From Psychrobacter jeotgali (GTDB taxonomy: Bacteria > Pseudomonadota > Gammaproteobacteria > Pseudomonadales > Moraxellaceae), in assembly GCF_904846315.1 (NCBI RefSeq), contig NZ_CAJHAF010000001.1, positions 868,001-932,000 on the forward strand: a stretch of 64,000 nucleotides of DNA. Reading direction: 5' to 3'. The notes under the pieces are model-generated. The model was given only the letters and a program-made list of their open reading frames with translations. It made no database searches and was not told the DNA's origin. Shown here piece after piece: positions 1 to 64,000 of the stretch. The position numbers were made by a program, and so were the translations under genes. How positions within the stretch are numbered: position 1 is the stretch's first letter; the number at the start of each line of letters is the position of its first letter.

Positions 1-842
1 TCATACTCTTTGGTACAAAAGTTAGGATCAATCTTGCACATGGCGGCTTGCAGTTGATCTAGTCGATTTTCAGACTGCTGGATATGCTCGAGCATTTTAG
101 CAAAAGCTTCAGCAACTGGATCTTGCGAGTAAGGATCGATACCGTAAGCTCGGAATGCCGTTTCCCGGGTGGTGCTAGGCTCTGTTACTTTATCTTGAGT
201 AGTCTCTTGTTGGCTATCAGTAGTTTTAGCAGGGGTTTTTTCTTGAGTAGTCGCTGTTTTAGAAGGGATAGGGTTACCTTTTTCGTCATGATAATCAGAT
301 ATCATGCGTGCCGCACTGCCTACCATAGTGGCATTTGCGGGTACTGGCTTAACTACCACCGCATTAGAGCCGATTTTGGCATTTTTGCCAACAGTGAAGG
401 GTCCCAAAACTTTAGCGCCCGCACCTACCGTCACGCCATCTTCTAAAGTAGGATGACGCTTACCATTATTTTGTGAGACCCCGCCAAGAGTCACCCCATG
501 GTATAAGGTTACGTCGTCACCAATCTCAGCAGTTTCACCAATAACTACACCCACTCCATGATCAATAAAAAATCGTTTACCAATTATGGCAGCAGGATGA
601 ATCTCAATTCCGGTAATAATACGGGAACCATAGGAGAGGGCACGCGCTGCGAGTTTTTGTTCATTTTGCCATAGACAGTGCGCTCCGCGGTGTAAAATCA
701 GAGCGTGAATACCAGGATAAGTTAAAATCACCTCCAAGCTGTTACGAGCAGCAGGATCGCGGTTAAATACCGCATCAATGTCTTCTTTTAGGTCATTTTT
801 AATGCTGATAAGCGATTTAAAAAAGGTGGCTGGTAATGACAT
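1..842 (-). CDS. cysE: Serine O-acetyltransferase, 3' end cut by window
   Basis: This is the first enzyme of cysteine synthesis (L-serine + acetyl-CoA to O-acetylserine). The frame runs from ATG at 840-842 to the window edge without a stop, giving about 280 residues. The protein starts [11 protein letters not shown]. It then shows the left-handed beta-helix hexapeptide region with the catalytic-type segments [12 protein letters not shown] and HGVTLGG and the [10 protein letters not shown] loop, as in the short CysE/EpsC class. After the helix comes a Lys/Thr/Gln-rich linker (about residues 190-225) and a C-terminal tail ([26 protein letters not shown]) longer than in E. coli CysE. It follows trmJ by about 100 bp on the same strand, an adjacency common in gammaproteobacteria. 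Family assignment is firm; the true C-terminus is not visible. Confidence 0.93.
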
Positions 843-945
843 ACAGAGTCCTGTCTATTTGCAGATTTGGTTATATATTGAGTTTAAATATAGCGACATA
901 CTATAAAATATAAGCAATTTCACTGATTATTGCTAGCTTATTTAG

Positions 946-1866
946 CTAAATTTTTGTGAGCTTGGCGATAAGGGCGCTTAACAGTTGATACTCTTTTTGA
1001 TCCAGTTGCAACCTTGATCCCATACGAGATAAGCGTGATGGCAGTGCTTTTAGGTGTTCGCTATCCGCAAGATTACGCTGAATCATAAGCTCGGTCATAC
1101 GCTGGGTAAGCTGTTGTAATTGCTGCTGGCTGATAGCGGGCTCATCCCATTGTTGACGTACATAAGTATCGAGTGTTGGTGAAGCTAGACTAGCGTTATT
1201 ATCTTTATCGCTATCATGGCGGGTAACATGAGTTTGTGCATAAGCAAAGATAAAGCTAGCAATCACTTGTACCGCTGACGCTACATTAAGCACTGGATAG
1301 TTTGGATTGGCATCGATTTGAATATGATAATCAGCGTAAGACAATTCTTCATTGGTCAGACCGCGATCTTCACGGCCGAATAAGATAGCAATATTAGGTT
1401 TGTTGTTCGTTGAAGCCGCCTCAATCGAATCTTGGGAGAAGTGTTGTGTATTCTGTTGTTTATAGAGCGCACTTTGTTTATCAATAAAGCTGAGCATGAT
1501 TTTGGCGGCTTCAGTAGGCGTAACTACCGGGCGCGGCAAATGCCGACTGCGACTACTAGCGGCAAAAACCAGTTGGCAATCGCTAATGGCTGTCTCTAAA
1601 GTGGGACTGGTAATAGCTGCTGCCAAAACTTCACTGCCACCTGCGGCATGTGAGACACTAGTTTCATCGATAGGTAGTTTAGGATCAACGACTGTTAAGC
1701 GTGATAGTCCCATGGTGTGCATGGCGCGTGCTGCTGAGCCAATATTGGCAGGCAAAGTGGTGTTGACCATCACTACTTGTAAGCAGGACAGATAATCATC
1801 GATGCTAAAAGCGGATGGGGTTGAAGATAATGGTGTCAAAGGGAGCGATACAGAAGAGGGACTCAT
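946..1866 (-). CDS. trmJ: tRNA (cytidine/uridine-32-2'-O)-methyltransferase
   Basis: SPOUT-class, SAM-dependent 2'-O-methyltransferase of tRNA position 32. The 306-aa protein has the three knot motifs in order: NTTLPANIGSAARAM with GLSRLTVVDP (about 35-65), LFGREDRGLTNEEL (about 162-175) and YPVLNVASAVQVI (about 190-202). The Arg in the NIGSAARA motif matches the catalytic Arg of the family. An insert with KQQNTQHFSQD between motifs 1 and 2 and a 20-residue N-terminal extension make it longer than the E. coli protein (about 246 aa). Its ATG overlaps the stop of the upstream Hpt gene (TAATG at 1864-1868), so translation is probably coupled. Confidence 0.92.
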   Translation of the reverse strand: MSPSSVSLPLTPLSSTPSAFSIDDYLSCLQVVMVNTTLPANIGSAARAMHTMGLSRLTVVDPKLPIDETSVSHAAGGSEVLAAAITSPTLETAISDCQLVFAASSRSRHLPRPVVTPTEAAKIMLSFIDKQSALYKQQNTQHFSQDSIEAASTNNKPNIAILFGREDRGLTNEELSYADYHIQIDANPNYPVLNVASAVQVIASFIFAYAQTHVTRHDSDKDNNASLASPTLDTYVRQQWDEPAISQQQLQQLTQRMTELMIQRNLADSEHLKALPSRLSRMGSRLQLDQKEYQLLSALIAKLTKI

Positions 1867-2243
1867 TAAGGACTCAATCGGTGATTAATTTCATTTTTGA
1901 CCCGCTGTAATGCTGTAGACAATTGGTCCATAAGCGTACTTTGCTGGTCTATTTTTCGGGCACGGCAAGCTTCTTGTAAATGATCGCTTAGAACGACCAG
2001 CTGAGTGGCTCCTAAGTTAGCGCTTGCACCCTTTAGGGTATGAGCTACCTCAAAGCCAGCAGCGTTATCATTAGCCGCTTGCGCTAGTCGCAAAGCTGAG
2101 ATACGCTGTTCACTATCAGTGATATAGGCTTGTATCAGCTCTACAAAATCATCCTCTAATAATTGGCGCATATCCTCAAACTGTTCATCATCAATAATCT
2201 CGCTATCATCGGTGATAGTTTGATTAGCATAAGCTTCGGTCAT
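1866..2243 (-). CDS. Hpt-domain phosphotransfer protein
   Basis: A 125-aa stand-alone histidine phosphotransfer protein. The motif AHTLKGASANLGATQL (about residues 67-82) is the classical Hpt signature, its His being the phospho-acceptor. The flanking helices match a four-helix bundle, preceded by an acidic N-terminus. No hybrid kinase lies nearby, so its partner is encoded elsewhere. It sits 50 bp behind dnaE and overlaps trmJ by one base, so it is probably an operon passenger. The DNA polymerase context gives no functional clue. Confidence 0.88.
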   Translation of the reverse strand: MTEAYANQTITDDSEIIDDEQFEDMRQLLEDDFVELIQAYITDSEQRISALRLAQAANDNAAGFEVAHTLKGASANLGATQLVVLSDHLQEACRARKIDQQSTLMDQLSTALQRVKNEINHRLSP

Positions 2244-2293
2244 GGTTTAGCACCCTATAAAGTCAAAAGTAAAGCCAGAGAGTCAATAGCAGT

Positions 2294-5200
2294 TTAATTA
2301 TAATGGAAGTGCAAATTCTCTTCATTAATCATGCTTTTGAGCTGTTGTAAATTGTCGTCATTAGGGTAAACTCGCCAGCGCTCAGATAGAGCTACATTGG
2401 CAATGGCATAATCCTCATAAATACTCAATCCAAACGGAATACAATTATCATTAATAACCGTTTCGGCATTGTTAAAGGTATCATTTGACTGTTCTTGATT
2501 CAAATTTTGATTGACCGCCATCAAATCATTACCTTCTTCATCATACAAGCTTCCACCTGCTGCGCTCTCGTAATAATTATCTGAGCTTTGACTGTCCTCA
2601 TCGCTATCATAAGCCAAACGCGGCGGCGGAATAAGATGAGCTTGGGCGGATTTGAGTAGCGGCTGCAAGCGGGTTAATAAGCTAATATCATGCCCATGAA
2701 CTTTTATACTAATCTTTTTGAGCCAGCGCAGGCGGGCATCAATCATACTCATGGCATTATCCAGACGGGCAAATAAACGACCATCCCGCTCGCGAATACT
2801 GCCTTTTATTATGACCACTTCATCAACTTTTAGCTGATCTTTCACTCGGTTAAAGCGCTCGGCATAACAGCTGACCTCCAGCCGTGAAGTACCGTCATCT
2901 AAAGTGATCACGTTACGATTACCAAAGTTGGCGATATCAATAATAAGCCCGGCAAAATAACAACTGCCGTTATAACCCGTATCAGTTAAGCTATCGAGGC
3001 GGGTGCCAGAGGTATAGCGTTTAAGCTCATCTAAATATTCATTAATTGGATGCCCCGTTAGATATAAACCTAAGGTGTTTTTTTCAGCTTTTAGGCGGTG
3101 TTTATCGCCCCAAATGAGCTCTGGGGTCATAACTAGTGGCGGTGCGGCGACCACCCCGTCCATTTCACCGAATAAATCCATCATGCCAAGCTCGCCGTTC
3201 TTTCGGTCTTGCTCAGCCGCTTGCACCGCGCTTGGCAATTGACTCATTAAAGCGCCGCGAATCTCATAAGCTTCATCGCTTGGCAGGTCTGGGCGCAAAG
3301 TAGCGGCAAAGTCATCAAAACAGCCCGCGCTAATTAAAGCCTCTAGCGTACGTTTATTGACCTTTTTGATATCGACACGACGGCAAAAATCATATAGATC
3401 CTTAAAAGGACCGTCTTGGCGCCGGGCTGACACGATAGACTCAACTGCGCCTTCACCAACGCCTTTAATCGCGCCCAAACCATAAATAATATTGGTTGGG
3501 GTGTCGGCGACAAAATGCCACGCGCTGCGGTTAACCGAGGGGTTGTCCACGCTTAAACCAAAGTTCTCACGGCAGTCATTGATAAAGAACACCACGTTGT
3601 CAGTATTGTTCATATCTGAGGTCAGTACCGCTGCCATAAACTCGGCAGGGTAATACTGCTTAAGATAAGCGGTTTGGTACGCCAAAACCCCATAAGCGGC
3701 CGAATGTGAGCGGTTAAAACCGTAACCGGCAAACTTCTCCATCAAGTCAAAAACCCCGCCTGAGGTCACCTCATCAATACCTTGAGTCGTCGCCCCTGTC
3801 ACAAAGATATCGCGCTGTTTGGCCATCTCTTCTGGTTTTTTCTTACCCATAGCGCGGCGCAGCATGTCAGCGCCGCCCAAGCTATAGCCCGCCATCACCT
3901 GTGAGATTTGCATGACCTGTTCTTGGTAGACAATAACGCCGTTAGTGTTCTCCAAAATAGGCTCAAGATTGGGATGGTCATAAATCACCTCTTCACGACC
4001 ATGCTTACGGTCGATATACATCTCAACCATACCGGCATCAAGTGGCCCTGGGCGATACAGCGCACACATAGCGATGACGTCTTCGATATTGGTTGGTTGC
4101 AACTTGGCAAGGTACTTTTTCATACCCATGCTTTCTAATTGAAAGACGGCGGTGGTTTTGGCATCTTGGAGTAATTTATAGGCCTTGCTGTCATCAAGTG
4201 GCAAGTCTTCTAAGACTAAAGCATCTTTGCCTTCACGCGCCCGGCGCTCATTAATGTTTTTGACCGCCGCATCGATGACGGTTAAGTTACGTAGACCCAA
4301 AAAGTCGAACTTGACCAGACCCACGTCTTCGACGTCGTCCTTATCAAATTGACTAACCCTGTGACCTTCATCGTCACAATAAATAGCGCTAAAATCGGTA
4401 ATTCTATGGGGTGCAATTAAGACTCCGCCGGCGTGCTTACCGACGTTTCGGCAAACGCCTTCGAGTTTAATCGCCATCTCCCAAATCTCAATAGCATCCT
4501 CATAATCCATATTATCAGGATTAGAGATTAAATCTTTGAGCTGGGGTTCTTGCTCCAGCGCTTGGCTCAAAGTAATGCCCGGAGTTTTAGGAATTAATTT
4601 AGATATTTTATTGGCAAGGAAATATGACTTACTTTGCACTCGCGCCACATCGCGCACCACCGCTTTGGCCGCCATGGTACCAAAGGTAATGATTTGCGAG
4701 ACCGCCTCACGGCCATAAGTCTGCGCCACATAATCGATCACTCGATCACGGCCTTCAATACAAAAGTCGATATCGAAATCGGGCATAGAGACCCGTTCAG
4801 GATTCAAAAAGCGCTCGAATAATAAGTCGTAATGAATAGGGTCAAGGTCGGTAATATTAAGCGCATAAGCGACTAAAGACCCTGCACCAGAACCACGACC
4901 AGGACCAACGGGTACGCCGTTAGCTTTTGCCCAGCGGATAAAGTCCATGACGATTAAGAAGTAACCGGGAAAACCCATCGATAAAATAACTTCAAGCTCG
5001 TACTCCAGTCTTTCATCGTAAGGCTTACGAATATCAGGCCAGTTGTCACTGCGCTGGTTTATAGGAAATAATTTCTCTAAACGGTTATCAAGTCCCCGCT
5101 TGGACTCTGAGCGGAAAAACGACTCAATGGTCTCACCCTCTGGCACCGGAAACTCGGGCAGCACGTTGATACCTAAGGTCAAGGTAACGTTGCAGCGTGT

Positions 5201-5977
5201 TGCTAAGTTTAAGGTGTTTTCGACTACCTGCGGAATATCGGCAAACAGCGCTTCCATTTGAGCTTGAGTCTTAAGGTACTGCTCGTCTGAATAGAGCCGT
5301 GGACGATTAGGGTCGGCAAGGACATAGGAGCCTGCGATACAAACGCGAGCTTCATGCGCATCAAAATCATCTTGCTCTAAAAATCTGACATCATTATGAG
5401 CCACGATAGGGATGTTATGCCTGCTACCAGCATGGATAGCAGCTTTAATAAAAGCATCTTCGCCTGAGCGATTAGTGCGTTTAATCGCCAAATATAGACG
5501 ATCATCAAACTGGGCTTGCCACTCGCTAATGAGCTCGTCCGCCTTTTCGGGCATGGAGCTGACCAATGCTTGACCCACATCTGATTTTTCTGTAAATAAC
5601 ACAATAACACCGGCCGCATGCTCGAGAATATGGCTACGCTTGACGATAGGCGTGCCATGATTATCAGGGTCGGCGCGTCCATCAGTGAACCCAAGGGAGA
5701 CAATACGGGTGATGTTTTGATAGCCCTCATTATTCATTGCTAATAATACTAGGCGGGTATCCTCATTATCCATAATGACTTCACTACCGATGATAGGCTT
5801 GATACCCGCACCCAAACAAGCACGATAAAACTTCACCGTAGCATAAAGATTAGATAAATCAGTCAAAGCCAAGGCGCGCTGATTATCCGCCGCCGCTGCC
5901 TTCACCAAGGACTTAATGCGCACGATAGAATCGGTAATTGAATATTCACTGTGAATGCCAAGGTGTACAAATGCCAT
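2294..5977 (-). CDS. dnaE: DNA polymerase III alpha subunit
   Basis: Replicative polymerase catalytic subunit, 1227 aa (E. coli 1160). It has an N-terminal PHP domain (FVHLGIHSEYSITDS), the palm with the catalytic aspartates in PDFDIDFC (about residue 400), VGPGRGSGAGSLVAYAL, fingers (YRPGPLDAGMVEMYI), a helix-hairpin-helix region (FCRRVDIKKVNKRTLEALISAGCFD) and a C-terminal OB fold (NVITLDDGTSRLEV). The extra length is mostly an acidic, Asn/Gln/Ser-rich segment near residues 1120-1175 (YDSDEDSQSS, NQNLNQEQSND), probably disordered. The gene heads the dnaE-hpt-trmJ-cysE run on the minus strand. Confidence 0.97.
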   Translation of the reverse strand: MAFVHLGIHSEYSITDSIVRIKSLVKAAAADNQRALALTDLSNLYATVKFYRACLGAGIKPIIGSEVIMDNEDTRLVLLAMNNEGYQNITRIVSLGFTDGRADPDNHGTPIVKRSHILEHAAGVIVLFTEKSDVGQALVSSMPEKADELISEWQAQFDDRLYLAIKRTNRSGEDAFIKAAIHAGSRHNIPIVAHNDVRFLEQDDFDAHEARVCIAGSYVLADPNRPRLYSDEQYLKTQAQMEALFADIPQVVENTLNLATRCNVTLTLGINVLPEFPVPEGETIESFFRSESKRGLDNRLEKLFPINQRSDNWPDIRKPYDERLEYELEVILSMGFPGYFLIVMDFIRWAKANGVPVGPGRGSGAGSLVAYALNITDLDPIHYDLLFERFLNPERVSMPDFDIDFCIEGRDRVIDYVAQTYGREAVSQIITFGTMAAKAVVRDVARVQSKSYFLANKISKLIPKTPGITLSQALEQEPQLKDLISNPDNMDYEDAIEIWEMAIKLEGVCRNVGKHAGGVLIAPHRITDFSAIYCDDEGHRVSQFDKDDVEDVGLVKFDFLGLRNLTVIDAAVKNINERRAREGKDALVLEDLPLDDSKAYKLLQDAKTTAVFQLESMGMKKYLAKLQPTNIEDVIAMCALYRPGPLDAGMVEMYIDRKHGREEVIYDHPNLEPILENTNGVIVYQEQVMQISQVMAGYSLGGADMLRRAMGKKKPEEMAKQRDIFVTGATTQGIDEVTSGGVFDLMEKFAGYGFNRSHSAAYGVLAYQTAYLKQYYPAEFMAAVLTSDMNNTDNVVFFINDCRENFGLSVDNPSVNRSAWHFVADTPTNIIYGLGAIKGVGEGAVESIVSARRQDGPFKDLYDFCRRVDIKKVNKRTLEALISAGCFDDFAATLRPDLPSDEAYEIRGALMSQLPSAVQAAEQDRKNGELGMMDLFGEMDGVVAAPPLVMTPELIWGDKHRLKAEKNTLGLYLTGHPINEYLDELKRYTSGTRLDSLTDTGYNGSCYFAGLIIDIANFGNRNVITLDDGTSRLEVSCYAERFNRVKDQLKVDEVVIIKGSIRERDGRLFARLDNAMSMIDARLRWLKKISIKVHGHDISLLTRLQPLLKSAQAHLIPPPRLAYDSDEDSQSSDNYYESAAGGSLYDEEGNDLMAVNQNLNQEQSNDTFNNAETVINDNCIPFGLSIYEDYAIANVALSERWRVYPNDDNLQQLKSMINEENLHFHYN

Positions 5978-6311
5978 AGAGGACTCTTACTAATGCGATC
6001 AAAAAGAAGGGAGCTAATTATAGGTAGCAATAAAAAGGTAAAGTCAATAGTTAAACCTTTATTATCAGTAACTTAGGCATGGATAAATAGCGAAAGCTGA
6101 AATCCATACCTGTTAATCATAGCCGATAATAGTACCATTATTTGCTGCTAACAGCCACTTATTCAAGCAAGTGATGCTAAATGTAGAGCAATAAAAACAT
6201 GGCTTAAAGAGCTTATGTCAAAAAAGCTCTTTATACCTCAATGATATAAAGAGCTAGTGCAAAAAATTTTAGATTAAAAGGCTTAGATTAAAAATAACCA
6301 GCGAAACTAAA
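5978..6311. other. Intergenic region between ggt and dnaE
   Basis: This 334-bp AT-rich spacer has both neighbours on the minus strand. It must hold the dnaE promoter at its high-conservation end near 5990-6060, where I find no convincing -35/-10 pair. It also holds the ggt terminator at 6206-6232. No ORF or RNA gene is recognised. Confidence 0.6.
6206..6232 (-). terminator. Terminator-like hairpin after ggt
   Basis: Inverted arms AAAGAGCTT (6206-6214) and AAGCTCTTT (6224-6232) enclose an A-rich loop. A third copy of the half-site, AAAGAGCT, lies at 6248-6255 and could form an alternative hairpin. It sits 80 bp downstream of the ggt stop. Confidence 0.55.
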
Positions 6312-8267
6312 TCAATACCCAACCACTGCCGCATCGACAATACGCGGATCAGAGGATCCATAAACACCATTTGGCGTCAGCATAATCGATTGAGTAGAGC
6401 CCATGGTGGTGTTTGGCGTTACTTTATGGCCCATTGATTCTAGCTTTTCAATGGTATCGACGTTCAGGGCTTTTTCAATACGTATCTCATCGGGCAACCA
6501 TTGATCATGGATGCGCGGCGCATGCGTAGCCTCAGCGATATTCATATCGTGGTCAATGACGTTGGAGATAATTTGGGTGACGGTGGTAATAATACGGCTA
6601 CCACCCGGACTGCCTGTGACGATATAAGGGGTGCTGTCTTTAAAGACCAAAGTCGGACTCATCGAGGAGAGGGGACGCTTATTGGCTTCAACGCTGTTTG
6701 CTTCACCGCCGGTTAGACCGTAGGCATTGGCGGTGCCGGGTTTGGCGGAGAAATCATCCATCTCATTGTTTAATAAAATACCCGTACCATCAGCGACAAG
6801 CCCAGTGCCATAAGAGAAGTTGAGGGTATAAGTATTGGCTACCGCATTACCGTCTTTGTCCACAATAGAGAAGTGCGTGGTCTGATCACTCTCGTACGGT
6901 AGTGGGTTATTGGCTTTGACGTTAGAGGCTGGCGTGGCCTTATTTGGATTAATAAGCGTGCGCAGTTTATTAGCATAAGGGCGAGCCGTTAGCCCGCTGA
7001 CTGGTACCTCGACAAAATCGGCATCCCCTAAATACTCTGCACGGTCGGCATAGGCCAGTTGCATCGCCTCCGCCATCAAGTGAATAGTCTGAGCGCTATT
7101 ATGCCCATAGTCCTTTAGCGGATAGCCCTCTAAGATGTTTAAAATCTGCACGATATGAATACCACCAGAGGAGGGCGGCGGCATAGAAACCACCTCGTAA
7201 CCACGATAATTACCTTTAACCGGCGCACGGGCAATGGCCTGATAATTGGCCAAATCCTGCAAGCTCATATTGCCGCCTGCATTATTCACCGCTTTAACCA
7301 GCTTGCTTGCAATCTCGCCTTTATAAAATCCATCGTTGCCTTGCTCGGCAATCAATTTCAGCGAGCGGGCAAGCTCAGGCTGATAAAGACGCTCGCCGGG
7401 TTGGTAGCTGCTACCATCAGGCTTAAAAAATATTTTCTGGGTACTTGGCCATTTTTGCAGACGATCGCTTAACGCTTCTAGCGACTCTGACAAGCCTGCG
7501 GTGACTTCAATACCGTTCTCAGCCAATCCAATCGCTGGCGCCATGACTTGCCCGCGGCTCATAGTGCCATGGTCTTCCAGTGCTTTGAGTAGTCCTGCTA
7601 CTGTGCCCGGTACTCCAACCGCCAAGCCGTGGTAGCGTGACAAGTCGCTAATGGTGTTACCATCTGCATCTAGATACATATCGCGGGTTGAGCTACTTGG
7701 CGCCTTTTCGCGGTAATCCAGCGCGACAGTTTTACCTTGCTTGGCATCATAAATCATCATAAAGCCGCCGCCACCGATATTGCCAGCACGGGGTAGCGTA
7801 ACGGCTAAAGCAAAACCAACCGCTACCGCTGCATCAACGGCATTACCGCCATCTTTTAATATTTTTAAACCAATATCAGAGGCCAGCGCTTCTTGGCTAG
7901 CAACCATGCCGTTTTTTGCCCAAACCGGATGATGAATGGCATCGTTTGAGTAAATAGCTTGATCAACTTTAGCCTTATTGGTAGTAGAAGCAGTAGATAC
8001 ACGCTTAGGATCGGCAGGGGTTATACGGCGAGTCTCAGATACTACCGATGGATTGTCGCTCATAATCGCTAGATTAATCGCGCTGGTATTGATTGATGTG
8101 GTATTTATAGTGTTTTGATTATTATCAATAACACTATCGTCAGCGGCATGTGCGGACACCGACATCAGGAGTGCGCTACTGATCAATACTAGGCTGGATT
8201 TGAGCGTCAGTTTTCGCTGAAGATTATGGGATTTATCTTTATAGTCATGAGCTGCTAGATTTGGCAT
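6312..8267 (-). CDS. ggt: Gamma-glutamyltranspeptidase precursor
   Basis: Periplasmic Ntn-hydrolase that cleaves glutathione and other gamma-glutamyl compounds. The 651-aa protein has a signal peptide with a long basic n-region, a core around residues 22-38 (SSLVLISSALLMSVSA) and a likely AHA cleavage site. A low-complexity Thr/Asn/Ser linker follows to about residue 105. The large subunit carries AVGFALAVTLPRAGNIGGGGF and DYREKAP. The autocleavage nucleophile is the first Thr of TTHFSIVD (about T463, by alignment to E. coli T391). The small subunit carries the NEMDDFS, PLSSMSPT and GSPGGSRI substrate loops. An AAGGA ribosome site precedes the ATG. It is divergent from the two-component pair. 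Confidence 0.96.
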   Translation of the reverse strand: MPNLAAHDYKDKSHNLQRKLTLKSSLVLISSALLMSVSAHAADDSVIDNNQNTINTTSINTSAINLAIMSDNPSVVSETRRITPADPKRVSTASTTNKAKVDQAIYSNDAIHHPVWAKNGMVASQEALASDIGLKILKDGGNAVDAAVAVGFALAVTLPRAGNIGGGGFMMIYDAKQGKTVALDYREKAPSSSTRDMYLDADGNTISDLSRYHGLAVGVPGTVAGLLKALEDHGTMSRGQVMAPAIGLAENGIEVTAGLSESLEALSDRLQKWPSTQKIFFKPDGSSYQPGERLYQPELARSLKLIAEQGNDGFYKGEIASKLVKAVNNAGGNMSLQDLANYQAIARAPVKGNYRGYEVVSMPPPSSGGIHIVQILNILEGYPLKDYGHNSAQTIHLMAEAMQLAYADRAEYLGDADFVEVPVSGLTARPYANKLRTLINPNKATPASNVKANNPLPYESDQTTHFSIVDKDGNAVANTYTLNFSYGTGLVADGTGILLNNEMDDFSAKPGTANAYGLTGGEANSVEANKRPLSSMSPTLVFKDSTPYIVTGSPGGSRIITTVTQIISNVIDHDMNIAEATHAPRIHDQWLPDEIRIEKALNVDTIEKLESMGHKVTPNTTMGSTQSIMLTPNGVYGSSDPRIVDAAVVGY

Positions 8268-8594
8268 TGCAAAATCCTTTTCACAGATAGAGAGGTAATT
8301 GGAGAGTAATTGATAATTAGTTGAGGTTATTAATACTAAGGCTAAAATGATTAATACTAAGATAGTAACGAAAACTCAAGGCGGTAGAAAGGTATTTATC
8401 GTTTTTCATCATGACACTAAGGTCGGAAAGTGCACTTTTGCTAGTTTTGAGCTTTACCCATGGGTTTTAGTTTTAGAAAGCCTTAAGGATTTGGAGAAAT
8501 ATTAAGAAAGGTAATGTTTGTAGCTTATAGATGAAGGTTTGTCTGATACTATGCAGTATGAAGTGATTGTTAGTTGACAGTTAAGAGGATTGAT
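8268..8594. other. Divergent promoter region ggt / cpxR-like
   Basis: This spacer separates two divergent genes, so it must carry both promoters. A weak candidate for the rightward promoter is TTAAGA-N18-TATAGA ending near 8530. AAGAGG at 8584-8589 is the ribosome site for the ATG at 8595. No clear GTAAA-N5-GTAAA CpxR box is seen. Nothing else is recognised. Confidence 0.4.
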
Positions 8595-9293
8595 ATGCCA
8601 AAAATACTACTGGGTGATGACGACGAAGAATTGACTCAATTATTACAAGAATACCTAAATAATCATGGGGTCGACTGCGATTGTGTCCATAATGGGCAGG
8701 CGGTTATTGAGCAGTTAAAAAAGACCGAAGATGCTGCTGCTTATGACTTACTGGTACTGGATATTATGATGCCAAAAATGGATGGCTTAAGTGTGCTGCG
8801 TCAACTGCCGACAGTTAGCGATATCCCCGTGATTATGCTCACTGCAAAAGGCGATGAGATTGACCGCATTATTGGGCTGGAGCTGGGCGCTGATGATTAT
8901 ATTACCAAACCCTGTAATCCTCGTGAGCTGCTAGCTCGTATTAATGCCGTTATCAAACGTACTCAGAATAACCATTCTAATAAGATGCAATCAGAGCAGA
9001 TAGCACTTCCTGAAAGTCGCCTGCATCTCGATCAAACCCAGCGTATCTGCCAGATAGATGGTACTGAGCTGCAAGTGACGGGTACAGAGTTTGACTTGCT
9101 ATTAGAGTTACTTAAGCAAAAGGGTGAGGTTGTAAGTAAGTCTTGGCTCTCAGAACAAGTGTTGCAACGCGAATTACAACCCTTTGATCGCAGTATTGAT
9201 GTGCACGTCTCACGCCTGCGCAAAAAACTTCAGCCTTTTCATGATGAGCCTATCAAAGCCATTCGTGGTAAAGGCTATCAGTTGGTCATTTAA
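8595..9293 (+). CDS. cpxR: OmpR-family response regulator, CpxR-like
   Basis: A 232-aa regulator with an N-terminal receiver and a C-terminal winged helix. Acidic pocket residues are in GDDDEE, the phospho-acceptor Asp is about D56 (LLVLDIMMPKMDG), and the signalling Thr is in IMLTAKG. The conserved Lys is about K105 in TKPCNP, where most relatives have KPF. The DNA-binding domain shows VTGTEFDLLLELLKQKGEVVS, PFDRSIDVHVSRLRKKL and IRGKGYQLV, which fit CpxR well. ATG 8595 is chosen over an in-frame TTG at 8574 because AAGAGG lies just ahead of it. The kinase gene begins 2 bp after the stop. The target regulon cannot be read from the sequence; the cpx name rests on similarity only. Confidence 0.85.
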   Translation: MPKILLGDDDEELTQLLQEYLNNHGVDCDCVHNGQAVIEQLKKTEDAAAYDLLVLDIMMPKMDGLSVLRQLPTVSDIPVIMLTAKGDEIDRIIGLELGADDYITKPCNPRELLARINAVIKRTQNNHSNKMQSEQIALPESRLHLDQTQRICQIDGTELQVTGTEFDLLLELLKQKGEVVSKSWLSEQVLQRELQPFDRSIDVHVSRLRKKLQPFHDEPIKAIRGKGYQLVI

Positions 9294-9295
9294 TA

Positions 9296-10792
9296 ATGAA
9301 TGCTTCGATAAAAAAACCGCTCATTAAACCGCGCTTAACTTTGTTTTGGCGGCTATTTTTGAGTCTGTTATTAACGATACTATTCACAGTGATAGCCTCA
9401 GTGGTGGTTGAACGCTGGCTAAATGAAAGAGCGCTAAGTGCAAGGATGGATGCTCAAATTGAGCAATTACTAATCAAGCGTGAAGCGTTAACGACTGCTT
9501 TAGAAGCGGGCGACTTTGCTACAGTTAGGCAACTATACCAGCAAGATAGACGGTTTATGAATCAAATCAGGATATATGATGAGCAAGGCGCCATTATTTT
9601 TCCAAGATATGGTCGTATGCAGCAGCGGCACAGGCGGATGCACCAAACAATGCCGCCATCTCAGGACTCTATAGCTCCACCAGCACCCGGAATGCCTCGA
9701 CACTTAACTAATCCCAGCTCTGAAATCGAGGAAACCGTTATCAACATGGATAATCATCCTGAGATGGAGGATAGCGTCGTTACCTTACCTGAAGGGCAGA
9801 GTGTTATTTTGCAAATACGTCCACACCTAGACTTTGCTGATGTGGTAGCGCTGCAACGCAGTAACTTTATAGTGCGCTTGATATTGATTGTGCTTTTCAG
9901 TGTGCTGGTATGCCTTTGGCTAAGCCGTACGATGATTCGGCGGATTCGTCATGTACAGAGTACGGTTCGGCAAATGATTGCTGGTAATTATCAGGCTAAT
10001 CCTGCTATTAATAAGCTTGGCGTCGACGAGTTGGGGCTATTAGCAAAAGATGTGGCGCAGTTATCAACGCGCTTGGTAGATAGTGAGCTGGCACGCAAAC
10101 AGATGTTAAGTGATATCTCTCATGAGCTGCGTTCACCGCTGGCACGCCTTGAAGTGGCCACTGAGCTGACTCGCGACTTTGCGCCCAATGCCGAGCGTTA
10201 CCTAGATCGCATCGATAAAGAGTCTGCTCGAATGAATGAGCTGATTGAACAGATTATTCATATCCAGTCGCTACAGATGCAGCAGTATACGCTTGATGAT
10301 ACCGAAAAAGAGCAAGTCAACATCGCTCAAATTATCAGTGAAATTGGACAGGATGTCTGTTTTGAGTTTCAGCATAAAAACGTAAGTTGGGAATGGCAAT
10401 CGCCTATCGATCAAAGCGCTTGGTCGGTATTTGGCAGTCAAGAGCAGCTGCACAGTGCCTTTGAAAACATCATTCGTAATGCCTTTATGCATACCTTACC
10501 CGACTCAGTGGTTAGCGCTAAGATAGCCAAAGTACAGATGGATAATGCGCGACCAGCCATTAAGATTAGCATAGCAGACGAAGGTGAAGGGGTAGCTGAA
10601 CAGGATTTGGAGCGTATCTTTCAACCCTTCGTTCGCCTTGATTCTGCGCGTCATCGCCAAACTGGGGGTTACGGCTTAGGTTTAGCGATAGTGCATGCTG
10701 TAGTTATGGCGCATAAGGGACAAATTACTGCTAAAAATAGAGAGGATGATACTCAAGGATTAATAGTAGAGATTATCTTGCCTAAGTCTTAG
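9296..10792 (+). CDS. cpxA: Sensor histidine kinase, CpxA-like
   Basis: Inner-membrane kinase, 498 aa, partner of the upstream regulator. TM1 spans about residues 17-36, followed by a periplasmic domain rich in Met, His, Arg and Pro around 105-140 (RYGRMQQRHRRMHQ, APPAPGMPRH). TM2 spans about 191-209, then a HAMP segment and the H box SDISHELRSPLARLE with phospho-His about H276. N box (ENIIRNAF), G1 (IADEGEGV), F box (FQPFVRLD) and G2 (GGYGLGLAI) are all present. The Met/His-rich sensor segment might bind a metal or respond to envelope stress; this is inference. Its ATG is 2 bp after the regulator stop. Confidence 0.88.
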   Translation: MNASIKKPLIKPRLTLFWRLFLSLLLTILFTVIASVVVERWLNERALSARMDAQIEQLLIKREALTTALEAGDFATVRQLYQQDRRFMNQIRIYDEQGAIIFPRYGRMQQRHRRMHQTMPPSQDSIAPPAPGMPRHLTNPSSEIEETVINMDNHPEMEDSVVTLPEGQSVILQIRPHLDFADVVALQRSNFIVRLILIVLFSVLVCLWLSRTMIRRIRHVQSTVRQMIAGNYQANPAINKLGVDELGLLAKDVAQLSTRLVDSELARKQMLSDISHELRSPLARLEVATELTRDFAPNAERYLDRIDKESARMNELIEQIIHIQSLQMQQYTLDDTEKEQVNIAQIISEIGQDVCFEFQHKNVSWEWQSPIDQSAWSVFGSQEQLHSAFENIIRNAFMHTLPDSVVSAKIAKVQMDNARPAIKISIADEGEGVAEQDLERIFQPFVRLDSARHRQTGGYGLGLAIVHAVVMAHKGQITAKNREDDTQGLIVEIILPKS

Positions 10793-10842
10793 TAATAACC
10801 TTAGTAATCGAAAAGAGTGCTGAGTCTTAACTACTCAAGAAA

Positions 10843-10950
10843 AGTGCTATTACTTATTCGGGGCGTATTCTTATAGATATTCAGGATAGACCACAAAGAA
10901 AGCTTAAATCCATACATGCTGCTACTGATATCACAGAGTTACAAGTCTAA
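10843..10950 (+). pseudogene. higB remnant at the distal end of the CRISPR array
   Basis: One frame reads RILIDIQDRPQRKLKSIHA and then ATDITELQV, followed by TAA at 10948-10950. It aligns with the middle of the intact HigB at 18678 (RRIPVDIQAKAQKKLEAIHA, then AIDITDLRI), and the DNA is also clearly similar (CATACATGCTGCT identical in both). The N-terminus is degraded and everything after the ITDL segment is missing, so no function is expected. It shows that a higB-like gene once stood on the other side of the array. Confidence 0.75.
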
Positions 10951-10975
10951 AATTTGTATGCAATTTTTGACAGTT

Positions 10976-11003
10976 CTCATAAGTCACCTATGCGGTGGTA
11001 TCT
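10976..11003 (-). repeat. Degenerate outermost CRISPR repeat
   Basis: Plus strand reads CTCATAAGTCACCTATGCGG then TGGTATC. It keeps the repeat core but has lost the TTTCTAAG and GTGAAG ends. It lies 125 bp from the next repeat, out of the 60-bp register. Confidence 0.8.
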
Positions 11004-11037
11004 ATTTTATCAAATTTCGTTTGAAGTCATAACTCCT

Positions 11038-11061
11038 GAAAATCCTATTTAAAGGATTTTC
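11038..11061. terminator. Inverted repeat at array distal end
   Basis: Perfect arms GAAAATCC and GGATTTTC are separated by TATTTAAA, at the trailer end of the leftward-transcribed array. It could end or stabilise the pre-crRNA transcript, but it is AU-rich and lacks a clear U tail. Confidence 0.35.
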
Positions 11062-11100
11062 CTTGCGCAGCTAAAATTGGCATACAATTTTTTAACGCTG

Positions 11101-14100
11101 CTCATAAGTCACCTATGCGGTGATGAAGCGTTAGGCGGTGCAGCTTTGTTTATCGGCACTTTTCTAAGCCACCTACGCGGTGGTGAAGGTCATCTAAGAC
11201 TAATGGTTTGACAGGTACGTTTTCTAAGCCACCTACGCGGTGGTGAAGTTTTAAACGCATAACGCAATTTGGAATTTAGATTTCTAAGCCACCTACGCGG
11301 TGGTGAAGAGATTAGATTGCCGCAAGACCCCGGGCAAGCATTTCTAAGCCACCTACGCGGTGGTGAAGTGAATAGAGAATCCTGCAATCTCATTGATATA
11401 TTTCTAAGCCACCTACGCGGTGGTGAAGACTCCTACAGGTGGTTGGGTTCGCATTCGATATTTCTAAGCCACCTACGCGGTGGTGAAGTTGATAACTTTG
11501 CTAAAACTATGGCGCATGTTTTTCTAAGCCACCTACGCGGTGGTGAAGAGTGCTTTCGTTCTTGCTAGATAGCGAATATCTTTCTAAGCCACCTACGCGG
11601 TGGTGAAGCGTAGACAGAGTAAGTGACGGCTGCTAGATCATTTCTAAGCCACCTACGCGGTGGTGAAGGAGTACTAATACCCATTAACTCATCAAATATA
11701 TTTCTAAGCCACCTACGCGGTGGTGAAGTACGCTCATCGTTCAGTACAGACGGAAACCAATTTCTAAGTCACCTATGCGGTGATGAAGCTTGAAATTCGA
11801 CGCTAAAATCATCAGACATTTTTCTAAGTCACCTATGCGGTGATGAAGTAGTCGGTATCCAATTGATCATATTGACGATATTTCTAAGTCACCTATGCGG
11901 TGATGAAGGGTGAGGTGATTGTACCTGTTTTTGATTTGTTTTTCTAAGTCACCTATGCGGTGATGAAGTTGGTGACTCTATGACTGAGGGCACTAAGGGC
12001 TTTCTAAGTCACCTATGCGGTGATGAAGATATTGCGCATTTGGGCACCGACTTGCTGAAATTTCTAAGTCACCTATGCGGTGATGAAGAACATCAACAGT
12101 GCAGTTTTTAAGCTGCAAATTTTCTAAGTCACCTATGCGGTGATGAAGGAGTCATGCCAATCTGTACTATTCGACCATCGTTTCTAAGTCACCTATGCGG
12201 TGATGAAGGAGCCAGTGACTGAAATCATACCGGCTTACACTTTCTAAGTCACCTATGCGGTGATGAAGTCGATGATGTCTTGTGCAAGCGCCACTGTCAT
12301 ATTTCTAAGTCACCTATGCGGTGATGAAGGACCCATAGCATGCCTTGACTTAAATCTTGCGTTTCTAAGTCACCTATGCGGTGATGAAGCACATTAGTCG
12401 CTTTATGTTTGGCGTGATTTTTTTCTAAGTCACCTATGCGGTGATGAAGAGGCAGCGCAGAAAAGGTAAAAATGCGTTTATTTTCTAAGTCACCTATGCG
12501 GTGATGAAGCCGGCTTAGAGATGGTCAACACCTTACGCAGTTTTCTAAGTCACCTATGCGGTGATGAAGCGGTCAGGCACTTGCACCGCTTGTTGTATCT
12601 TTTTCTAAGTCACCTATGCGGTGATGAAGAGTACAGCGGCGACTTATTCGCCCGACAATGGTTTCTAAGTCACCTATGCGGTGATGAAGTTGGCATAAAT
12701 GTCCAAACGCACTTGTAGATATTTCTAAGTCACCTATGCGGTGATGAAGAACATAGTGCTGGTTTTGTACTTGCGGTAGTTTTTCTAAGTCACCTATGCG
12801 GTGATGAAGTAGTCTTATCACCAACTGTTACGCTTCCTGATTTTCTAAGTCACCTATGCGGTGATGAAGTATTATTATTAACCCTATTGCTACCGCGTCT
12901 TTTTCTAAGTCACCTATGCGGTGATGAAGCATCAGCAGCGGCAATAGCAACAGTGTCATGATTTCTAAGTCACCTATGCGGTGATGAAGACCCGTCACAT
13001 AGCGCTTGATTAGCTCAGACATTTCTAAGTCACCTATGCGGTGATGAAGGCCTAAGACTGCTATTGACTGGCAATGCTGGCTTTCTAAGTCACCTATGCG
13101 GTGATGAAGCGAGTATGCAAAAAGTCGGTTATGCGCTTATTTTTCTAAGTCACCTATGCGGTGATGAAGGAAGCAGCCGCAGCATTGCCTGCTGAGAATC
13201 CTTTCTAAGTCACCTATGCGGTGATGAAGTTTGTACTTGCGGTAGCTGAATGGGAGTGCTTTTTCTAAGTCACCTATGCGGTGATGAAGCAAGGGGTCTG
13301 CAAGGTGAAAGAGGTTTTAGCTTTCTAAGTCACCTATGCGGTGATGAAGTCTCTGACCATACGCGCACAATTACCCATTTGTTTCTAAGTCACCTATGCG
13401 GTGATGAAGCTTCTATGCTTCGTGAAGCAACCGGCGGACTGTTTCTAAGTCACCTATGCGGTGATGAAGAGCCTTGGCTGACGCCAATAAGCTTATCTTC
13501 GTTTCTAAGTCACCTATGCGGTGATGAAGAAAAATGGGCGGGGGGAGTCATTTTAATTTCTTTTCTAAGTCACCTATGCGGTGATGAAGCAGTGACATCA
13601 TCCAGTGTTTTCTCTGAGTCGTTTCTAAGTCACCTATGCGGTGATGAAGGCGTTTTGGGTAGTTTTTTCGACACCTTTTATTTTCTAAGTCACCTATGCG
13701 GTGATGAAGATCACTAATGATGGTATTACCGGGCATGAATGTTTCTAAGTCACCTATGCGGTGATGAAGCGCGTTATGTGACTGAAACTATACCAGCTGA
13801 ATTTCTAAGTCACCTATGCGGTGATGAAGAGTGTCGAAGTGCAAGGGCTTGAAGAGCTTGATTTCTAAGTCACCTATGCGGTGATGAAGCAATAGGTCAA
13901 CTTGAGATCGGACGGTGTTTATTTCTAAGTCACCTATGCGGTGATGAAGTAAACGTTTCGGCTGTCGTCTATTGACTTTGTTTTCTAAGTCACCTATGCG
14001 GTGATGAAGTAACAGCGCCGGCATTTTCTGACTCGATAACATTTCTAAGTCACCTATGCGGTGATGAAGAAGGCTCAATCGATGCATATAGGGTTTTAAC

Positions 14101-14129
14101 ATTTCTAAGTCACCTATGCGGTGATGAAG
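11101..14129 (-). CRISPR. Type I-F CRISPR array, 50 intact repeats plus a degenerate terminal one
   Basis: 28-bp repeats recur every 60 bp from 11161 to 14102 (starts), with a degenerate terminal repeat in register at 11101. Spacers are 32 nt except one of 33 nt (12269-12301). Read on the minus strand, each repeat begins CTTCA, has a 5-bp stem with a 5-nt loop, and ends CTTAGAAA, which is the I-F architecture cut by Cas6f. Ten distal repeats (starts 11161-11701) have stem CCACC/GGTGG and loop GCGTA. Forty leader-side repeats (11761-14102) have TCACC/GGTGA and GCATA. The stem difference is a compensated C-G to T-A change. Newest spacers should be near 14100. Because 60 is a multiple of 3, the array creates long spurious ORFs on both strands. 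Confidence 0.98.
12750..12781 (-). CRISPR. Spacer sharing 16 nt with another spacer
   Basis: Positions 12764-12779 carry TTTGTACTTGCGGTAG, also found at 13230-13245 at the start of another spacer in the same orientation. The flanking bases differ, so the two were taken from overlapping windows of the same or related targets. Confidence 0.9.
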
Positions 14130-14306
14130 AGGAATTATAACTCAAAAAAATCAATTACGACAAGGGTTAGAAGGCAAAATACCCTATTTTACCCTCCATT
14201 TTTACCCCTGTCGTAACTGGTTGATTTTATTACAAGTTTTTAAACAGCTCAAAAAAAGGGTTTTTTGCCCAGTTTTTGGGTCATTCGTCATGACTATTTT
14301 AGTGGC
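14130..14306 (-). promoter_or_regulatory. CRISPR leader and array promoter
   Basis: This AT-rich 177-bp leader lies between cas6f and the first repeat. On the minus strand TATAAT (plus 14134-14139) abuts the first repeat and is preceded at 18 bp by TTGTCG, a plausible promoter that would start transcription inside the first repeat. An inverted repeat TTACGACA (14155-14162) / TGTCGTAA (14209-14216), with flanking GGG/CCC similarity, brackets the middle of the leader. Runs of A/T near 14228-14270 could be an integration-host-factor-type bent region, but this is not proven. No terminator separates cas6f from the array. Confidence 0.7.
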
Positions 14307-14924
14307 TTACCAATGTGGTACGGTAACCGTATCTGCCGCATTGTTGATGCCATAACTATTAAACGACCCTTTGACCTCGTTATCTACCATCTCTTGAATA
14401 ATAGATAAGGTGTAAGGCTGATTATTGCTGATGCTTCTTAAGTTGATATACGGATAGGGTTTATTATCCTGCTTGTGTTTGGCGCAGTGTATCAGCGCCG
14501 CCTCCAAAGCAATGCCTTTGTGCTCAGCGAACGCTTCAGCTTGCTTGAGCACGTTTTTATGACGGTAGCGTCTGACTACGACGTGCCCTTTGGCTTTGTC
14601 ACCAACTCCATTGATGCGCTTCACATGCGCGTAGTCGGTTAATCGCTCTAACCATTTATCGAGATTTAAAGTTTCTAAGTCTTTTTGGTTTTGGGCAAAG
14701 ACACGCAATTTTAACCCCAGCTTGGATGATTTGCCCTTGTCATCATAATGATAATCAGGGAAGCTGACACCGATAGAATCGATACCGTGCTCGTTTTTCA
14801 TCTCCGCTAATGCAATATGCAATTGGGTAAATAGCTTACTCCAAATGAAGTAAGGCGCAATCTCAGGGTCGGGGATGATTGTTATTTCTTGATAATGGGT
14901 CAAGCTTGTTGTTGAGTCCGTCAT
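14307..14924 (-). CDS. cas6f: Cas6f (Csy4) pre-crRNA endoribonuclease
   Basis: Endoribonuclease that cuts each repeat at the 3' foot of the stem and stays on the crRNA hairpin as part of the Csy complex. At 205 aa it has the family size. LFTQLHIALAEM at about residues 31-42 places a His (about H36) where P. aeruginosa Csy4 has catalytic His29, followed by IDSIGVSFPDYHYD. Basic VVRRYRHKNVLKQAEAF fits the arginine-rich helix that reads the RNA stem, and the C-terminus SYGINNAADTVTVPHW parallels the family tail. It starts 3 bp after the csy3 stop. Confidence 0.95.
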   Translation of the reverse strand: MTDSTTSLTHYQEITIIPDPEIAPYFIWSKLFTQLHIALAEMKNEHGIDSIGVSFPDYHYDDKGKSSKLGLKLRVFAQNQKDLETLNLDKWLERLTDYAHVKRINGVGDKAKGHVVVRRYRHKNVLKQAEAFAEHKGIALEAALIHCAKHKQDNKPYPYINLRSISNNQPYTLSIIQEMVDNEVKGSFNSYGINNAADTVTVPHW

Positions 14925-14927
14925 GAC

Positions 14928-15953
14928 TTACTCCTTGCCGCTGGCACCGAACACGCCGCCACGGATAAGTACGCCCATCACATAATGCTGCTGGTTGACG
15001 TCTGGCGCATCACCTTTTAATACCCAATTATCAAATAGGCTGTAAAAGTCCATTTTATCTTTAGGCTGGCGGAACGCTGTGCCCAATGTCGTCACTGCGC
15101 CATAAGGTTCGATAGCGATAGGGAACTCAGCATCAGGATACCAGTCATCGATAGTGCGAATGGCATTGCTCACCTTTTGTGAGTGCATGCCTGCATTGTC
15201 CTCAGAGCCTTTTCTATCACTGACACGATATAACACTTTGCTCTTTTTACTACCGGTATCAAGGATCAGTTCCTGTGAAGGATAGACCTCTTGACCATAG
15301 CCGATGATAGCTTGCGCCTCCACATATAAAATGATGAACTCATCACCATTTAAACCTGCTTTGATCCAGTCGGCAACTTGCTTAACTGTAGCGTCAGCAC
15401 TGTCAAAGTTTTTCAGACTATAAGTCTTTGCTTCATCTACAGTAATAGTTTGGTCATTACACTTAACCGTTACTTTGATACTCTCGGTACCGACGCGATT
15501 GCGCCATAACCAACGCGCATTGAGAATATTAATAGCATAACGGCGAGCTAATTCATCTAATCCCTGATTATCGATATAGTCGGCAACGACTTGTTCCAAG
15601 GCTTGCTGGTAATCTTGGTCATTACAGACATTCGGCTTACCTGTAAAAGGCAAGACTTTAAGGCTAAAACGAGCGATTAAAGTATCATTATTTTCATCCA
15701 ACGACGCCGAATCTACTTTTTGCAAATTGGCTTTTTCGGTCTCCGCGTCCAGTTTGGCGGGATCATTGGTAATGGCATTTTTTAAGCGATTACTGATTGT
15801 ACCGCGTACGGATTTTTCTTTGATAACGACGGGGAATGCGGTTTTATTCTCGCCACTTTCTTGACTATCCGTTTGCCAAAGGTAAGCATCTGATACGTCT
15901 AGATTGCGCTCAAAAGCTAGAACAGAAGCGGTTTTTAGGGCTGTTTTTGACAT
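14928..15953 (-). CDS. csy3: Cas7f (Csy3) Cascade backbone subunit
   Basis: Six copies of this protein form the backbone that holds the crRNA spacer in I-F Cascade. The start is set at ATG 15951-15953 (MSKTALKTASVLAFERNLDV), with GGAGAA 6 bp upstream, instead of an in-frame ATG 12 bp earlier. Family features include AFERNLDVSDAYLW at the N-terminus, RNRVGTESIKVTV in the middle and HYVMGVLIRGGVFGASGK at the end. Length of about 341 aa is normal. A 75-bp gap separates it from csy2. Confidence 0.95.
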   Translation of the reverse strand: MSKTALKTASVLAFERNLDVSDAYLWQTDSQESGENKTAFPVVIKEKSVRGTISNRLKNAITNDPAKLDAETEKANLQKVDSASLDENNDTLIARFSLKVLPFTGKPNVCNDQDYQQALEQVVADYIDNQGLDELARRYAINILNARWLWRNRVGTESIKVTVKCNDQTITVDEAKTYSLKNFDSADATVKQVADWIKAGLNGDEFIILYVEAQAIIGYGQEVYPSQELILDTGSKKSKVLYRVSDRKGSEDNAGMHSQKVSNAIRTIDDWYPDAEFPIAIEPYGAVTTLGTAFRQPKDKMDFYSLFDNWVLKGDAPDVNQQHYVMGVLIRGGVFGASGKE

Positions 15954-16040
15954 GTGATTCTCCATGAATATAAGAAATGAACAGTTAAATGGAACGGGTT
16001 TTTGATTGTTTGAAATTTTTAAAATAGGACGAAAATAAAT

Positions 16041-16991
16041 TTAAAATTTCTGATTCTGCGTCACTAAGTATAGTGATTCCTCATTATCGTAATATTGATA
16101 CCAAAGGGCATCGGCTAAGTCATTAATGCGATGCGGAAATACCCATTTACCAAGGCTATAGATCGCTTCAACATATTGGCTTGGATATTCAGGATTGCGC
16201 ACGTTTTGCATTATCCCAGCGTCATAAATCTCGGATATACCTTGGAAGCCTACAGGAATAGGAACGAGCCAACCTCTGCCTTGTTTAGATGATTTTGTCT
16301 GCCAATCAGTCAAGCCTTGCGCATTATCGATAGGTTCATGTGTCATGGTAGCGGTGCTTATTAGCGCATCCATTGCAGTAGCTTCAGGGTTTTGTTGTTG
16401 TAATTGTTCAGTGATACTGGTTAAATCTTTTGGAGCATTCATTAGAATAAAGGCAGGAAGTAACGCTTTACTAAAATTATTAATGTCCTCGGCTGGCACG
16501 TAATTAACAGGATCAAAACGATCTAAACTAAGTACGCTACCACCTGCCATACGCTGTTGTTGGATCTTAAATCTGACAGTTTGTAGTAACTTGGTAATTT
16601 GATCGTCTTCTAGCATAAAATCATTAGCGTACACCCCAATGACTAAAGAGACTCGTAGATGACAGCGCCCTTCTTCATTAATTGACGCCGTTTTGCCAGA
16701 TTTAAGGATAGGGTTACGTGTTTGGTTAAAGGTGTAGTCTTTATAACTCGCTTCACGATAGGTTTGCGGTTGACAATCAAAGCAGGCAATGAGTACGCCA
16801 TCGAGACTAATATCCTCTAATCCATCAACTGTAGCAATCTTACGGCTGAGTGCGTGAATAGCGCCAGTAAATCCAGTGATCGCTGGAAATCCATAGGTGA
16901 TAGGGCTGGATACGGCGTTGGCATTTTGGATGCGAATGTTTTTGATCATCACGTAGCCCACTAAGTCTTTGTCTGAATAAATAAAACTCAT
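16041..16991 (-). CDS. csy2: Cas5f (Csy2) Cascade tail subunit
   Basis: Binds the crRNA 5' handle together with Csy1. The 316-aa protein begins MSFIYSDKDLVGYVMIKNIR and has the RAMP-like fold segments ANAVSSPITYGFPAITGFTG and a C-terminal region with WLVPIPVGFQGI and YSLGKWVFPHR typical of Csy2. Its ATG overlaps the csy1 stop (ATGA at 16988-16991), so the two are translationally coupled. No catalytic function is expected. Confidence 0.94.
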   Translation of the reverse strand: MSFIYSDKDLVGYVMIKNIRIQNANAVSSPITYGFPAITGFTGAIHALSRKIATVDGLEDISLDGVLIACFDCQPQTYREASYKDYTFNQTRNPILKSGKTASINEEGRCHLRVSLVIGVYANDFMLEDDQITKLLQTVRFKIQQQRMAGGSVLSLDRFDPVNYVPAEDINNFSKALLPAFILMNAPKDLTSITEQLQQQNPEATAMDALISTATMTHEPIDNAQGLTDWQTKSSKQGRGWLVPIPVGFQGISEIYDAGIMQNVRNPEYPSQYVEAIYSLGKWVFPHRINDLADALWYQYYDNEESLYLVTQNQKF

Positions 16992-18388
16992 GTAAATGCT
17001 CCTTGTCCAAGACGCTGTGATTCTTTTAAGGCATCAGCCATCTCCTTCTCCCATTGGTTTTGTTCGGGATCACCAAAGTCCTTTTTTAACTTTGGAAACT
17101 CATTTTTCAGTAAATCTTGTAGCCAAGCTGCAAATTTTGCCTCTATCTCTTGCTGCCAGTATCCTCTCTCAAACTCAGCCTGAAAGTCAGCTTCCCCCTC
17201 CAACTCACCTCTGAAAGGATCAAGCCATAACTTTTCGGCATAGTCTAAATTGTTATAATCGGCTGACCAGCCAGCAGGTCGATTGCTTTGCATACTATTG
17301 GCGATTTGTAATATTTGCAGCAGTAAGTCATCGAGTATGACTTTGCGAGTATCACGAATACTCATATTGTTATGACGGGTACCAATAATCTTATAGAGCG
17401 CATCTAACGTTCTGCGAGTCTTGTAAGCCATCGTTTTGGCATTAAATATACTGCTGGCATTTTTACTAAAACTAAATTCTTGCGTTTGAGTAAAGCTTGG
17501 CGGTATAGACGGCAGTAGATAAGTTTTACCGCGCTTTTTGCTCATCAGTTGGCTGACGCCTTGTGGATTACTACCACCAATATTGAGTACAGCTAAGTCT
17601 TTGATAGTGACATAGCTTGTCTGTATTTCATTAACCTTGCTTCTATTCTTCTTTGCTAGAGTATTAGCATCTGAGAACTTGATATCTTGAATTTTTTCAT
17701 ACAAGTGATGGGTTAAAGCGGTGGGGTAGAGGGGTATGACACAGTGATAAAAACGCTCTTGAGCTGACTGACTATCATCGATAAGTGGCCATAGAATTTG
17801 CTTATTTAACTCATCGGTCTTTGGTGTTTCAATATAGGCCACTACGAGCTTATAAAAGGTATCTTGTATTTGCTCGGAGGTTTCAGTATTGCTATGGAAT
17901 ACTCCGTTGAGAGCGGGATGTTTGGCTTTTATTAGCTCGCTTATAGTGGAGCTGCTGTTGTCTTCATAATAAACTTGTGTTTGCAAAAAAGCGGCAAGAG
18001 GTAAGGCGGCCGCGTTACCGCTAGCATCAGTGATAGGGTGTTTAATAGAATGATGACCTACGATAGACTGCTTATTAATAGAGTCAGAAGGAATGTAAAT
18101 AGCGTTATCTCCTTTAGAGCTGGCATGAACGCCCTTGGAGATATGAGTACCAAAGCTGAGCTGCTTACTCATCCAAGCGTGTGCGTATTCCATCCACGCA
18201 TCTAGTGCGTATTTATCTTGAGCTTTTTTGATATCTTCTTTAGCTTTTGTCTGCGCATCAATATCATTATCATTGTCTTGTGTCGCTTTCTCCAAGATTT
18301 TTATCAAAGATGCTGCTTTTTTATCAAATTGCACACTTAAGAAGCTATCAATAGCTTGTTTAATTTGCGACTGAGTAATATTTTTCAT
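16988..18388 (-). CDS. csy1: Cas8f (Csy1) large subunit, PAM recognition
   Basis: Large subunit of I-F Cascade that reads the CC PAM and contacts the crRNA handle. The 466-aa product begins with a helical, Lys-rich region and has the family landmarks LNIGGSNPQGVSQLMSKKRG (about 270-290, the Csy1 NIGGSNPQN-type motif) and a charged C-terminal helical domain ending ADALKESQRLGQGAF. It is the first gene of csy1-csy2-csy3-cas6f. The predicted promoter lies about 60-90 bp upstream and overlaps the CreR target site. AGGA lies just ahead of the ATG. Confidence 0.95.
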   Translation of the reverse strand: MKNITQSQIKQAIDSFLSVQFDKKAASLIKILEKATQDNDNDIDAQTKAKEDIKKAQDKYALDAWMEYAHAWMSKQLSFGTHISKGVHASSKGDNAIYIPSDSINKQSIVGHHSIKHPITDASGNAAALPLAAFLQTQVYYEDNSSSTISELIKAKHPALNGVFHSNTETSEQIQDTFYKLVVAYIETPKTDELNKQILWPLIDDSQSAQERFYHCVIPLYPTALTHHLYEKIQDIKFSDANTLAKKNRSKVNEIQTSYVTIKDLAVLNIGGSNPQGVSQLMSKKRGKTYLLPSIPPSFTQTQEFSFSKNASSIFNAKTMAYKTRRTLDALYKIIGTRHNNMSIRDTRKVILDDLLLQILQIANSMQSNRPAGWSADYNNLDYAEKLWLDPFRGELEGEADFQAEFERGYWQQEIEAKFAAWLQDLLKNEFPKLKKDFGDPEQNQWEKEMADALKESQRLGQGAFT

Positions 18389-18449
18389 TTCCTAAACCTC
18401 AAATTGCAATAAAATATTTTGATCTGTAATGAGATTAACATACTATATT

Positions 18450-18478
18450 ACTATATTGCCACTATATAATTGGTTAAA
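18450..18478 (-). promoter_or_regulatory. Predicted csy1 operon promoter
   Basis: On the minus strand, TTTAAC (plus 18473-18478), a 17-bp spacer and TATAGT (plus 18450-18455) form a sigma-70-type promoter. The start would be near 18443, leaving a leader of about 55 nt. The region between the two boxes contains the protospacer bound by the putative CreR guide. Confidence 0.6.
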
Positions 18479-18487
18479 CTTTTATAA
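18459..18487 (+). promoter_or_regulatory. Putative CreR target site (PAM CC + partial protospacer)
   Basis: CC at 18459-18460 is followed by a sequence matching the mini-CRISPR spacer. Positions 1-5, 7-11, 13-15, 17 and 19-23 are identical. Mismatches are at 6, 12, 16, 18 and 24-27. Positions 6, 12, 18 and 24 are those known not to pair in Cascade R-loops, and 16 would be a G-T wobble. The match covers the -35 box and the spacer of the predicted csy1 promoter, so a bound Cascade would block it. Loss of pairing after position 23 would explain repression without DNA degradation. Confidence 0.82.
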
Positions 18488-18495
18488 TAAAAATA

Positions 18496-18524
18496 TTGAT
18501 AGTGTAGTATTTTGATGTTAGCAT
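18496..18524 (+). promoter_or_regulatory. Candidate promoter of the mini-CRISPR RNA
   Basis: TTGATA (18496-18501), 17 bp, TAGCAT (18519-18524). Transcription would begin near 18531, at the first base of the first hairpin. That would explain why only the bases upstream of the stem in the first repeat have decayed. It is back to back with the csy1 promoter. Confidence 0.5.
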
Positions 18525-18526
18525 AG

Positions 18527-18609
18527 TTTGACTATCGTGTAGATAGCTTAGAAAACTATTTAATTAGTTGATCTTTTTATTCTTCACCACCGCTTAGGTG
18601 GCTTATCAT
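18527..18609 (+). ncRNA. CreR-like mini-CRISPR guide RNA (two degenerate repeats, one spacer)
   Basis: The first repeat-like unit is 18527-18554. It has stem CTATC/GATAG and loop GTGTA, different in sequence from the array repeats but perfectly paired, and then CTTAGAAA (18547-18554), identical to the canonical 8-nt handle. The spacer-like part is 18555-18581, 27 nt. The second unit is 18582-18609: CTTCACCACCGCTTAGGTGG, then CTTATCAT. Its stem, CCACC/GGTGG, is that of the old distal repeats of the array. Cas6f processing would give a 55-nt guide (8+27+20) instead of 60. The spacer matches the csy1 promoter next to a CC PAM. The family resembles the Cas-regulating RNAs described in other type I and type V systems. 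Expression is not shown here. Confidence 0.82.
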
Positions 18610-18610
18610 A

Positions 18611-18649
18611 TTGCTATTACTTACGCATGGCGTTATTATAGTGCCATGC
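18611..18649 (+). promoter_or_regulatory. higBA promoter with HigA-type operator
   Basis: TTGCTA (18611-18616), 17 bp, TATTAT (18634-18639) form the likely promoter, beginning 2 bp after the mini-CRISPR. A perfect inverted repeat GCATGGC (18625-18631) / GCCATGC (18643-18649) spans the -10 box and is well placed for HigA autorepression. Confidence 0.7.
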
Positions 18650-18677
18650 CTTATTCACTAATCTTAGGACAATTGTT

Positions 18678-18959
18678 ATGATTGTATCCTTTGCTGATAA
18701 GGCAACGGCAGCAATTATTAAAGGAGAATACGCTCGACGTATCCCTGTAGACATTCAAGCTAAAGCTCAAAAAAAGCTTGAAGCCATACATGCTGCTATT
18801 GATATTACTGACCTACGAATACCCCCTGGTAATCACTTAGAAAAGCTAAAAGGTGATAGAGAAGGTCAATATAGTATTCGTATAAACCAGCAGTGGCGCA
18901 TTTGCTTTATATGGTTCAACGGTAATGCAAAAAATGTTGAAATCGTTGATTATCATTAA
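18678..18959 (+). CDS. higB: HigB-family toxin (RelE superfamily)
   Basis: A 93-aa ribosome-dependent mRNA interferase of the HigB/GraT branch. Seen: a basic N-terminal helical region (RIPVDIQAKAQKKLEAIHAA) and then the beta-core LRIPPGNHLEKLKGDREGQYSIRINQQWRICFIWFNG ending VEIVDYH. This includes the NQQWR and CF segments typical of active members. It is followed 30 bp later by the antitoxin gene, the inverted order usual for higBA. The pair is opposite in strand to all cas genes and splits them into two transcripts. Toxicity is inferred from the family. Confidence 0.9.
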   Translation: MIVSFADKATAAIIKGEYARRIPVDIQAKAQKKLEAIHAAIDITDLRIPPGNHLEKLKGDREGQYSIRINQQWRICFIWFNGNAKNVEIVDYH

Positions 18960-18989
18960 ACTGTTCGGGATTAACTCAAGGAGCATTTT

Positions 18990-19343
18990 ATGTCTATTAC
19001 GATGCAAAACGCCAAGCACATGGATTTTAGTGATGTAGCATATGGTGATATACCAAAGCGTCTACCTACCGCACCGGGTGAATACCTCAAAACTGAATTC
19101 CTAGACGAGTTGGGATTATCAGCTTATGCGCTTGCCCGCGCTACACACATGCCAGATTCGCGTCTAAGCGAAATTATTAATGGCAAACGAGCTATTACTG
19201 CTGATACAGCACTACGCCTAGCCAAATACTTCGGTATGTCTGCCCAATTTTGGCTTAATCTGCAAAGCCATTATGATCTTGAGATGACTCGCCGAGAAGT
19301 AGCCGATGATATCGATACCATTGAGCCTTATGACATAGCTTAG
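18990..19343 (+). CDS. higA: HigA-family antitoxin, XRE helix-turn-helix
   Basis: A 117-aa antitoxin and autorepressor. The helix-turn-helix is LSAYALARATHMPDSRLSEI then INGKRAITADTALRLAKYFG (about 48-86), followed by the HigA signature MSAQFWLNLQSHYDLE. The N-terminus (about 1-30) should bind HigB. It should bind the palindrome at 18625-18649. Its stop is only 13 bp from the cas2-3 stop, so the two are convergent with no room for a separate terminator; read-through would make RNA antisense to cas3. Confidence 0.92.
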   Translation: MSITMQNAKHMDFSDVAYGDIPKRLPTAPGEYLKTEFLDELGLSAYALARATHMPDSRLSEIINGKRAITADTALRLAKYFGMSAQFWLNLQSHYDLEMTRREVADDIDTIEPYDIA

Positions 19344-19356
19344 CTATCAGCTACAA

Positions 19357-22300
19357 CTATGAACGATAACCGTCTTTGAGTACCCCTTCATCTTTCCAAC
19401 AGCCAAAGCGCTCATCAAAAAACCATCCCAGCTTACTATCATAAACTGAGACCACTGCAAACCTCATTAATATCGTGTTTGGACTCAAGTCAGCGTGTGC
19501 TGACTGTACCTCTAGCAAAGTATTGGTAAGACTATCATGCAGCCACGGTGTAACGTGATCATTAGATAACGGCATCAGGTTTGGCTTGATGACCTTGGTT
19601 GTCGTAGGCGTCTTTGATAGGCCTTGTGCGCAAGCTTGTTCAGAGTCATACACTACATATTGATGCAAGCTTTCGTTAAACTCATCACTAAGCTCATCGA
19701 TACTAAGTGCTGGCTCATCGTTATTTAATAAGGGTTTAAAATCCGTGGGTTCAATAATATATTCTGTCTGAGATTGACCTGCTCTAAAGGGCGTGAGACA
19801 ACTTAGATGTACATGCGAGCGGTTTGAGGTATTAGGGTCTTGCCAGTAGCCATTGACCACATTAGTCTTATCGTTAGCCATCAGGTCTTTTATGACGCTT
19901 TGCTCAAGATCGCTTAAATATTGCGATCCATCAAAATCAGAATGGGTATCTATAGCATTATGAATTCTAGATCTAGCATCGATACGCTGTAACTCTGCTT
20001 CTCTAAAAACATCTTCACTATTATGACTGGCTAATAGAAAATCTTTTTGCTCAAATCCGGGCTTAGTAAAGACAGCCTCAGCTGCGCCTCTATTGGATTG
20101 CTTTAGTGCTCTGATATTATATTGTAATAAGCTGATATTAGGCGTATTTGCTATCTTGTCAGGTCGATGCCGCCATACCCGCCCAGCTAATTGGATAATA
20201 GAGCGCATGGATGATGGCTCTACGATTGCCCAATCATAATCGTGGTCGCGTCCAACTTCTGCTACCGCTGTAGCAAGCACGATAAAGATATGATGGGTTT
20301 TATCACTATGTGTTTTAATGGCATTAGAGATATGCTCACTGTTAAATATATCATGCTCATTATCACTACCTCGTTTAAGTAGTTTATCGAGTTTGGTTTC
20401 TAAGCGATTACGCAGGATCAAAACTTGATTGGCGTGATAGCAGCATAGGTGGTAGTGCGTAGTTTTAGCCGCTGGCGTGTCATCAAGGTTGAACATAGCC
20501 ATAGCGGTATTCATAAGAGGCTGAATGTTCGCCATGCGAATCAAACCAATACTTACTTGATAAGGATTGTCTTTTTTCTTAATACTATGGTTTAGATGTA
20601 ATACGCTTGCTTGGTTCAATAACGCTGTGGCAAATTTTTCATAAAAGACAATATGCTGCTCTTTTTCATAAGTGAAGGCTAATGGCAAGATATTTGCTTG
20701 ACGTCTGATAGGTTGCTGTTCTAAATAATCAATTCTAGCAGCGACAAACTCGCTATGACGTTCTTTAAAACCATCTTTATTAGTACAGGGAGTAATTACA
20801 CTGTTATTTTCATCGAACCAGCCACAAATGACATTAGGATTAGGCTTTTGTAGCTGAGCGTTAAATAATTGTCTACCAGCCAAGTAAGACGCAAACAACC
20901 CTTGCACCATATCTGGTGGCAGAGTCGCAGACGATAGCATTACTCTTGAGCCAAACAGCCCTGCTAGATGTACTAGCCTTGATAGGGCAGGTAAGTCTTT
21001 ATGATCGAAATCGTCTGGCTCATCCAATATCAAGTCACTACTGAGCAGCCGTAAGATGGGCGCTATATGTTTGCCGCCTCGTTTGCATTCGCTAGCCTGA
21101 ATAATATGGTCAATCGTACAAACGACCATAGGGGCAAATAATAGTTCCTGAGTTTTTTTACTCTCAATCACCGTGCCTAATCCTAACTCTTCATAATCAG
21201 CAATATCGATCTCACTGTCTATCCATTCATCTATCAGTGGATTGGCAGACTCACTACCCAATACCGAGTCGTAGTTTGCAGATTCAAAGCTTTCTTGGTA
21301 GTCAGTTAAAAGGTTTGCAGTATCTGTAGTATTAGAGTTTGAGTCCGTTTGGGTCAGCTCAAATAGCTGCTTCTGTGCTGTACCACCCACTAAGACTGCA
21401 AGTTGGCTCGCGCTTAATTGTAAGTCCTCTCTAAAACTAAGTCCTGTCTGTAAGGTCAATACTCTAAGACCTAAAGCAACGGTTATACGAGCGCCTTTTT
21501 TGGGATCAGACAGAGCATACATAATACGAGCATTACCAATGGTTTTGCCGCCACCAGTTGAGGTCATGTTGACCCCAAAAAAACCATGCTCTTCGCTTTG
21601 TACACGATGTTCATAAGCTTGTTTGAATGCTTTATTTTGCCATTTAAAGCGTTTGTGAGCCGTGTTCTTAACCAGAGGATCGTGCCCAATCAGTCGAGGG
21701 AGTCCATTATGAATAGCAGGGAGCGAGCGACAAAACTGCGCGGTAAAATCACCAACACCGATTAGATGTTCGTCCAATGCTTGTTTTATTTCATGGGTTT
21801 GCCGATCGGTATTGGCAGCAAGCTTATCTTTGAAGTCGACACTACCTTGTGCTCGTCTTTTGTCATTAGCATCCAAACTTGAATAATTATGGTCACCTAT
21901 CATCAAGCATAGGCGTGATAAGTGTAATAAAAAGGGATCACTAATAGCTTGGTTTTGCTCAGTAGCTTGCTGACTCAGCTGTTGTAGTTGTGGATGCAGT
22001 GTTGCCTTCTTTGCCCAGCGTTTTAGTTTGCGCTGCCACAAAGAGCTATAGATAACCAAATCGTCAAACTGCCAAAAGCTTTCCTGTTCAGCATTATTCA
22101 TGTCAGCAATGCTCTTAGGATTTTTGACCCAATAATCATAAGGTTTTATAAAGGCGTAGAACTTTTGTTGTTCCGCTTTAAGTTTAGGGTTGTTGGCTTT
22201 TTTAAGTTTCTCAGCTGTCGATTCATTGAACCAATATGCTGTTAGCGGTGGCAAACGATGATGAGTCACAATTAACCAAGCGACCCAACCGGCAAGCGGC

Positions 22301-22908
22301 GGCAATTGATCTAACTTGGCTTTATCTACGTCTTGTTGCCATACCTTTGAGGCTGGAGAGTTTGAGCTAAGATAATCAGGTAAATTTCGTAAACGCTCTA
22401 GCCACTCTTGATCAGTATTACAATCAGCAATAAGCCATATAAATAACTTTAGCGAAATCCACTCATGGCGATAGGGATCGCCTTTAGAGGATTGATGAAA
22501 TAGTTTATGTTGAAAACCAATAGTCGATTTACCGATATCATGAAGTAGTGCAGCAATAGTTGCGATAATCTGCATACTTTCGAGCGATGCCCAGTTATTT
22601 TCCCATTCTCGATGTAATAGGTTACGCTTTGTCCAATTCACGGGCACCACGCCGACTTCATTAAACTGACGTTTATTGCCCACCACCCATACCAATTCTG
22701 TCAGCTGGCGCGTCTTATTACGATGACAGCTTACCGCTGTCGACTTGGTCGCTGACTTGCGCAACAGTTGCTTAACCGTCTGTAATCCATCCTCGGTAAT
22801 CGCCGTCTGCCAAACATTGTCACCAATTCGGTTAGCAAAGGAATCCAAGATACGCCGTGTGCGCTTGAGTGATTTTTTCTCACATTGAGAGACAAAAGTG
22901 ACAATCAT
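19357..22908 (-). CDS. cas3: Cas2-Cas3 fusion nuclease-helicase
   Basis: Type I-F fusion, 1183 aa. Residues 1 to about 95 are the Cas2 domain (MIVTFVSQCEKKSLKRTRRI), which in I-F links Cas1 to Cas3. The HD nuclease motif is at about H123-D124 (ALLHDIGKSTIGFQHKL), with further metal ligands such as THHRLP (about 215-220). The SF2 helicase has Walker A STGGGKT (about 450-456), DEPDDFD as the DEAD-box equivalent and SSATLP as motif III. Motif VI is QLAGRVWRHR. A C-terminal accessory domain follows. It starts 3 bp after the cas1 stop. It degrades DNA unwound from Cascade-bound targets and takes part in spacer acquisition. Confidence 0.96.
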   Translation of the reverse strand: MIVTFVSQCEKKSLKRTRRILDSFANRIGDNVWQTAITEDGLQTVKQLLRKSATKSTAVSCHRNKTRQLTELVWVVGNKRQFNEVGVVPVNWTKRNLLHREWENNWASLESMQIIATIAALLHDIGKSTIGFQHKLFHQSSKGDPYRHEWISLKLFIWLIADCNTDQEWLERLRNLPDYLSSNSPASKVWQQDVDKAKLDQLPPLAGWVAWLIVTHHRLPPLTAYWFNESTAEKLKKANNPKLKAEQQKFYAFIKPYDYWVKNPKSIADMNNAEQESFWQFDDLVIYSSLWQRKLKRWAKKATLHPQLQQLSQQATEQNQAISDPFLLHLSRLCLMIGDHNYSSLDANDKRRAQGSVDFKDKLAANTDRQTHEIKQALDEHLIGVGDFTAQFCRSLPAIHNGLPRLIGHDPLVKNTAHKRFKWQNKAFKQAYEHRVQSEEHGFFGVNMTSTGGGKTIGNARIMYALSDPKKGARITVALGLRVLTLQTGLSFREDLQLSASQLAVLVGGTAQKQLFELTQTDSNSNTTDTANLLTDYQESFESANYDSVLGSESANPLIDEWIDSEIDIADYEELGLGTVIESKKTQELLFAPMVVCTIDHIIQASECKRGGKHIAPILRLLSSDLILDEPDDFDHKDLPALSRLVHLAGLFGSRVMLSSATLPPDMVQGLFASYLAGRQLFNAQLQKPNPNVICGWFDENNSVITPCTNKDGFKERHSEFVAARIDYLEQQPIRRQANILPLAFTYEKEQHIVFYEKFATALLNQASVLHLNHSIKKKDNPYQVSIGLIRMANIQPLMNTAMAMFNLDDTPAAKTTHYHLCCYHANQVLILRNRLETKLDKLLKRGSDNEHDIFNSEHISNAIKTHSDKTHHIFIVLATAVAEVGRDHDYDWAIVEPSSMRSIIQLAGRVWRHRPDKIANTPNISLLQYNIRALKQSNRGAAEAVFTKPGFEQKDFLLASHNSEDVFREAELQRIDARSRIHNAIDTHSDFDGSQYLSDLEQSVIKDLMANDKTNVVNGYWQDPNTSNRSHVHLSCLTPFRAGQSQTEYIIEPTDFKPLLNNDEPALSIDELSDEFNESLHQYVVYDSEQACAQGLSKTPTTTKVIKPNLMPLSNDHVTPWLHDSLTNTLLEVQSAHADLSPNTILMRFAVVSVYDSKLGWFFDERFGCWKDEGVLKDGYRS

Positions 22909-22911
22909 TTT

Positions 22912-23907
22912 CTACACCTTCCAGTCGCTAGTCATCGCCAACTGCTTAACCACCTCAAACTGATAATCCAGCGCCTTATGCTTAGTAAACATATTGATGC
23001 ACTCTTGGCGAAACTCTTGCTCGCTCATGTTTTCACTGGCACAAATAAAGGCAAGAGGTAGCACTAACGCATCTTTAATAATATCAGCAATATCAAACAC
23101 CAATGCCCCGCGCCGCGTCTTGCCATGCATCACCGCAAAACCGTGTGGAATGCCCAGCGTCCATGCGGTTGTCGCACCGAGTCCATAAGCCAAATAATTA
23201 CCATGATTGAGAAAGCCATTCGCCTTATCGATACCTTCATGTTCACGAGTAAAGCCGTCATAGCCGGTATTTTTAGCAGCCAGCTTATATAGCTGCTTGG
23301 TCAGGCGGGCTTCAAGCTGCAATAAATGCATGACCTCGATTTGCTTATCAATTTGACCAATATTGTCATTAAGCAGTTTCTGTATCGCCTCATTACTACT
23401 ATCAAAGCCGTGGCGCTTAAAGTCGCTATCTTTACCCCAGACCGCTTGCAGATAAGCAATGCGTGCTATTTGCAACTGCTTGGCAGCAGCGAGGCGCTTG
23501 TCTTCATCCCACCACCAGCTCATCCAGCCTTGAATGTATTCAGTCGGTCGATACTCGCTTTGCGGGGTCATCCATTCGACGAAGACTTCACGCTCCGTGC
23601 CCATAAACAGCGGCATACCGCCGCCACCGCAAAACCCCACCAGTACGCCAGCTTGCGAGAGCAGACGCATCGCCGCTTGGGTGATAGAGGTTCCCGTACC
23701 GAGCAAGATGGAGGTGGTATTAGCAATTGGGATGTTGTAATAAAGATTGGCTTTGTCGTCTTCGGTGAGATAGAGGACGCGGCCATCTTTTTGCATGACC
23801 CGGCAGTGGGATAAATAATAGATATTGGCACGTTTGGAGTGCAAGATGGTCTTAAGGTCGGAGGAAACAAAGCTATTATCGGTATAGGGGTTGCTGGGTT
23901 TGGGCAT
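22912..23907 (-). CDS. cas1: Cas1, spacer integrase (type I-F)
   Basis: Integrase subunit of the Cas1-Cas2/3 complex. The 331-aa protein shows the I-F type landmarks: ILHSKRANIYYLSHCRV, LLGTGTSITQAAMRLLSQ, GFCGGGGMPLF, and the catalytic region NGFLNHGNYLAYGLGATTAW with HGFAVMHGKTRRGALVFDIA, where the His and Asp ligands lie. First gene of the cas1-cas3 transcript. Its upstream region holds two strong dyads (23968-23982 and 23982-24033). The 9-mer TATTGCCAC is shared with the csy1 promoter region. Confidence 0.96.
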   Translation of the reverse strand: MPKPSNPYTDNSFVSSDLKTILHSKRANIYYLSHCRVMQKDGRVLYLTEDDKANLYYNIPIANTTSILLGTGTSITQAAMRLLSQAGVLVGFCGGGGMPLFMGTEREVFVEWMTPQSEYRPTEYIQGWMSWWWDEDKRLAAAKQLQIARIAYLQAVWGKDSDFKRHGFDSSNEAIQKLLNDNIGQIDKQIEVMHLLQLEARLTKQLYKLAAKNTGYDGFTREHEGIDKANGFLNHGNYLAYGLGATTAWTLGIPHGFAVMHGKTRRGALVFDIADIIKDALVLPLAFICASENMSEQEFRQECINMFTKHKALDYQFEVVKQLAMTSDWKV

Positions 23908-24224
23908 GATAGTTCCGTTTATTTAGTATTGCCACAATTGAGTTATGGCTTTTACCTTAACGGAACTTTGTCGGTTAGACAATGAATAAAAACTGCTTTG
24001 CGACAACAGTTGTCGTAGAGCTTCGTTATTCATAGCCATTTTATATTATTGGTTTGACTTAAAGCATAGTATTTTAGATGCAATTGACCTTTTTACCGTA
24101 TATGCTAAGCATATATTTGCCTTGAATGTGTTAAAACTATGGTCATTCCTAAATAAAACTGCCACGTCTTTTATTACCTGTAACTATAATCAATCAAATA
24201 TGACCCTAACGGAGCTACCCAATT
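23908..24224. promoter_or_regulatory. cas1 upstream region with nested palindromes
   Basis: This 317-bp gap between divergent genes contains three notable elements. TTGTC-GGTTA-GACAA lies at 23968-23982. A 52-bp imperfect palindrome with outer arms ATGAATAA (23982-23989) and TTATTCAT (24026-24033) has inner perfect arms CGACAAC/GTTGTCG (24001-24015). TATTGCCAC lies at 23927-23935, about 20 bp from the cas1 ATG. These may be operators or a structured cas1 leader. The right half, toward the 105-aa gene, is AT-rich with nothing recognisable. Confidence 0.55.
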
Positions 24225-24542
24225 ATGGCTTTAAATATGTACTTTAAAAACGGCATGATTCGCAAGACGCGCTGCCGAATCCCTGATGACTTAGTGCGTA
24301 CCCTTTATCAAATTCATGATAATACCGATTTTCCGCAGTTAACGTGGCTCATTGACAATCTGTATGACAATCCACAAATTGAGCCTGATATTGCGCAAGA
24401 ACTAGCCGATGAGATGGTCGCGTTTGAGCGCTTAATATTGTCCCTGCACCTGCCTTTTCCTCGCGTACCACTACAAAAGATGCAGACCTTTTTTGAAAAG
24501 GCAGTTAGCAATCAACAGACTATTTATAGTAGTAGCGATTGA
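24225..24542 (+). CDS. Conserved-looking small protein, unknown function
   Basis: I do not recognise this 105-aa protein. It begins MALNMYFKNGMIRKTRCRIP, has a predicted mostly helical body (LVRTLYQIHDNTDFPQLTWL, IAQELADEMVAFERLIL), no signal peptide, no membrane segment and no cysteine cluster. It is divergent from cas1 and upstream of hrpA, from which 159 bp separate it. Codon use looks like its neighbours, which favours a real gene. A CRISPR role cannot be claimed; it may simply mark the border of the defence locus. Confidence 0.7.
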   Translation: MALNMYFKNGMIRKTRCRIPDDLVRTLYQIHDNTDFPQLTWLIDNLYDNPQIEPDIAQELADEMVAFERLILSLHLPFPRVPLQKMQTFFEKAVSNQQTIYSSSD

Positions 24543-24701
24543 TTTTAATGTTTAGACTTTTTTTTGTTTAAACTGTTTCTATCATTTTAGGCGCGTTTGA
24601 CCGCTATAAATAGACGCTGCCTAATCATACCCGTCTTGAATCACACCCTAATTAGCCCCATACTCTAAGCACTCCTAATAAAATAAATAGCCTAAGCAAA
24701 T

Positions 24702-27700
24702 ATGTCTAACAATCCAGAAAACACTCAAAAAGTATCACTCCAAAACCAATCCAATAAACCTATAGACAGCAGTCATACTACTGATCCTAATAAGCAAAAT
24801 GATAATAAAAAATTAATCGCTCAAAACCCTATTAATGAAGATTTACCTGTACTCGTCAAAGACCAGCACTATCTAAGCCGTCTCGAACGTGAGCTGGCGC
24901 GCGCCGCTGTGTCTAAAAGTAAAGCAACTAAGAATAAAGATTCGAACGCTAAAACTGATAATAGTGACGAGAATAAGAACGATAGGTTCCAGAAAGAACT
25001 CGCCAAAAAACGCGCCCAATACGACAAAATAAAAACTCGCTCACAGCAAGCGGTGCAAGCACGTATTGATAGCATTCCTGAGAACCTGCCTGATAGATTA
25101 AACCTTGATTTGCCCGTCAGTCAGCGTGCCGATGATTTGGTGCAAGCCATTATCGATAACCAAGTTATTATCGTCGCAGGGGAGACCGGTTCTGGTAAGA
25201 CCACCCAATTGCCTAAGCTGGCTATGATGGCAGGCCGCGGTATCACGGGGCAAATCGGCCATACTCAGCCTAGACGACTAGCGGCAAGAAGTGTTGCCAA
25301 TCGTATCGCCGAAGAGTTAGGTGAGCAATTAGGGAACACGGTCAGCTTTAAGGTTCGCTTTAACGAGCAAGGTACGGCTCAGTCGGTGGTCAAACTGATG
25401 ACCGATGGTATTTTGCTCGCTGAATTGGGTCACGATAGGTTTTTAAATAAATATGACACCATCATCATTGATGAAGCGCACGAGCGTAGCCTGAATATCG
25501 ACTTTATTATGGGTTATCTGAAAAAGCTGTTGCCAAAACGCCCTGATTTAAAAGTGATTATCACCTCAGCGACCCTCGATACCAAGCGCTTTAGTGAGTA
25601 CTTTAGTCATTACGATAACAAGCTGAAACGCCAAGTCCCTGCGCCTATTTTTAATGTCGAAGGGCGCAGCTTCCCTGTTGAAGTGCGCTATCGTCCGCTC
25701 ACCGATGAGCCGGTGACCAGCTCTGATGAAGACAGCTACGATGATTTTGAAGAGAACCTGCCACGCGCCGTAGTGGCGGCGGTAGAAGAGTGCTTTAGCG
25801 ATGCGCAGGATAAAGGTCATGCCGACCAAGCGGATATCTTGATATTTGCCGCCACCGAGGCGGAGATTCGTGAGCTGCAAGACGTACTTGAGCAGCACGG
25901 GCCTAAACATACTGAAGTGCTGCCACTCTTTGCACGGCAGACTTATGAAGAGCAGCAGCGTATCTTTCAGCCCTCCGGTCGGGGTCGGCGAATCGTTATC
26001 GCCACCAACGTTGCTGAGACTGCGCTTACCGTGCCCGGTATTCGCTATGTGATTGACTTGGGTTTTGCACGGATTTCACGTTATTCTTATCGCTCGCGCG
26101 TACAGCGCTTGCCGATTGAAGCCATCTCGCAAGCGGCTGCCAATCAGCGTAAAGGTCGCTGTGGTCGTGTTGCGCCGGGCGTTTGCGTTCGTTTGTATAG
26201 CGAGGAGGATTTCACCAGTCGCCCTGAATTTACCGAGCCTGAAATCCTGCGTACCAACTTGGCGTCAGTCATTTTACAAATGGCGAATCTACGCTTAGGT
26301 AGCGTCGATGATTTTGACTTTATTGAGCCGCCCGATAGCCGTTTGGTCACCGACGGTCATAAACTGCTCGATGAGCTGGGCGCCATTCCTGCCAAAAATG
26401 AAAAGTCTGCGAAATCAGACAATAAGCCAAGCGGCAAACGCCGACAAGGTCTCGACCAGCTGCGTCTGACCCGTACCGGTCAGCAAATGGCGCGAATGCC
26501 CATTGACCCGAGGCTGGCACGGATGTTGGTTGGTGGTAGCGACTTTGATTGTATGCGTGAAATGCTAATTGTGGTTGCCGCACTCGCAGTACAAGATCCC
26601 CGTGAACGTCCGGCCAATAAACGCCAACAAGCCGACCAGAAGCACGCGCTATTTCGTCAAGATGACTCCGACTTTTTATTTTATTTAAGCTTGTGGAAAG
26701 CGCTGTTTGAAAAAGACGAGGACGGTAATAAACTCTCTAACAATCAGCGCCGCCAGTTTGCCAAAAAGCACTATTTAAGCTTCCCGCGGGTGCGTGAATG
26801 GCATCAAACCCATCGCCAATTGCTACAAATGGTCACCGAGCTTAAGCTGATTACTGATAAAGGCAACGGCAAAGATGCGCTCAACAGCGACCCGACCAGC
26901 GTTGACGATGAAGAAATCAAAGCCGTACGTTACGCACATCTGCACCGTGCTTTAATGACCGGATTATTATCCACTATCGCCCATAAGACTGAAAATCGCG
27001 GTGAGTATCTGGCCGCCCGTCAGCAAAAAGCTAAAATCTTCCCCTCGAGTACGGTATTTAAACAAACGCCGCCTTGGGTGATGGCGTTTCAGATGGTGGA
27101 GACCTCGCAAGTCTTTATGCGTAACGTCGCCAAGATTGAGCCGGAATGGATTATCTCAGCGGCAGGTGATTTGCTGAAATATCACTACTTTGAGCCGCAT
27201 TGGTCGAAAAAAACCGGACGGGTCAAAGCCTACGCTCAGATTAGTCTATTTGGCTTAATCATTGTTAGTAAACAGCTGACTAATTATGAGCAGGTCAATT
27301 TGTCTGAGTCGCGAGAAATCTTTATCCGTGATGGTTTGGTGACTGGTAATTTTGGTCGGCAAGCGCCGTTCTTGCAGCACAATATGGATAAAATTGCCCA
27401 TGTTGAGCGTATTGAGGACAAGCTGCGTCGCCGTGATTTATTGGTCGATGAAGAGGCGCTATATCAGTTCTACGATAAAAAAATCCCTGAGCATGTTGCT
27501 AGCCGCAAAGCCTTTGAAGACTGGCGAGCTGAAGTGGAAAAGAGCGATAGCAAATATCTATTCTTCACTGATGATGACGTGCTCAATAGCCAAGCGCCAA
27601 CCACAGGCGACTTCCCTGAGGTGTGGCAATTGGGTGATCTGCGTCTGCCGCTACGCTACGTCTTTGACCCGGCCAGCGACGATGATGGGGTGACCATTCG

Positions 27701-28994
27701 TGTGCCACTTGCTGCCTTGCCGCAGCTCGATGCTATCGAGCTGTTATGGGGCGTGCCCGGCTGGCGCTTCGAGCTGGTACTACAATTGCTGCGCTCATTA
27801 CCCAAAGATATTCGCCGTCAAATCGTGCCGATACCGGATACCGCTGACAGCTTGTTTGATGAGCTACAAATAGAGGCCGAGCAAGGCCTGCTCAAGCAGC
27901 TGTGCCATGCACTTAATCGTCGTGGCATTATGTCAGTCACCCCCAATGACTTTAACCCGTCCAGCATTGACCGTTATTTACAGCCGCAAATCTGCGTAGT
28001 CGATGACAAAAACCGCATCATTGAAAAAGGTCGTGACCTGCAAACTTTGCAGATTCGACATGCCAGCGAGACCAGCCAAGCGGTAAATGAGCAACAAGGA
28101 GCGCATACTCAATTCCCTGAGCACTATAGTTTTAGTAAGAATCGGCATAGTGCCGGCGTAGTGATGAAGCAGTTCTCAGCTCTAGTTGCAGACGCGTCAG
28201 GCGAGGCGGTATCGATTCACCAATACACCGACGTCAATGCCGCCTTAAAAGCGCATCGCATCGGTGTTTTGACCTTGATAAAAGCCAAGCTTGGTGCGAA
28301 GAAAAAACAACTCACCAGCCAAATTGACAAGATATTTAAACTCGCCTTTGCGCCCCTTGGCGACATGGAAAAGCTTAAAACTATCGTTATCGATGCTACT
28401 TTGGACGCCACGCTTGAAGAGCATTATGTCCTATTTGACCACAGTAGCGATTTGCCCGAAAGCGCTGATAGCATTGCGGTTGGACTGAGCGAAGAATTGC
28501 CTTTCACCGCCGATGAGTATCAGCAAACCCAAGAGGTGGTAATCAAAAACTTCTTACTAACCGGTCAAAACGTCATTAAAACTCTCAAAGAGGTCTATAC
28601 GCGCTGGCAACGCATTCGCCAAAGTCTACTCATGCTCGATCGTGAGATATTTGGTGAATCCATCGATGATATCGAAGACCAGCTGCAGGATTTGCAGCTA
28701 TCAAAATTCATCTATCATATGGATTACAGCCACTGGCAGCAGTATCCGCGCTATCTCGAGGCGCTGGAGGTTCGTATTGAGCGCCTTGAGCACAATCTCG
28801 AAGCTGACCTCGACGGCGTCTACGCGCTGGACGTGCACATGGAGCGGCTGGCAAATCGTGCCAACGACGAGGCCATCAGCGAGTACCGCTGGATGGTGGA
28901 GGAGTACCGTATCCAACTGTTTGCCCAGCCGATGAAAACCCGCATGGCGGTATCACCGAAGCGACTTAGCAAGGTTTGGGATAGGGTAGGTTAA
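24702..28994 (+). CDS. hrpA: ATP-dependent RNA helicase HrpA (DEAH family)
   Basis: A 1430-aa DEAH/RHA helicase acting on RNA and, in E. coli, on stalled ribosomes and mRNA processing. The N-terminus (1 to about 130) is Asn/Lys/Ser-rich and probably disordered. Motif I is AGETGSGKTTQLPK, Ia TQPRRLAARS, II IIDEAHERS, III ITSATLD, V ATNVAETALTVPG and VI QRKGRCGRVAPG. The helicase-associated and OB-fold domains follow (YAQISLFGLIIVSKQ), then the HrpA-specific C-terminal half. Somewhat longer than E. coli HrpA (1300). Stops just before the palindrome at 29023. Confidence 0.96.
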   Translation: MSNNPENTQKVSLQNQSNKPIDSSHTTDPNKQNDNKKLIAQNPINEDLPVLVKDQHYLSRLERELARAAVSKSKATKNKDSNAKTDNSDENKNDRFQKELAKKRAQYDKIKTRSQQAVQARIDSIPENLPDRLNLDLPVSQRADDLVQAIIDNQVIIVAGETGSGKTTQLPKLAMMAGRGITGQIGHTQPRRLAARSVANRIAEELGEQLGNTVSFKVRFNEQGTAQSVVKLMTDGILLAELGHDRFLNKYDTIIIDEAHERSLNIDFIMGYLKKLLPKRPDLKVIITSATLDTKRFSEYFSHYDNKLKRQVPAPIFNVEGRSFPVEVRYRPLTDEPVTSSDEDSYDDFEENLPRAVVAAVEECFSDAQDKGHADQADILIFAATEAEIRELQDVLEQHGPKHTEVLPLFARQTYEEQQRIFQPSGRGRRIVIATNVAETALTVPGIRYVIDLGFARISRYSYRSRVQRLPIEAISQAAANQRKGRCGRVAPGVCVRLYSEEDFTSRPEFTEPEILRTNLASVILQMANLRLGSVDDFDFIEPPDSRLVTDGHKLLDELGAIPAKNEKSAKSDNKPSGKRRQGLDQLRLTRTGQQMARMPIDPRLARMLVGGSDFDCMREMLIVVAALAVQDPRERPANKRQQADQKHALFRQDDSDFLFYLSLWKALFEKDEDGNKLSNNQRRQFAKKHYLSFPRVREWHQTHRQLLQMVTELKLITDKGNGKDALNSDPTSVDDEEIKAVRYAHLHRALMTGLLSTIAHKTENRGEYLAARQQKAKIFPSSTVFKQTPPWVMAFQMVETSQVFMRNVAKIEPEWIISAAGDLLKYHYFEPHWSKKTGRVKAYAQISLFGLIIVSKQLTNYEQVNLSESREIFIRDGLVTGNFGRQAPFLQHNMDKIAHVERIEDKLRRRDLLVDEEALYQFYDKKIPEHVASRKAFEDWRAEVEKSDSKYLFFTDDDVLNSQAPTTGDFPEVWQLGDLRLPLRYVFDPASDDDGVTIRVPLAALPQLDAIELLWGVPGWRFELVLQLLRSLPKDIRRQIVPIPDTADSLFDELQIEAEQGLLKQLCHALNRRGIMSVTPNDFNPSSIDRYLQPQICVVDDKNRIIEKGRDLQTLQIRHASETSQAVNEQQGAHTQFPEHYSFSKNRHSAGVVMKQFSALVADASGEAVSIHQYTDVNAALKAHRIGVLTLIKAKLGAKKKQLTSQIDKIFKLAFAPLGDMEKLKTIVIDATLDATLEEHYVLFDHSSDLPESADSIAVGLSEELPFTADEYQQTQEVVIKNFLLTGQNVIKTLKEVYTRWQRIRQSLLMLDREIFGESIDDIEDQLQDLQLSKFIYHMDYSHWQQYPRYLEALEVRIERLEHNLEADLDGVYALDVHMERLANRANDEAISEYRWMVEEYRIQLFAQPMKTRMAVSPKRLSKVWDRVG

Positions 28995-29022
28995 AGCCGT
29001 AAAAATTGCAGTAATTCAGCGA

Positions 29023-29089
29023 GTAGGGTGCGCCCAGCGCACCAATTCCATGCAATATACTTCTTATCGGTGCGCTGGGCGCACCCTAC
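29023..29089. repeat. Perfect 21-bp inverted repeat (REP-like)
   Basis: Arm GTAGGGTGCGCCCAGCGCAC + C at 29023-29043 is repeated inverted at 29069-29089 with a 25-bp loop. Each arm has its own inner palindrome (GGTGCGC...GCGCACC). GC-rich against an AT-rich background, it looks like an intergenic REP/MITE-type element that may also stop hrpA transcription. Confidence 0.85.
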
Positions 29090-29157
29090 ATGAACTATGA
29101 ACTTACAAAAAAATAATTGATCCAAACCCAGACAACGCTAAAGAGAGAGAACAAAAC

Positions 29158-29460
29158 ATGAAAATCGCTATCACCTCTCAAAATAAAAAACACATTACCA
29201 ATCACGCAGGCAAATGCCGCAAATTTTGGTTGCTGGAGATTGTTGATAATGAGCTCTTATCCAAAGCGTTGATTGAACTACCGAAAGAGGAGAGTATTCG
29301 TGCCAGTGGTCAGCTACCTGACGAGTTGCACGGTATTGATAAATTTATCACCAGTGGCATGGGCGAGGGCATGCAGAAACGCTTACAGTCCGCAAATATT
29401 GATTATGAAATAACTGAAATGGTTTTGGTAGAGGATTGGTTGGCAAATTACTTAAATTAA
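29158..29460 (+). CDS. NifX/NifB-type iron-molybdenum cofactor-binding-like protein
   Basis: A 100-aa single-domain protein of the dinitrogenase iron-molybdenum cofactor biosynthesis fold: MKIAITSQNKKHITNHAGKC, FWLLEIVDNE, then the conserved core DKFITSGMGEGMQKRLQSANID and a C-terminal helix. Stand-alone copies occur widely in bacteria that do not fix nitrogen and their role is unclear. No nif gene is near, so nitrogen fixation should not be inferred. AGAGAG precedes the ATG. Confidence 0.8.
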   Translation: MKIAITSQNKKHITNHAGKCRKFWLLEIVDNELLSKALIELPKEESIRASGQLPDELHGIDKFITSGMGEGMQKRLQSANIDYEITEMVLVEDWLANYLN

Positions 29461-29713
29461 ATCTTAATATTTCAATAAGTTGACTAATACAAGGTAAGTA
29501 AAATATTCGTTACTAAGTTAACGACTTTTAACATAAATCTTTTGTAATCACTAAGGTATTCAAGCTTATATACCTCTATAGTTAACGCATAACAATCTAC
29601 AAACACATGGTTCTTTTTAGTACTGTCCTTCTTAAGTACTGTCATTCTGAAATTATCAACTAACGGATAGTTCTAAAGTGAGGAGCATAAAAATGAATAT
29701 ATGGAGAATTAAG

Positions 29714-30046
29714 ATGATTACCCCTCAACATAATTCTAAAAATCAGGCGTTACCTAAAAAATGGTTATACGCTTCTTTAGCGGCAGCGACCTTAGTATTA
29801 GGCGCTTGTGCTGACAATGATCCTACTGTGACTGAGCCTGAAACTATAGAAACTACAGATAATGTGCAAACGCCTATAGAGCAAGATACCAGTAATGTAG
29901 GTCAAGCTAATGCCTCTCCCAGTGATGATATCGTTGTTGAGAATGCTACTGATAATACCACTACGGATGATGTCGGTGTTGCTACCGCTGAGGATTCAGA
30001 GCTATTAGAAGAGACTGAGTCAGAAGATAATATTTCAACTTATTAA
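29714..30046 (+). CDS. Small acidic lipoprotein
   Basis: Starting at ATG 29714 (GGAGAA upstream; another in-frame ATG lies 36 bp earlier), the protein is 110 aa. It has a basic n-region, a hydrophobic stretch (WLYASLAAATLVLG) and a lipobox LGAC, predicting a lipid-anchored protein. The mature part is low-complexity, rich in Thr, Glu, Asp and Asn (VTEPETIETTDN, ESEDNIST), with no recognisable domain. Function unknown. Stands alone with 267 bp to the next gene. Confidence 0.75.
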   Translation: MITPQHNSKNQALPKKWLYASLAAATLVLGACADNDPTVTEPETIETTDNVQTPIEQDTSNVGQANASPSDDIVVENATDNTTTDDVGVATAEDSELLEETESEDNISTY

Positions 30047-30315
30047 TTGATGGTCTCAAAACGTCAATTTAATACTTTGATTGGAGAGATAACGGCCTGA
30101 CTACTATAATGCTAATGACAAAGAAGGGCGGTTGTATCTATCAAGGCGAGTAATATAGTGTTAACAGCTTAATGCCCGATGAACAATATGCCCGATGAAC
30201 AATGGAATGCACGATTAGTTTCTGGCGGATCATGAAAAGGTGCTTAAATAGCGTACACTATAATAAGTGTATCTTATAAAATATGCTTATATAAAGCGTA
30301 TTAAATGGAGTTATT

Positions 30316-30780
30316 ATGCTGAAATCCTTAGAATTAAAAATTCCGCCAGTCGTACATTTCGCAGTAGTAGGCGGCACTATGTACCTCGTCTCCAAGCAAG
30401 TGCCAAAATTTGATTATTCGCTGACAGGCTCAAAAGTGCTGGCAAGCGTAGTTGCCATTTCTGGGGTAACACTAGGGATAAAAGGCGTGATTGAATTCAA
30501 AAAAGAGCAAACCACGCCAAACCCGCACACACCAGATAAAGCGACAGCTCTAGTCACTCAAGGTGTATACCAATACAGCCGTAACCCTATGTATTTTGGC
30601 CTTTTAACGGTACTCATTGCATGGGGACTGTATTTATCCAATCTTTTAGCTTTTCTCTTATTACCGTTATTCATCATTATAATGAATAGGTTACAAATCA
30701 AACCAGAAGAACGGGTGTTAGCTGAAAAGTTTGGTAAAACCTATCAGGCGTATAAAGCTAAGGTGCGACGCTGGATTTAG
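30316..30780 (+). CDS. Isoprenylcysteine carboxyl methyltransferase-like membrane protein
   Basis: A 154-aa integral membrane protein of the ICMT/PEMT fold. It has about four hydrophobic segments and the family signature GVYQYSRNPMYFGLLTVLIA (about 96-115), and the C-terminal EERVLAEKFGKTYQAYKAKV that binds the methyl donor head. Bacterial members methylate unknown small or lipid substrates. Monocistronic, closed by the terminator at 30861-30898. Confidence 0.85.
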   Translation: MLKSLELKIPPVVHFAVVGGTMYLVSKQVPKFDYSLTGSKVLASVVAISGVTLGIKGVIEFKKEQTTPNPHTPDKATALVTQGVYQYSRNPMYFGLLTVLIAWGLYLSNLLAFLLLPLFIIIMNRLQIKPEERVLAEKFGKTYQAYKAKVRRWI

Positions 30781-30860
30781 TAAATGCCTATCTTCTGTTT
30801 TCTATCTTCTATGAAGCAGTCTTCTATGAGCAGCTGAGAGGTGGATAATAATTTTTAATA

Positions 30861-30898
30861 AAAAAGGCTGGATTAGCGATGTCTAATTCCAGCCTTTT
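30861..30898. terminator. Bidirectional terminator
   Basis: A-rich and T-rich tails flank arms AAAGGCTGGA and TCCAGCCTTT with extra pairing TTAG/CTAA. It sits between the convergent ICMT-like gene and aspA and serves both. Confidence 0.85.
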
Positions 30899-30944
30899 AC
30901 TTATTAGGATTTAATCTTAAAGAGCCAACTCAAAAGAATTTAAA

Positions 30945-32357
30945 TCAAGGGGTTAACTTGGTTTTTGGATAGACCATGTTGGCAGGCGACAAAATATCGT
31001 CCAAGGTTATCTTATCCATGAGCTTCTCCTCTAACACGATGTCATAAACACTGCCGCCGGTTTCTTGTGCTTTTCTAGCTACATAAGAAGAGGCATCATA
31101 ACCCAAATGCGGATTTAGCGCTGTCACTAGGCCAATATTGTTGAATACTTGCACACTACAAGTGTCATTATTCATGATTATGCCATCGATACAGCGGGTG
31201 GCAAACATCTCACAAATATTAGCAAGCATACTCATACCTGTAAATAAATTAAAGGCAATAACGGGTTCAAATACGTTTAATTGGAGTTGACCGTTTTCAG
31301 AAGCCATTACGATAGCGCTATCGATACCCATCACATGGAAACAAGCTTGGTTAACGACCTCTGGGATGACTGGATTCACTTTCCCAGGCATGATCGAGCT
31401 GCCCGGCTGCATCTCTGGTAGACGATACTGCGCAAGTCCTGCCCGCGGTCCAGAAGACTCTAAACGTAAATCATGGGCAATTTTAGACAAGCGTGCGGCA
31501 AAAAGGCGGACGTTGCCAGACAAAGCAACATAGGCGCTGGTATCTTGGGTGGCTTCAATCAGGTCTTCAGCAATATAGTAAGGTCTACCCGTGAGCTCAG
31601 TTAGGGCTTTAGCGACTTCTTCAGAGTAACCAGCAGGGGCGTTCAAACCCGTACCGATAGCGGTGCCGCCCATGTTAATCTCATGGAATAATACTCGAGT
31701 GGACTCAATACGATCCATCTCTTTTTTTATCATAGTAGCAAAAGCATTAAACTCTTGCCCAGCAGTCATAGGTACTGCATCTTGTAGATGAGTGCGACCC
31801 ATTTTTAAATAATCACCAAACTCTATGCTTTTATCTATAAAGCTTTGATGTAAAATTTTCATTTTAGCCAAAAGATGAGTACAGTAATCGTCCAAAGCGA
31901 TATTCATCGCAGTAGGATAGGCATCGTTCGTAGACTGCGATAAGTTAACATGGTTATTGGGATGCACATGCTGATATTCGCCTTTATCATGGCCTAATAT
32001 TTCTAATGCTCGATTGGCAATGACTTCATTGACATTCATGTTGGTTGAGGTGCCGGCACCGCCTTGAAACATATCGACAATAAACTGGTCATGGTACTTA
32101 TTAGCAATCAGGTCGTCACAGGCAGCGACAATAGCCTCTTTGATGGTGTCATTGAGCACACCTACTTTGTTATTGGCAATGGCTGCCGCTTTTTTGACCG
32201 TCGCAAAAGCACGAATAAAAGTAGAAAATTGGTTTAAGCGCACCCCACTAACGGTAAAGTTTTCATAAGCTCGTAGGGTTTGGATGCCGTAGTAAGCGTC
32301 AGCAGGCACGTCACGATAGCCGAGTAAATCATGTTCTTGGCGGGTAGTAGATCTCAT
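30945..32357 (-). CDS. aspA: Aspartate ammonia-lyase
   Basis: Converts L-aspartate to fumarate and ammonia. The 470-aa protein belongs to the fumarase/aspartase superfamily. It has EHDLLGYRDVPADAYYGIQT at the N-terminus, the TNMNVNEVIANRA motif, and HPNNHVNLSQSTNDAYPTA. GRTHLQDAVPMTAGQEF follows, and then the flexible catalytic loop GSSIMPGKVNPVIPE. The last distinguishes the superfamily; overall pattern and length favour aspartase over fumarase C. AGGAGT precedes the ATG. Monocistronic. Confidence 0.94.
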   Translation of the reverse strand: MRSTTRQEHDLLGYRDVPADAYYGIQTLRAYENFTVSGVRLNQFSTFIRAFATVKKAAAIANNKVGVLNDTIKEAIVAACDDLIANKYHDQFIVDMFQGGAGTSTNMNVNEVIANRALEILGHDKGEYQHVHPNNHVNLSQSTNDAYPTAMNIALDDYCTHLLAKMKILHQSFIDKSIEFGDYLKMGRTHLQDAVPMTAGQEFNAFATMIKKEMDRIESTRVLFHEINMGGTAIGTGLNAPAGYSEEVAKALTELTGRPYYIAEDLIEATQDTSAYVALSGNVRLFAARLSKIAHDLRLESSGPRAGLAQYRLPEMQPGSSIMPGKVNPVIPEVVNQACFHVMGIDSAIVMASENGQLQLNVFEPVIAFNLFTGMSMLANICEMFATRCIDGIIMNNDTCSVQVFNNIGLVTALNPHLGYDASSYVARKAQETGGSVYDIVLEEKLMDKITLDDILSPANMVYPKTKLTP

Positions 32358-32668
32358 TCAATAGGACTCCTTTAATAAAAAGACGGGGTTAAATAGGTAC
32401 ACTCTATCAATTAATCATTTTAAAAGACATTATAGGATAAGCCTTTCGCCCCTATATTACTAATGAATATTTATTGCTTAGTACATAAAAAGGTTAAATT
32501 CAGTTTTATATATCAACTAGCTGGGCCATTCAGAATATTACGGTATGATATAATTATATAATATAATAATACATATTAATAAAATGATAGCTAGTTTGTC
32601 TATGGAAATATATGAGTTATATTACTTCTAAATTAATTTACTTCTAATCGATAAAAAAGGACAGCAAC
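32358..32668. other. Intergenic region between aspA and the methyltransferase
   Basis: A 311-bp divergent, very AT-rich spacer. Runs such as TATAATTATATAATATAATA near 32548-32570 offer many -10-like hexamers but no unique promoter can be chosen. No ORF or RNA gene seen. Confidence 0.5.
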
Positions 32669-33268
32669 ATGTGGAACGAGCGTTATAGTAAACCCGGTTA
32701 TGCTTACGGTACAGAAGCCAACGATTTCTTAAAGCAGCAATATCAGCAAATTCCAGCAGGCGGGCGGGTATTGTGTTTAGCAGAAGGTGAGGGCAGGAAC
32801 GCCGTGTTTTTAGCTGAGCAAGGTTTTGAGGTTACGGCTATAGACTTATCTGATGTTGGTTTAGCAAAAGCGATGAAGCTGGCCAGTGAACGAGGGGTCG
32901 AGATTTCGACTGAAGTAGCTGATTTAGCAGATTATACCTTTGGTGAGGATAAGTGGGATGGCATTGTCTCTATTTGGGCGCATACGCCTACAGCCGTGCG
33001 CCAGCGAATTCACGCGCAGATTATACCAGCATTAAAATCAAATGGCGTGTTTATCTTAGAGGCTTATACTGAGCAGCAACTTAGTATGGAAGGCGTTGGG
33101 GGCCCACCAGCTGCACAAAAACAGCGCTTCAACTCATTAGCAAATTTGCGAAATGAGCTATCAGAGCTTGAAGAGGTGGTCGGTGTTGAGAAACAACGTA
33201 CGATTTCAGAAGGAGAGGCACATCAAGGCCTTAGTGCGGTAGTGCAGTTTGTCGGGAAGAAAAAATAA
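32669..33268 (+). CDS. Class I SAM methyltransferase, TehB-like
   Basis: A 199-aa cytosolic methyltransferase. It starts MWNERYSKPGYAYGTEANDF, as in the TehB/tellurite-thiopurine group. Motif I is RVLCLAEGEGRNAVFLAEQG, with the acidic end of the second strand in VTAIDLSDVGLAKA, then DKWDGIVSIWAH and LEAYTEQQL. Relatives detoxify tellurite or act on small thiols and metals. The substrate here is not readable. Terminator at 33294-33330. Confidence 0.85.
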   Translation: MWNERYSKPGYAYGTEANDFLKQQYQQIPAGGRVLCLAEGEGRNAVFLAEQGFEVTAIDLSDVGLAKAMKLASERGVEISTEVADLADYTFGEDKWDGIVSIWAHTPTAVRQRIHAQIIPALKSNGVFILEAYTEQQLSMEGVGGPPAAQKQRFNSLANLRNELSELEEVVGVEKQRTISEGEAHQGLSAVVQFVGKKK

Positions 33269-33293
33269 GCAATTGGCAAAAATAAATATTTTG

Positions 33294-33330
33294 ATGGCTT
33301 GGTTACCTAGAGTGGCCAAGCCATTTTTTA
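33294..33330 (+). terminator. Rho-independent terminator after the TehB-like gene
   Basis: Arms ATGGCTTGG (33294-33302) and CCAAGCCAT (33316-33324) are followed by TTTTTT. Confidence 0.85.
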
Positions 33331-33357
33331 GTGATCAAAAGACTATAGTTGACGCCT

Positions 33358-33434
33358 TATAATCGACTGCTTGTAAAAAGTACGACGCTGCCAAAGTGAG
33401 TCACCCAAGAACAAAGGGTGATTGTGCCTTTTTT
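33358..33434 (+). ncRNA. Possible small RNA with its own terminator
   Basis: TATAAT at 33358-33363 is followed 38 bp later by a hairpin TCACCC (33401-33406) / GGGTGA (33416-33421) and a T run at 33429-33434. A transcript of about 65 nt would fit. No good -35 box is seen, so this is only a candidate. Confidence 0.25.
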
Positions 33435-33675
33435 AAACTCATAAAGCAAAGTGAGAAAATACCTAGGGTATAACTGTCGATAATCTGTTTTGTTTTGTGT
33501 GGATAGATTGCTCCGCTTGGAGCTTCTCATTATATTTGCTAATGTAATTATCGATAAGGCAACATTGAATCAACGTCTTATTTTCTGCTTTATTATTAAT
33601 TAAAATATTTAAAACAATAATATTTAAAACAATAATATTTAAAACACTAACGACATAATTATAAGGGCAACTATT

Positions 33676-34287
33676 ATGAGTAATACTGATAATAAACAGC
33701 GCATCATTGATAACTCTGAAGACCTAAAAGACAAAATCACCGAGTCTATCGATGCTTTTAAACTACGCGCAGATTTGCTAATGGCTAATTTAAAAGAGGG
33801 TGGTGATGATGGTTACGACCATTCAACGACTACTGCCGGTGAAAAAGGGCTTAAATCAGGCAAAGTGTCGGAATTGACTGTCATTGCACCACTTAAAGAA
33901 GGTGGCGCAGAACGTTTAAAAGAGATATTAAAAATAGCTGGCGGCAATTTAAAAGGCGCTACGCGTGTAGGTACGTTACATGATCTGCGCTTCGTATTTT
34001 TAGATAATGATACCAGAGTACTATTCTGTACCGCTTATGATGGCGATTGGGACCCTTACATCGACGACTTTGCGACCAAGATTCCTGAACTGATGGATAT
34101 ATTGTTTGGTAGTGTCAAAGGTTGGCCGGGTATCAAAGATCCTAGCGTCAAGCAGTTCATTTTAGATCATCAGATCACCGCTGCTGGCTGGTACGTAGGG
34201 GTGCCGCACCTAACGGTACAAGATATCCGCCGCCATGAGCGTATCGTTAAAGGTATCAATAAAGCTTTAGATGAAGCTCAGTCCTAA
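33676..34287 (+). CDS. Uncharacterised protein of the DyP peroxidase cluster
   Basis: I do not recognise this 203-aa protein. The N-terminal 45 residues are charged and helical. From about residue 60 (SELTVIAPLKEGGAERLKEI) it looks like a ferredoxin-like alpha/beta domain, with DLRFVFLDNDTRVLFCTAYD, WPGIKDPSVKQFI and a C-terminal helix. No signal peptide. It is followed by DyP peroxidase (119 bp) and a catalase-like gene, all on the plus strand, so a role with these haem enzymes is inferred from neighbourhood only. The segment LFCTAYDGDWDPYIDDF recalls dimeric alpha/beta-barrel proteins, the fold to which DyP domains belong. Confidence 0.8.
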   Translation: MSNTDNKQRIIDNSEDLKDKITESIDAFKLRADLLMANLKEGGDDGYDHSTTTAGEKGLKSGKVSELTVIAPLKEGGAERLKEILKIAGGNLKGATRVGTLHDLRFVFLDNDTRVLFCTAYDGDWDPYIDDFATKIPELMDILFGSVKGWPGIKDPSVKQFILDHQITAAGWYVGVPHLTVQDIRRHERIVKGINKALDEAQS

Positions 34288-34406
34288 TCGGAGAGATTGA
34301 GAAATGCTTGGGCCTATATTGACCTTTGATATCAGCAGAGGGCGATATAGGTTTGATATATGAAGTTTATCCATAAAATTGTATAACAATAAAAATAGGA
34401 CGACCT

Positions 34407-35948
34407 ATGAGTAAAGTTAACGATAACAACCAACTGACAGATAAGTTGCAGGATTTAAAGGATGAGTTTGGCAACCGTATTGAGGACACTAGTTTTGACA
34501 CTTGGCTAAAAGATATCAAGGAAGAGGTCGGTGATAGTTTAGAGAGCTTATCACGTAAAGCACGTGGGGTATTTAATCCCAATAAAGTTACCATGCAGCT
34601 AGAAGATATCCAGTCCATTATCCTACGTGATCGCCCTACGCCTTATTACGGTACGCTAATTGCTCTGAAGGTTAATGACGCCAACGTCGGTCGGCAAATG
34701 TTGGCACAAGTATTGCCTGATGTGACCGGTAGTAAAGAGTGGCACAAAGATATGCAAGCGACGCTATCTATCGTCATGACTTATGAGGGTTTAGCAGCTC
34801 TAGGCGTGCCGCAATCTTCATTAGATAGTTTTCCAGAGTCTTTCAAAGCGGGTATGGCAAAGCGAGCTGAGCAGTTGCGTGATTTCGATGTCAATACGCC
34901 TGAGAACTGGGCTGCACCCTTTGGCGATAAAGGTGACATCCATGTTTGTGGCGCTGTTATTGCTGATACCAAGGAGAAATGGCAGACCAAATTCAAAGAG
35001 CTTAAAGATCACCTTAAGCCCCATATCGATTATGACCACCCAGCTAATGGGGAGATCGAAATTCTTATGGAGCACGATTTCGGCTCGGACGATATGGTTA
35101 AAAACGTCTTTGGCTATCGAGACGGAATTAGTAATCCGGAGATCCAAGGTAGCGGTATCCAAACACCGCCAAGCCTTGATGGAGAAGCGATCGCAGCAGG
35201 CGAGTTTGTTTTAGGTTATAAAGGAGAAGCGGGTACTATTCCGCCCATGCCGCAGCCTGAAGTTCTAGGTAAAAATGGCTCATTTATGGTACTACGTGCT
35301 TACAATAGCCGGGTTGCCGCCTTTAATAAATATCTACAAGATAATACCGAAACTGATGCGGAAGCAGAGTTGCTGGGTGCAAAAATGTGGGGGCGCTGGC
35401 GCTCAGGTGCACCGCTCGTTCTCTCTCCTGACCAAGAAAATCAAGATCTAGGCGATGATCCTAATCGTAATAATGCTTTTGGTTATAAAGATGATCCCTA
35501 TGGTAAGAAGTGCCCGTTTGGGGCTCATGTGCGTCGCATGAATCCTCGTGATAGCAAAGACTTTATCTTATCGGATGTCCGTATTCATCGTATTGTGAGA
35601 CGCAGCGTTGGCTTTGGGAATGTATTGGCTCCTGATGTGACCGAGGATGATGGCAAAGAGCGTGGTCTATTCTTTATCGGTATCAATGCTCATGCTATGG
35701 AAACGGTTGAGTTCTTGCAATCGCAGTGGATTAACGATGGCAATTTTATGAGCTTAGGCGAAGAAAAAGATCCAGTATTAGGCTTACATCAAGGCGATAA
35801 AGACAGTGCTGCCGATAAATTTACCGTACCCGCCGACCCTATTCGTAAGCGTTATCATGGTATCGAGACCTTTAATATATTGTATGGCGGTGAGTACTTA
35901 TTCATTCCAAGTTTGTCAGCACTTAAATGGATTAGTGAGCTTCAATAA
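34407..35948 (+). CDS. DyP-type haem peroxidase
   Basis: Dye-decolourising peroxidase, 513 aa, without a Tat or Sec signal, hence cytosolic. The diagnostic distal motif GXXDG is GYRDG in FGYRDGISNPEIQG. The C-terminal part carries FGAHVRRMNPRD, which holds the proximal His region, RIVRRSVGFGN and GLFFIGINAHAMETVEFLQ. The first 60 residues are a charged helical extension resembling in composition the N-terminus of the upstream protein. Longer than the small A/B-type DyPs, and closer in size to the C/D-type group. Middle gene of a three-gene peroxide-related cluster. Confidence 0.93.
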   Translation: MSKVNDNNQLTDKLQDLKDEFGNRIEDTSFDTWLKDIKEEVGDSLESLSRKARGVFNPNKVTMQLEDIQSIILRDRPTPYYGTLIALKVNDANVGRQMLAQVLPDVTGSKEWHKDMQATLSIVMTYEGLAALGVPQSSLDSFPESFKAGMAKRAEQLRDFDVNTPENWAAPFGDKGDIHVCGAVIADTKEKWQTKFKELKDHLKPHIDYDHPANGEIEILMEHDFGSDDMVKNVFGYRDGISNPEIQGSGIQTPPSLDGEAIAAGEFVLGYKGEAGTIPPMPQPEVLGKNGSFMVLRAYNSRVAAFNKYLQDNTETDAEAELLGAKMWGRWRSGAPLVLSPDQENQDLGDDPNRNNAFGYKDDPYGKKCPFGAHVRRMNPRDSKDFILSDVRIHRIVRRSVGFGNVLAPDVTEDDGKERGLFFIGINAHAMETVEFLQSQWINDGNFMSLGEEKDPVLGLHQGDKDSAADKFTVPADPIRKRYHGIETFNILYGGEYLFIPSLSALKWISELQ

Positions 35949-36049
35949 AGGAAAATGCTGGGAAACTCAGCCTACGCCAAATAGTAAACGCATTTAATAT
36001 GCAATTAATGAAAAAGTACTAACAACCCAATAATAAACTAGGAATCCTG

Positions 36050-37198
36050 ATGCTAAACAAACTATTTAAACCCAAATATGTCCCTTACGACTCTAAATAT
36101 ATTGAGCTCACTACCGAAGATGAGCGTAATATTCGCACTATTACTGAAGATATTAAAAGCTACATCTCTCGTAGCGATAAGGCTAGCGATGTTAATTATC
36201 ATACTCGTGATGCTCACGCCAAAGGTTACTGCGCCCTAAAAGCCAAGTTCGAGATTTTAGATAATTTACCTAAAGAGTATGCTCAAGGCCTGTATGCTGA
36301 AGCAGGCATTCATGATGCGGTGATTCGCTTCTCTAACGGCGCCTCGCGAGTAGCGCCTGATCGTAAGCTGGGCTTAGCACAGGGTCTTGCGATTAAAGTG
36401 TTTGACGTACCTGGAAAAAAGCTAGCGCCAGGTGAGGAAGACAGCACAACTTTTGATTTCAACTTGATTAATCATCCGGTGTTCTTCTGTAATAGAATCG
36501 AAGATTATGCTTATATCTCAAAGCTATTTTTAGAGTTGCCAGAATATGCCGAGAAAGGGGCGAGAGGTAAAGCGCAGTTGGCCTTTAACTGGTTAACTAA
36601 TTACGGCTCTAAACTACCTACCAAAGAATCATTTAAAACCTTTAAAGCCGTTGGTGGCTTTACCACCATTGAACCAAAAAACACCTTGCTTTATAGCTTT
36701 TTTTCGCAAGGTGCGGTACGTCATGGCAATTATATGGGTAAAATTCGGGTCAAACCAACCGAGGCTGCTACGCAAAAAATAACCCGTCGGGATCTAGATC
36801 TGGCTACACATGAGGAAGCCATTCGTCCGTTGATTATTGATGAGCTACGCGAGCACGACTATCAGTTTGATATCCAAATTCAGCTGTGTCGCAATCTAAA
36901 AAAGCAACCTATTGAAGAATTGACTACTGAATGGAAGGAGTCAGATGCGCCTTTCGTAACGGTAGCCCGACTGACTATTCCATGTCAAGACATACCGGAT
37001 GATGGCAATTTTGAGGTTATGGAGCATTTATCGTTTACGCCGTTCCGTTGTTTGGAAGAAAATCGCCCTATCGGTAATTTGCAGCAGTCGCGTCTCAAAG
37101 CTTATCAGATAGCATCAGAGACTCGCCACAATCTTAATCATGTTAAGCGCCGAGAGCCTAAAAGTTTAAAAGAGACTTTTGCTAAATCTTTCTTTTAA
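36050..37198 (+). CDS. Catalase-like haem protein (small, SrpA-type)
   Basis: A 382-aa member of the haem-dependent catalase-like fold. The distal His is in YHTRDAHAKGYCALKAKFEI. The RFSNGASRVAPDRKLGLAQG segment corresponds to the haem-binding RFS region. A conserved Asn is in FNLINHPVFF. Near the C-terminus RLKAYQIASETRH provides the R-x-x-x-Y haem ligand arrangement (RLKAY). These short catalases lack the flavodoxin-like tail; relatives include fatty-acid hydroperoxide enzymes, so activity could be catalase or peroxygenase. No signal peptide. Closes the DyP cluster; terminator at 37281-37307. Confidence 0.88.
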   Translation: MLNKLFKPKYVPYDSKYIELTTEDERNIRTITEDIKSYISRSDKASDVNYHTRDAHAKGYCALKAKFEILDNLPKEYAQGLYAEAGIHDAVIRFSNGASRVAPDRKLGLAQGLAIKVFDVPGKKLAPGEEDSTTFDFNLINHPVFFCNRIEDYAYISKLFLELPEYAEKGARGKAQLAFNWLTNYGSKLPTKESFKTFKAVGGFTTIEPKNTLLYSFFSQGAVRHGNYMGKIRVKPTEAATQKITRRDLDLATHEEAIRPLIIDELREHDYQFDIQIQLCRNLKKQPIEELTTEWKESDAPFVTVARLTIPCQDIPDDGNFEVMEHLSFTPFRCLEENRPIGNLQQSRLKAYQIASETRHNLNHVKRREPKSLKETFAKSFF

Positions 37199-37280
37199 CC
37201 CTTTAATATGTTATTACCTTCTACCTATTTTTAACAGTAGATATAGCTTTTAACAGTAAGTAAGGTCGCCCGTTAAAAAA

Positions 37281-37307
37281 ACAGCCAATCATTTAATGAT
37301 TGGCTGT
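37281..37307. terminator. Bidirectional terminator
   Basis: Perfect 13-bp arms ACAGCCAATCATT and AATGATTGGCTGT around a single T, preceded by seven A (minus-strand T tail) and followed by a T-rich stretch. It lies between the convergent catalase-like gene and the mliC-like gene. Confidence 0.85.
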
Positions 37308-37339
37308 TCCGTTTTCAGTGATTACTTATTTTTTGCATA

Positions 37340-37714
37340 TTATGACATGTTGCAGTTAACGCTATACTGCTGGTTAGCACCCATATGAATGGTCATGATG
37401 CCGTAATCAGCTTTGGTTTGCCACTCAAAACCAGTATTAGGATTAGACATGTTGGTATAACGAGCACCAGAGCCTGATACCGCTTGAGTAAGTACCATTT
37501 TTTGATTATTTAAACCCACTTTAGGTAAAGTAACATTCAAGTTAGCAGCACTACCATCGGCTGCGTACTCAGCATTGATTCGGCCGTTATCTTCACAAGT
37601 AAATGATTGAACAACTTTTTGATTATTAGTATTTGGCGTAGGTGTAGTAGGAGAGTTGGTCGCACAAGCGGCTAGCAATACAGCAAAAGGGGCTACAGCA
37701 AGTAATTTTTTCAT
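37340..37714 (-). CDS. MliC-like lysozyme inhibitor lipoprotein
   Basis: The start is set at ATG 37712-37714 with GAGGAT upstream, giving 124 aa. The protein has a signal with lipobox (VLLAACATNS), a short Thr/Pro/Asn linker and one MliC/PliC domain: FTCEDNGRINAEYAADGSAA, the active-loop signature SGSGARYTN and FEWQTKADYGIMTIHMG, and Cys residues near both ends (SFTCE and VNCNMS) for a disulfide. Expected in the outer membrane or periplasm, where it would block c-type lysozyme. MliC assignment is by motif; inhibitor activity is inferred. Confidence 0.85.
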   Translation of the reverse strand: MKKLLAVAPFAVLLAACATNSPTTPTPNTNNQKVVQSFTCEDNGRINAEYAADGSAANLNVTLPKVGLNNQKMVLTQAVSGSGARYTNMSNPNTGFEWQTKADYGIMTIHMGANQQYSVNCNMS

Positions 37715-37874
37715 AATATCCTCAAGATTGTTTCGATAAATATATTGTTGTGAACTTAAGGTTATATAGTACAACGAGAGAAATTATCTGACGTTGTACT
37801 TTGAACGCATAATAGTAGCTAAATTGTTTCAAAATATTACTATTGTTTTCATCATAGTTTGGCCCTTTTTAAAC

Positions 37875-38840
37875 TCAAAGATCAATAACTGCTTTGCGGC
37901 GCTCTTTACTAAATATAAATACTGAGACAGCACTTAAAATAATCGCTGCCGCTAAAATAAACCTTAGGGTTAATTGCTCAGACAAAAATATTACCCCCAT
38001 GGCAGCGGCAAGCACGGGTACACAAAACTGCACTACTGCCGCTTGGGTACTTTTGAGTAAGGGCATGGCCACATACCAAAGACTATAACCTATTCCAGAG
38101 GTTATGGCACCAGACACACTAGCCAGTAATAAGCCTTCTATACTAATCTCTGAGAGGTAATGAAAGCCTGCTAGTAACAGTAGGGGAATAGCAACAAGGC
38201 TTCTAATAAAATTAAAGCCTGTAGCGCGGAGAGGAGACACACATACTTTGCCGCGTATACTGTAAATACCCCAGGCAATGCCGCTTATCATCATAATAAC
38301 AGCGCCAAATAGCGAAGGCACCGCCGCCGAGGGGAGCATCAAATAAATAAACCCGGCAAAAGCCACTAACGATGATAACCACTGTATTAAGCTCAACTGC
38401 TCTTTTTTATAAATACCCCAGCCGATCATAGTAAACTGCACCGCCGCAAATAAAATCAGTGCGCCAGTACCCGTATCAAGCTCGACATAGGCAAGCGAGA
38501 AGCAAAGTGCATAAATGATCAAGCTTAGGCTGCTTAACCAACTGCCTTTATCTTTAAAAACATTATCTGTCACAGTATCATTTAGTAAAGTCGTTACTTT
38601 TGAGCCAGCGTTAGCATGATTATTAGGTTTATTATGGAGGGTTCTAGCAGTAGTGCGCTGCCGCTGTAGCTGATGCGTATGCAGTAGCATAATAATGCTC
38701 AGGCAAACTGCGCCACCCAGTAGACGAATGAGGGTAAAGTTCCAAGGGTCTATATATTCTTTAGTTAACGCCATTCTACAAAGCAAGGAGTTTGCAGCAA
38801 AGGCAATTAGCGCAAGGATAGTATATAAGGCAACTTTCAA
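37875..38840 (-). CDS. EamA-family (DMT) permease
   Basis: A 321-aa inner-membrane protein with ten predicted helices in two EamA repeats (ILALIAFAANSLLCRMAL at the start; GIAWGIYSIRGK opens the second). A hydrophilic insert of about 45 residues (residues 55-100, HQLQRQRTTARTLHNKPNNH) sits between helices 2 and 3, unusual for the family. The substrate is not predictable; relatives export amino acids or metabolites. Monocistronic. Confidence 0.88.
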   Translation of the reverse strand: MKVALYTILALIAFAANSLLCRMALTKEYIDPWNFTLIRLLGGAVCLSIIMLLHTHQLQRQRTTARTLHNKPNNHANAGSKVTTLLNDTVTDNVFKDKGSWLSSLSLIIYALCFSLAYVELDTGTGALILFAAVQFTMIGWGIYKKEQLSLIQWLSSLVAFAGFIYLMLPSAAVPSLFGAVIMMISGIAWGIYSIRGKVCVSPLRATGFNFIRSLVAIPLLLLAGFHYLSEISIEGLLLASVSGAITSGIGYSLWYVAMPLLKSTQAAVVQFCVPVLAAAMGVIFLSEQLTLRFILAAAIILSAVSVFIFSKERRKAVIDL

Positions 38841-38943
38841 AAATAATTCCTAAGGATGGATCGTTATTTTATAGCTATATTTTATAGCTATAAAGTAAAC
38901 TGGCTCACTAAAGGCACAAAATAGCCTAAGCATTTTATTTAGC

Positions 38944-39552
38944 TCACCTTTTGTTTAATGCATAGAACCACTCAACTACCTGCTGAACTCTGACTTCTCT
39001 ATCACCACCAATACGCTGAAATGGCTGATCATAATGATTCAACTGACTTTCAAAATAGGCGCTAATCTCTTCCCTTTGATAAGGGCTATCACGCAAATCA
39101 TCAGCCACCCAAGGAATATCAACTTTAGTTAGTAATATTAAATCGTAACGATGCGCTAAGGCAGCCTTTTTAAGGGCTTCAGGGCAATCGCCGTAATACC
39201 ACTGGGAGTAAACCATGAGCTCAAACAGGCTAGTGTCGCAAAACAGATAGGGCTGATTTTGCTGGATTTGAGCTTTTTGAACAGCTTCTTTGGCTAATTT
39301 GTTTTCTAAGCCTATTTGGCCTTGAGCGATGGGCAGCAAATCCTCCCAGGTACAAGTCAGTTGCTCTTTGTCCCACTTGTCTTGTAAATAGATGCGCATA
39401 TACTCTGGCACCCATGGGCTATCGAAATAGGCTGCTAAATCCCGAGAAAGAGTAGTCTTACCTGTACTCTCAGCGCCTAAAACAGCCACCTTAAAAACGG
39501 ATTTAGGCGTATACTGCGTGAGATTGAATGCGGTAGCGACGTTGCCATTCAT
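38944..39552 (-). CDS. Nicotinamide riboside kinase, NadR C-domain-like
   Basis: P-loop kinase of the NadR C-terminal type, about 202 aa. Walker A is VLGAESTGKTTLSRDL, followed by WVPEYMRIYLQDKW, FCDTSLFELMVYSQWYYGDC and LILLTKVDIPWVADDLRDSP, all as in NadR kinase domains. The NMN adenylyltransferase domain and helix-turn-helix of full NadR are absent. The start is placed at ATG 39550-39552 in preference to a TTG 18 bp upstream. It overlaps the end of pnuC by about 50 bp, so both should be co-translated; together they import and phosphorylate nicotinamide riboside for NAD synthesis. Confidence 0.88.
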   Translation of the reverse strand: MNGNVATAFNLTQYTPKSVFKVAVLGAESTGKTTLSRDLAAYFDSPWVPEYMRIYLQDKWDKEQLTCTWEDLLPIAQGQIGLENKLAKEAVQKAQIQQNQPYLFCDTSLFELMVYSQWYYGDCPEALKKAALAHRYDLILLTKVDIPWVADDLRDSPYQREEISAYFESQLNHYDQPFQRIGGDREVRVQQVVEWFYALNKR

Positions 39553-40204
39553 AATAAGCCCAAATTGCAATGAGGGTGAAGACTACATATTGTAGTGCAG
39601 TGAAGGTGAGACCTTTATAAAAATATAACGGTACTGAGATGGCATCGGCGACTATCCACAAAAGCCAGTGTTCGATTTTTCGACTGGCCATAAGCCACAT
39701 AGCTATCAAAAATAATGCAGTAGTTAGCATGTCAGTATAATCGACCCAAGTAAATAAATGCACACCAAGAACCACACCATCAAAGCTAAAACCATTGTTA
39801 ATTATAGGACGGAAATAATATACCAATGCCACAAAAACTATAGTGGCCGTTGATAGCAAAGCCATAACTGGAATATCACTTGCTTGAATATGCTCAATAC
39901 TGATGTCACCTTGCTGAGCATTAGCTTGATCATTGTCTTTGTTTTTTGTCCAATTAAACCAACCATAAATGCCCATAATGGTATAATAAGCGTTGATAAA
40001 CATGTCACCAAATAGTTGCCATTTCCAAAGTAGATAAACGAAGATGGCTGTACTTACTAGGCCAATAGGAAAGACCCAAACACTGAGCTTACGAGCCAGC
40101 AATACACTAGCTACCCCAAATATTACCGCGACAAACTCTAAGACAATAAATAGAGCAGGGTAGTCGGTATATTGTCCAAACAACCAGCCGAATAATTCTG
40201 CCAT
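39503..40204 (-). CDS. pnuC: Nicotinamide riboside transporter
   Basis: A 233-aa inner-membrane PnuC-family transporter with about seven helices. Landmarks are YTDYPALFIVLEFVAVIFG, WVFPIGLVSTAIFVYLLWKW, YTIMGIYGWFNW (the PnuC signature) and WLLWIVADAISVPLYFYKGL. Facilitates NR uptake, trapped by the kinase encoded just downstream and overlapping. A short polar insert (TKNKDNDQANAQQGDISIEH) is in the central loop. Confidence 0.93.
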   Translation of the reverse strand: MAELFGWLFGQYTDYPALFIVLEFVAVIFGVASVLLARKLSVWVFPIGLVSTAIFVYLLWKWQLFGDMFINAYYTIMGIYGWFNWTKNKDNDQANAQQGDISIEHIQASDIPVMALLSTATIVFVALVYYFRPIINNGFSFDGVVLGVHLFTWVDYTDMLTTALFLIAMWLMASRKIEHWLLWIVADAISVPLYFYKGLTFTALQYVVFTLIAIWAYYEWQRRYRIQSHAVYA

Positions 40205-40507
40205 CAGTACTCCTACTTATATTTTTAATGACTTTAATCAATTCTTATTAACTAAATATATGCTTGGGAAGTCTGTTATCTAAAGCATAGCAATTATAAC
40301 TTATGTTTAGCAAAAGAGGCTTGGTCTTTATAGTTAATCATTTAAAATTGATTATTTGTAACAAAGTATTAGAAAAATAATTATATTCAGGCATAATAAG
40401 GGCATTGGTTTTTAGTTTACAGTTATTCACTGATATTATAGCTGTATCATTTTACCCCCTTTTATGCTTATTATTAAGCCAATTAGTAGTAGACAAGGAA
40501 GCTTATC
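40205..40507. other. Divergent promoter region pnuC / KAS III
   Basis: A 303-bp AT-rich spacer between divergent genes. A TATAGCTGTATCATTTT stretch near 40437-40453 may belong to the rightward promoter, and AAGGAAGC just ahead of the ATG at 40508 is the ribosome site. No NAD-type riboswitch or clear operator seen. Confidence 0.45.
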
Positions 40508-41653
40508 ATGACGACTTGTATCACCGGCACCGGCCTGTATATACCCCCTTACAGTATTAGTAATGAAGAGCTGGTTAAATCATTTAATCAGTATGTTGAT
40601 AATTATAACGAACAGCATGCTGATGAGATAGCTAGCGGCGATGTTACGGCACTTGAACACTCCTCCGCTGCATTTATCGAAAAAGTATCTGGTATTAAAT
40701 CACGTTATGTGATGGAAAAGGATGGTATCTTGGATCCTGAAATCATGGCGCCAGTAATTGCATATCGTAATTTAGGTGAAGAGCTATCAGTGATGGCAGA
40801 GATGGGCGCAGCGGCGCTCAAAGACGCACTAAAGGATGCCGGACTTGAAGCTAATGATTTAGACGGTATCATTCTAGCTTGCTCAAACTTTCAGCGCACA
40901 TATCCGGCGGTTGCCATTGAGATTCAAAACGAGATTGGTATGATAGGCGGTTTTGCTTATGATATGAACGTAGCTTGTAGTGCCGCTACTTTTGGCCTGT
41001 CGCAAGCTCATGGTTCAATCGTGTCAGGTCTTGCTAGGCGCGTTGCGGTAGTTAACGTTGAGATTACCTCAGCGCATCTAAATTGGCGCAACCGTGACAG
41101 TCATTTTATCTTTGGTGATGTCGCTACAGCAACCATTGTAGAAGAGTTAGATACGCCCAAAGGTTATGAGATTCTAAATGCCAAACTCTTTACTGAATTC
41201 TCAACCAATATCAAAAACGAATACGGTTTTATGGATCGCTCAGAGTTCTTAGCCGCTGAAACCCAAATGTATCCAGATATCAAAGAGCCAGTCACCGACA
41301 AGCTGTTTTTACAAAATGGTCGCAAAGTCTTCCGTGAAGTCTGCCCAAAGGTGTCTGAAATTATTCTTGAGCATTTACAAGAAAACGATCTAGAGCCGTC
41401 AGAGGTCAAGATGATGTGGCTGCATCAAGCAAACGCCAATATGCTGGACCTTATTTTGCGTACGGTAATGGGCAAACAGGCCGACAAGTCGATTGTACCT
41501 AGCGTGATTGATGAGTTTGCTAATACCAGCTCAGCCAGTCCAATGATTGTCTTTCATCGTTATAAAGATGAGTTAGCATCAGGTGATTTGGGCGTAATTT
41601 GCTCATTTGGTGCCGGTTACTCTATCGGTTCGGTGCTGGTACGCAAAGTTTAG
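40508..41653 (+). CDS. Beta-ketoacyl-ACP synthase III-like enzyme
   Basis: A 381-aa thiolase-fold condensing enzyme. The Cys-His-Asn triad lies in MNVACSAATFGLSQ, MMWLHQANANMLD and EFANTSSASPM, and a glycine-rich end CSFGAGYSIGSVLV closes the fold. It is longer than E. coli FabH (317 aa) because of an N-terminal insertion (NQYVDNYNEQHADEIASGDV), a pattern of the FabH-like proteins common in Acinetobacter and Pseudomonas relatives. It could start fatty-acid synthesis or prime another acyl chain; the fab operon is not here. Terminator hairpin at 41688-41707. Confidence 0.88.
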   Translation: MTTCITGTGLYIPPYSISNEELVKSFNQYVDNYNEQHADEIASGDVTALEHSSAAFIEKVSGIKSRYVMEKDGILDPEIMAPVIAYRNLGEELSVMAEMGAAALKDALKDAGLEANDLDGIILACSNFQRTYPAVAIEIQNEIGMIGGFAYDMNVACSAATFGLSQAHGSIVSGLARRVAVVNVEITSAHLNWRNRDSHFIFGDVATATIVEELDTPKGYEILNAKLFTEFSTNIKNEYGFMDRSEFLAAETQMYPDIKEPVTDKLFLQNGRKVFREVCPKVSEIILEHLQENDLEPSEVKMMWLHQANANMLDLILRTVMGKQADKSIVPSVIDEFANTSSASPMIVFHRYKDELASGDLGVICSFGAGYSIGSVLVRKV

Positions 41654-41687
41654 AAGTCATTAGACTTAATCGTTAATGAATAAAAGT

Positions 41688-41714
41688 AGCTAAGAGCAAT
41701 CTTGGCTATTTTTT
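41688..41714 (+). terminator. Rho-independent terminator after KAS III
   Basis: AGCTAAGA, loop GCAA, TCTTGGCT (8 bp with one G-U), then ATTTTTT. Confidence 0.75.
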
Positions 41715-41786
41715 ATGGTTTAATTTTAATTTTCTATTTGGTTTAGAGATATTTGACAATATAAGCGTTAAGATTACCCAGTGGTT

Positions 41787-41815
41787 TTAATTTAACCGCA
41801 AAAATTTGCTATAAT
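41787..41815 (+). promoter_or_regulatory. prfA promoter (candidate)
   Basis: TATAAT at 41810-41815 with TTAATT 17 bp upstream (41787-41792); the -10 box is consensus, the -35 weak. It lies about 40 bp from the prfA start. Confidence 0.5.
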
Positions 41816-41853
41816 TGCCTTCTTATTTTCCTTATTTAGATAAAAGTCCTTTT

Positions 41854-42942
41854 ATGAAAGAATCCTTGCGCTTGCGCTTAGACCAAATGGTAGACCGTTA
41901 CGAAGAAGTCACCGCCTTGCTATCCGACCCTGGTGTGATTAGTGATAATAATAAATTTCGTGAGTTATCCGTTGAACACAGTGATTTGATGGACATCACG
42001 ACATTATGGCAGAATTATGTACAGGCTGAAACCGATCAGGCTGATGCTGAGAGCATGTTAGAGGATGCGTCAGATCCAGAAATGAAAGAGATGATGATCG
42101 ATGAAATTGAGACGGCTCGTGATGCTATCAGCGCTATGGAAGAGACGCTGAACGTTATGATGCTGCCAAAAGATCCTAACGATAAAGTACCCGCATTTTT
42201 AGAGATTCGTGCAGGAACAGGCGGCGACGAAGCAGCAATATTCTCCGGCGACTTGTTCCGTATGTACCAAAAGTATGCACAGACTCAGGGCTGGACAGTA
42301 GAAGTATTGTCTGCTAATGAAGGGGAGCACGGTGGTTATAAAGAAATTATCAGCCGAGTATCGGGCACTGGAGTGTATGGTCGTCTAAAATTTGAATCAG
42401 GCGCCCACCGTGTGCAGCGCGTGCCTGAGACTGAAAGCCAAGGCCGCGTGCATACTTCAGCTTGTACCGTTGCGGTGATGCCGGAGGTGCAGATTGATGA
42501 TTCGGTAGATTTAAACCCCGCTGACATCAAGATGGATACTTTTCGTTCAAGTGGCGCCGGTGGTCAGCACGTCAACACCACCGACTCCGCAGTACGTTTA
42601 ACCCATATTCCAACCGGCACCGTAGTTGAGTGTCAACAGGAGCGTAGCCAGCATAAAAACCGTGATAAAGCGATGAAAATGCTGATCTCCAAAATCCAGC
42701 AGGCTAAAGTACAAGCACAGGTGGATGTAGCAGATTCTATCCGCCGTGATCTGGTAGGTAGTGGCGATCGTAGTGAGCGTATCCGTACTTATAACTTCCC
42801 GCAAGGCCGTATGACTGATCACCGTATCAATTTGACTTTATACAAGCTTGATTCGATCATGGAAGGTGATCTAGATGAGCTGCTAGATGCTCTATTACGT
42901 GAACATCAGGCTGATTTAATGGCCAGTATTGGTGGCGATTAA
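41854..42942 (+). CDS. prfA: Peptide chain release factor 1
   Basis: Reads UAA/UAG and triggers peptide release. The start is ATG 41854 ([20 protein letters not shown]); an in-frame ATG 39 bp upstream lies on top of the candidate -10 region. 362 aa as in E. coli (360). Stop-codon-reading tripeptide of the RF1 class is PET ([15 protein letters not shown]) where E. coli has PAT, and the catalytic GGQ is in [15 protein letters not shown]. The methyltransferase gene prmC, often next to prfA, is not here. Confidence 0.96.
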
Positions 42943-43049
42943 AAGCTTAAGTAAATTTGATTGAAGCTTGTCAAAACAAGTGTTATCCGATTTAATAAAT
43001 GTAATCTGACTCTATATCTAAGCTGACTCTCAAATCATTATGAACTGTT

Positions 43050-43117
43050 GTAGGCTGGGTTTTTAACCCAGCATTTTGTCTTTATAAAGTCTCTAAGCGG
43101 GGTTAAACCCAGCCTAC
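43050..43117. repeat. Inverted repeat between prfA and lysS (REP-like)
   Basis: GTAGGCTGGGTTT (43050-43062) and its inverse AAACCCAGCCTAC (43105-43117). Each arm also has an adjacent half-palindrome (AACCCAGC after the first, GGGGTT before the second). Part-copies occur at 35965-35974 (CAGCCTACGC) and 61166-61174 (GTAGGCTGG). Looks like a dispersed intergenic repeat that could also end prfA transcription. Confidence 0.75.
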
Positions 43118-43229
43118 GTCAATAAAGTTGAATAGTTGAGATTACAGTACAGTTTTAGCAAGTTTTTAATAATTCCCAAAGTTTCTAAAGTAGATAAATA
43201 TAAATCAAACCAACCATTTTGAGATTACT

Positions 43230-44774
43230 ATGTCAAAACAAAACCAAAACAATCAAAATCAAGAAGAGCAAGCACCAACTGTCGAGGAAGCCAATGAGTT
43301 GATTGCTCAATTGCAGACCAAATTAGACGATATTATCGCTTCAGGTAAGCAGCCTTATCCTAATCAGTTTAAACGTACCGATTATGCTCAGGATCTACAA
43401 ACAGCGTTTGAAAGCGTATCAAAACAAGAGATTGAAGAAAAGGCGGCTAAATGCGAAAAAACCCAAGTCAATGTGGCTGGCCGAGTCATGCTTAACCGTG
43501 GCTCATTTATTGTCATCCAAGATATGACGGGTCGTATCCAGTTATACGTAGCACGTAAAGAGTTGGATGAAGAGACGCTGGCAAGTATCAAATCGCTCGA
43601 TTTGGGTGATATCGTGGGAGTATCTGGTTACATTGGACGCTCAGGCAAAGGCGATTTATATGTGCATATCGAAAAGTTTCTTCTACTAACCAAATCATTG
43701 CGCCCCATGCCAGATAAGTTCCATGGGCTAGCCGATGTCGAAGCTCGTTATCGTAACCGTCATCTTGATCTGATGACCAATGAAGCCACCCGCGATACGT
43801 TTGTAATTCGCAGCCAAGTGATTAGTGGTATTCGTCAGTTTATGCTGAACGAAGACTTTATGGAAGTCGAAACCCCTATGATGCACCCTATCCCTGGCGG
43901 GGCGGTCGCCCGTCCATTTGTGACCCATCATAATGCTTTGGATATGCCGCTCTATTTGCGTATTGCGCCTGAGCTTTATTTGAAACGCTTAGTTATTGGT
44001 GGGTTTGAGAAAGTGTTTGAGATTAACCGCAGCTTCCGTAACGAAGGGGTATCAACTCGCCACAACCCTGAATTTACCATGATTGAATTCTATCAAGCTT
44101 ATGCTGATTATCATGACTTGATGGATTTAACTGAACGTTTATTTAACCAATTGGCGCAAGATATTTTAGGCTCTACTGAGCTCACTTACCAAGATGAGAC
44201 CATCAGTTTAAAAGCACCATTTGCACGCTTAACTATGTCTGCGGCTATCGAAAAATACGCTGAAGGCTTTGATATGTCGCGCATTGATGATCGTGAGTAT
44301 CTGGCTGATTATGTGGCTAATACCTTGAAACAACCAGTAAAAGAGGTCTTTGGAGTCGGTAAACTTAAAACTATCGTTTTTGAAGAGACCGCTGAGCATA
44401 AACTGCGCCAGCCTACCTTTATTACTGAGTATCCTGCTGAAACCTCTCCACTGGCACGCCGTAATGATGATAATCCTGAGATTACTGATCGTTTTGAGCT
44501 ATTTATCGGTGGTCGTGAGCTGGCTAATGGCTTTAGTGAGCTGAATGATCCAGCCGATCAAGCGGAGCGTTTCCGTGGACAAGTGGCTGAAAAGGATGCA
44601 GGAGATGTCGAAGCTATGCACTTTGACGAAGACTATATCGAAGCTTTATCCTATGGTTTACCGCCAACCGCCGGTGAAGGTATTGGGATTGATCGCTTAG
44701 TCATGTTGTTCACTGATTCTGCCAGTATTAGAGACGTTATTCTATTCCCGCATATGCGCCGAAAAACGGATTAA
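43230..44774 (+). CDS. lysS: Lysyl-tRNA synthetase, class II
   Basis: A 514-aa class IIb synthetase. It has an Asn/Gln-rich N-terminus, an anticodon-binding OB fold ([20 protein letters not shown]), motif 1 ([20 protein letters not shown]), motif 2 ([20 protein letters not shown]) and motif 3 ([20 protein letters not shown]). Standard length. Monocistronic with a weak hairpin (44868-44896) downstream. Confidence 0.97.
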
Positions 44775-44867
44775 ATTTGGACTAGGATGTGTTGAAGATT
44801 CACAAACATGCCCTCATCATTAATTAAAATTGATGATTAGATAAGTCATAAATCGTTATAAACCCGT

Positions 44868-44896
44868 AATAAGCCAGACTAAAGTGCTGGCTTATT
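44868..44896 (+). terminator. Hairpin after lysS
   Basis: AATAAGCCAG (44868-44877) and CTGGCTTATT (44887-44896) form a 10-bp stem without a strong T tail. A TATAAT at 44899-44904 directly after it could be a -10 box for dnaX. Confidence 0.55.
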
Positions 44897-45025
44897 GCTA
44901 TAATGAACCCTTAAAAATAATCGTCAATAAAAGCTATTAATGATTCATAATAATCGCTTAAAACAAATGTTTAGCACTGACTTCTTGAAAATAAATACTT
45001 TAACTATTTTGCACAATGGATAGCT

Positions 45026-47059
45026 ATGTCGCAGCAATATCAAGTCTTAGCGCGTAAATATCGTCCCAAGAACTTTCATCAGTTGATTGGGCAAACGCAT
45101 GTTTCGCAGGCATTGATTAATGCGATTGATTACAATCGTTTGCATCATGCTTATCTATTCACAGGCACCCGCGGCGTGGGTAAAACTACTATTGCTCGTA
45201 TCCTATCGAAATGCTTAAACTGTGATACTGGGGTCACCAGCACCCCATGCGGCGTATGTGATAATTGTGTAGCGATAGATCAAGGTCGTTTTATCGATTT
45301 AATTGAGATTGATGCCGCCTCGCGTACCAAAGTTGAGGATACTCGTGAGCTTCTTGATAACGTGCCTTATGCACCGAGTCAAGGGCGCTATAAAGTGTAC
45401 CTAATCGATGAGGTACATATGTTGTCGACGCACAGTTTTAATGCGCTGCTTAAAACTTTAGAAGAGCCGCCTGAACATGTAAAGTTTTTGCTAGCGACTA
45501 CAGATCCACAAAAACTACCTATAACTATCATCTCACGTTGTTTACAGTTTGTGCTGCGGCCCTTACCACAAACTTTGCTTAGTGAACATCTAGCAAACAT
45601 TCTAACTCAAGAGCATGTTGCTTATACGCAGCCAGCCCTTTGGCAGCTTGCAAGTGCGGCAAAAGGTTCAGTACGTGATGCTTTATCACTAACAGATCAA
45701 GCCATTGCCTTTGGGCAAGGTGGGCTGGATGATGTCACCGTCAATGAGATGTTGGGCTTGATTGACGCTGCAGATTTAGTGCGTTTGGTTACTGATATTT
45801 ATAACCATGATAAGTCAGCGGTAGCGGCTCATATTGAGCAGATGCGTGCGCAGATGGTGGATGCGACTAGCATGTTTGATGGGCTTGCTGAATTACTGCA
45901 CCAACTGGCATTAACTCAGCTGTTACCTGAGGTTGCCTTGAATGTAAATGAGGCTCAAGCTCAGGATATTAATGCATTGGCGCAGCATATGAGTCCTGAT
46001 GTATTACAGCTCTATTATGAGATTGTGGTACAAGCTCGTGAAGGTATTAAACTGGCCAACACACCGATGCAAGCGCTTGAGATGTGTATTCTGCGTTTAC
46101 TGGCGTTTCGTCCGCTACCTATTGATGAGGTTCTGGATACCTCAAGCATAACCAGTTCTAATGCTCCAAAAACTGCGCCTGTAGAGCCAAAAAATTTAAC
46201 CAGCCACGTTGCTACATCAGATGAGGCCAAAACTTATAGTCTCGATAGTATGAGTAGTATAGATAATTCTGAACGAGTAGATTATCCCTATGAGCAGTTC
46301 GACGATACTGCTATTGAAAATGATAGCCAATGGATTCAAGAGACTACTTATATTGATGATAGCCCTCTTTTAGATGAAAATGCTTCGGTAAACCAATCCT
46401 TTAACAATGAGATAGCTAATCAGGCTGAAACAAATAATCTAGATAGCAAATTATTCACTAATGAAACAGTAGATCCCGAACCAATTAATGAGCCTGAGCC
46501 AATTAATGAGCCTGAGCCAATTAATGAGCCTGAGCCAATTAATGAGCCTGAGCCAATTAATGAGCCTGAGCCAATTAATGAGCCTGATGTAAATAGTTCT
46601 CAGTTAACTATTAATCCTGATGATCCGCGAACTTTATTGCGCTGTGCTCATCAAGAGCTAACAGGGGAGTGGACACCAGAGAAATGGGACTATTGGTTAC
46701 AAACTGCCCGTGAAATGGATCATTTGGCCGCAGATGAACTTGCACTAGCGCGCCAAGGTATGATGACTGGCTTATGTAATGGTCAAGCTGTATTTGTTAC
46801 CGGCGTTGACAGCAAACACTTGCAATCAACTTTCCAGCAGCTAGCGGCCAAGCTGAAAAACGAATACCCACAAGCAGAAATCAGCTTGCAAGTGGATGGT
46901 AGTATGATGCAGAGTGATAATAAGACCCCTGAACATCGCCAACAACAAAGAACACTGCAAGCAACTTCTTTAGCTGAGTCTATGTTACTCAAATCGCCTG
47001 TAATGCAATATTTGAATGAACGCAGCGAAGGAAGAATGGGTAAAGTGAAACTTACCTAA
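45026..47059 (+). CDS. dnaX: DNA polymerase III gamma/tau subunit
   Basis: Clamp-loader ATPase, 677 aa. It has Walker A TGTRGVGKTTIAR, a four-Cys zinc module (CLNCDTGVTSTPCGVCDNC), DEVHMLS and the sensor 1 region LLATTDPQKLP with ISRCLQF. The tau-specific part contains six EPINEP units encoded by an 18-bp tandem repeat (about 46479-46586), and a C-terminal domain (WDYWLQTAREMDHLAADELA) for polymerase contact. A slippery A-AAA-AAT at 46189-46195 is followed by a -1 frame stop nine codons on, which would give a gamma-sized protein of about 399 aa. Confidence 0.95.
   Translation: MSQQYQVLARKYRPKNFHQLIGQTHVSQALINAIDYNRLHHAYLFTGTRGVGKTTIARILSKCLNCDTGVTSTPCGVCDNCVAIDQGRFIDLIEIDAASRTKVEDTRELLDNVPYAPSQGRYKVYLIDEVHMLSTHSFNALLKTLEEPPEHVKFLLATTDPQKLPITIISRCLQFVLRPLPQTLLSEHLANILTQEHVAYTQPALWQLASAAKGSVRDALSLTDQAIAFGQGGLDDVTVNEMLGLIDAADLVRLVTDIYNHDKSAVAAHIEQMRAQMVDATSMFDGLAELLHQLALTQLLPEVALNVNEAQAQDINALAQHMSPDVLQLYYEIVVQAREGIKLANTPMQALEMCILRLLAFRPLPIDEVLDTSSITSSNAPKTAPVEPKNLTSHVATSDEAKTYSLDSMSSIDNSERVDYPYEQFDDTAIENDSQWIQETTYIDDSPLLDENASVNQSFNNEIANQAETNNLDSKLFTNETVDPEPINEPEPINEPEPINEPEPINEPEPINEPEPINEPDVNSSQLTINPDDPRTLLRCAHQELTGEWTPEKWDYWLQTAREMDHLAADELALARQGMMTGLCNGQAVFVTGVDSKHLQSTFQQLAAKLKNEYPQAEISLQVDGSMMQSDNKTPEHRQQQRTLQATSLAESMLLKSPVMQYLNERSEGRMGKVKLT
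46189..46230 (+). promoter_or_regulatory. Candidate programmed frameshift site in dnaX
   Basis: A AAA AAT in the zero frame (codons 389-390). After a -1 slip the reading continues F-N-Q-P-R-C-Y-I-R and stops at TGA. The product would end just past the ATPase and collar domains, as E. coli gamma does. E. coli uses A AAA AAG. No stimulatory stem-loop could be verified by eye. Confidence 0.4.
46479..46586 (+). repeat. In-frame 18-bp tandem repeat, six units
   Basis: Units of GARCCAATTAATGAGCCT, near-identical, code for EPINEP six times within the tau linker. Length should vary between strains by slippage without a frame change. Confidence 0.9.
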
Positions 47060-47293
47060 AGTATTAGTGATACTAGGATATGCTCTAATAATGACATATT
47101 CGTTAAAACGTATTTAAGAGGAGGGTAACGAAGAACGAAACAGCAATAAAGCCCAGTGCTGTTACCTTAATTCCTTAAATACTTAGGGGATATATAAAGT
47201 TATTTGGACGAAAAAAACATTTTTATACTAAAGCTGTTTTTCTATATCGTCTATAATAATTAAGTTAAATTAAAATATTGTTTAGGTGAGATT

Positions 47294-48193
47294 ATGTTAG
47301 ATAATTTACGCGGTATGGCTGTGTTCGCCAGTGTGGTCGGACATGGTTCTTTTAGCGGCTCAGCTCGTGAGCTTGGTATCACTACTAGCGCTGTTAGCCA
47401 GCAGATACGTTCTTTGGAGAACGATTTAGGAGTAGTGCTACTGCATCGCTCGACTCGTAAGCTGAGCTTAACTGAAGCGGGTGAAAGCTTTTATGAAGCG
47501 GCAAAAGATGTGGTCAGTGCAGCTGAAAAAGGTAAAATTAAAGTCAATCAGCTGCGTGATGAGTTAGCAGGAAGTTTGCGCATTGCAACCACTCCTGAGC
47601 TTGGCGTTCATCACATATTGCCGGCTTTATCTACTTGGATGGCGGCGCACGATGACTTAAGCATTACCTTTTTAGCAGATAACTATTATGTTGATATGAT
47701 CGATGAGCGTATCGATGTTGCCATACGTATGAGTCCGAGCATCAATGATACGACATTGAATAATCACCCGTTGTCGGATGTTCGTCAACTGTTAGTGGCC
47801 TCGCCTCAATACTTGCGCCAACATAAAAAGATTGAAACTCCCAAAGATTTAGCTGACCATAAGCTTATCTGTATTGAGATCATGAAAGACGCTAGTCAAA
47901 TCGATCTGATCCAGACAGAAACTGGCAAAAAGTCTCGTCAAAAAATGAGTTCACGCCTTTATACCAATAATGTATTTATGGCCACTACCTTGGCTAAAAA
48001 TGGTCATGGACTTATGAGAGTGATGGAGATGGACGTCAAAAGAGATTTGGAAAACGGTGATTTAGTTGAAGTGCTAACAGGTTATCAGCTACCAAGCTTT
48101 GTCCTATATGCTGTCACCTTAAGTCGTGAACAACAACCCGCAAAAATCACTCGCTGTCTAGAAGTGTTAAAAAAGTATTTTCACGCTAATTAA
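47294..48193 (+). CDS. LysR-family transcriptional regulator
   Basis: A 299-aa regulator. The winged helix-turn-helix is at about 1-62 (GSFSGSARELGITTSAVSQQ, LENDLGVVLLHRSTRKLSLT), then a linker helix, then a two-lobed effector domain (GSLRIATTPELGVHHILPAL, IDERIDVAIRM). It resembles the subgroup that regulates neighbouring redox or efflux genes, but the adjacent genes are convergent (argD-like) or upstream dnaX, so no target is suggested. Perfect bidirectional terminator downstream. Confidence 0.92.
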   Translation: MLDNLRGMAVFASVVGHGSFSGSARELGITTSAVSQQIRSLENDLGVVLLHRSTRKLSLTEAGESFYEAAKDVVSAAEKGKIKVNQLRDELAGSLRIATTPELGVHHILPALSTWMAAHDDLSITFLADNYYVDMIDERIDVAIRMSPSINDTTLNNHPLSDVRQLLVASPQYLRQHKKIETPKDLADHKLICIEIMKDASQIDLIQTETGKKSRQKMSSRLYTNNVFMATTLAKNGHGLMRVMEMDVKRDLENGDLVEVLTGYQLPSFVLYAVTLSREQQPAKITRCLEVLKKYFHAN

Positions 48194-48292
48194 AGCCTAA
48201 AACTAGCATTTAATGTCAACTTGACAAGGTTGGTTTTTGAAACGCTTAAGTTAAGGTTGACCACTATTATATTAAATGGTGCGGTATAAAAA

Positions 48293-48334
48293 ACAAGAAG
48301 CCTCTAGATATAATTATATCTAGAGGCTTCTTGT
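48293..48334. terminator. Perfect 42-bp palindrome, bidirectional terminator
   Basis: Arms of 21 bp beginning ACAAGAAGCCTCTAGATATA, with no loop, between two convergent genes; AAAA precedes it on the left. Confidence 0.85.
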
Positions 48335-48358
48335 CATAGAAATTCAGTATTTAGCTTA

Positions 48359-49540
48359 TTAAAATAATGGCTTTAATAAATGAATCAAACGCTCAACCAG
48401 CTGTTCGCTTTCATCACGCTTGATATTTAGCGGCGGTAATAAGCGTATAACATGACCTCCAGTCACATTAATAATAAGCTGCTGCTCATCTCGAGCACGG
48501 TCGACCAGTTGGCTGCAATTCATATCTTCCGGTAGAGCGATACCAATCATCATTCCTGCACCACGGCTGCTAATCTCATAGGACTGCAATTCATTAGTCA
48601 TACTGTCACGAATAAACTGGCCTTCGGTTACAGCATTGGCCATCACATCATCAGTTGATAACACTTCATAAACGCTGTGAACTACTCGACTAGCTAGCGG
48701 TGTACCACCATAGGTTGAGCCATGACTACCGGCACTAAATAAGTCTTTTGCTCGGCCTCGTACCATACAAGCACCGACTGGGAAACCATTGCCCAGTCCC
48801 TTGGCAGTGGTCAGGACGTCAGGACGTGCTTTGCTGTGCTGATAAGCAAAATATTTACCCGTACGCCCATTACCGGTCTGTACCTCGTCAAGCATGAACA
48901 ACCACTCATGAGCATCACATTCAGCTTGTAGTTGCTCCAAATAAGTAAAACCATTAGCCGCAGTGTTCAGTCCGCCTTCACCTTGAATGGGCTCTACGAG
49001 GATAGCGCAGATATCGTCATAATCTTGAGCGGCCTGCTTAACTGCTGCAATATCGCCAAAGGGTACACGGATAAAATCATCGTCTAGAGTAAAGAAGCCT
49101 TCGCGTGCTTTAGGATTAGCAGTTGCCGACACTGATAATAAAGTGCGACCATGAAACGACTTCTCCATAACGATAACTTTTGGACGTTTAAAACCGCGCT
49201 GATAAGCATATAAACGCGCTAGCTTCAAAGCTGCTTCATTAGCCTCAGCTCCACTATTAGCAAAGAATACACTATCCATCTGAGCCGCCTTACAAAGCGT
49301 TTCACCTGCACGCTCTTGCCAATCAATACCAAATAAATTACTGGTGTGGACTAGCGTTGCTGCCTGCTGTTGGATAGCTTCAGTAACTTGTGGATGGCAA
49401 TGGCCCAAACCACATACTGCAATGCCAGTCAGCGCATCCAAATAGGGCGTATCATCTTTAGTGTATAGCCAGCTACCGTGCCCGCGAGTGAAGCTAATAG
49501 GCTGACGGTTATAGGTAGGCATCAGATAAGTTGCTGACAT
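48359..49540 (-). CDS. argD: Acetylornithine aminotransferase-like class III enzyme
   Basis: PLP-dependent aminotransferase, 393 aa. It has LDALTGIAVCGLGHCHPQV, the FFANSGAEANEAALKLAR motif, MEKSFHGRTLLSVSATAN, EPIQGEGGLN, FMLDEVQTGNGRTGKYFAYQ, and the Schiff-base Lys in TTAKGLGNGFPVGA. Pattern and length fit ArgD (arginine synthesis, with possible succinyl-diaminopimelate activity). Alone on its strand. Other class III enzymes of the same length cannot be excluded. Confidence 0.9.
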   Translation of the reverse strand: MSATYLMPTYNRQPISFTRGHGSWLYTKDDTPYLDALTGIAVCGLGHCHPQVTEAIQQQAATLVHTSNLFGIDWQERAGETLCKAAQMDSVFFANSGAEANEAALKLARLYAYQRGFKRPKVIVMEKSFHGRTLLSVSATANPKAREGFFTLDDDFIRVPFGDIAAVKQAAQDYDDICAILVEPIQGEGGLNTAANGFTYLEQLQAECDAHEWLFMLDEVQTGNGRTGKYFAYQHSKARPDVLTTAKGLGNGFPVGACMVRGRAKDLFSAGSHGSTYGGTPLASRVVHSVYEVLSTDDVMANAVTEGQFIRDSMTNELQSYEISSRGAGMMIGIALPEDMNCSQLVDRARDEQQLIINVTGGHVIRLLPPLNIKRDESEQLVERLIHLLKPLF

Positions 49541-49625
49541 GTAGATATCCTTAGCGTGTTCGATTAGCAGTTAAAATAGTGATAAAGGGTAGAAGAGAAA
49601 GCAATTATTAAAGGGATATAAACGA

Positions 49626-49817
49626 TTAAAGCTCATCAGAGAAGGGCGTAGACTCTGCAGGTAAACTGTATTCTTCGCTTGCCCACGCACCTAAGTCAAT
49701 GAGCTTACAGCGCTCACTACAAAATGGTTTAAATTTATTATCCTGCCAAGCTGTTTGAGTACCACAGCGCGGACAAGGATAGGTTTTGGGTACAGAGCTA
49801 GAAGTCGTTTGAGTCAT
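49626..49817 (-). CDS. yacG: DNA gyrase inhibitor YacG, zinc-binding
   Basis: A 63-aa protein with a four-Cys zinc site ([10 protein letters not shown] and [12 protein letters not shown]) and the tail WASEEYSLP, the complete YacG family pattern. In E. coli YacG binds GyrB. It lies between argD and the TrmB-like gene, not near coaE/pilD as in many relatives. Confidence 0.93.
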
Positions 49818-50007
49818 AATAAAGTAAAATTATCATCAATGAATAAGAATCGTTATAATAGCACGCAGTTGTTAAAAGACAACCATAGCCAAATAAGTTC
49901 TGCTGCTAATTATAAGTATAAGCGATAGCAAAAATAGTAAATAGCCTAAGCAGAACTAATTACTAATAAACCATAATCCCACCAATAAACCTAATCAGAA
50001 CTAGTAT

Positions 50008-50694
50008 ATGAAAAATCAAAATATAACCAATGAAATAAAAATCTCACATCAAAAAAAACGTGCTTTTCAACCTGGAAAACTCTCGCCACCGCGTAATTTC
50101 TCAATTCCTGCTGCACTAGATAGTACTAAACCCCTAGTGCTTGAGATTGGAGCGGGGAAGGGCATGCATGCGTTGAGCTTTGCAGCTGCCCACCCTAACC
50201 AGCAGTTAGTCGCCATTGAGCGCACTCGTAATAAATTTGAAGCTTTTGTTAAGCTTGCTCAGCAGCGAAAATTAGCTAACCTAGTGCCTGTTCATGCCGA
50301 TGCCATAGCTTGGACTGTGCATGCTTTATCGCCGAATAATGTTGCACGCATATACATCCTTTATCCTAATCCTGAGCAAAATAACCCTAACCAGCAGTGG
50401 CTTAATATGCCGTTTTTTGAATTTTTATTATCGAGGTTAGAGGAGGGTGGGCAAATCATCTTAGCTACTAATATCGAGAGCTATATGGACAATGCTGAAC
50501 ACAAGGCGATAACGGGTTGGCAGCTGCCTACATCACGGATACAAGTTCCACAGGATAGCCAACGTACTCATTTTGAAGTTAAGTATTTGGCTCGGAATGA
50601 GATTTGCTGGCAATTAACAATAACTAAACCTAAGGGTTATAGCACTCGATTTGATGATTGGAAAGCCAAAAGTATTGAGCATACCCAGTTATAG
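50008..50694 (+). CDS. TrmB-like SAM methyltransferase (divergent)
   Basis: A 228-aa Rossmann methyltransferase. Motif I is VLEIGAGKGMHALSFAAAHP, then LVAIERTRNKFEAFVKLAQQ, VPVHADAIAWTVH and IYILYPNPEQNN, which sits where tRNA m7G46 methyltransferase TrmB has FPDPWPKKRH. The basic Lys/Arg/His run after that motif is missing here, and the C-terminal T-x-x-E motif is not obvious. It may therefore be a paralogue with another substrate. The upstream region holds two copies of a CCTAA-containing motif. Confidence 0.75.
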   Translation: MKNQNITNEIKISHQKKRAFQPGKLSPPRNFSIPAALDSTKPLVLEIGAGKGMHALSFAAAHPNQQLVAIERTRNKFEAFVKLAQQRKLANLVPVHADAIAWTVHALSPNNVARIYILYPNPEQNNPNQQWLNMPFFEFLLSRLEEGGQIILATNIESYMDNAEHKAITGWQLPTSRIQVPQDSQRTHFEVKYLARNEICWQLTITKPKGYSTRFDDWKAKSIEHTQL

Positions 50695-50794
50695 CTACTA
50701 TTCGTAAGGAAAAGAATAGTATTATTGCTTTTCTTTATCAGCCTATTAGATATAAAATAGCCTAAGCAAATAAATGAATACAAAAAGTAAAAAA

Positions 50795-50815
50795 GCCGCT
50801 AAAAGCGGCCAAAAA
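50795..50815. terminator. Bidirectional terminator
   Basis: GCCGCT-AAA-AGCGGC with A tracts on both sides (minus-strand T tail for the kinase gene). Between convergent genes. Confidence 0.8.
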
Positions 50816-50832
50816 ATTTAGATAAGTTCTAG

Positions 50833-52239
50833 CTATAAAAAAGGTTTCACTAATCTATTAGAGTCAGTATGAGCATTAATTACAGTTAAAAAGGTATATG
50901 CCCCTATAAACTTACGGCTGATAAACATAAACTCTTTTGGGGGTAGATTGAATTCGAACGATTGAATAGCCTGAGTAGCAGCAGCAGATATACGTGAATG
51001 TAATTTACTATTCGCCCAAATATAACGTTGCTGAGAATCTAAACAATCTGCAGGAATATCTGGATTAGTAGCAGGTAGACTAAAAGGTTCTGTAGCCAAT
51101 AAAAACAAAGAAGCTATATCACTTTTAACTTTGTTACTCATAGTATTGAAAAAATCATAACCAACCATACTTTCCATCATCGCTTGATGATCGTGATAAT
51201 AGCCGGCCCGAAGTAAGTTTCTAGCGATCGTTAATAGGGTGTTATCAAACTGGCGAATAGCACCAAAATCTAATAGTACTAACTTATCTATTTCATTTTC
51301 GTTACTATTGATGCGAACTAAATAATTACCAAAGTTGGGGTCTGTCTGCATCTCACCCCATACAAATATCTCTCGCATCATAATCTCTATAGCCGCCTGA
51401 CCAATAGCATTGCGACGTTCAGCAGAGAGCGATTGCAGTTTTTCAGAGGTTACAGGAACCCCAGATTCATAGCTCATACAAAGTAAACGCTTACTAGAGT
51501 AGTGGCGGTTGATTTTAGGTACGGCATAGCGTGGGTCATCTTGTAAACGACCATAAAAACGCTCTGTAGTGGCCGCTTCAACAGCATAATCAACTTCAAC
51601 ATGAAGAAGGTCTCGAATTTCTTCGAACCAAGCATCAAGAGCACGGGTCTGCGGAACCGCGTTACTAACTTTTAATAAACGCTTGAATAACGCTAAATCA
51701 GAGTCGATAGCATCAGCTACACCCGGATATTGTATTTTTAATACCACTTGTTCACCAGTAGCTAGTACGGTGGCACGGTGAACTTGCGCAAGAGAAGCGG
51801 TACCAATGGGCACGGGATCTACTTCAAGTTCATTGAGCTTATCACCCAAAGTTTGTTGCAAAGTATATTCTATTTTTGGCCAAGCGAGGGTAGCGGTATC
51901 ATCATTTAGAGTTTGCAGCGCACGAGTAATTTCAGGGGGTAGAATATGCTCGCCGTACATGGCCAACATTTGGCCAATTTTAACTACTGAGCCTTTTAGC
52001 TTCCCCAGTTCTTCAGCTACATAGTTAGCCTGCGCCTCCATAAATGCTTGATTACGCTTTGAGCGGGCTTCTTTGCCTAAAAACATTCCTGAAACACTAT
52101 TACCCGCCCAGCGGCGACCAATATTTAAAGAGGTTTTGGCAATAGATAGCCGTCGCTCTAGTCCCGAGGTTTTCAGGTTATCGATTGATTGCTTACTACT
52201 AGACGGTTTGGAGGTATCATTTTCCATAAATAGCATCAT
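50833..52239 (-). CDS. ABC1/AarF (UbiB-like) atypical kinase
   Basis: A 468-aa protein of the ABC1 family. It has the KxGQ motif (LKGSVVKIGQMLAMYGEHIL), the Ala-rich loop (IGTASLAQVHRA) replacing the Gly-rich loop, the VAIK-type Lys in VVLKIQYPG, TDPNFGNYL and LLDFGAIRQF. Related proteins support ubiquinone synthesis or lipid handling. It lacks the C-terminal hydrophobic helices of UbiB, so it is more like the soluble or peripheral ABC1 group. Monocistronic. Confidence 0.88.
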   Translation of the reverse strand: MMLFMENDTSKPSSSKQSIDNLKTSGLERRLSIAKTSLNIGRRWAGNSVSGMFLGKEARSKRNQAFMEAQANYVAEELGKLKGSVVKIGQMLAMYGEHILPPEITRALQTLNDDTATLAWPKIEYTLQQTLGDKLNELEVDPVPIGTASLAQVHRATVLATGEQVVLKIQYPGVADAIDSDLALFKRLLKVSNAVPQTRALDAWFEEIRDLLHVEVDYAVEAATTERFYGRLQDDPRYAVPKINRHYSSKRLLCMSYESGVPVTSEKLQSLSAERRNAIGQAAIEIMMREIFVWGEMQTDPNFGNYLVRINSNENEIDKLVLLDFGAIRQFDNTLLTIARNLLRAGYYHDHQAMMESMVGYDFFNTMSNKVKSDIASLFLLATEPFSLPATNPDIPADCLDSQQRYIWANSKLHSRISAAATQAIQSFEFNLPPKEFMFISRKFIGAYTFLTVINAHTDSNRLVKPFL

Positions 52240-52420
52240 TTATCAGGTTGTTAATGATTTGCGGGCTAATACCAGCAATACAAGAGATATAACGAGAATG
52301 ACTAAAATTGTATCATACAAAGCAATAATGCTTCGTAAGCGTTAGCTACAGGCTGGCGACTATTCAGTACTTTACTTTAAACATAGCCTGATAATTACAG
52401 GCTAATATAGAATAAAAATA

Positions 52421-52455
52421 TGACCTAGCATCACACTAGGTCAACTATAAAAAGT
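52421..52455 (-). terminator. Terminator-like hairpin downstream of purD
   Basis: TGACCTAG (52421-52428) and CTAGGTCA (52436-52443). On the minus strand it is followed by TATTTTTATTC. Confidence 0.7.
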
Positions 52456-52506
52456 AAAGACTATTAAGTCTGCTTAGTATCACTTGCTTATAACTTAGAA
52501 AATAAG

Positions 52507-53883
52507 TTAATGGTTAGTCGGAGCACTATTGATCATGTCACGTGTAATGGCATGATGACCAATATCTCGGCGATACTGTGCACCATCAAAGCTAATAGCG
52601 CCTGTTACTGTCAAGGCCGCTTGTTGAGCATCCAAAATAGTATTCGCTAATGCAGTAACGCAAAGCACACGTCCGCCATCAGTAACTATCTCTTTATCTT
52701 CGTCCACGGCACTATCGGCATCCAAACTGTCTACCTTCTGACCATCAGCAAATGCGGTGCCAGCATGAAAGACCTTTACCGATGGATTACTCTTATCCGT
52801 AAGTTCTGGTAACCCAGCAATTACGTCGCCTTTAGAAGACGATTCGGGATATCCTTCTGAGGCAATTACAATACCAAGAGCAGGGCGTGGATCCCATTGT
52901 GCTTGTTTTGGTAGTTGACCTTTTAGCCCTTGGTTGACCAAATCAGCCATTGAAGACTGCAAGCGCATGAGAATAGGCTGAGTTTCTGGATCACCAAAGC
53001 GGCAGTTAAACTCGATAACATAGGGATCGCTTGATTCATCAATCATAAGCCCTGCATACAAAAATCCAGTATAAGGATGGCCGGCAGCATTCATGGCATC
53101 AACCACTGGCTGAATAACCTGAGTCATGACTTTATCATGAACCTCTTGAGTAACCACAGGCGCAGGTGAGTAGGCGCCCATCCCGCCAGTATTTGGACCC
53201 GTATCACCTTCAAAAGCACGCTTATGATCTTGACTGGTTGCCATTGGTAAAATATTATCACCGTCAATCATACAAATAAAACTAGCTTCTTCACCCACTA
53301 AACACTGCTCAATAACCACTCGACTGCCTGCATCGCCGAATTTATTATCAGCCAGCATGTCATCAATAGCAGCATTGGCTTGCTCGGTAGTCTCAGCAAC
53401 GATAACGCCTTTACCCGCCGCCAAACCATCAGCTTTAATTACAATAGGGGCGCCTTGTTCTTTAACATAGTCTTTGGCACTCGCAGCATCAGTAAAACCT
53501 TGATAAGCTGCCGTTGGAATATTATGCTCAATCATAAACTCTTTAGCAAAGGTCTTTGAGCCTTCTAACTGTGCGCAATAGGCAGTAGGGCCCCAAGCTT
53601 TGATACCAGCATCACGACAAGCATCTATAATACCATTCACTAGCGGTGCTTCAGGTCCTACGATCACCATATCGATAGCATTGTTTTTACAGAAATTAAT
53701 CACTGAGCTGTGATCTGAATCATCACCAGTAACATCCAAAATAACGTTTTGACATTTAGTCTCAAGGGCAGTACCTGCATTGCCAGGAGCAACATAAACT
53801 TGTTGTACCTTATCATCTTTTGCACATTGCCAAGCCAGCGCATGCTCGCGGCCACCTGCACCAATTACCAAAATATTCATCAT
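52507..53883 (-). CDS. purD: Phosphoribosylamine-glycine ligase
   Basis: Second step of purine synthesis, ATP-grasp family, about 458 aa. N-domain start MNILVIGAGGREHALAWQCA, VGPEAPLVNGI, and LEGSKTFAKEFMIEHNIPTA. The ATP-grasp core has IVIKADGLAAGKGVIVAET, PNTGGMGAYSPAPVV and FNCRFGDPETQPIL. The C-domain has a short acidic insert (LDADSAVDEDKE) which makes it about 30 residues longer than E. coli PurD. The ORF opens with two Met codons; ATG 53878-53880 would equally fit. purH is not adjacent. Confidence 0.96.
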   Translation of the reverse strand: MMNILVIGAGGREHALAWQCAKDDKVQQVYVAPGNAGTALETKCQNVILDVTGDDSDHSSVINFCKNNAIDMVIVGPEAPLVNGIIDACRDAGIKAWGPTAYCAQLEGSKTFAKEFMIEHNIPTAAYQGFTDAASAKDYVKEQGAPIVIKADGLAAGKGVIVAETTEQANAAIDDMLADNKFGDAGSRVVIEQCLVGEEASFICMIDGDNILPMATSQDHKRAFEGDTGPNTGGMGAYSPAPVVTQEVHDKVMTQVIQPVVDAMNAAGHPYTGFLYAGLMIDESSDPYVIEFNCRFGDPETQPILMRLQSSMADLVNQGLKGQLPKQAQWDPRPALGIVIASEGYPESSSKGDVIAGLPELTDKSNPSVKVFHAGTAFADGQKVDSLDADSAVDEDKEIVTDGGRVLCVTALANTILDAQQAALTVTGAISFDGAQYRRDIGHHAITRDMINSAPTNH

Positions 53884-54358
53884 ACGTTTTGCCCTTACTG
53901 ATAATTATTATTTAACTGTTAATGAATTAAAAATATTCTATTCTAAAGCGATAAGCCATTAATCAGTACTTATGCTAAGTATTATTGTATTCTAACAAAT
54001 AAACCCCTCCGATTGCCATGAGTATCCACTTGTCAGCCCAGTAACCTTGATATCATAGAGACTAATAGAGAGGTCAGCAGCTAATAATTAATAGCAAATG
54101 CCTATTATTCTATGATTCAAGGTTATGAGATTTATCTTTATTCATAAAATGATGTCGAATGCTTTAGCTGGGTTGATAACTGCGTTACAATCGAAGCAAT
54201 CAATATGGATATTTAGCGGTCAATCAGTCAATTAACGCTCGGACGCTTAGCTAATTAGACATCTGATGGCTAACATTGATAGCCTATCATCAATAACGAT
54301 TTTAATAGCGCTCGTAAACTAACAACAAACTTATAGATTATAAAAAAGGACCAGCATT
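53884..54358. other. 475-bp intergenic region between purD and gdhB
   Basis: Long divergent spacer, AT-rich. AAAAAAGGACC before 54359 is the gdhB ribosome site. TTACAAT near 54184 is a possible -10 without a good -35. I find no PurR-type palindrome, ORF or RNA gene. Confidence 0.45.
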
Positions 54359-57300
54359 ATGCCCAATTCTCTTAGCATTGCCAAAGAGCGTATTGGCCAG
54401 ATTAGTGATATTGCTATCAATTATGTGCAAAAGGATAAATCACTACTCGATCACTTTATCAATAGTTATTATCGTTCATTGCATCACGAGGTTGCAGACG
54501 CTTTGAGTGATGATGACTTAGCAGGAATGGCGCTGCATCACTTTACTTTATTTAAAGCCTATGAAGGCAGTAAACCGCAGATTGCCATTTTAAACCCTAT
54601 GGCTGAAGAACAGCATTTTCATAGCTCACACACCATAGTGCAAGTGGTGGCTTATGATCGTCCATTTTTAGTAGATACGATTTTAATGACCCTTGAGTCC
54701 GAAGGTATCGATGTTCATCGCACTTATAATACCATTATCAGTGTTGAGCGTGATGATAAGGGCAATGTCGTGGATGTTGAGCATGCGGATGAAAGCAACA
54801 CCCGTCACATGTCGCTGATTCATTGTGAGATTGCCTACCAAGACGATGATAAGCTAGCAGCGTTACAACAGTTATTATTAAATAAAGTAGATACGCTAGA
54901 TACAGTCGTTGGCGATTGGCAAGATATGCAAACACGGCTCAATGAGATTAAAACTGAGTTAAGCACCCAAACGTTGCCTGAGATTTTTTACTCAAAATCG
55001 GAGGTCAAAGCATTTTTAGATTGGGTATCAGACGATAATTTTATCTTTTTAGGCTTTCGAGAGTATCGTTTAGAAGATAACGGCGAGGATTTAGATTTAT
55101 TTGCTATCGGCAATAGTGGACTGGGGCTGCTACGTGGTTCAAGCGAAGATACTTTATCAGAGAGTTTTAATGAGCTGCCAGCTAATCTCAAAAAATTGCT
55201 GACAGAGCCAAGAGTTATCATGTTATCTAAATCAAGCCGGGTATCACCTATTCATCGTCCGGTATATATGGATTTTTTGGGTATTCATAAGTTTGATGAT
55301 AAAGGTAAGCTCGTTGGCGAATATCGCTTTATCGGTTTATTTACCTCACAGGCTTATCAGCTAAGCGTACAAGACATTCCGTTGCTACGCGAAAAATCCA
55401 ATCAAATCATGGCTATGGTGGATTTACCCCGTGATGGCCATGCCTATCAAAAAATGAAGAATATCATCAATAGTTTGCCTCGTGATGATTTGTTTCAAGC
55501 TAATGTCAAAGAGCTCTATCCCATAGTTGCAGGCATAGCGCAGCTGCAGAACAAGAAAAAGCTGCGGCTATTTACTCGTATTGATCACTACCAGCGCTTT
55601 GTCTCTTGCTTGGTTTATATCCCACGTGAAAAGTTCAATACCGAGCTGCGGGTCAAGGTGCAAAATGTACTAAAAGAAGCTTATGGCGGCACTTCGTCAG
55701 GATTTATTACTGAGTTTAACGAATCGGAGCATGCTCGAGTACATGTTCATGTGCGTACCGTACCAGGTCAAGTCAATAGCGTTAATACCAGTGAGCTTGA
55801 AGCTGAGCTATCAGCTTTGATGGAGTCTTGGCGTGATCAGTACCAAAAAATGCTGCTGGATAATGTTGGCGAGCAGCAAGCCAATGTCTTAATGCGCCAG
55901 TTTTTATCTTATATGCCAGCTGCTTACCAAGAGCGCTTCGATACTCGTACAGCGGTTGAGGATACCAAACGTCTCGCCAGCCTAAATGATGAGCAGTCGA
56001 TGATTTGGCATTTATATCAATCAACCGGTGACGCCAGTAATCAGCTACATCTTAAGCTTTATGGCCGTAATCAGCCGGTTATATTATCTAAAGTACTGCC
56101 TATACTAGAGAATTTTGGGGTATCGGTGATATCAGCACAAACTTATGAGTTTGATCTGCCAGAGCAGCCTATATGGCTACAAGAATATGAGCTAACTTTA
56201 GAGCATGTAGATAAAGTAGATATCAAGCTGGTGCGCTCACAATTTGAGGATAGCCTCAAGCGTATTTGGGCGGGTCTAGTTGAAAGTGACCCCTTTAACG
56301 AGCTGGTACTGACAACCGAGCTTGGTACGTATGATGTAGTGGTGCTGCGTGCCTTATCAAGTTATATGCGCCAAGCACGTGCACCGTTCTCCAGCAGCTA
56401 TATTCAACAAACAGTGGTTAAAAATAGCGACATTAGTGTGGCGCTTAGTAATCTGTTTGACGCTCGACTCAATCCTAAGCATAGTGAAGAGGAGCGCGCT
56501 GAAAAAACCAGTCAAATTCAAGAGCATATTAATAGTGCATTGGCTAATGTTGAAAGTTTGGATGAAGACCGCATTTTGCGTTGGTATTTAGATCTAATCA
56601 ACGCTGTGCTGCGTACTAACTTTTATCAAACCGATGAAAATGGTGAGCGTAAAGACAGATTATCATTTAAGTTTTTGGCTGCAGACATCCCTAATCTGCC
56701 CAAACCTAAGCCGATGTTTGAGATTTTTGTTTATTCGCCAAGAGTAGAAGCGGTGCACCTGCGCGGCGGTAAAGTTGCTCGTGGCGGTCTGCGCTGGTCA
56801 GATCGTATGGAAGATTTTCGTACCGAAGTGCTGGGTCTAGTCAAAGCGCAAATGGTCAAAAACGCGGTTATCGTACCGGTAGGATCAAAAGGCGGCTTCA
56901 TCGTTAAGACTAAAACCATGGCTGATGGCCGTGAAGTCTTTCAAGCTGAAGGCATTGCTTGCTATCAGGCATTTTTGCGCGGTATGCTCGATGTCACCGA
57001 CAATATTGTCGATGGAGAAATAGTCCCGCCAGCCAATACTGTACGTCACGATGAAGCTGATCCGTATTTAGTAGTTGCAGCAGATAAAGGCACGGCGACT
57101 TTCTCCGATATCGCCAACGCTTTATCAAGCGAGTACAAATTTTGGCTGGATGATGCCTTTGCCTCTGGCGGTTCAGTAGGTTATGACCACAAAGCAATGG
57201 GAATCACGGCACGTGGCGGCTGGGAGTCGGTCAAACGCCACTTCCGTATGCGCGGAATGGACATCCAAAATCGTGACGACTTCACCGTCGTCGGTATTGG

Positions 57301-59170
57301 TGATATGAGCGGTGATGTATTTGGTAATGGTATGCTACGCTCCACCCATACTAAATTGGTTGCCGCCTTTAACCATCTACATATCTTTATTGACCCCAAT
57401 CCTACCGATACTGAGGCCGCTTATGCTGAGCGCGAGCGCTTATTTAATATGCCACGCTCGACTTGGGATGATTATGAAAAATCGCTCATTAGCCAAGGTG
57501 GCGGGGTGTTTTCGCGTCAGGACAAAACTATCGTTATCAGTGATGAGATGAAAGAAGTCTTTGCTATTGAAGCGGATAGCCTAGCGCCAAATGAGCTTAT
57601 CAGCGCCTTATTAAAAGCACCGGTGGATCTCATTTGGAATGGGGGTATCGGCACTTATGTCAAGAGTGCTAATGAGAGTCACGCCGATGTCGGCGACCGT
57701 GCCAATGACGCAGTGCGGGTCAATGGAGGGGAGCTGCGTACAGCTATCGTTGGTGAAGGCGGTAATCTAGGCTTTACCCAGCAAGGGCGTATCGAATACG
57801 CACAAACAGGCGGCCGTATCTATACTGACGCCATTGATAACTCAGGCGGCGTGAACTGCTCGGATCATGAGGTTAATATCAAGATTCTATTAGGAAAAGT
57901 GGTCGAGCAGGGCGACATGACGCTCAAACAGCGTAACGAGCTGCTTGAGAGTATGACCGATAGCGTTGCTAAATTAGTGCTGCGTCAAAACTATCTACAG
58001 CCGCAAGCACTTGAGCTCAGCCAAATCCGTGCCAGCGCAAATTTGAGCGATCATCAGCGCTTTATTCAAATGCTAGAAGGTGAAGGGCGCCTTGACCGAG
58101 CTATTGAATATTTGCCATCTGATGAGGAGATAGCCCGTCGCCAAAAAGCGGGTACCGGCCTTACTAATCCTGAGCTAGCAGTCGTCATGGCTTATGGAAA
58201 AATGTGGGTCTATGATAATCTGCTTTTATCGGACTTACCTGATGCGCCGTATTTTATTAATGAGCTACGTAAGTATTTTCCTGATGAACTGGTTGAGCGT
58301 TTCTTTGATGAGATGACGAAGCATCGTCTGAATCGTGAGATTATCAGTACTTATCTCACTAATAGCGTAGTCAATCGCTTGGGTATCGAGGCGCTGTTCC
58401 GTCTTCATGAGGAAACCGGGCAAACACTGGCCACTATTATTCGTGCGTATGCCATTACTCGTGAGGTGTTTGAGGTCAAAGACGCCTGGCAGCTGCTTGA
58501 GTCGCTCGATAATAAAGTCGATGCAACCTTGCTACTGAAGCTTGAGCTACGCCTACGTGATGCGCTTGAGAATGGCGTGGTTTGGTTTATTAATGCCTTT
58601 GGGCAAGACTTGCAAGTTGCTGATATGATTGAACGCTTCGGCGATAGTGTGGCGCAGTTGACTCGATCAGGCGGTTTTATCGAACAACAATTTGCCCAAT
58701 ATCTGGCGGATGAGACGGCAAGCTTGACTGCCGATGGGCTAGCCGATAGCAATGCCGCTTTATTTGCGATTATGCCTTATCATGTCGATGCCCTTGATAC
58801 TGCCTTGCTAGCTGAAAAATACGAGCGCCCGGTCGATGATATTGCTGCCTTATACTTTGAAGCGTATCAAGTGCTACAGCTCGATTGGATGATCGATAAC
58901 ATTAATGATTTGCCGCAGCAAAATTATTGGGATCGTAGGGCTCGCCATGCGCTCGTTAACGAGTTGACTCGTAGTTTACGTCTGCTTATGAATGCAGTGT
59001 TAACAGAATCGGAAGCCAAGCAAGCCTTTGAGGATTGGAAAGCACGCCACAAAGCTCAGCTTGAGGCTATCACGGCAGAGATGCAAAAGCTCGACGACGA
59101 AGATCAAGTTATCAGCCTCTCGACTTTGTCAGTATTAATGAGTGAGGTTAGCAGTTTAGTGACAAAGTAG
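54359..59170 (+). CDS. gdhB: NAD-specific glutamate dehydrogenase, large (180-kDa class)
   Basis: Catabolic enzyme converting glutamate to 2-oxoglutarate with NAD. At 1603 aa it is of the large GDH class known from Pseudomonas, Psychrobacter and Streptomyces. The N-terminal half has ACT-like regulatory regions (LVDTILMTLESEGIDVHRTY and VSCLVYIPREKFNTELRVKV). The catalytic core has RGGKVARGGLRWSDRMEDFR, KAQMVKNAVIVPVGSKGGF, GIGDMSGDVFGNGML and LIWNGGIGTYVKS. A long helical C-terminal region follows. Terminator at 59207-59242. Confidence 0.96.
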   Translation: MPNSLSIAKERIGQISDIAINYVQKDKSLLDHFINSYYRSLHHEVADALSDDDLAGMALHHFTLFKAYEGSKPQIAILNPMAEEQHFHSSHTIVQVVAYDRPFLVDTILMTLESEGIDVHRTYNTIISVERDDKGNVVDVEHADESNTRHMSLIHCEIAYQDDDKLAALQQLLLNKVDTLDTVVGDWQDMQTRLNEIKTELSTQTLPEIFYSKSEVKAFLDWVSDDNFIFLGFREYRLEDNGEDLDLFAIGNSGLGLLRGSSEDTLSESFNELPANLKKLLTEPRVIMLSKSSRVSPIHRPVYMDFLGIHKFDDKGKLVGEYRFIGLFTSQAYQLSVQDIPLLREKSNQIMAMVDLPRDGHAYQKMKNIINSLPRDDLFQANVKELYPIVAGIAQLQNKKKLRLFTRIDHYQRFVSCLVYIPREKFNTELRVKVQNVLKEAYGGTSSGFITEFNESEHARVHVHVRTVPGQVNSVNTSELEAELSALMESWRDQYQKMLLDNVGEQQANVLMRQFLSYMPAAYQERFDTRTAVEDTKRLASLNDEQSMIWHLYQSTGDASNQLHLKLYGRNQPVILSKVLPILENFGVSVISAQTYEFDLPEQPIWLQEYELTLEHVDKVDIKLVRSQFEDSLKRIWAGLVESDPFNELVLTTELGTYDVVVLRALSSYMRQARAPFSSSYIQQTVVKNSDISVALSNLFDARLNPKHSEEERAEKTSQIQEHINSALANVESLDEDRILRWYLDLINAVLRTNFYQTDENGERKDRLSFKFLAADIPNLPKPKPMFEIFVYSPRVEAVHLRGGKVARGGLRWSDRMEDFRTEVLGLVKAQMVKNAVIVPVGSKGGFIVKTKTMADGREVFQAEGIACYQAFLRGMLDVTDNIVDGEIVPPANTVRHDEADPYLVVAADKGTATFSDIANALSSEYKFWLDDAFASGGSVGYDHKAMGITARGGWESVKRHFRMRGMDIQNRDDFTVVGIGDMSGDVFGNGMLRSTHTKLVAAFNHLHIFIDPNPTDTEAAYAERERLFNMPRSTWDDYEKSLISQGGGVFSRQDKTIVISDEMKEVFAIEADSLAPNELISALLKAPVDLIWNGGIGTYVKSANESHADVGDRANDAVRVNGGELRTAIVGEGGNLGFTQQGRIEYAQTGGRIYTDAIDNSGGVNCSDHEVNIKILLGKVVEQGDMTLKQRNELLESMTDSVAKLVLRQNYLQPQALELSQIRASANLSDHQRFIQMLEGEGRLDRAIEYLPSDEEIARRQKAGTGLTNPELAVVMAYGKMWVYDNLLLSDLPDAPYFINELRKYFPDELVERFFDEMTKHRLNREIISTYLTNSVVNRLGIEALFRLHEETGQTLATIIRAYAITREVFEVKDAWQLLESLDNKVDATLLLKLELRLRDALENGVVWFINAFGQDLQVADMIERFGDSVAQLTRSGGFIEQQFAQYLADETASLTADGLADSNAALFAIMPYHVDALDTALLAEKYERPVDDIAALYFEAYQVLQLDWMIDNINDLPQQNYWDRRARHALVNELTRSLRLLMNAVLTESEAKQAFEDWKARHKAQLEAITAEMQKLDDEDQVISLSTLSVLMSEVSSLVTK

Positions 59171-59206
59171 GTTTATAAATAAAATTAGATAGCGTTTGAT
59201 CGCACT

Positions 59207-59242
59207 AAAAAGCCATCGTTAATAAATTAATGGTGGCTTTTT
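59207..59242 (+). terminator. Rho-independent terminator after gdhB
   Basis: AAAAAGCCAtCgTTAAT pairs with ATTAATGGTGGCTTTTT in near-perfect fashion around AAA. T tail at 59238-59242. Confidence 0.85.
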
Positions 59243-59296
59243 GGTCATTTAAAACAAATAAAGCTTAAACTAATAAAGAAGAACTAAGGATAAATA

Positions 59297-59935
59297 ATGA
59301 GCACACAAATCTTTAAAGTAGTCAGGAACTCAGTTAAATACTGGTATATACCCCTTATTGTCGGGGTTATCCTTATTGGATTAGGGATTTATACTTTTGT
59401 GTCACCCGAAGCATCTTATTTGGCGCTGGCTTTACTATTTAGTCTATCATTTTTAATTTCAGGCTTGTTTGAGATAGCATTTTCAATAGCCAATAAAGAC
59501 GTTTTAGACAACTGGGGCTGGACGCTTGCTTTTGGTGTATTAACTTTAGCTGTCGGCGTACTACTATTAATTAATCCCGCAATCTCTATGATAACGCTTG
59601 CTTTCTATGTCGGGTTTTTAATTCTATTTCGCTCTATTAGCGCTATCGGGTATGCCATCGATTTTAAACGCTACGGCATCTCAGACTGGGGAGTGCTGAT
59701 GTTAATAGGGGTTTTGGGATTAATATTCGCCTTTTTACTAATATGGAATCCTATCCTGTCTGGCATGACCATACTTATTTGGACGGGTTTGGCCTTGATA
59801 ACTAGTGGTATCTTCAGTGTTTATTTTTCTTTGAAATTGAAAAAGCTAAATACTTTGCCTGACAAGCTCTCTGATAGACTGCGTAATCAGCTAGAGTTGG
59901 TTAGAAGGGAAGTTGATGAAGAGTTAAAAAGGTAA
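59297..59935 (+). CDS. HdeD-family (DUF308) membrane protein
   Basis: A 212-aa inner-membrane protein with six hydrophobic segments in the HdeD pattern (YIPLIVGVILIGLGIYTFVS, LLFSLSFLISGLFEIAFS, WTLAFGVLTLAVGVLLLINP) and a charged C-terminal helix (RDLRNQLELVRREVDEEL-like). E. coli HdeD belongs to acid resistance; no acid-response gene is near, so the role is open. AAGGATAA precedes the ATG. Confidence 0.87.
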   Translation: MSTQIFKVVRNSVKYWYIPLIVGVILIGLGIYTFVSPEASYLALALLFSLSFLISGLFEIAFSIANKDVLDNWGWTLAFGVLTLAVGVLLLINPAISMITLAFYVGFLILFRSISAIGYAIDFKRYGISDWGVLMLIGVLGLIFAFLLIWNPILSGMTILIWTGLALITSGIFSVYFSLKLKKLNTLPDKLSDRLRNQLELVRREVDEELKR

Positions 59936-59962
59936 GTAAACTATTGCTTTGATTTGCATAGC

Positions 59963-59998
59963 AAAAAAGCCACTATTAATTGCTAATAGTGGCTTTTT
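59963..59998. terminator. Bidirectional terminator
   Basis: AAAAAAGCCACTATTA and TAATAGTGGCTTTTT around ATTGC, between convergent genes. Confidence 0.88.
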
Positions 59999-60048
59999 AT
60001 TGTTTGGTTATAAATGAAAAGAATAAAAACGTACACTAAAAACCAGAT

Positions 60049-61134
60049 TTAATCCAAATTAATCAGACTCTCTAAACGTACCAACTCGCCTTGCTTTTCA
60101 ACCCATACTTTATCCGCATCATCACGATAACTATCAAATTGCGGCTCTACAACCACTTTGACCCTATCATCAATAAATCCATATTTGCCAGCTTTCTTAT
60201 AAGCATAGAGTTGGTGATATAGCAATTTACTAATGGGCGCGTCAGAGGAGAGGAGCAGCTTGCCATTAGCATCGATAATTTGCGCGCTAATAATGTCGTC
60301 TTCGATATCCTGACTCATGCCCTCGGCACTACTACCAGCGACTAAAGTACTGCGCAAAAATAATGGCACACCATCATAATCGTTAAACAATTCGATATGC
60401 TGATTGGCTGCTAATGGGATAATGATACCATTGTTTTGGTCGATCAATGCTGTTTTAGCTTGTGAGCTGACTTGCAGGTATAACGGCTTGCCAGTACAGG
60501 CATTTAGCGGATAAATGCTGTCATACTTCGGCATAATTGCCCAATAGCCTCTATCATCCAGCAGCCCTGTTAACCCGCTATTTTTAGCAATTATAAAAAA
60601 ATCTTGGTCATAATCCGAATCATAATGGGCGTGCTCGACACGAGCGTCTGATAACGGATAAATCCAATCGCCATAACGATTGATAATGCCTTGTTGGCTT
60701 ATATCTTGCGTTGCATCAGTGACATTAATATTAGCATCAGTACCACCATTTATACTCACAATAAAGCTGGTGGCAATATCAGGTTCGGTATGAATATCAT
60801 CATACTCAAAAGGAATGATTATCTCGCCAGCGGCGTTTGCCACGCCATATTTGTCATGCTGTTTGGCCAGTAAATAAGTATCCATCAATATGTAAGCATC
60901 GGTGAGATTGTCCAGCAATACTTTGCCATCTAAGTTTTGTAGCTGTTGAGTATTGCCATCTTTATTAACCAGCTTGCCCGCAAAGGGTTCTCTATTTTCA
61001 ATACGTTCAAAATAACTATTGGGCAGATAACCGGCACAATTGATGGTCGCATGGGTAGGAATGCTTATTATAAAAGCTGTCGTTATTAAAGCAGATATAC
61101 GCACTACTTTAACAACCCTGTTTTTTATACTCAT
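60049..61134 (-). CDS. WG-repeat protein, exported
   Basis: A 361-aa protein with an N-terminal signal (VVRISALITTAFIISIPTHA), so probably periplasmic. The mature part is made of WG-type beta repeats: KHDKYGVANAAGEIIIPFEY, NSGLTGLLDDRGYWAIMPKY, KAGKYGFIDDRVKVVVEPQF. Each has the G-x-x-x-x-G-x-x-x-x-P spacing. Function of such proteins is mostly unknown. CAGY near the mature N-terminus and a second Cys (NACTGKP) could form a disulfide. Confidence 0.82.
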   Translation of the reverse strand: MSIKNRVVKVVRISALITTAFIISIPTHATINCAGYLPNSYFERIENREPFAGKLVNKDGNTQQLQNLDGKVLLDNLTDAYILMDTYLLAKQHDKYGVANAAGEIIIPFEYDDIHTEPDIATSFIVSINGGTDANINVTDATQDISQQGIINRYGDWIYPLSDARVEHAHYDSDYDQDFFIIAKNSGLTGLLDDRGYWAIMPKYDSIYPLNACTGKPLYLQVSSQAKTALIDQNNGIIIPLAANQHIELFNDYDGVPLFLRSTLVAGSSAEGMSQDIEDDIISAQIIDANGKLLLSSDAPISKLLYHQLYAYKKAGKYGFIDDRVKVVVEPQFDSYRDDADKVWVEKQGELVRLESLINLD

Positions 61135-61222
61135 ACCTTACTCTCAACTAATTAACTTTTTCGATGTAGGCTGGTCATTGCTGGCTTTATTTGATTTTAT
61201 ATTCATCTCACATCCCTTAGCT

Positions 61223-64000
61223 TCAATTGCTAATACGATAACAGCCTTGACCGGTAATCTCACTATAGCCACCTGAGAGTTTTTTGACTTGAATTTGGGT
61301 CAAAATGCGCTCTTTTAAGGCTTGTACATGGGAGATAACACCGATAAGTTTACCTTCTTGTTGCAGGCTAGTCAGGGTATCAAGGGCAATGTCCAGCGAC
61401 TCTTCATCGAGAGTGCCAAAACCTTCATCCAAAAACAGCGAGTCGACACGAATATTATTACTCGCCATCTGCGAGAGTCCTAATGCTAAGGCAAGGCTGA
61501 TAATAAAACCTTCGCCACCGGAGAGATTTTTGGTACTACGAGTATCGCCGCCTTGATAATTGTCAATAACGTTGAGCTCCAGCGCATTATTATCATCACG
61601 AATCAGTAGGTAGCGGTCGCTCATTTTATGCAATTGGGTATTGGCATGGCTGACCATAATGTCAAAGGTGAGACCTTGGGCAAAGGTGCGATACTTTTTG
61701 CCACTACTTGAGCCTATGAGGTCATTGAGCTGTTGCCACACTTGTAGTTTGTCTTTTTGAGCATTGATAGCGTCAAGCTGGGCCAGCTGGTTTTGTTTTT
61801 TATCTTCATTGTCTTTGAGCTGCTGACTGATTGCGCCGATAGACTCAATTAAGCGTTTGCTTTTATCCGCCACTTGCGTTTGTTGTTCAATCAGCATTTC
61901 TCTATTATCAGTAGTCAGTGGCTGTGCTTGTTTGTCAGCAAGTGCTTGCCGGGTATCTTTTAATAACGACTGCGCTTGCTTGAGTCTATAATGAATATTT
62001 TGTTGCTGCTGATTGAGCGTACTGCGCTCCTCAATGGATAACCGTGCGGCAACAAAATCTACCTCATCAGCAAAGTCGGAGGCGGCAAGTGCTGAGTTAA
62101 AGGTGTTTTCTTGAGCGTCAAGGGCAGTTGTCGCGGTGGTCAGCTGGTCATGAAGCTGTTGTTTTTTATCTTGTAATTGCTTAAGTATATGTTCGGCATT
62201 ATCTAACTGTCTTTGTGCCGAGGTCTTTGCAGTATTAGTCTGTTCAAGTAAAATGCGTAAGCGGCTCTCTTCTTCGTCAGGGTTGCTGTTCGCTTTGTTG
62301 GACGCTTTGTCAGCGAAAATATCCTGCCGCTCTGCCGTTATTTGCACAAGTGCTTGGGTTTTATTGTTAATGGTTTGAGTCAGGGTACCCAGTTCATCAT
62401 CTTCTTTATTCAGCTGGGCTTGCTTGGTATCGATTTGGGTGCCCAAGGTGCTAAGCGTGGTTAGCAGATTTTGCCGCTCATCTTTATAAGCATTAAACTG
62501 CTTTTTTAATTGCACTAATGCACCACGCTGCTGCCGCAACATATCAATCTGAATCTCATAGTCCGCTTGGTTTAAGACATTTTTCTTATCAATGCTGTCT
62601 ATTAAGGGTTGCAGTGAGGATAAAATATTTAAGTCTGAATGTGGTTTATATTTATTGAATTTATCAGCCAAGTACTTATTTATCAAAGATAAAATAGCAT
62701 CCTTCAGGGTTACCAATTCAACAAAGTTAACGCTCATTTTATTGTCGATACTGTCTATCGATGACACACCAATTCTAATATCAGCTTCAATCTTATTTAT
62801 CTCACCTGCCAGCTTATACTGGATTTGCTCCAAAGACTCCAGCGTTTTACTGATGGTAGCACCCTTATCGCTAAGCACTTCATATTGGGTTAAGGTGGTC
62901 TTTAGATGTTGTTTACGCTCGGCAAGTTGGTCTTTGCTGGTATTTAGCAGCGCTAAAGCGTCTTTTATTAGGCTAAAATTAGCCGAATCACTATCATTAT
63001 GAGCATCAGTTATCTGCTGACTAAGCGACTCCATGTCCCTGCCAGTCTGTTCGAGAGGAGCAAGGGTTTTGCTAATAACATTCGTATATGTTTTATCCAA
63101 AAGCGCCTGTATAAACTGACTGCTATCAGCGCATAGGGTTTTTATTTGCACGTATAGCTGGCTTTGCTGCTCTTGTAGCTGTCCAAGCTGGTTTTGTTTG
63201 GTCGCTTGCTGGATACGATGTTTGGATAAGGTTTGTTCTAAGTTATTGATAGTGCTATCTAAATCAGCTATTTGTTTTTGGATTTTATTGGTTTCAGTGT
63301 TTGACTGCAGATGCGGGTGCTTGTCGCTATAAGGATGTTCAAGTGCACCGCAAAGCGGGCAGGGGTCGCCGTCTTTTAACTGAGCAATATAGCGCTCTAA
63401 GCTTGCCACTTGTTGTAATGAATCGAGCAGGTTTTGTTTGTCTTGACGTCTATCTTTAGCGGCTAAAATAGCTGATTCGTTCTCAGTAATTTTGCTAGAT
63501 ATTATCGCTAAATCATTATCAATAGCGGTTAGATTAGCTGTTATCTTACTACTTTGCGTAGCAAACTCATCAAGACGCTGTAGTTTAAAGCTCACTTTTT
63601 CAAACTGACTACTGAGGTGGTCCACCTGCTCTTGCTCACCTCGCATATCCGCCAAAGACTGGGTTTGCGTGAGGGTATTCTGCTGTTTTTGCACAGCGGT
63701 TAACTCGTCACGGCTTTTAGTAATCAAGGCTTTATTAGCGTCTTGCTGCTGCTGATAATTATCAAGGTTAGCTTGATATTGGCGGTTGTTATTATCATGG
63801 TTAAGCTTGTCGTTTGCCAATACTGCATTGTCTTGCAATAGCGCTTTTAAACGGCTGCAATGATTATCAAAGTTGGCGGTATCCGTATCGATATCATTAA
63901 GCGCATTTGCCGCTGCAAGATTTTCTTCTACAGTTGCCAGCGCGCTTTTGGTTTGAGTTAAGCGGTTTCTATGATTATCGATATCGACACGCAGACGCTG
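61223..64000 (-). CDS. sbcC: Exonuclease SbcC, 5' end beyond window
   Basis: ATPase subunit of the SbcCD (Mre11-Rad50-like) nuclease that opens hairpins and removes palindromic structures. The frame is open to the last base, so about 925 residues are visible and the N-terminal Walker A is missing. Seen: long coiled coil rich in Gln and Lys, the zinc-hook DPCPLCGALEHPY, a second coiled coil, the signature motif LSGGEGFIISLALALGL and Walker B SLFLDEGFGTLDEESLD near the C-terminus. An internal TTG at 63836-63838 is not the start. sbcD is expected upstream, outside the window. Confidence 0.94.
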   Translation of the reverse strand, partial: QRLRVDIDNHRNRLTQTKSALATVEENLAAANALNDIDTDTANFDNHCSRLKALLQDNAVLANDKLNHDNNNRQYQANLDNYQQQQDANKALITKSRDELTAVQKQQNTLTQTQSLADMRGEQEQVDHLSSQFEKVSFKLQRLDEFATQSSKITANLTAIDNDLAIISSKITENESAILAAKDRRQDKQNLLDSLQQVASLERYIAQLKDGDPCPLCGALEHPYSDKHPHLQSNTETNKIQKQIADLDSTINNLEQTLSKHRIQQATKQNQLGQLQEQQSQLYVQIKTLCADSSQFIQALLDKTYTNVISKTLAPLEQTGRDMESLSQQITDAHNDSDSANFSLIKDALALLNTSKDQLAERKQHLKTTLTQYEVLSDKGATISKTLESLEQIQYKLAGEINKIEADIRIGVSSIDSIDNKMSVNFVELVTLKDAILSLINKYLADKFNKYKPHSDLNILSSLQPLIDSIDKKNVLNQADYEIQIDMLRQQRGALVQLKKQFNAYKDERQNLLTTLSTLGTQIDTKQAQLNKEDDELGTLTQTINNKTQALVQITAERQDIFADKASNKANSNPDEEESRLRILLEQTNTAKTSAQRQLDNAEHILKQLQDKKQQLHDQLTTATTALDAQENTFNSALAASDFADEVDFVAARLSIEERSTLNQQQQNIHYRLKQAQSLLKDTRQALADKQAQPLTTDNREMLIEQQTQVADKSKRLIESIGAISQQLKDNEDKKQNQLAQLDAINAQKDKLQVWQQLNDLIGSSSGKKYRTFAQGLTFDIMVSHANTQLHKMSDRYLLIRDDNNALELNVIDNYQGGDTRSTKNLSGGEGFIISLALALGLSQMASNNIRVDSLFLDEGFGTLDEESLDIALDTLTSLQQEGKLIGVISHVQALKERILTQIQVKKLSGGYSEITGQGCYRISN

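Follow-up and report, generated by a model that had tools for sequence, protein, structure and literature searches.

A mini-CRISPR in the cas3-csy1 gap of a Psychrobacter type I-F locus encodes a predicted crRNA-like guide to the region upstream of csy1

CreR is described in the available text of two reviews as a crRNA-like guide which is encoded by a mini-CRISPR and is partially complementary to the promoter of its own cas genes, and its autorepression is predicted there to be relieved by crRNA competition or by an anti-CRISPR (PMC12737573, PMC13131331). In type I-F systems, the mini-CRISPR of the CreTA module represses its target promoter through the Csy proteins, Csy4 being needed, and in published CreTA the creT start site precedes the target; Wang et al. 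described three creTA modules from this gap, to which a search added 19, according to the accessible portion of their paper (PMC10097628). In an I-F1 system, Cascade forms and binds over a range of spacer lengths (14-176 nt), and Cas2/3 is triggered only by R-loops of full length or longer, as stated in the part of the study that is available (PMC7296934).

We identified a lone mini-CRISPR (18527-18609) followed by a higB-higA pair on the plus strand of the cas3-csy1 gap in the 64-kb window, which is the whole stretch of Psychrobacter jeotgali DNA that was analysed and which carries a type I-F system on its minus strand, as judged from profile matches (Table 1). The guide of the window is similar to CreR in that it is crRNA-like, is derived from a mini-CRISPR and is partly complementary to its own cas promoter region. 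In contrast to CreR, which the available text describes for types I-B, I-E and V-A, it belongs to type I-F, lies in the cas3-csy1 gap and is a sequence-based prediction. With the I-F CreTA of Acinetobacter, as far as its available description goes, the window has the cas3-csy1 gap, the psiR1-psiS-psiR2 organization and the CC PAM in common, whereas CreTA acts on the toxin gene creT and in the window a creT ORF is lacking and csy1 is the next gene. Shmakov and co-workers are said to have predicted, in a survey of 2023, mini-arrays whose spacers have partial complementarity to cas8 promoters and to have tested one I-F1 case; this I-F1 mini-array would resemble the window in that feature. Cas9 is reportedly subject to self-repression as well, by a long-form tracrRNA acting as a short-match guide on its own promoter (work of Workman from 2021), but that system is of type II and its guide comes from the tracrRNA, without a mini-CRISPR. 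An autorepressing guide in type I-F had been put forward as new in a preliminary description of this DNA. This view had to be given up, because mini-CRISPRs are already known from this gap under the name of CreTA (PMC10097628) and CreR is described, in the text available, for I-B, I-E and V-A. No description of the window's locus was recognised in the open literature searched, which leaves out most subscription papers. The locus is a predicted addition of an I-F case to the known CreR-type self-control.

Table 1. Features of the cas3-csy1 gap and neighbouring genes (positions in the window).
Feature	Position	Strand	Remarks
PAM CC, I-F type	18459..18460	+	CC PAM for I-F according to the available text of PMC10097628
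Target	18461..18483	+	19/23 positions match the guide
psiR1, degenerate repeat	18527..18554	+	Hairpin intact; CTTAGAAA handle
Spacer (guide)	18555..18581	+	27 nt
psiR2, degenerate repeat	18582..18609	+	Hairpin intact; degenerate 3' end
Predicted mature guide RNA	18547..18601	+	55 nt; predicted from the I-F CreA layout 8 + spacer + 20 (available text of PMC10097628)
Predicted guide-RNA promoter	18496..18524	+	TTGATA-17-TAGCAT; 9/12 consensus, TG before second hexamer
Candidate csy1 promoter region	18437..18477	-	TTAACC 18477-18472 / TATAGT 18455-18450, or TATGTT 18442-18437
higB	18678-18959	+	
higA	18990-19343	+	
cas1f	22912-23907	-	
cas3f (cas2/3)	19357..22908	-	TIGR02562
csy1 (cas8f)	16988..18388	-	TIGR02564, E 2e-105; first gene downstream of target
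csy2	16041..16991	-	TIGR02565
csy3	14928..15965	-	TIGR02566
csy4 (cas6f)	14307..14924	-	TIGR02563; predicted guide-RNA processor

Direct reading confirmed that the element is a single repeat-spacer-repeat unit on the strand opposite to the cas genes, as had been noted before. Like CreR, it is a crRNA-like unit outside the array with a short spacer between two repeat-like sequences. Compared to the two repeat versions of the array, psiR1 is identical at 21/28 and 18/28 positions and psiR2 at 24/28 and 22/28. Both keep a Csy4-type hairpin with a 5-bp stem and a 5-nt loop, the stem changes in psiR1 are compensated (CTATC/GATAG vs CCACC/GGTGG), and the psiR1 handle is exactly CTTAGAAA. The predicted RNA is composed of an 8-nt handle, the 27-nt guide and a 20-nt 3' hairpin part; in the predicted fold of the complete element, guide bases 1-5 lie in a small hairpin and the handle is partly paired. 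An ordinary CRISPR array, defined by near-identical 28-nt repeats and 32-nt spacers, was considered for 18527-18609 and rejected on the 27-nt spacer and on repeats agreeing with those of the array at 18-24 of 28 positions.

The array itself lies beyond csy4, extends to near 10964 and has about 50 repeats with a unit length of 60 nt. Its repeats (10964-14100) occur in two versions with compensated stems, CCACC/GGTGG far from csy4 and TCACC/GGTGA nearer to it, and psiR2 looks closer to the far-end version. Next to the far array end, a 79-nt stretch (10864-10942) without an open frame of higB length is 78% identical to part of higB (18738-18816) and is likely a remnant of a second higB.

The target ends up 72 nt upstream of the csy1 start. 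The guide is mismatched at positions 6, 12, 16 and 18, with a guide G facing T at 16, pairing stops at base 23, and positions 24-27 are again mismatched, all of which agrees with what had been claimed. When the 289-nt gap was shuffled with dinucleotides kept and the spacer held fixed, none of 2000 shuffles reached 19/23, the best match behind a CC never exceeding 17 and, with the CC requirement dropped, the best 23-nt match never exceeding 18, so that the match of the 27-nt spacer to 18461 onward behind CC was corroborated. A search of the whole genome (3.14 Mb) with the guide pattern, in which positions 6, 12, 16 and 18 were masked and up to three mismatches were allowed, returned only the target (0 mismatches) and the spacer itself (2), and the reversed-pattern control gave 0 matches in the same genome. 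The guide therefore combines, as in CreR, partial complementarity with a usable PAM in its own cas promoter region, at a predicted position. Phage-borne copies were sought with three exact patterns, modelled on the window guide, the L076/L079 guides and the L065/L179 guides, and these gave 0 matches in viral contigs.

Regions upstream of csy1 were collected from related genomes. Csy1 was found in 20/105 genomes of the same genus and in 76/348 genomes of the family (63 of the 76 above the curated cut-off), and a contig scan yielded 51 named loci. Of 126 loci entered (the window and L060-L184), 108 were retained after removal of 15 duplicates and three loci without a usable csy1 start (L099, L107, L184). 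The regions were searched blind, in the order hairpin, handle and best CC-flanked 18-nt match, with all positions counted. This search gave 206 candidates in the 108 regions, true-array spacers near csy1 included, of which 165 score 7-11 and 29 score 14-18. At least 14/18 at a CC-flanked site was reached by 29/206 candidates compared to 3/4120 in shuffled regions, which corresponds to an expectation of about 0.15 among 206; this threshold in itself limits mismatches to four. Psychrobacter, Moraxella, Acinetobacter, Advenella, Endozoicomonas, Sansalvadorimonas, Aggregatibacter, Gallibacterium and Ignatzschineria are among the named records in the set of 29, which also contains elements with odd strands or distances (e.g., L081, L100, L123), where a chance hit is possible. 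Four loci scoring 12 or 13 (L070, L096, L113, L129) were added by hand, on their layout, to the ORF and promoter analyses and stand outside the set of 29.

The guide is present in 10/16 assessable same-genus loci with the window's Csy1 type (L184 being truncated by the end of its contig) and in 0/4 loci with a divergent Csy1 (L152, L153, L157, L158). The element is dispensable, because it is absent from the other six of the 16. The cas3-csy1 gap measures 266-1013 nt where the guide is present and 77-243 nt where it is absent. By eye, a single psiR2-like hairpin was seen in the 78-nt guide-less gap of L177 (= L067, L018), perhaps a relic of a lost mini-CRISPR. Arrangements opposite to that of the window, with the mini-CRISPR on the csy1 strand, occur in L069, L077, L086, L091 and L105; the target is on the csy1 strand as well in L069, L077 and L105, and on the strand opposite csy1, 11 nt from the csy1 start, in L086 and L091. 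Other genes are found in the gap too. In L022 (3080-3632), the gap of which equals that of L181, a BrnT toxin gene and a small ORF lie between mini-CRISPR and target, this cassette being a second, different toxin-antitoxin pair in an I-F gap. In L013/L076 and L019/L079 a DUF2188 gene lies between the guide target and csy1, and because of this position the L076/L079 guide may control the DUF2188 gene too.

Guide and target change together among the 29 elements. The guides fit their own target with a mean of 15.1/18 and the targets of others with a mean of 6.6; the own target is the single best one for 21/29 guides, and the other eight are members of close-relative pairs. Cross-fits of at least 13 are mostly between close relatives, with exceptions such as the L159 guide on the L100 target (14). 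Within the window's clade (window, L060, L170), compensated changes, meaning that at least two loci pair through different bases, were found at 8/23 positions, and at six of these eight (7, 17, 19-22) the pair is kept in all three loci. Each of the three guides matches its own target at 19/23 positions and those of the other two at 13-16, and none of the three pairs at position 6 or 18. Some close pairs outside this clade (e.g., L065/L179, L076/L079) have no compensated position because they are too alike. Independent drift of spacer and target, named beforehand as the outcome that would speak against the guide, was looked for and, given the 8/23 compensated positions, was absent.

The mismatches are distributed unevenly along the guide. 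Over the 29 elements, there are none at positions 1-5, 18 at position 6, none at 7, 19 at 12, 15 at 18 and two to six at each other position from 8 to 17, followed by 8-9 at 19-20, 16-17 at 21-23 and 21-24 at 24-27. Positions 6, 12 and 18 are mismatched in 52/87 cells, vs 31/435 at the other 15 positions. Reduction to 12 cluster representatives, obtained by single linkage with some unrelated AT-rich guides merged, left 21/36 cells at these three positions vs 11/180 elsewhere, and 0/20000 shuffles matched this signal in any phase of six. Type I Cascade flips out every sixth base of the duplex. The period-six mismatches correspond to this flip-out, which argues that the guides work in Cascade on DNA. 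Together, the compensated changes and the period-six mismatches point to selection on guide-target pairing, as in CreR. For I-F CreA, bases 6, 11 and 18 are described as unpaired and loss of pairing as tolerated at 10, 12, 19 and 20, in the available text of the study (PMC10097628).

Promoters were predicted with a simple consensus score devised for this analysis. The promoter predicted for the guide RNA would give a start near 18531, and in 18/33 elements, the window included, transcription from the best upstream site would begin at the hairpin, compared to 166/3300 in shuffles. On the csy1 side, five promoter-like sites were counted in the region vs 2.4 (sd 1.4) in shuffles; the best site in the window is weak (9/12) and overlaps the target, and TATGTT, 16 nt beyond the PAM complement, is invariant in the window, L060 and L170. 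Among the 23 loci with the orientation of the window, the predicted -35 begins one base past the PAM complement in 11 (shuffles, 20/2300), and all 11 have 17-bp spacing and an extended -10; this layout was not seen in the window's clade. From these predictions, a target at the csy1 promoter is well supported for the family as a whole and likely for the window locus. The idea that the guide covers the csy1 -35/spacer region is accordingly plausible, the exact -35 position at this locus being tentative.

The mini-CRISPR thus very probably encodes a predicted crRNA-like guide that would direct Cascade upstream of csy1 and repress csy1-csy4 without Cas3 cutting. The dedicated promoter would start the guide RNA at the psiR1 hairpin, Csy4 would trim it to 18547-18601, and the type I-F Cascade (Csy1-Csy4) would load it. 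Cascade at the csy1 promoter would then block RNA polymerase and lower csy1-csy2-csy3-csy4 transcription. The short R-loop would fail to call in Cas2/3, if the no-cutting rule of I-F1 short spacers applies to the window with its 27-nt spacer and pairing to base 23. The outcome would be a negative feedback in which Cascade that is free holds down its own synthesis; this synthesis would rise when free Cascade becomes scarce, through competition by many crRNAs or through an anti-CRISPR. The CC PAM, the compensated changes, the period-six mismatches, the promoter-like site for the guide and the lack of a creT-like ORF are all in agreement with a guide of the CreR type whose target is the csy1 promoter. 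That proposal is supported by these sequence tests, its function being a prediction. Points that speak against it are the weak csy1 promoter prediction in the window, which departs from the -35 layout of the 11 other loci, the predicted fold in which guide and handle bases are engaged, the dispensability of the element, and the toxin, rather than csy1, as the object of the published CreTA.

The main rival explanation is I-F CreTA, because the published Acinetobacter CreTA occupies the same cas3-csy1 gap; the guide would then be the CreA antitoxin RNA, with Cascade repressing a toxic creT RNA between the target and csy1. The window has, as CreTA does, a mini-CRISPR in this gap and a CC-flanked partial target, and gap, orientation, repeat-spacer-repeat layout and PAM are as in the tested Acinetobacter case, as far as described in the available text (PMC10097628). 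CreTA-like loci were also recovered by the blind search, with L121 unpaired at 6, 11 and 18 as published. A creT-like mini-ORF with a Shine-Dalgarno (SD) sequence (10 codons and a stop, 33 bp), however, lies about 130 nt ahead of csy1 in the Acinetobacter-genus loci L121, L122, L129 and L130; the window and 15 other loci with a PAM 14-88 nt from csy1 have no SD-led mini-ORF of at least six codons. The 18-codon frame of the window lacks an SD, and in each of the two close relatives it is interrupted after three codons; the idea of a conserved leader peptide ahead of csy1 was likewise rejected on the loss of the frame in these two. Assignment of the window to I-F CreTA was rejected on the missing creT mini-ORF and on csy1 being the next gene. 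A CreTA version with a toxic RNA without an ORF may exist in the window, and the CreTA explanation as a whole is very improbable.

Decay would explain the element as a leftover array whose spacer resembles its surroundings by chance and has no function, and the degenerate repeats and the absence of the element from 6/16 assessable same-genus loci would suit it. Decay would not, however, be expected to produce compensated changes, period-six mismatches or hairpins kept through stem changes, and true-array spacers near csy1 mostly scored at most 12 in the same search, leaving this explanation very improbable. Even less credence is given to a guide that controls the higBA operon as a Cascade-guarded toxin-antitoxin pair, which we consider extremely unlikely. 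In the window, L060 and L170, the higBA genes follow the mini-CRISPR immediately and in the same direction, and L181/L022 carry a BrnT toxin gene in the gap, but the target lies towards csy1 and is separated from higB by the guide gene, and the genome holds no further guide match. Moreover, 7/10 same-genus guide-bearing loci have no higBA in the gap, and higBA has its own promoter-like site (18611-18639) over a GCATGGC/GCCATGC inverted repeat noticed by eye, an arrangement expected for self-control by HigA. The earlier suggestion that the guide is wired to the toxin-antitoxin operon was not borne out by these loci and this promoter-like site, and neither the genome pattern search nor the 10 same-genus guide loci revealed a link to higBA.

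Apart from the autorepressing guide proposed for the window, a broader reading of the gap is offered tentatively and is possible, if rather doubtful. The cas3-csy1 gap would hold one old guide element in two interchangeable forms, with the window representing the autorepressor form and higBA being a passenger. In the autorepressor form, the PAM would lie exactly against the csy1 -35 and the RNA would start at the first base of the hairpin. In the derived form, target and csy1 would have become separated by a toxin or other cargo gene (creT in loci of the Acinetobacter genus, the DUF2188 gene in two from Psychrobacter), and the feedback loop would thereby act as an addiction or cargo switch.

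If the autorepressing guide is real, the I-F system uses an RNA guide to sense how much of its effector is free, and cas expression would go up under a heavy load of crRNAs or in the presence of an anti-CRISPR. The relatives provide a clear natural record of the guide bases needed for binding without cutting, with bases 1-5 and 7 always paired and 6, 12 and 18 largely free in the 29 elements, and they place the self-limiting form beside the toxin-guarding form in the same gap.
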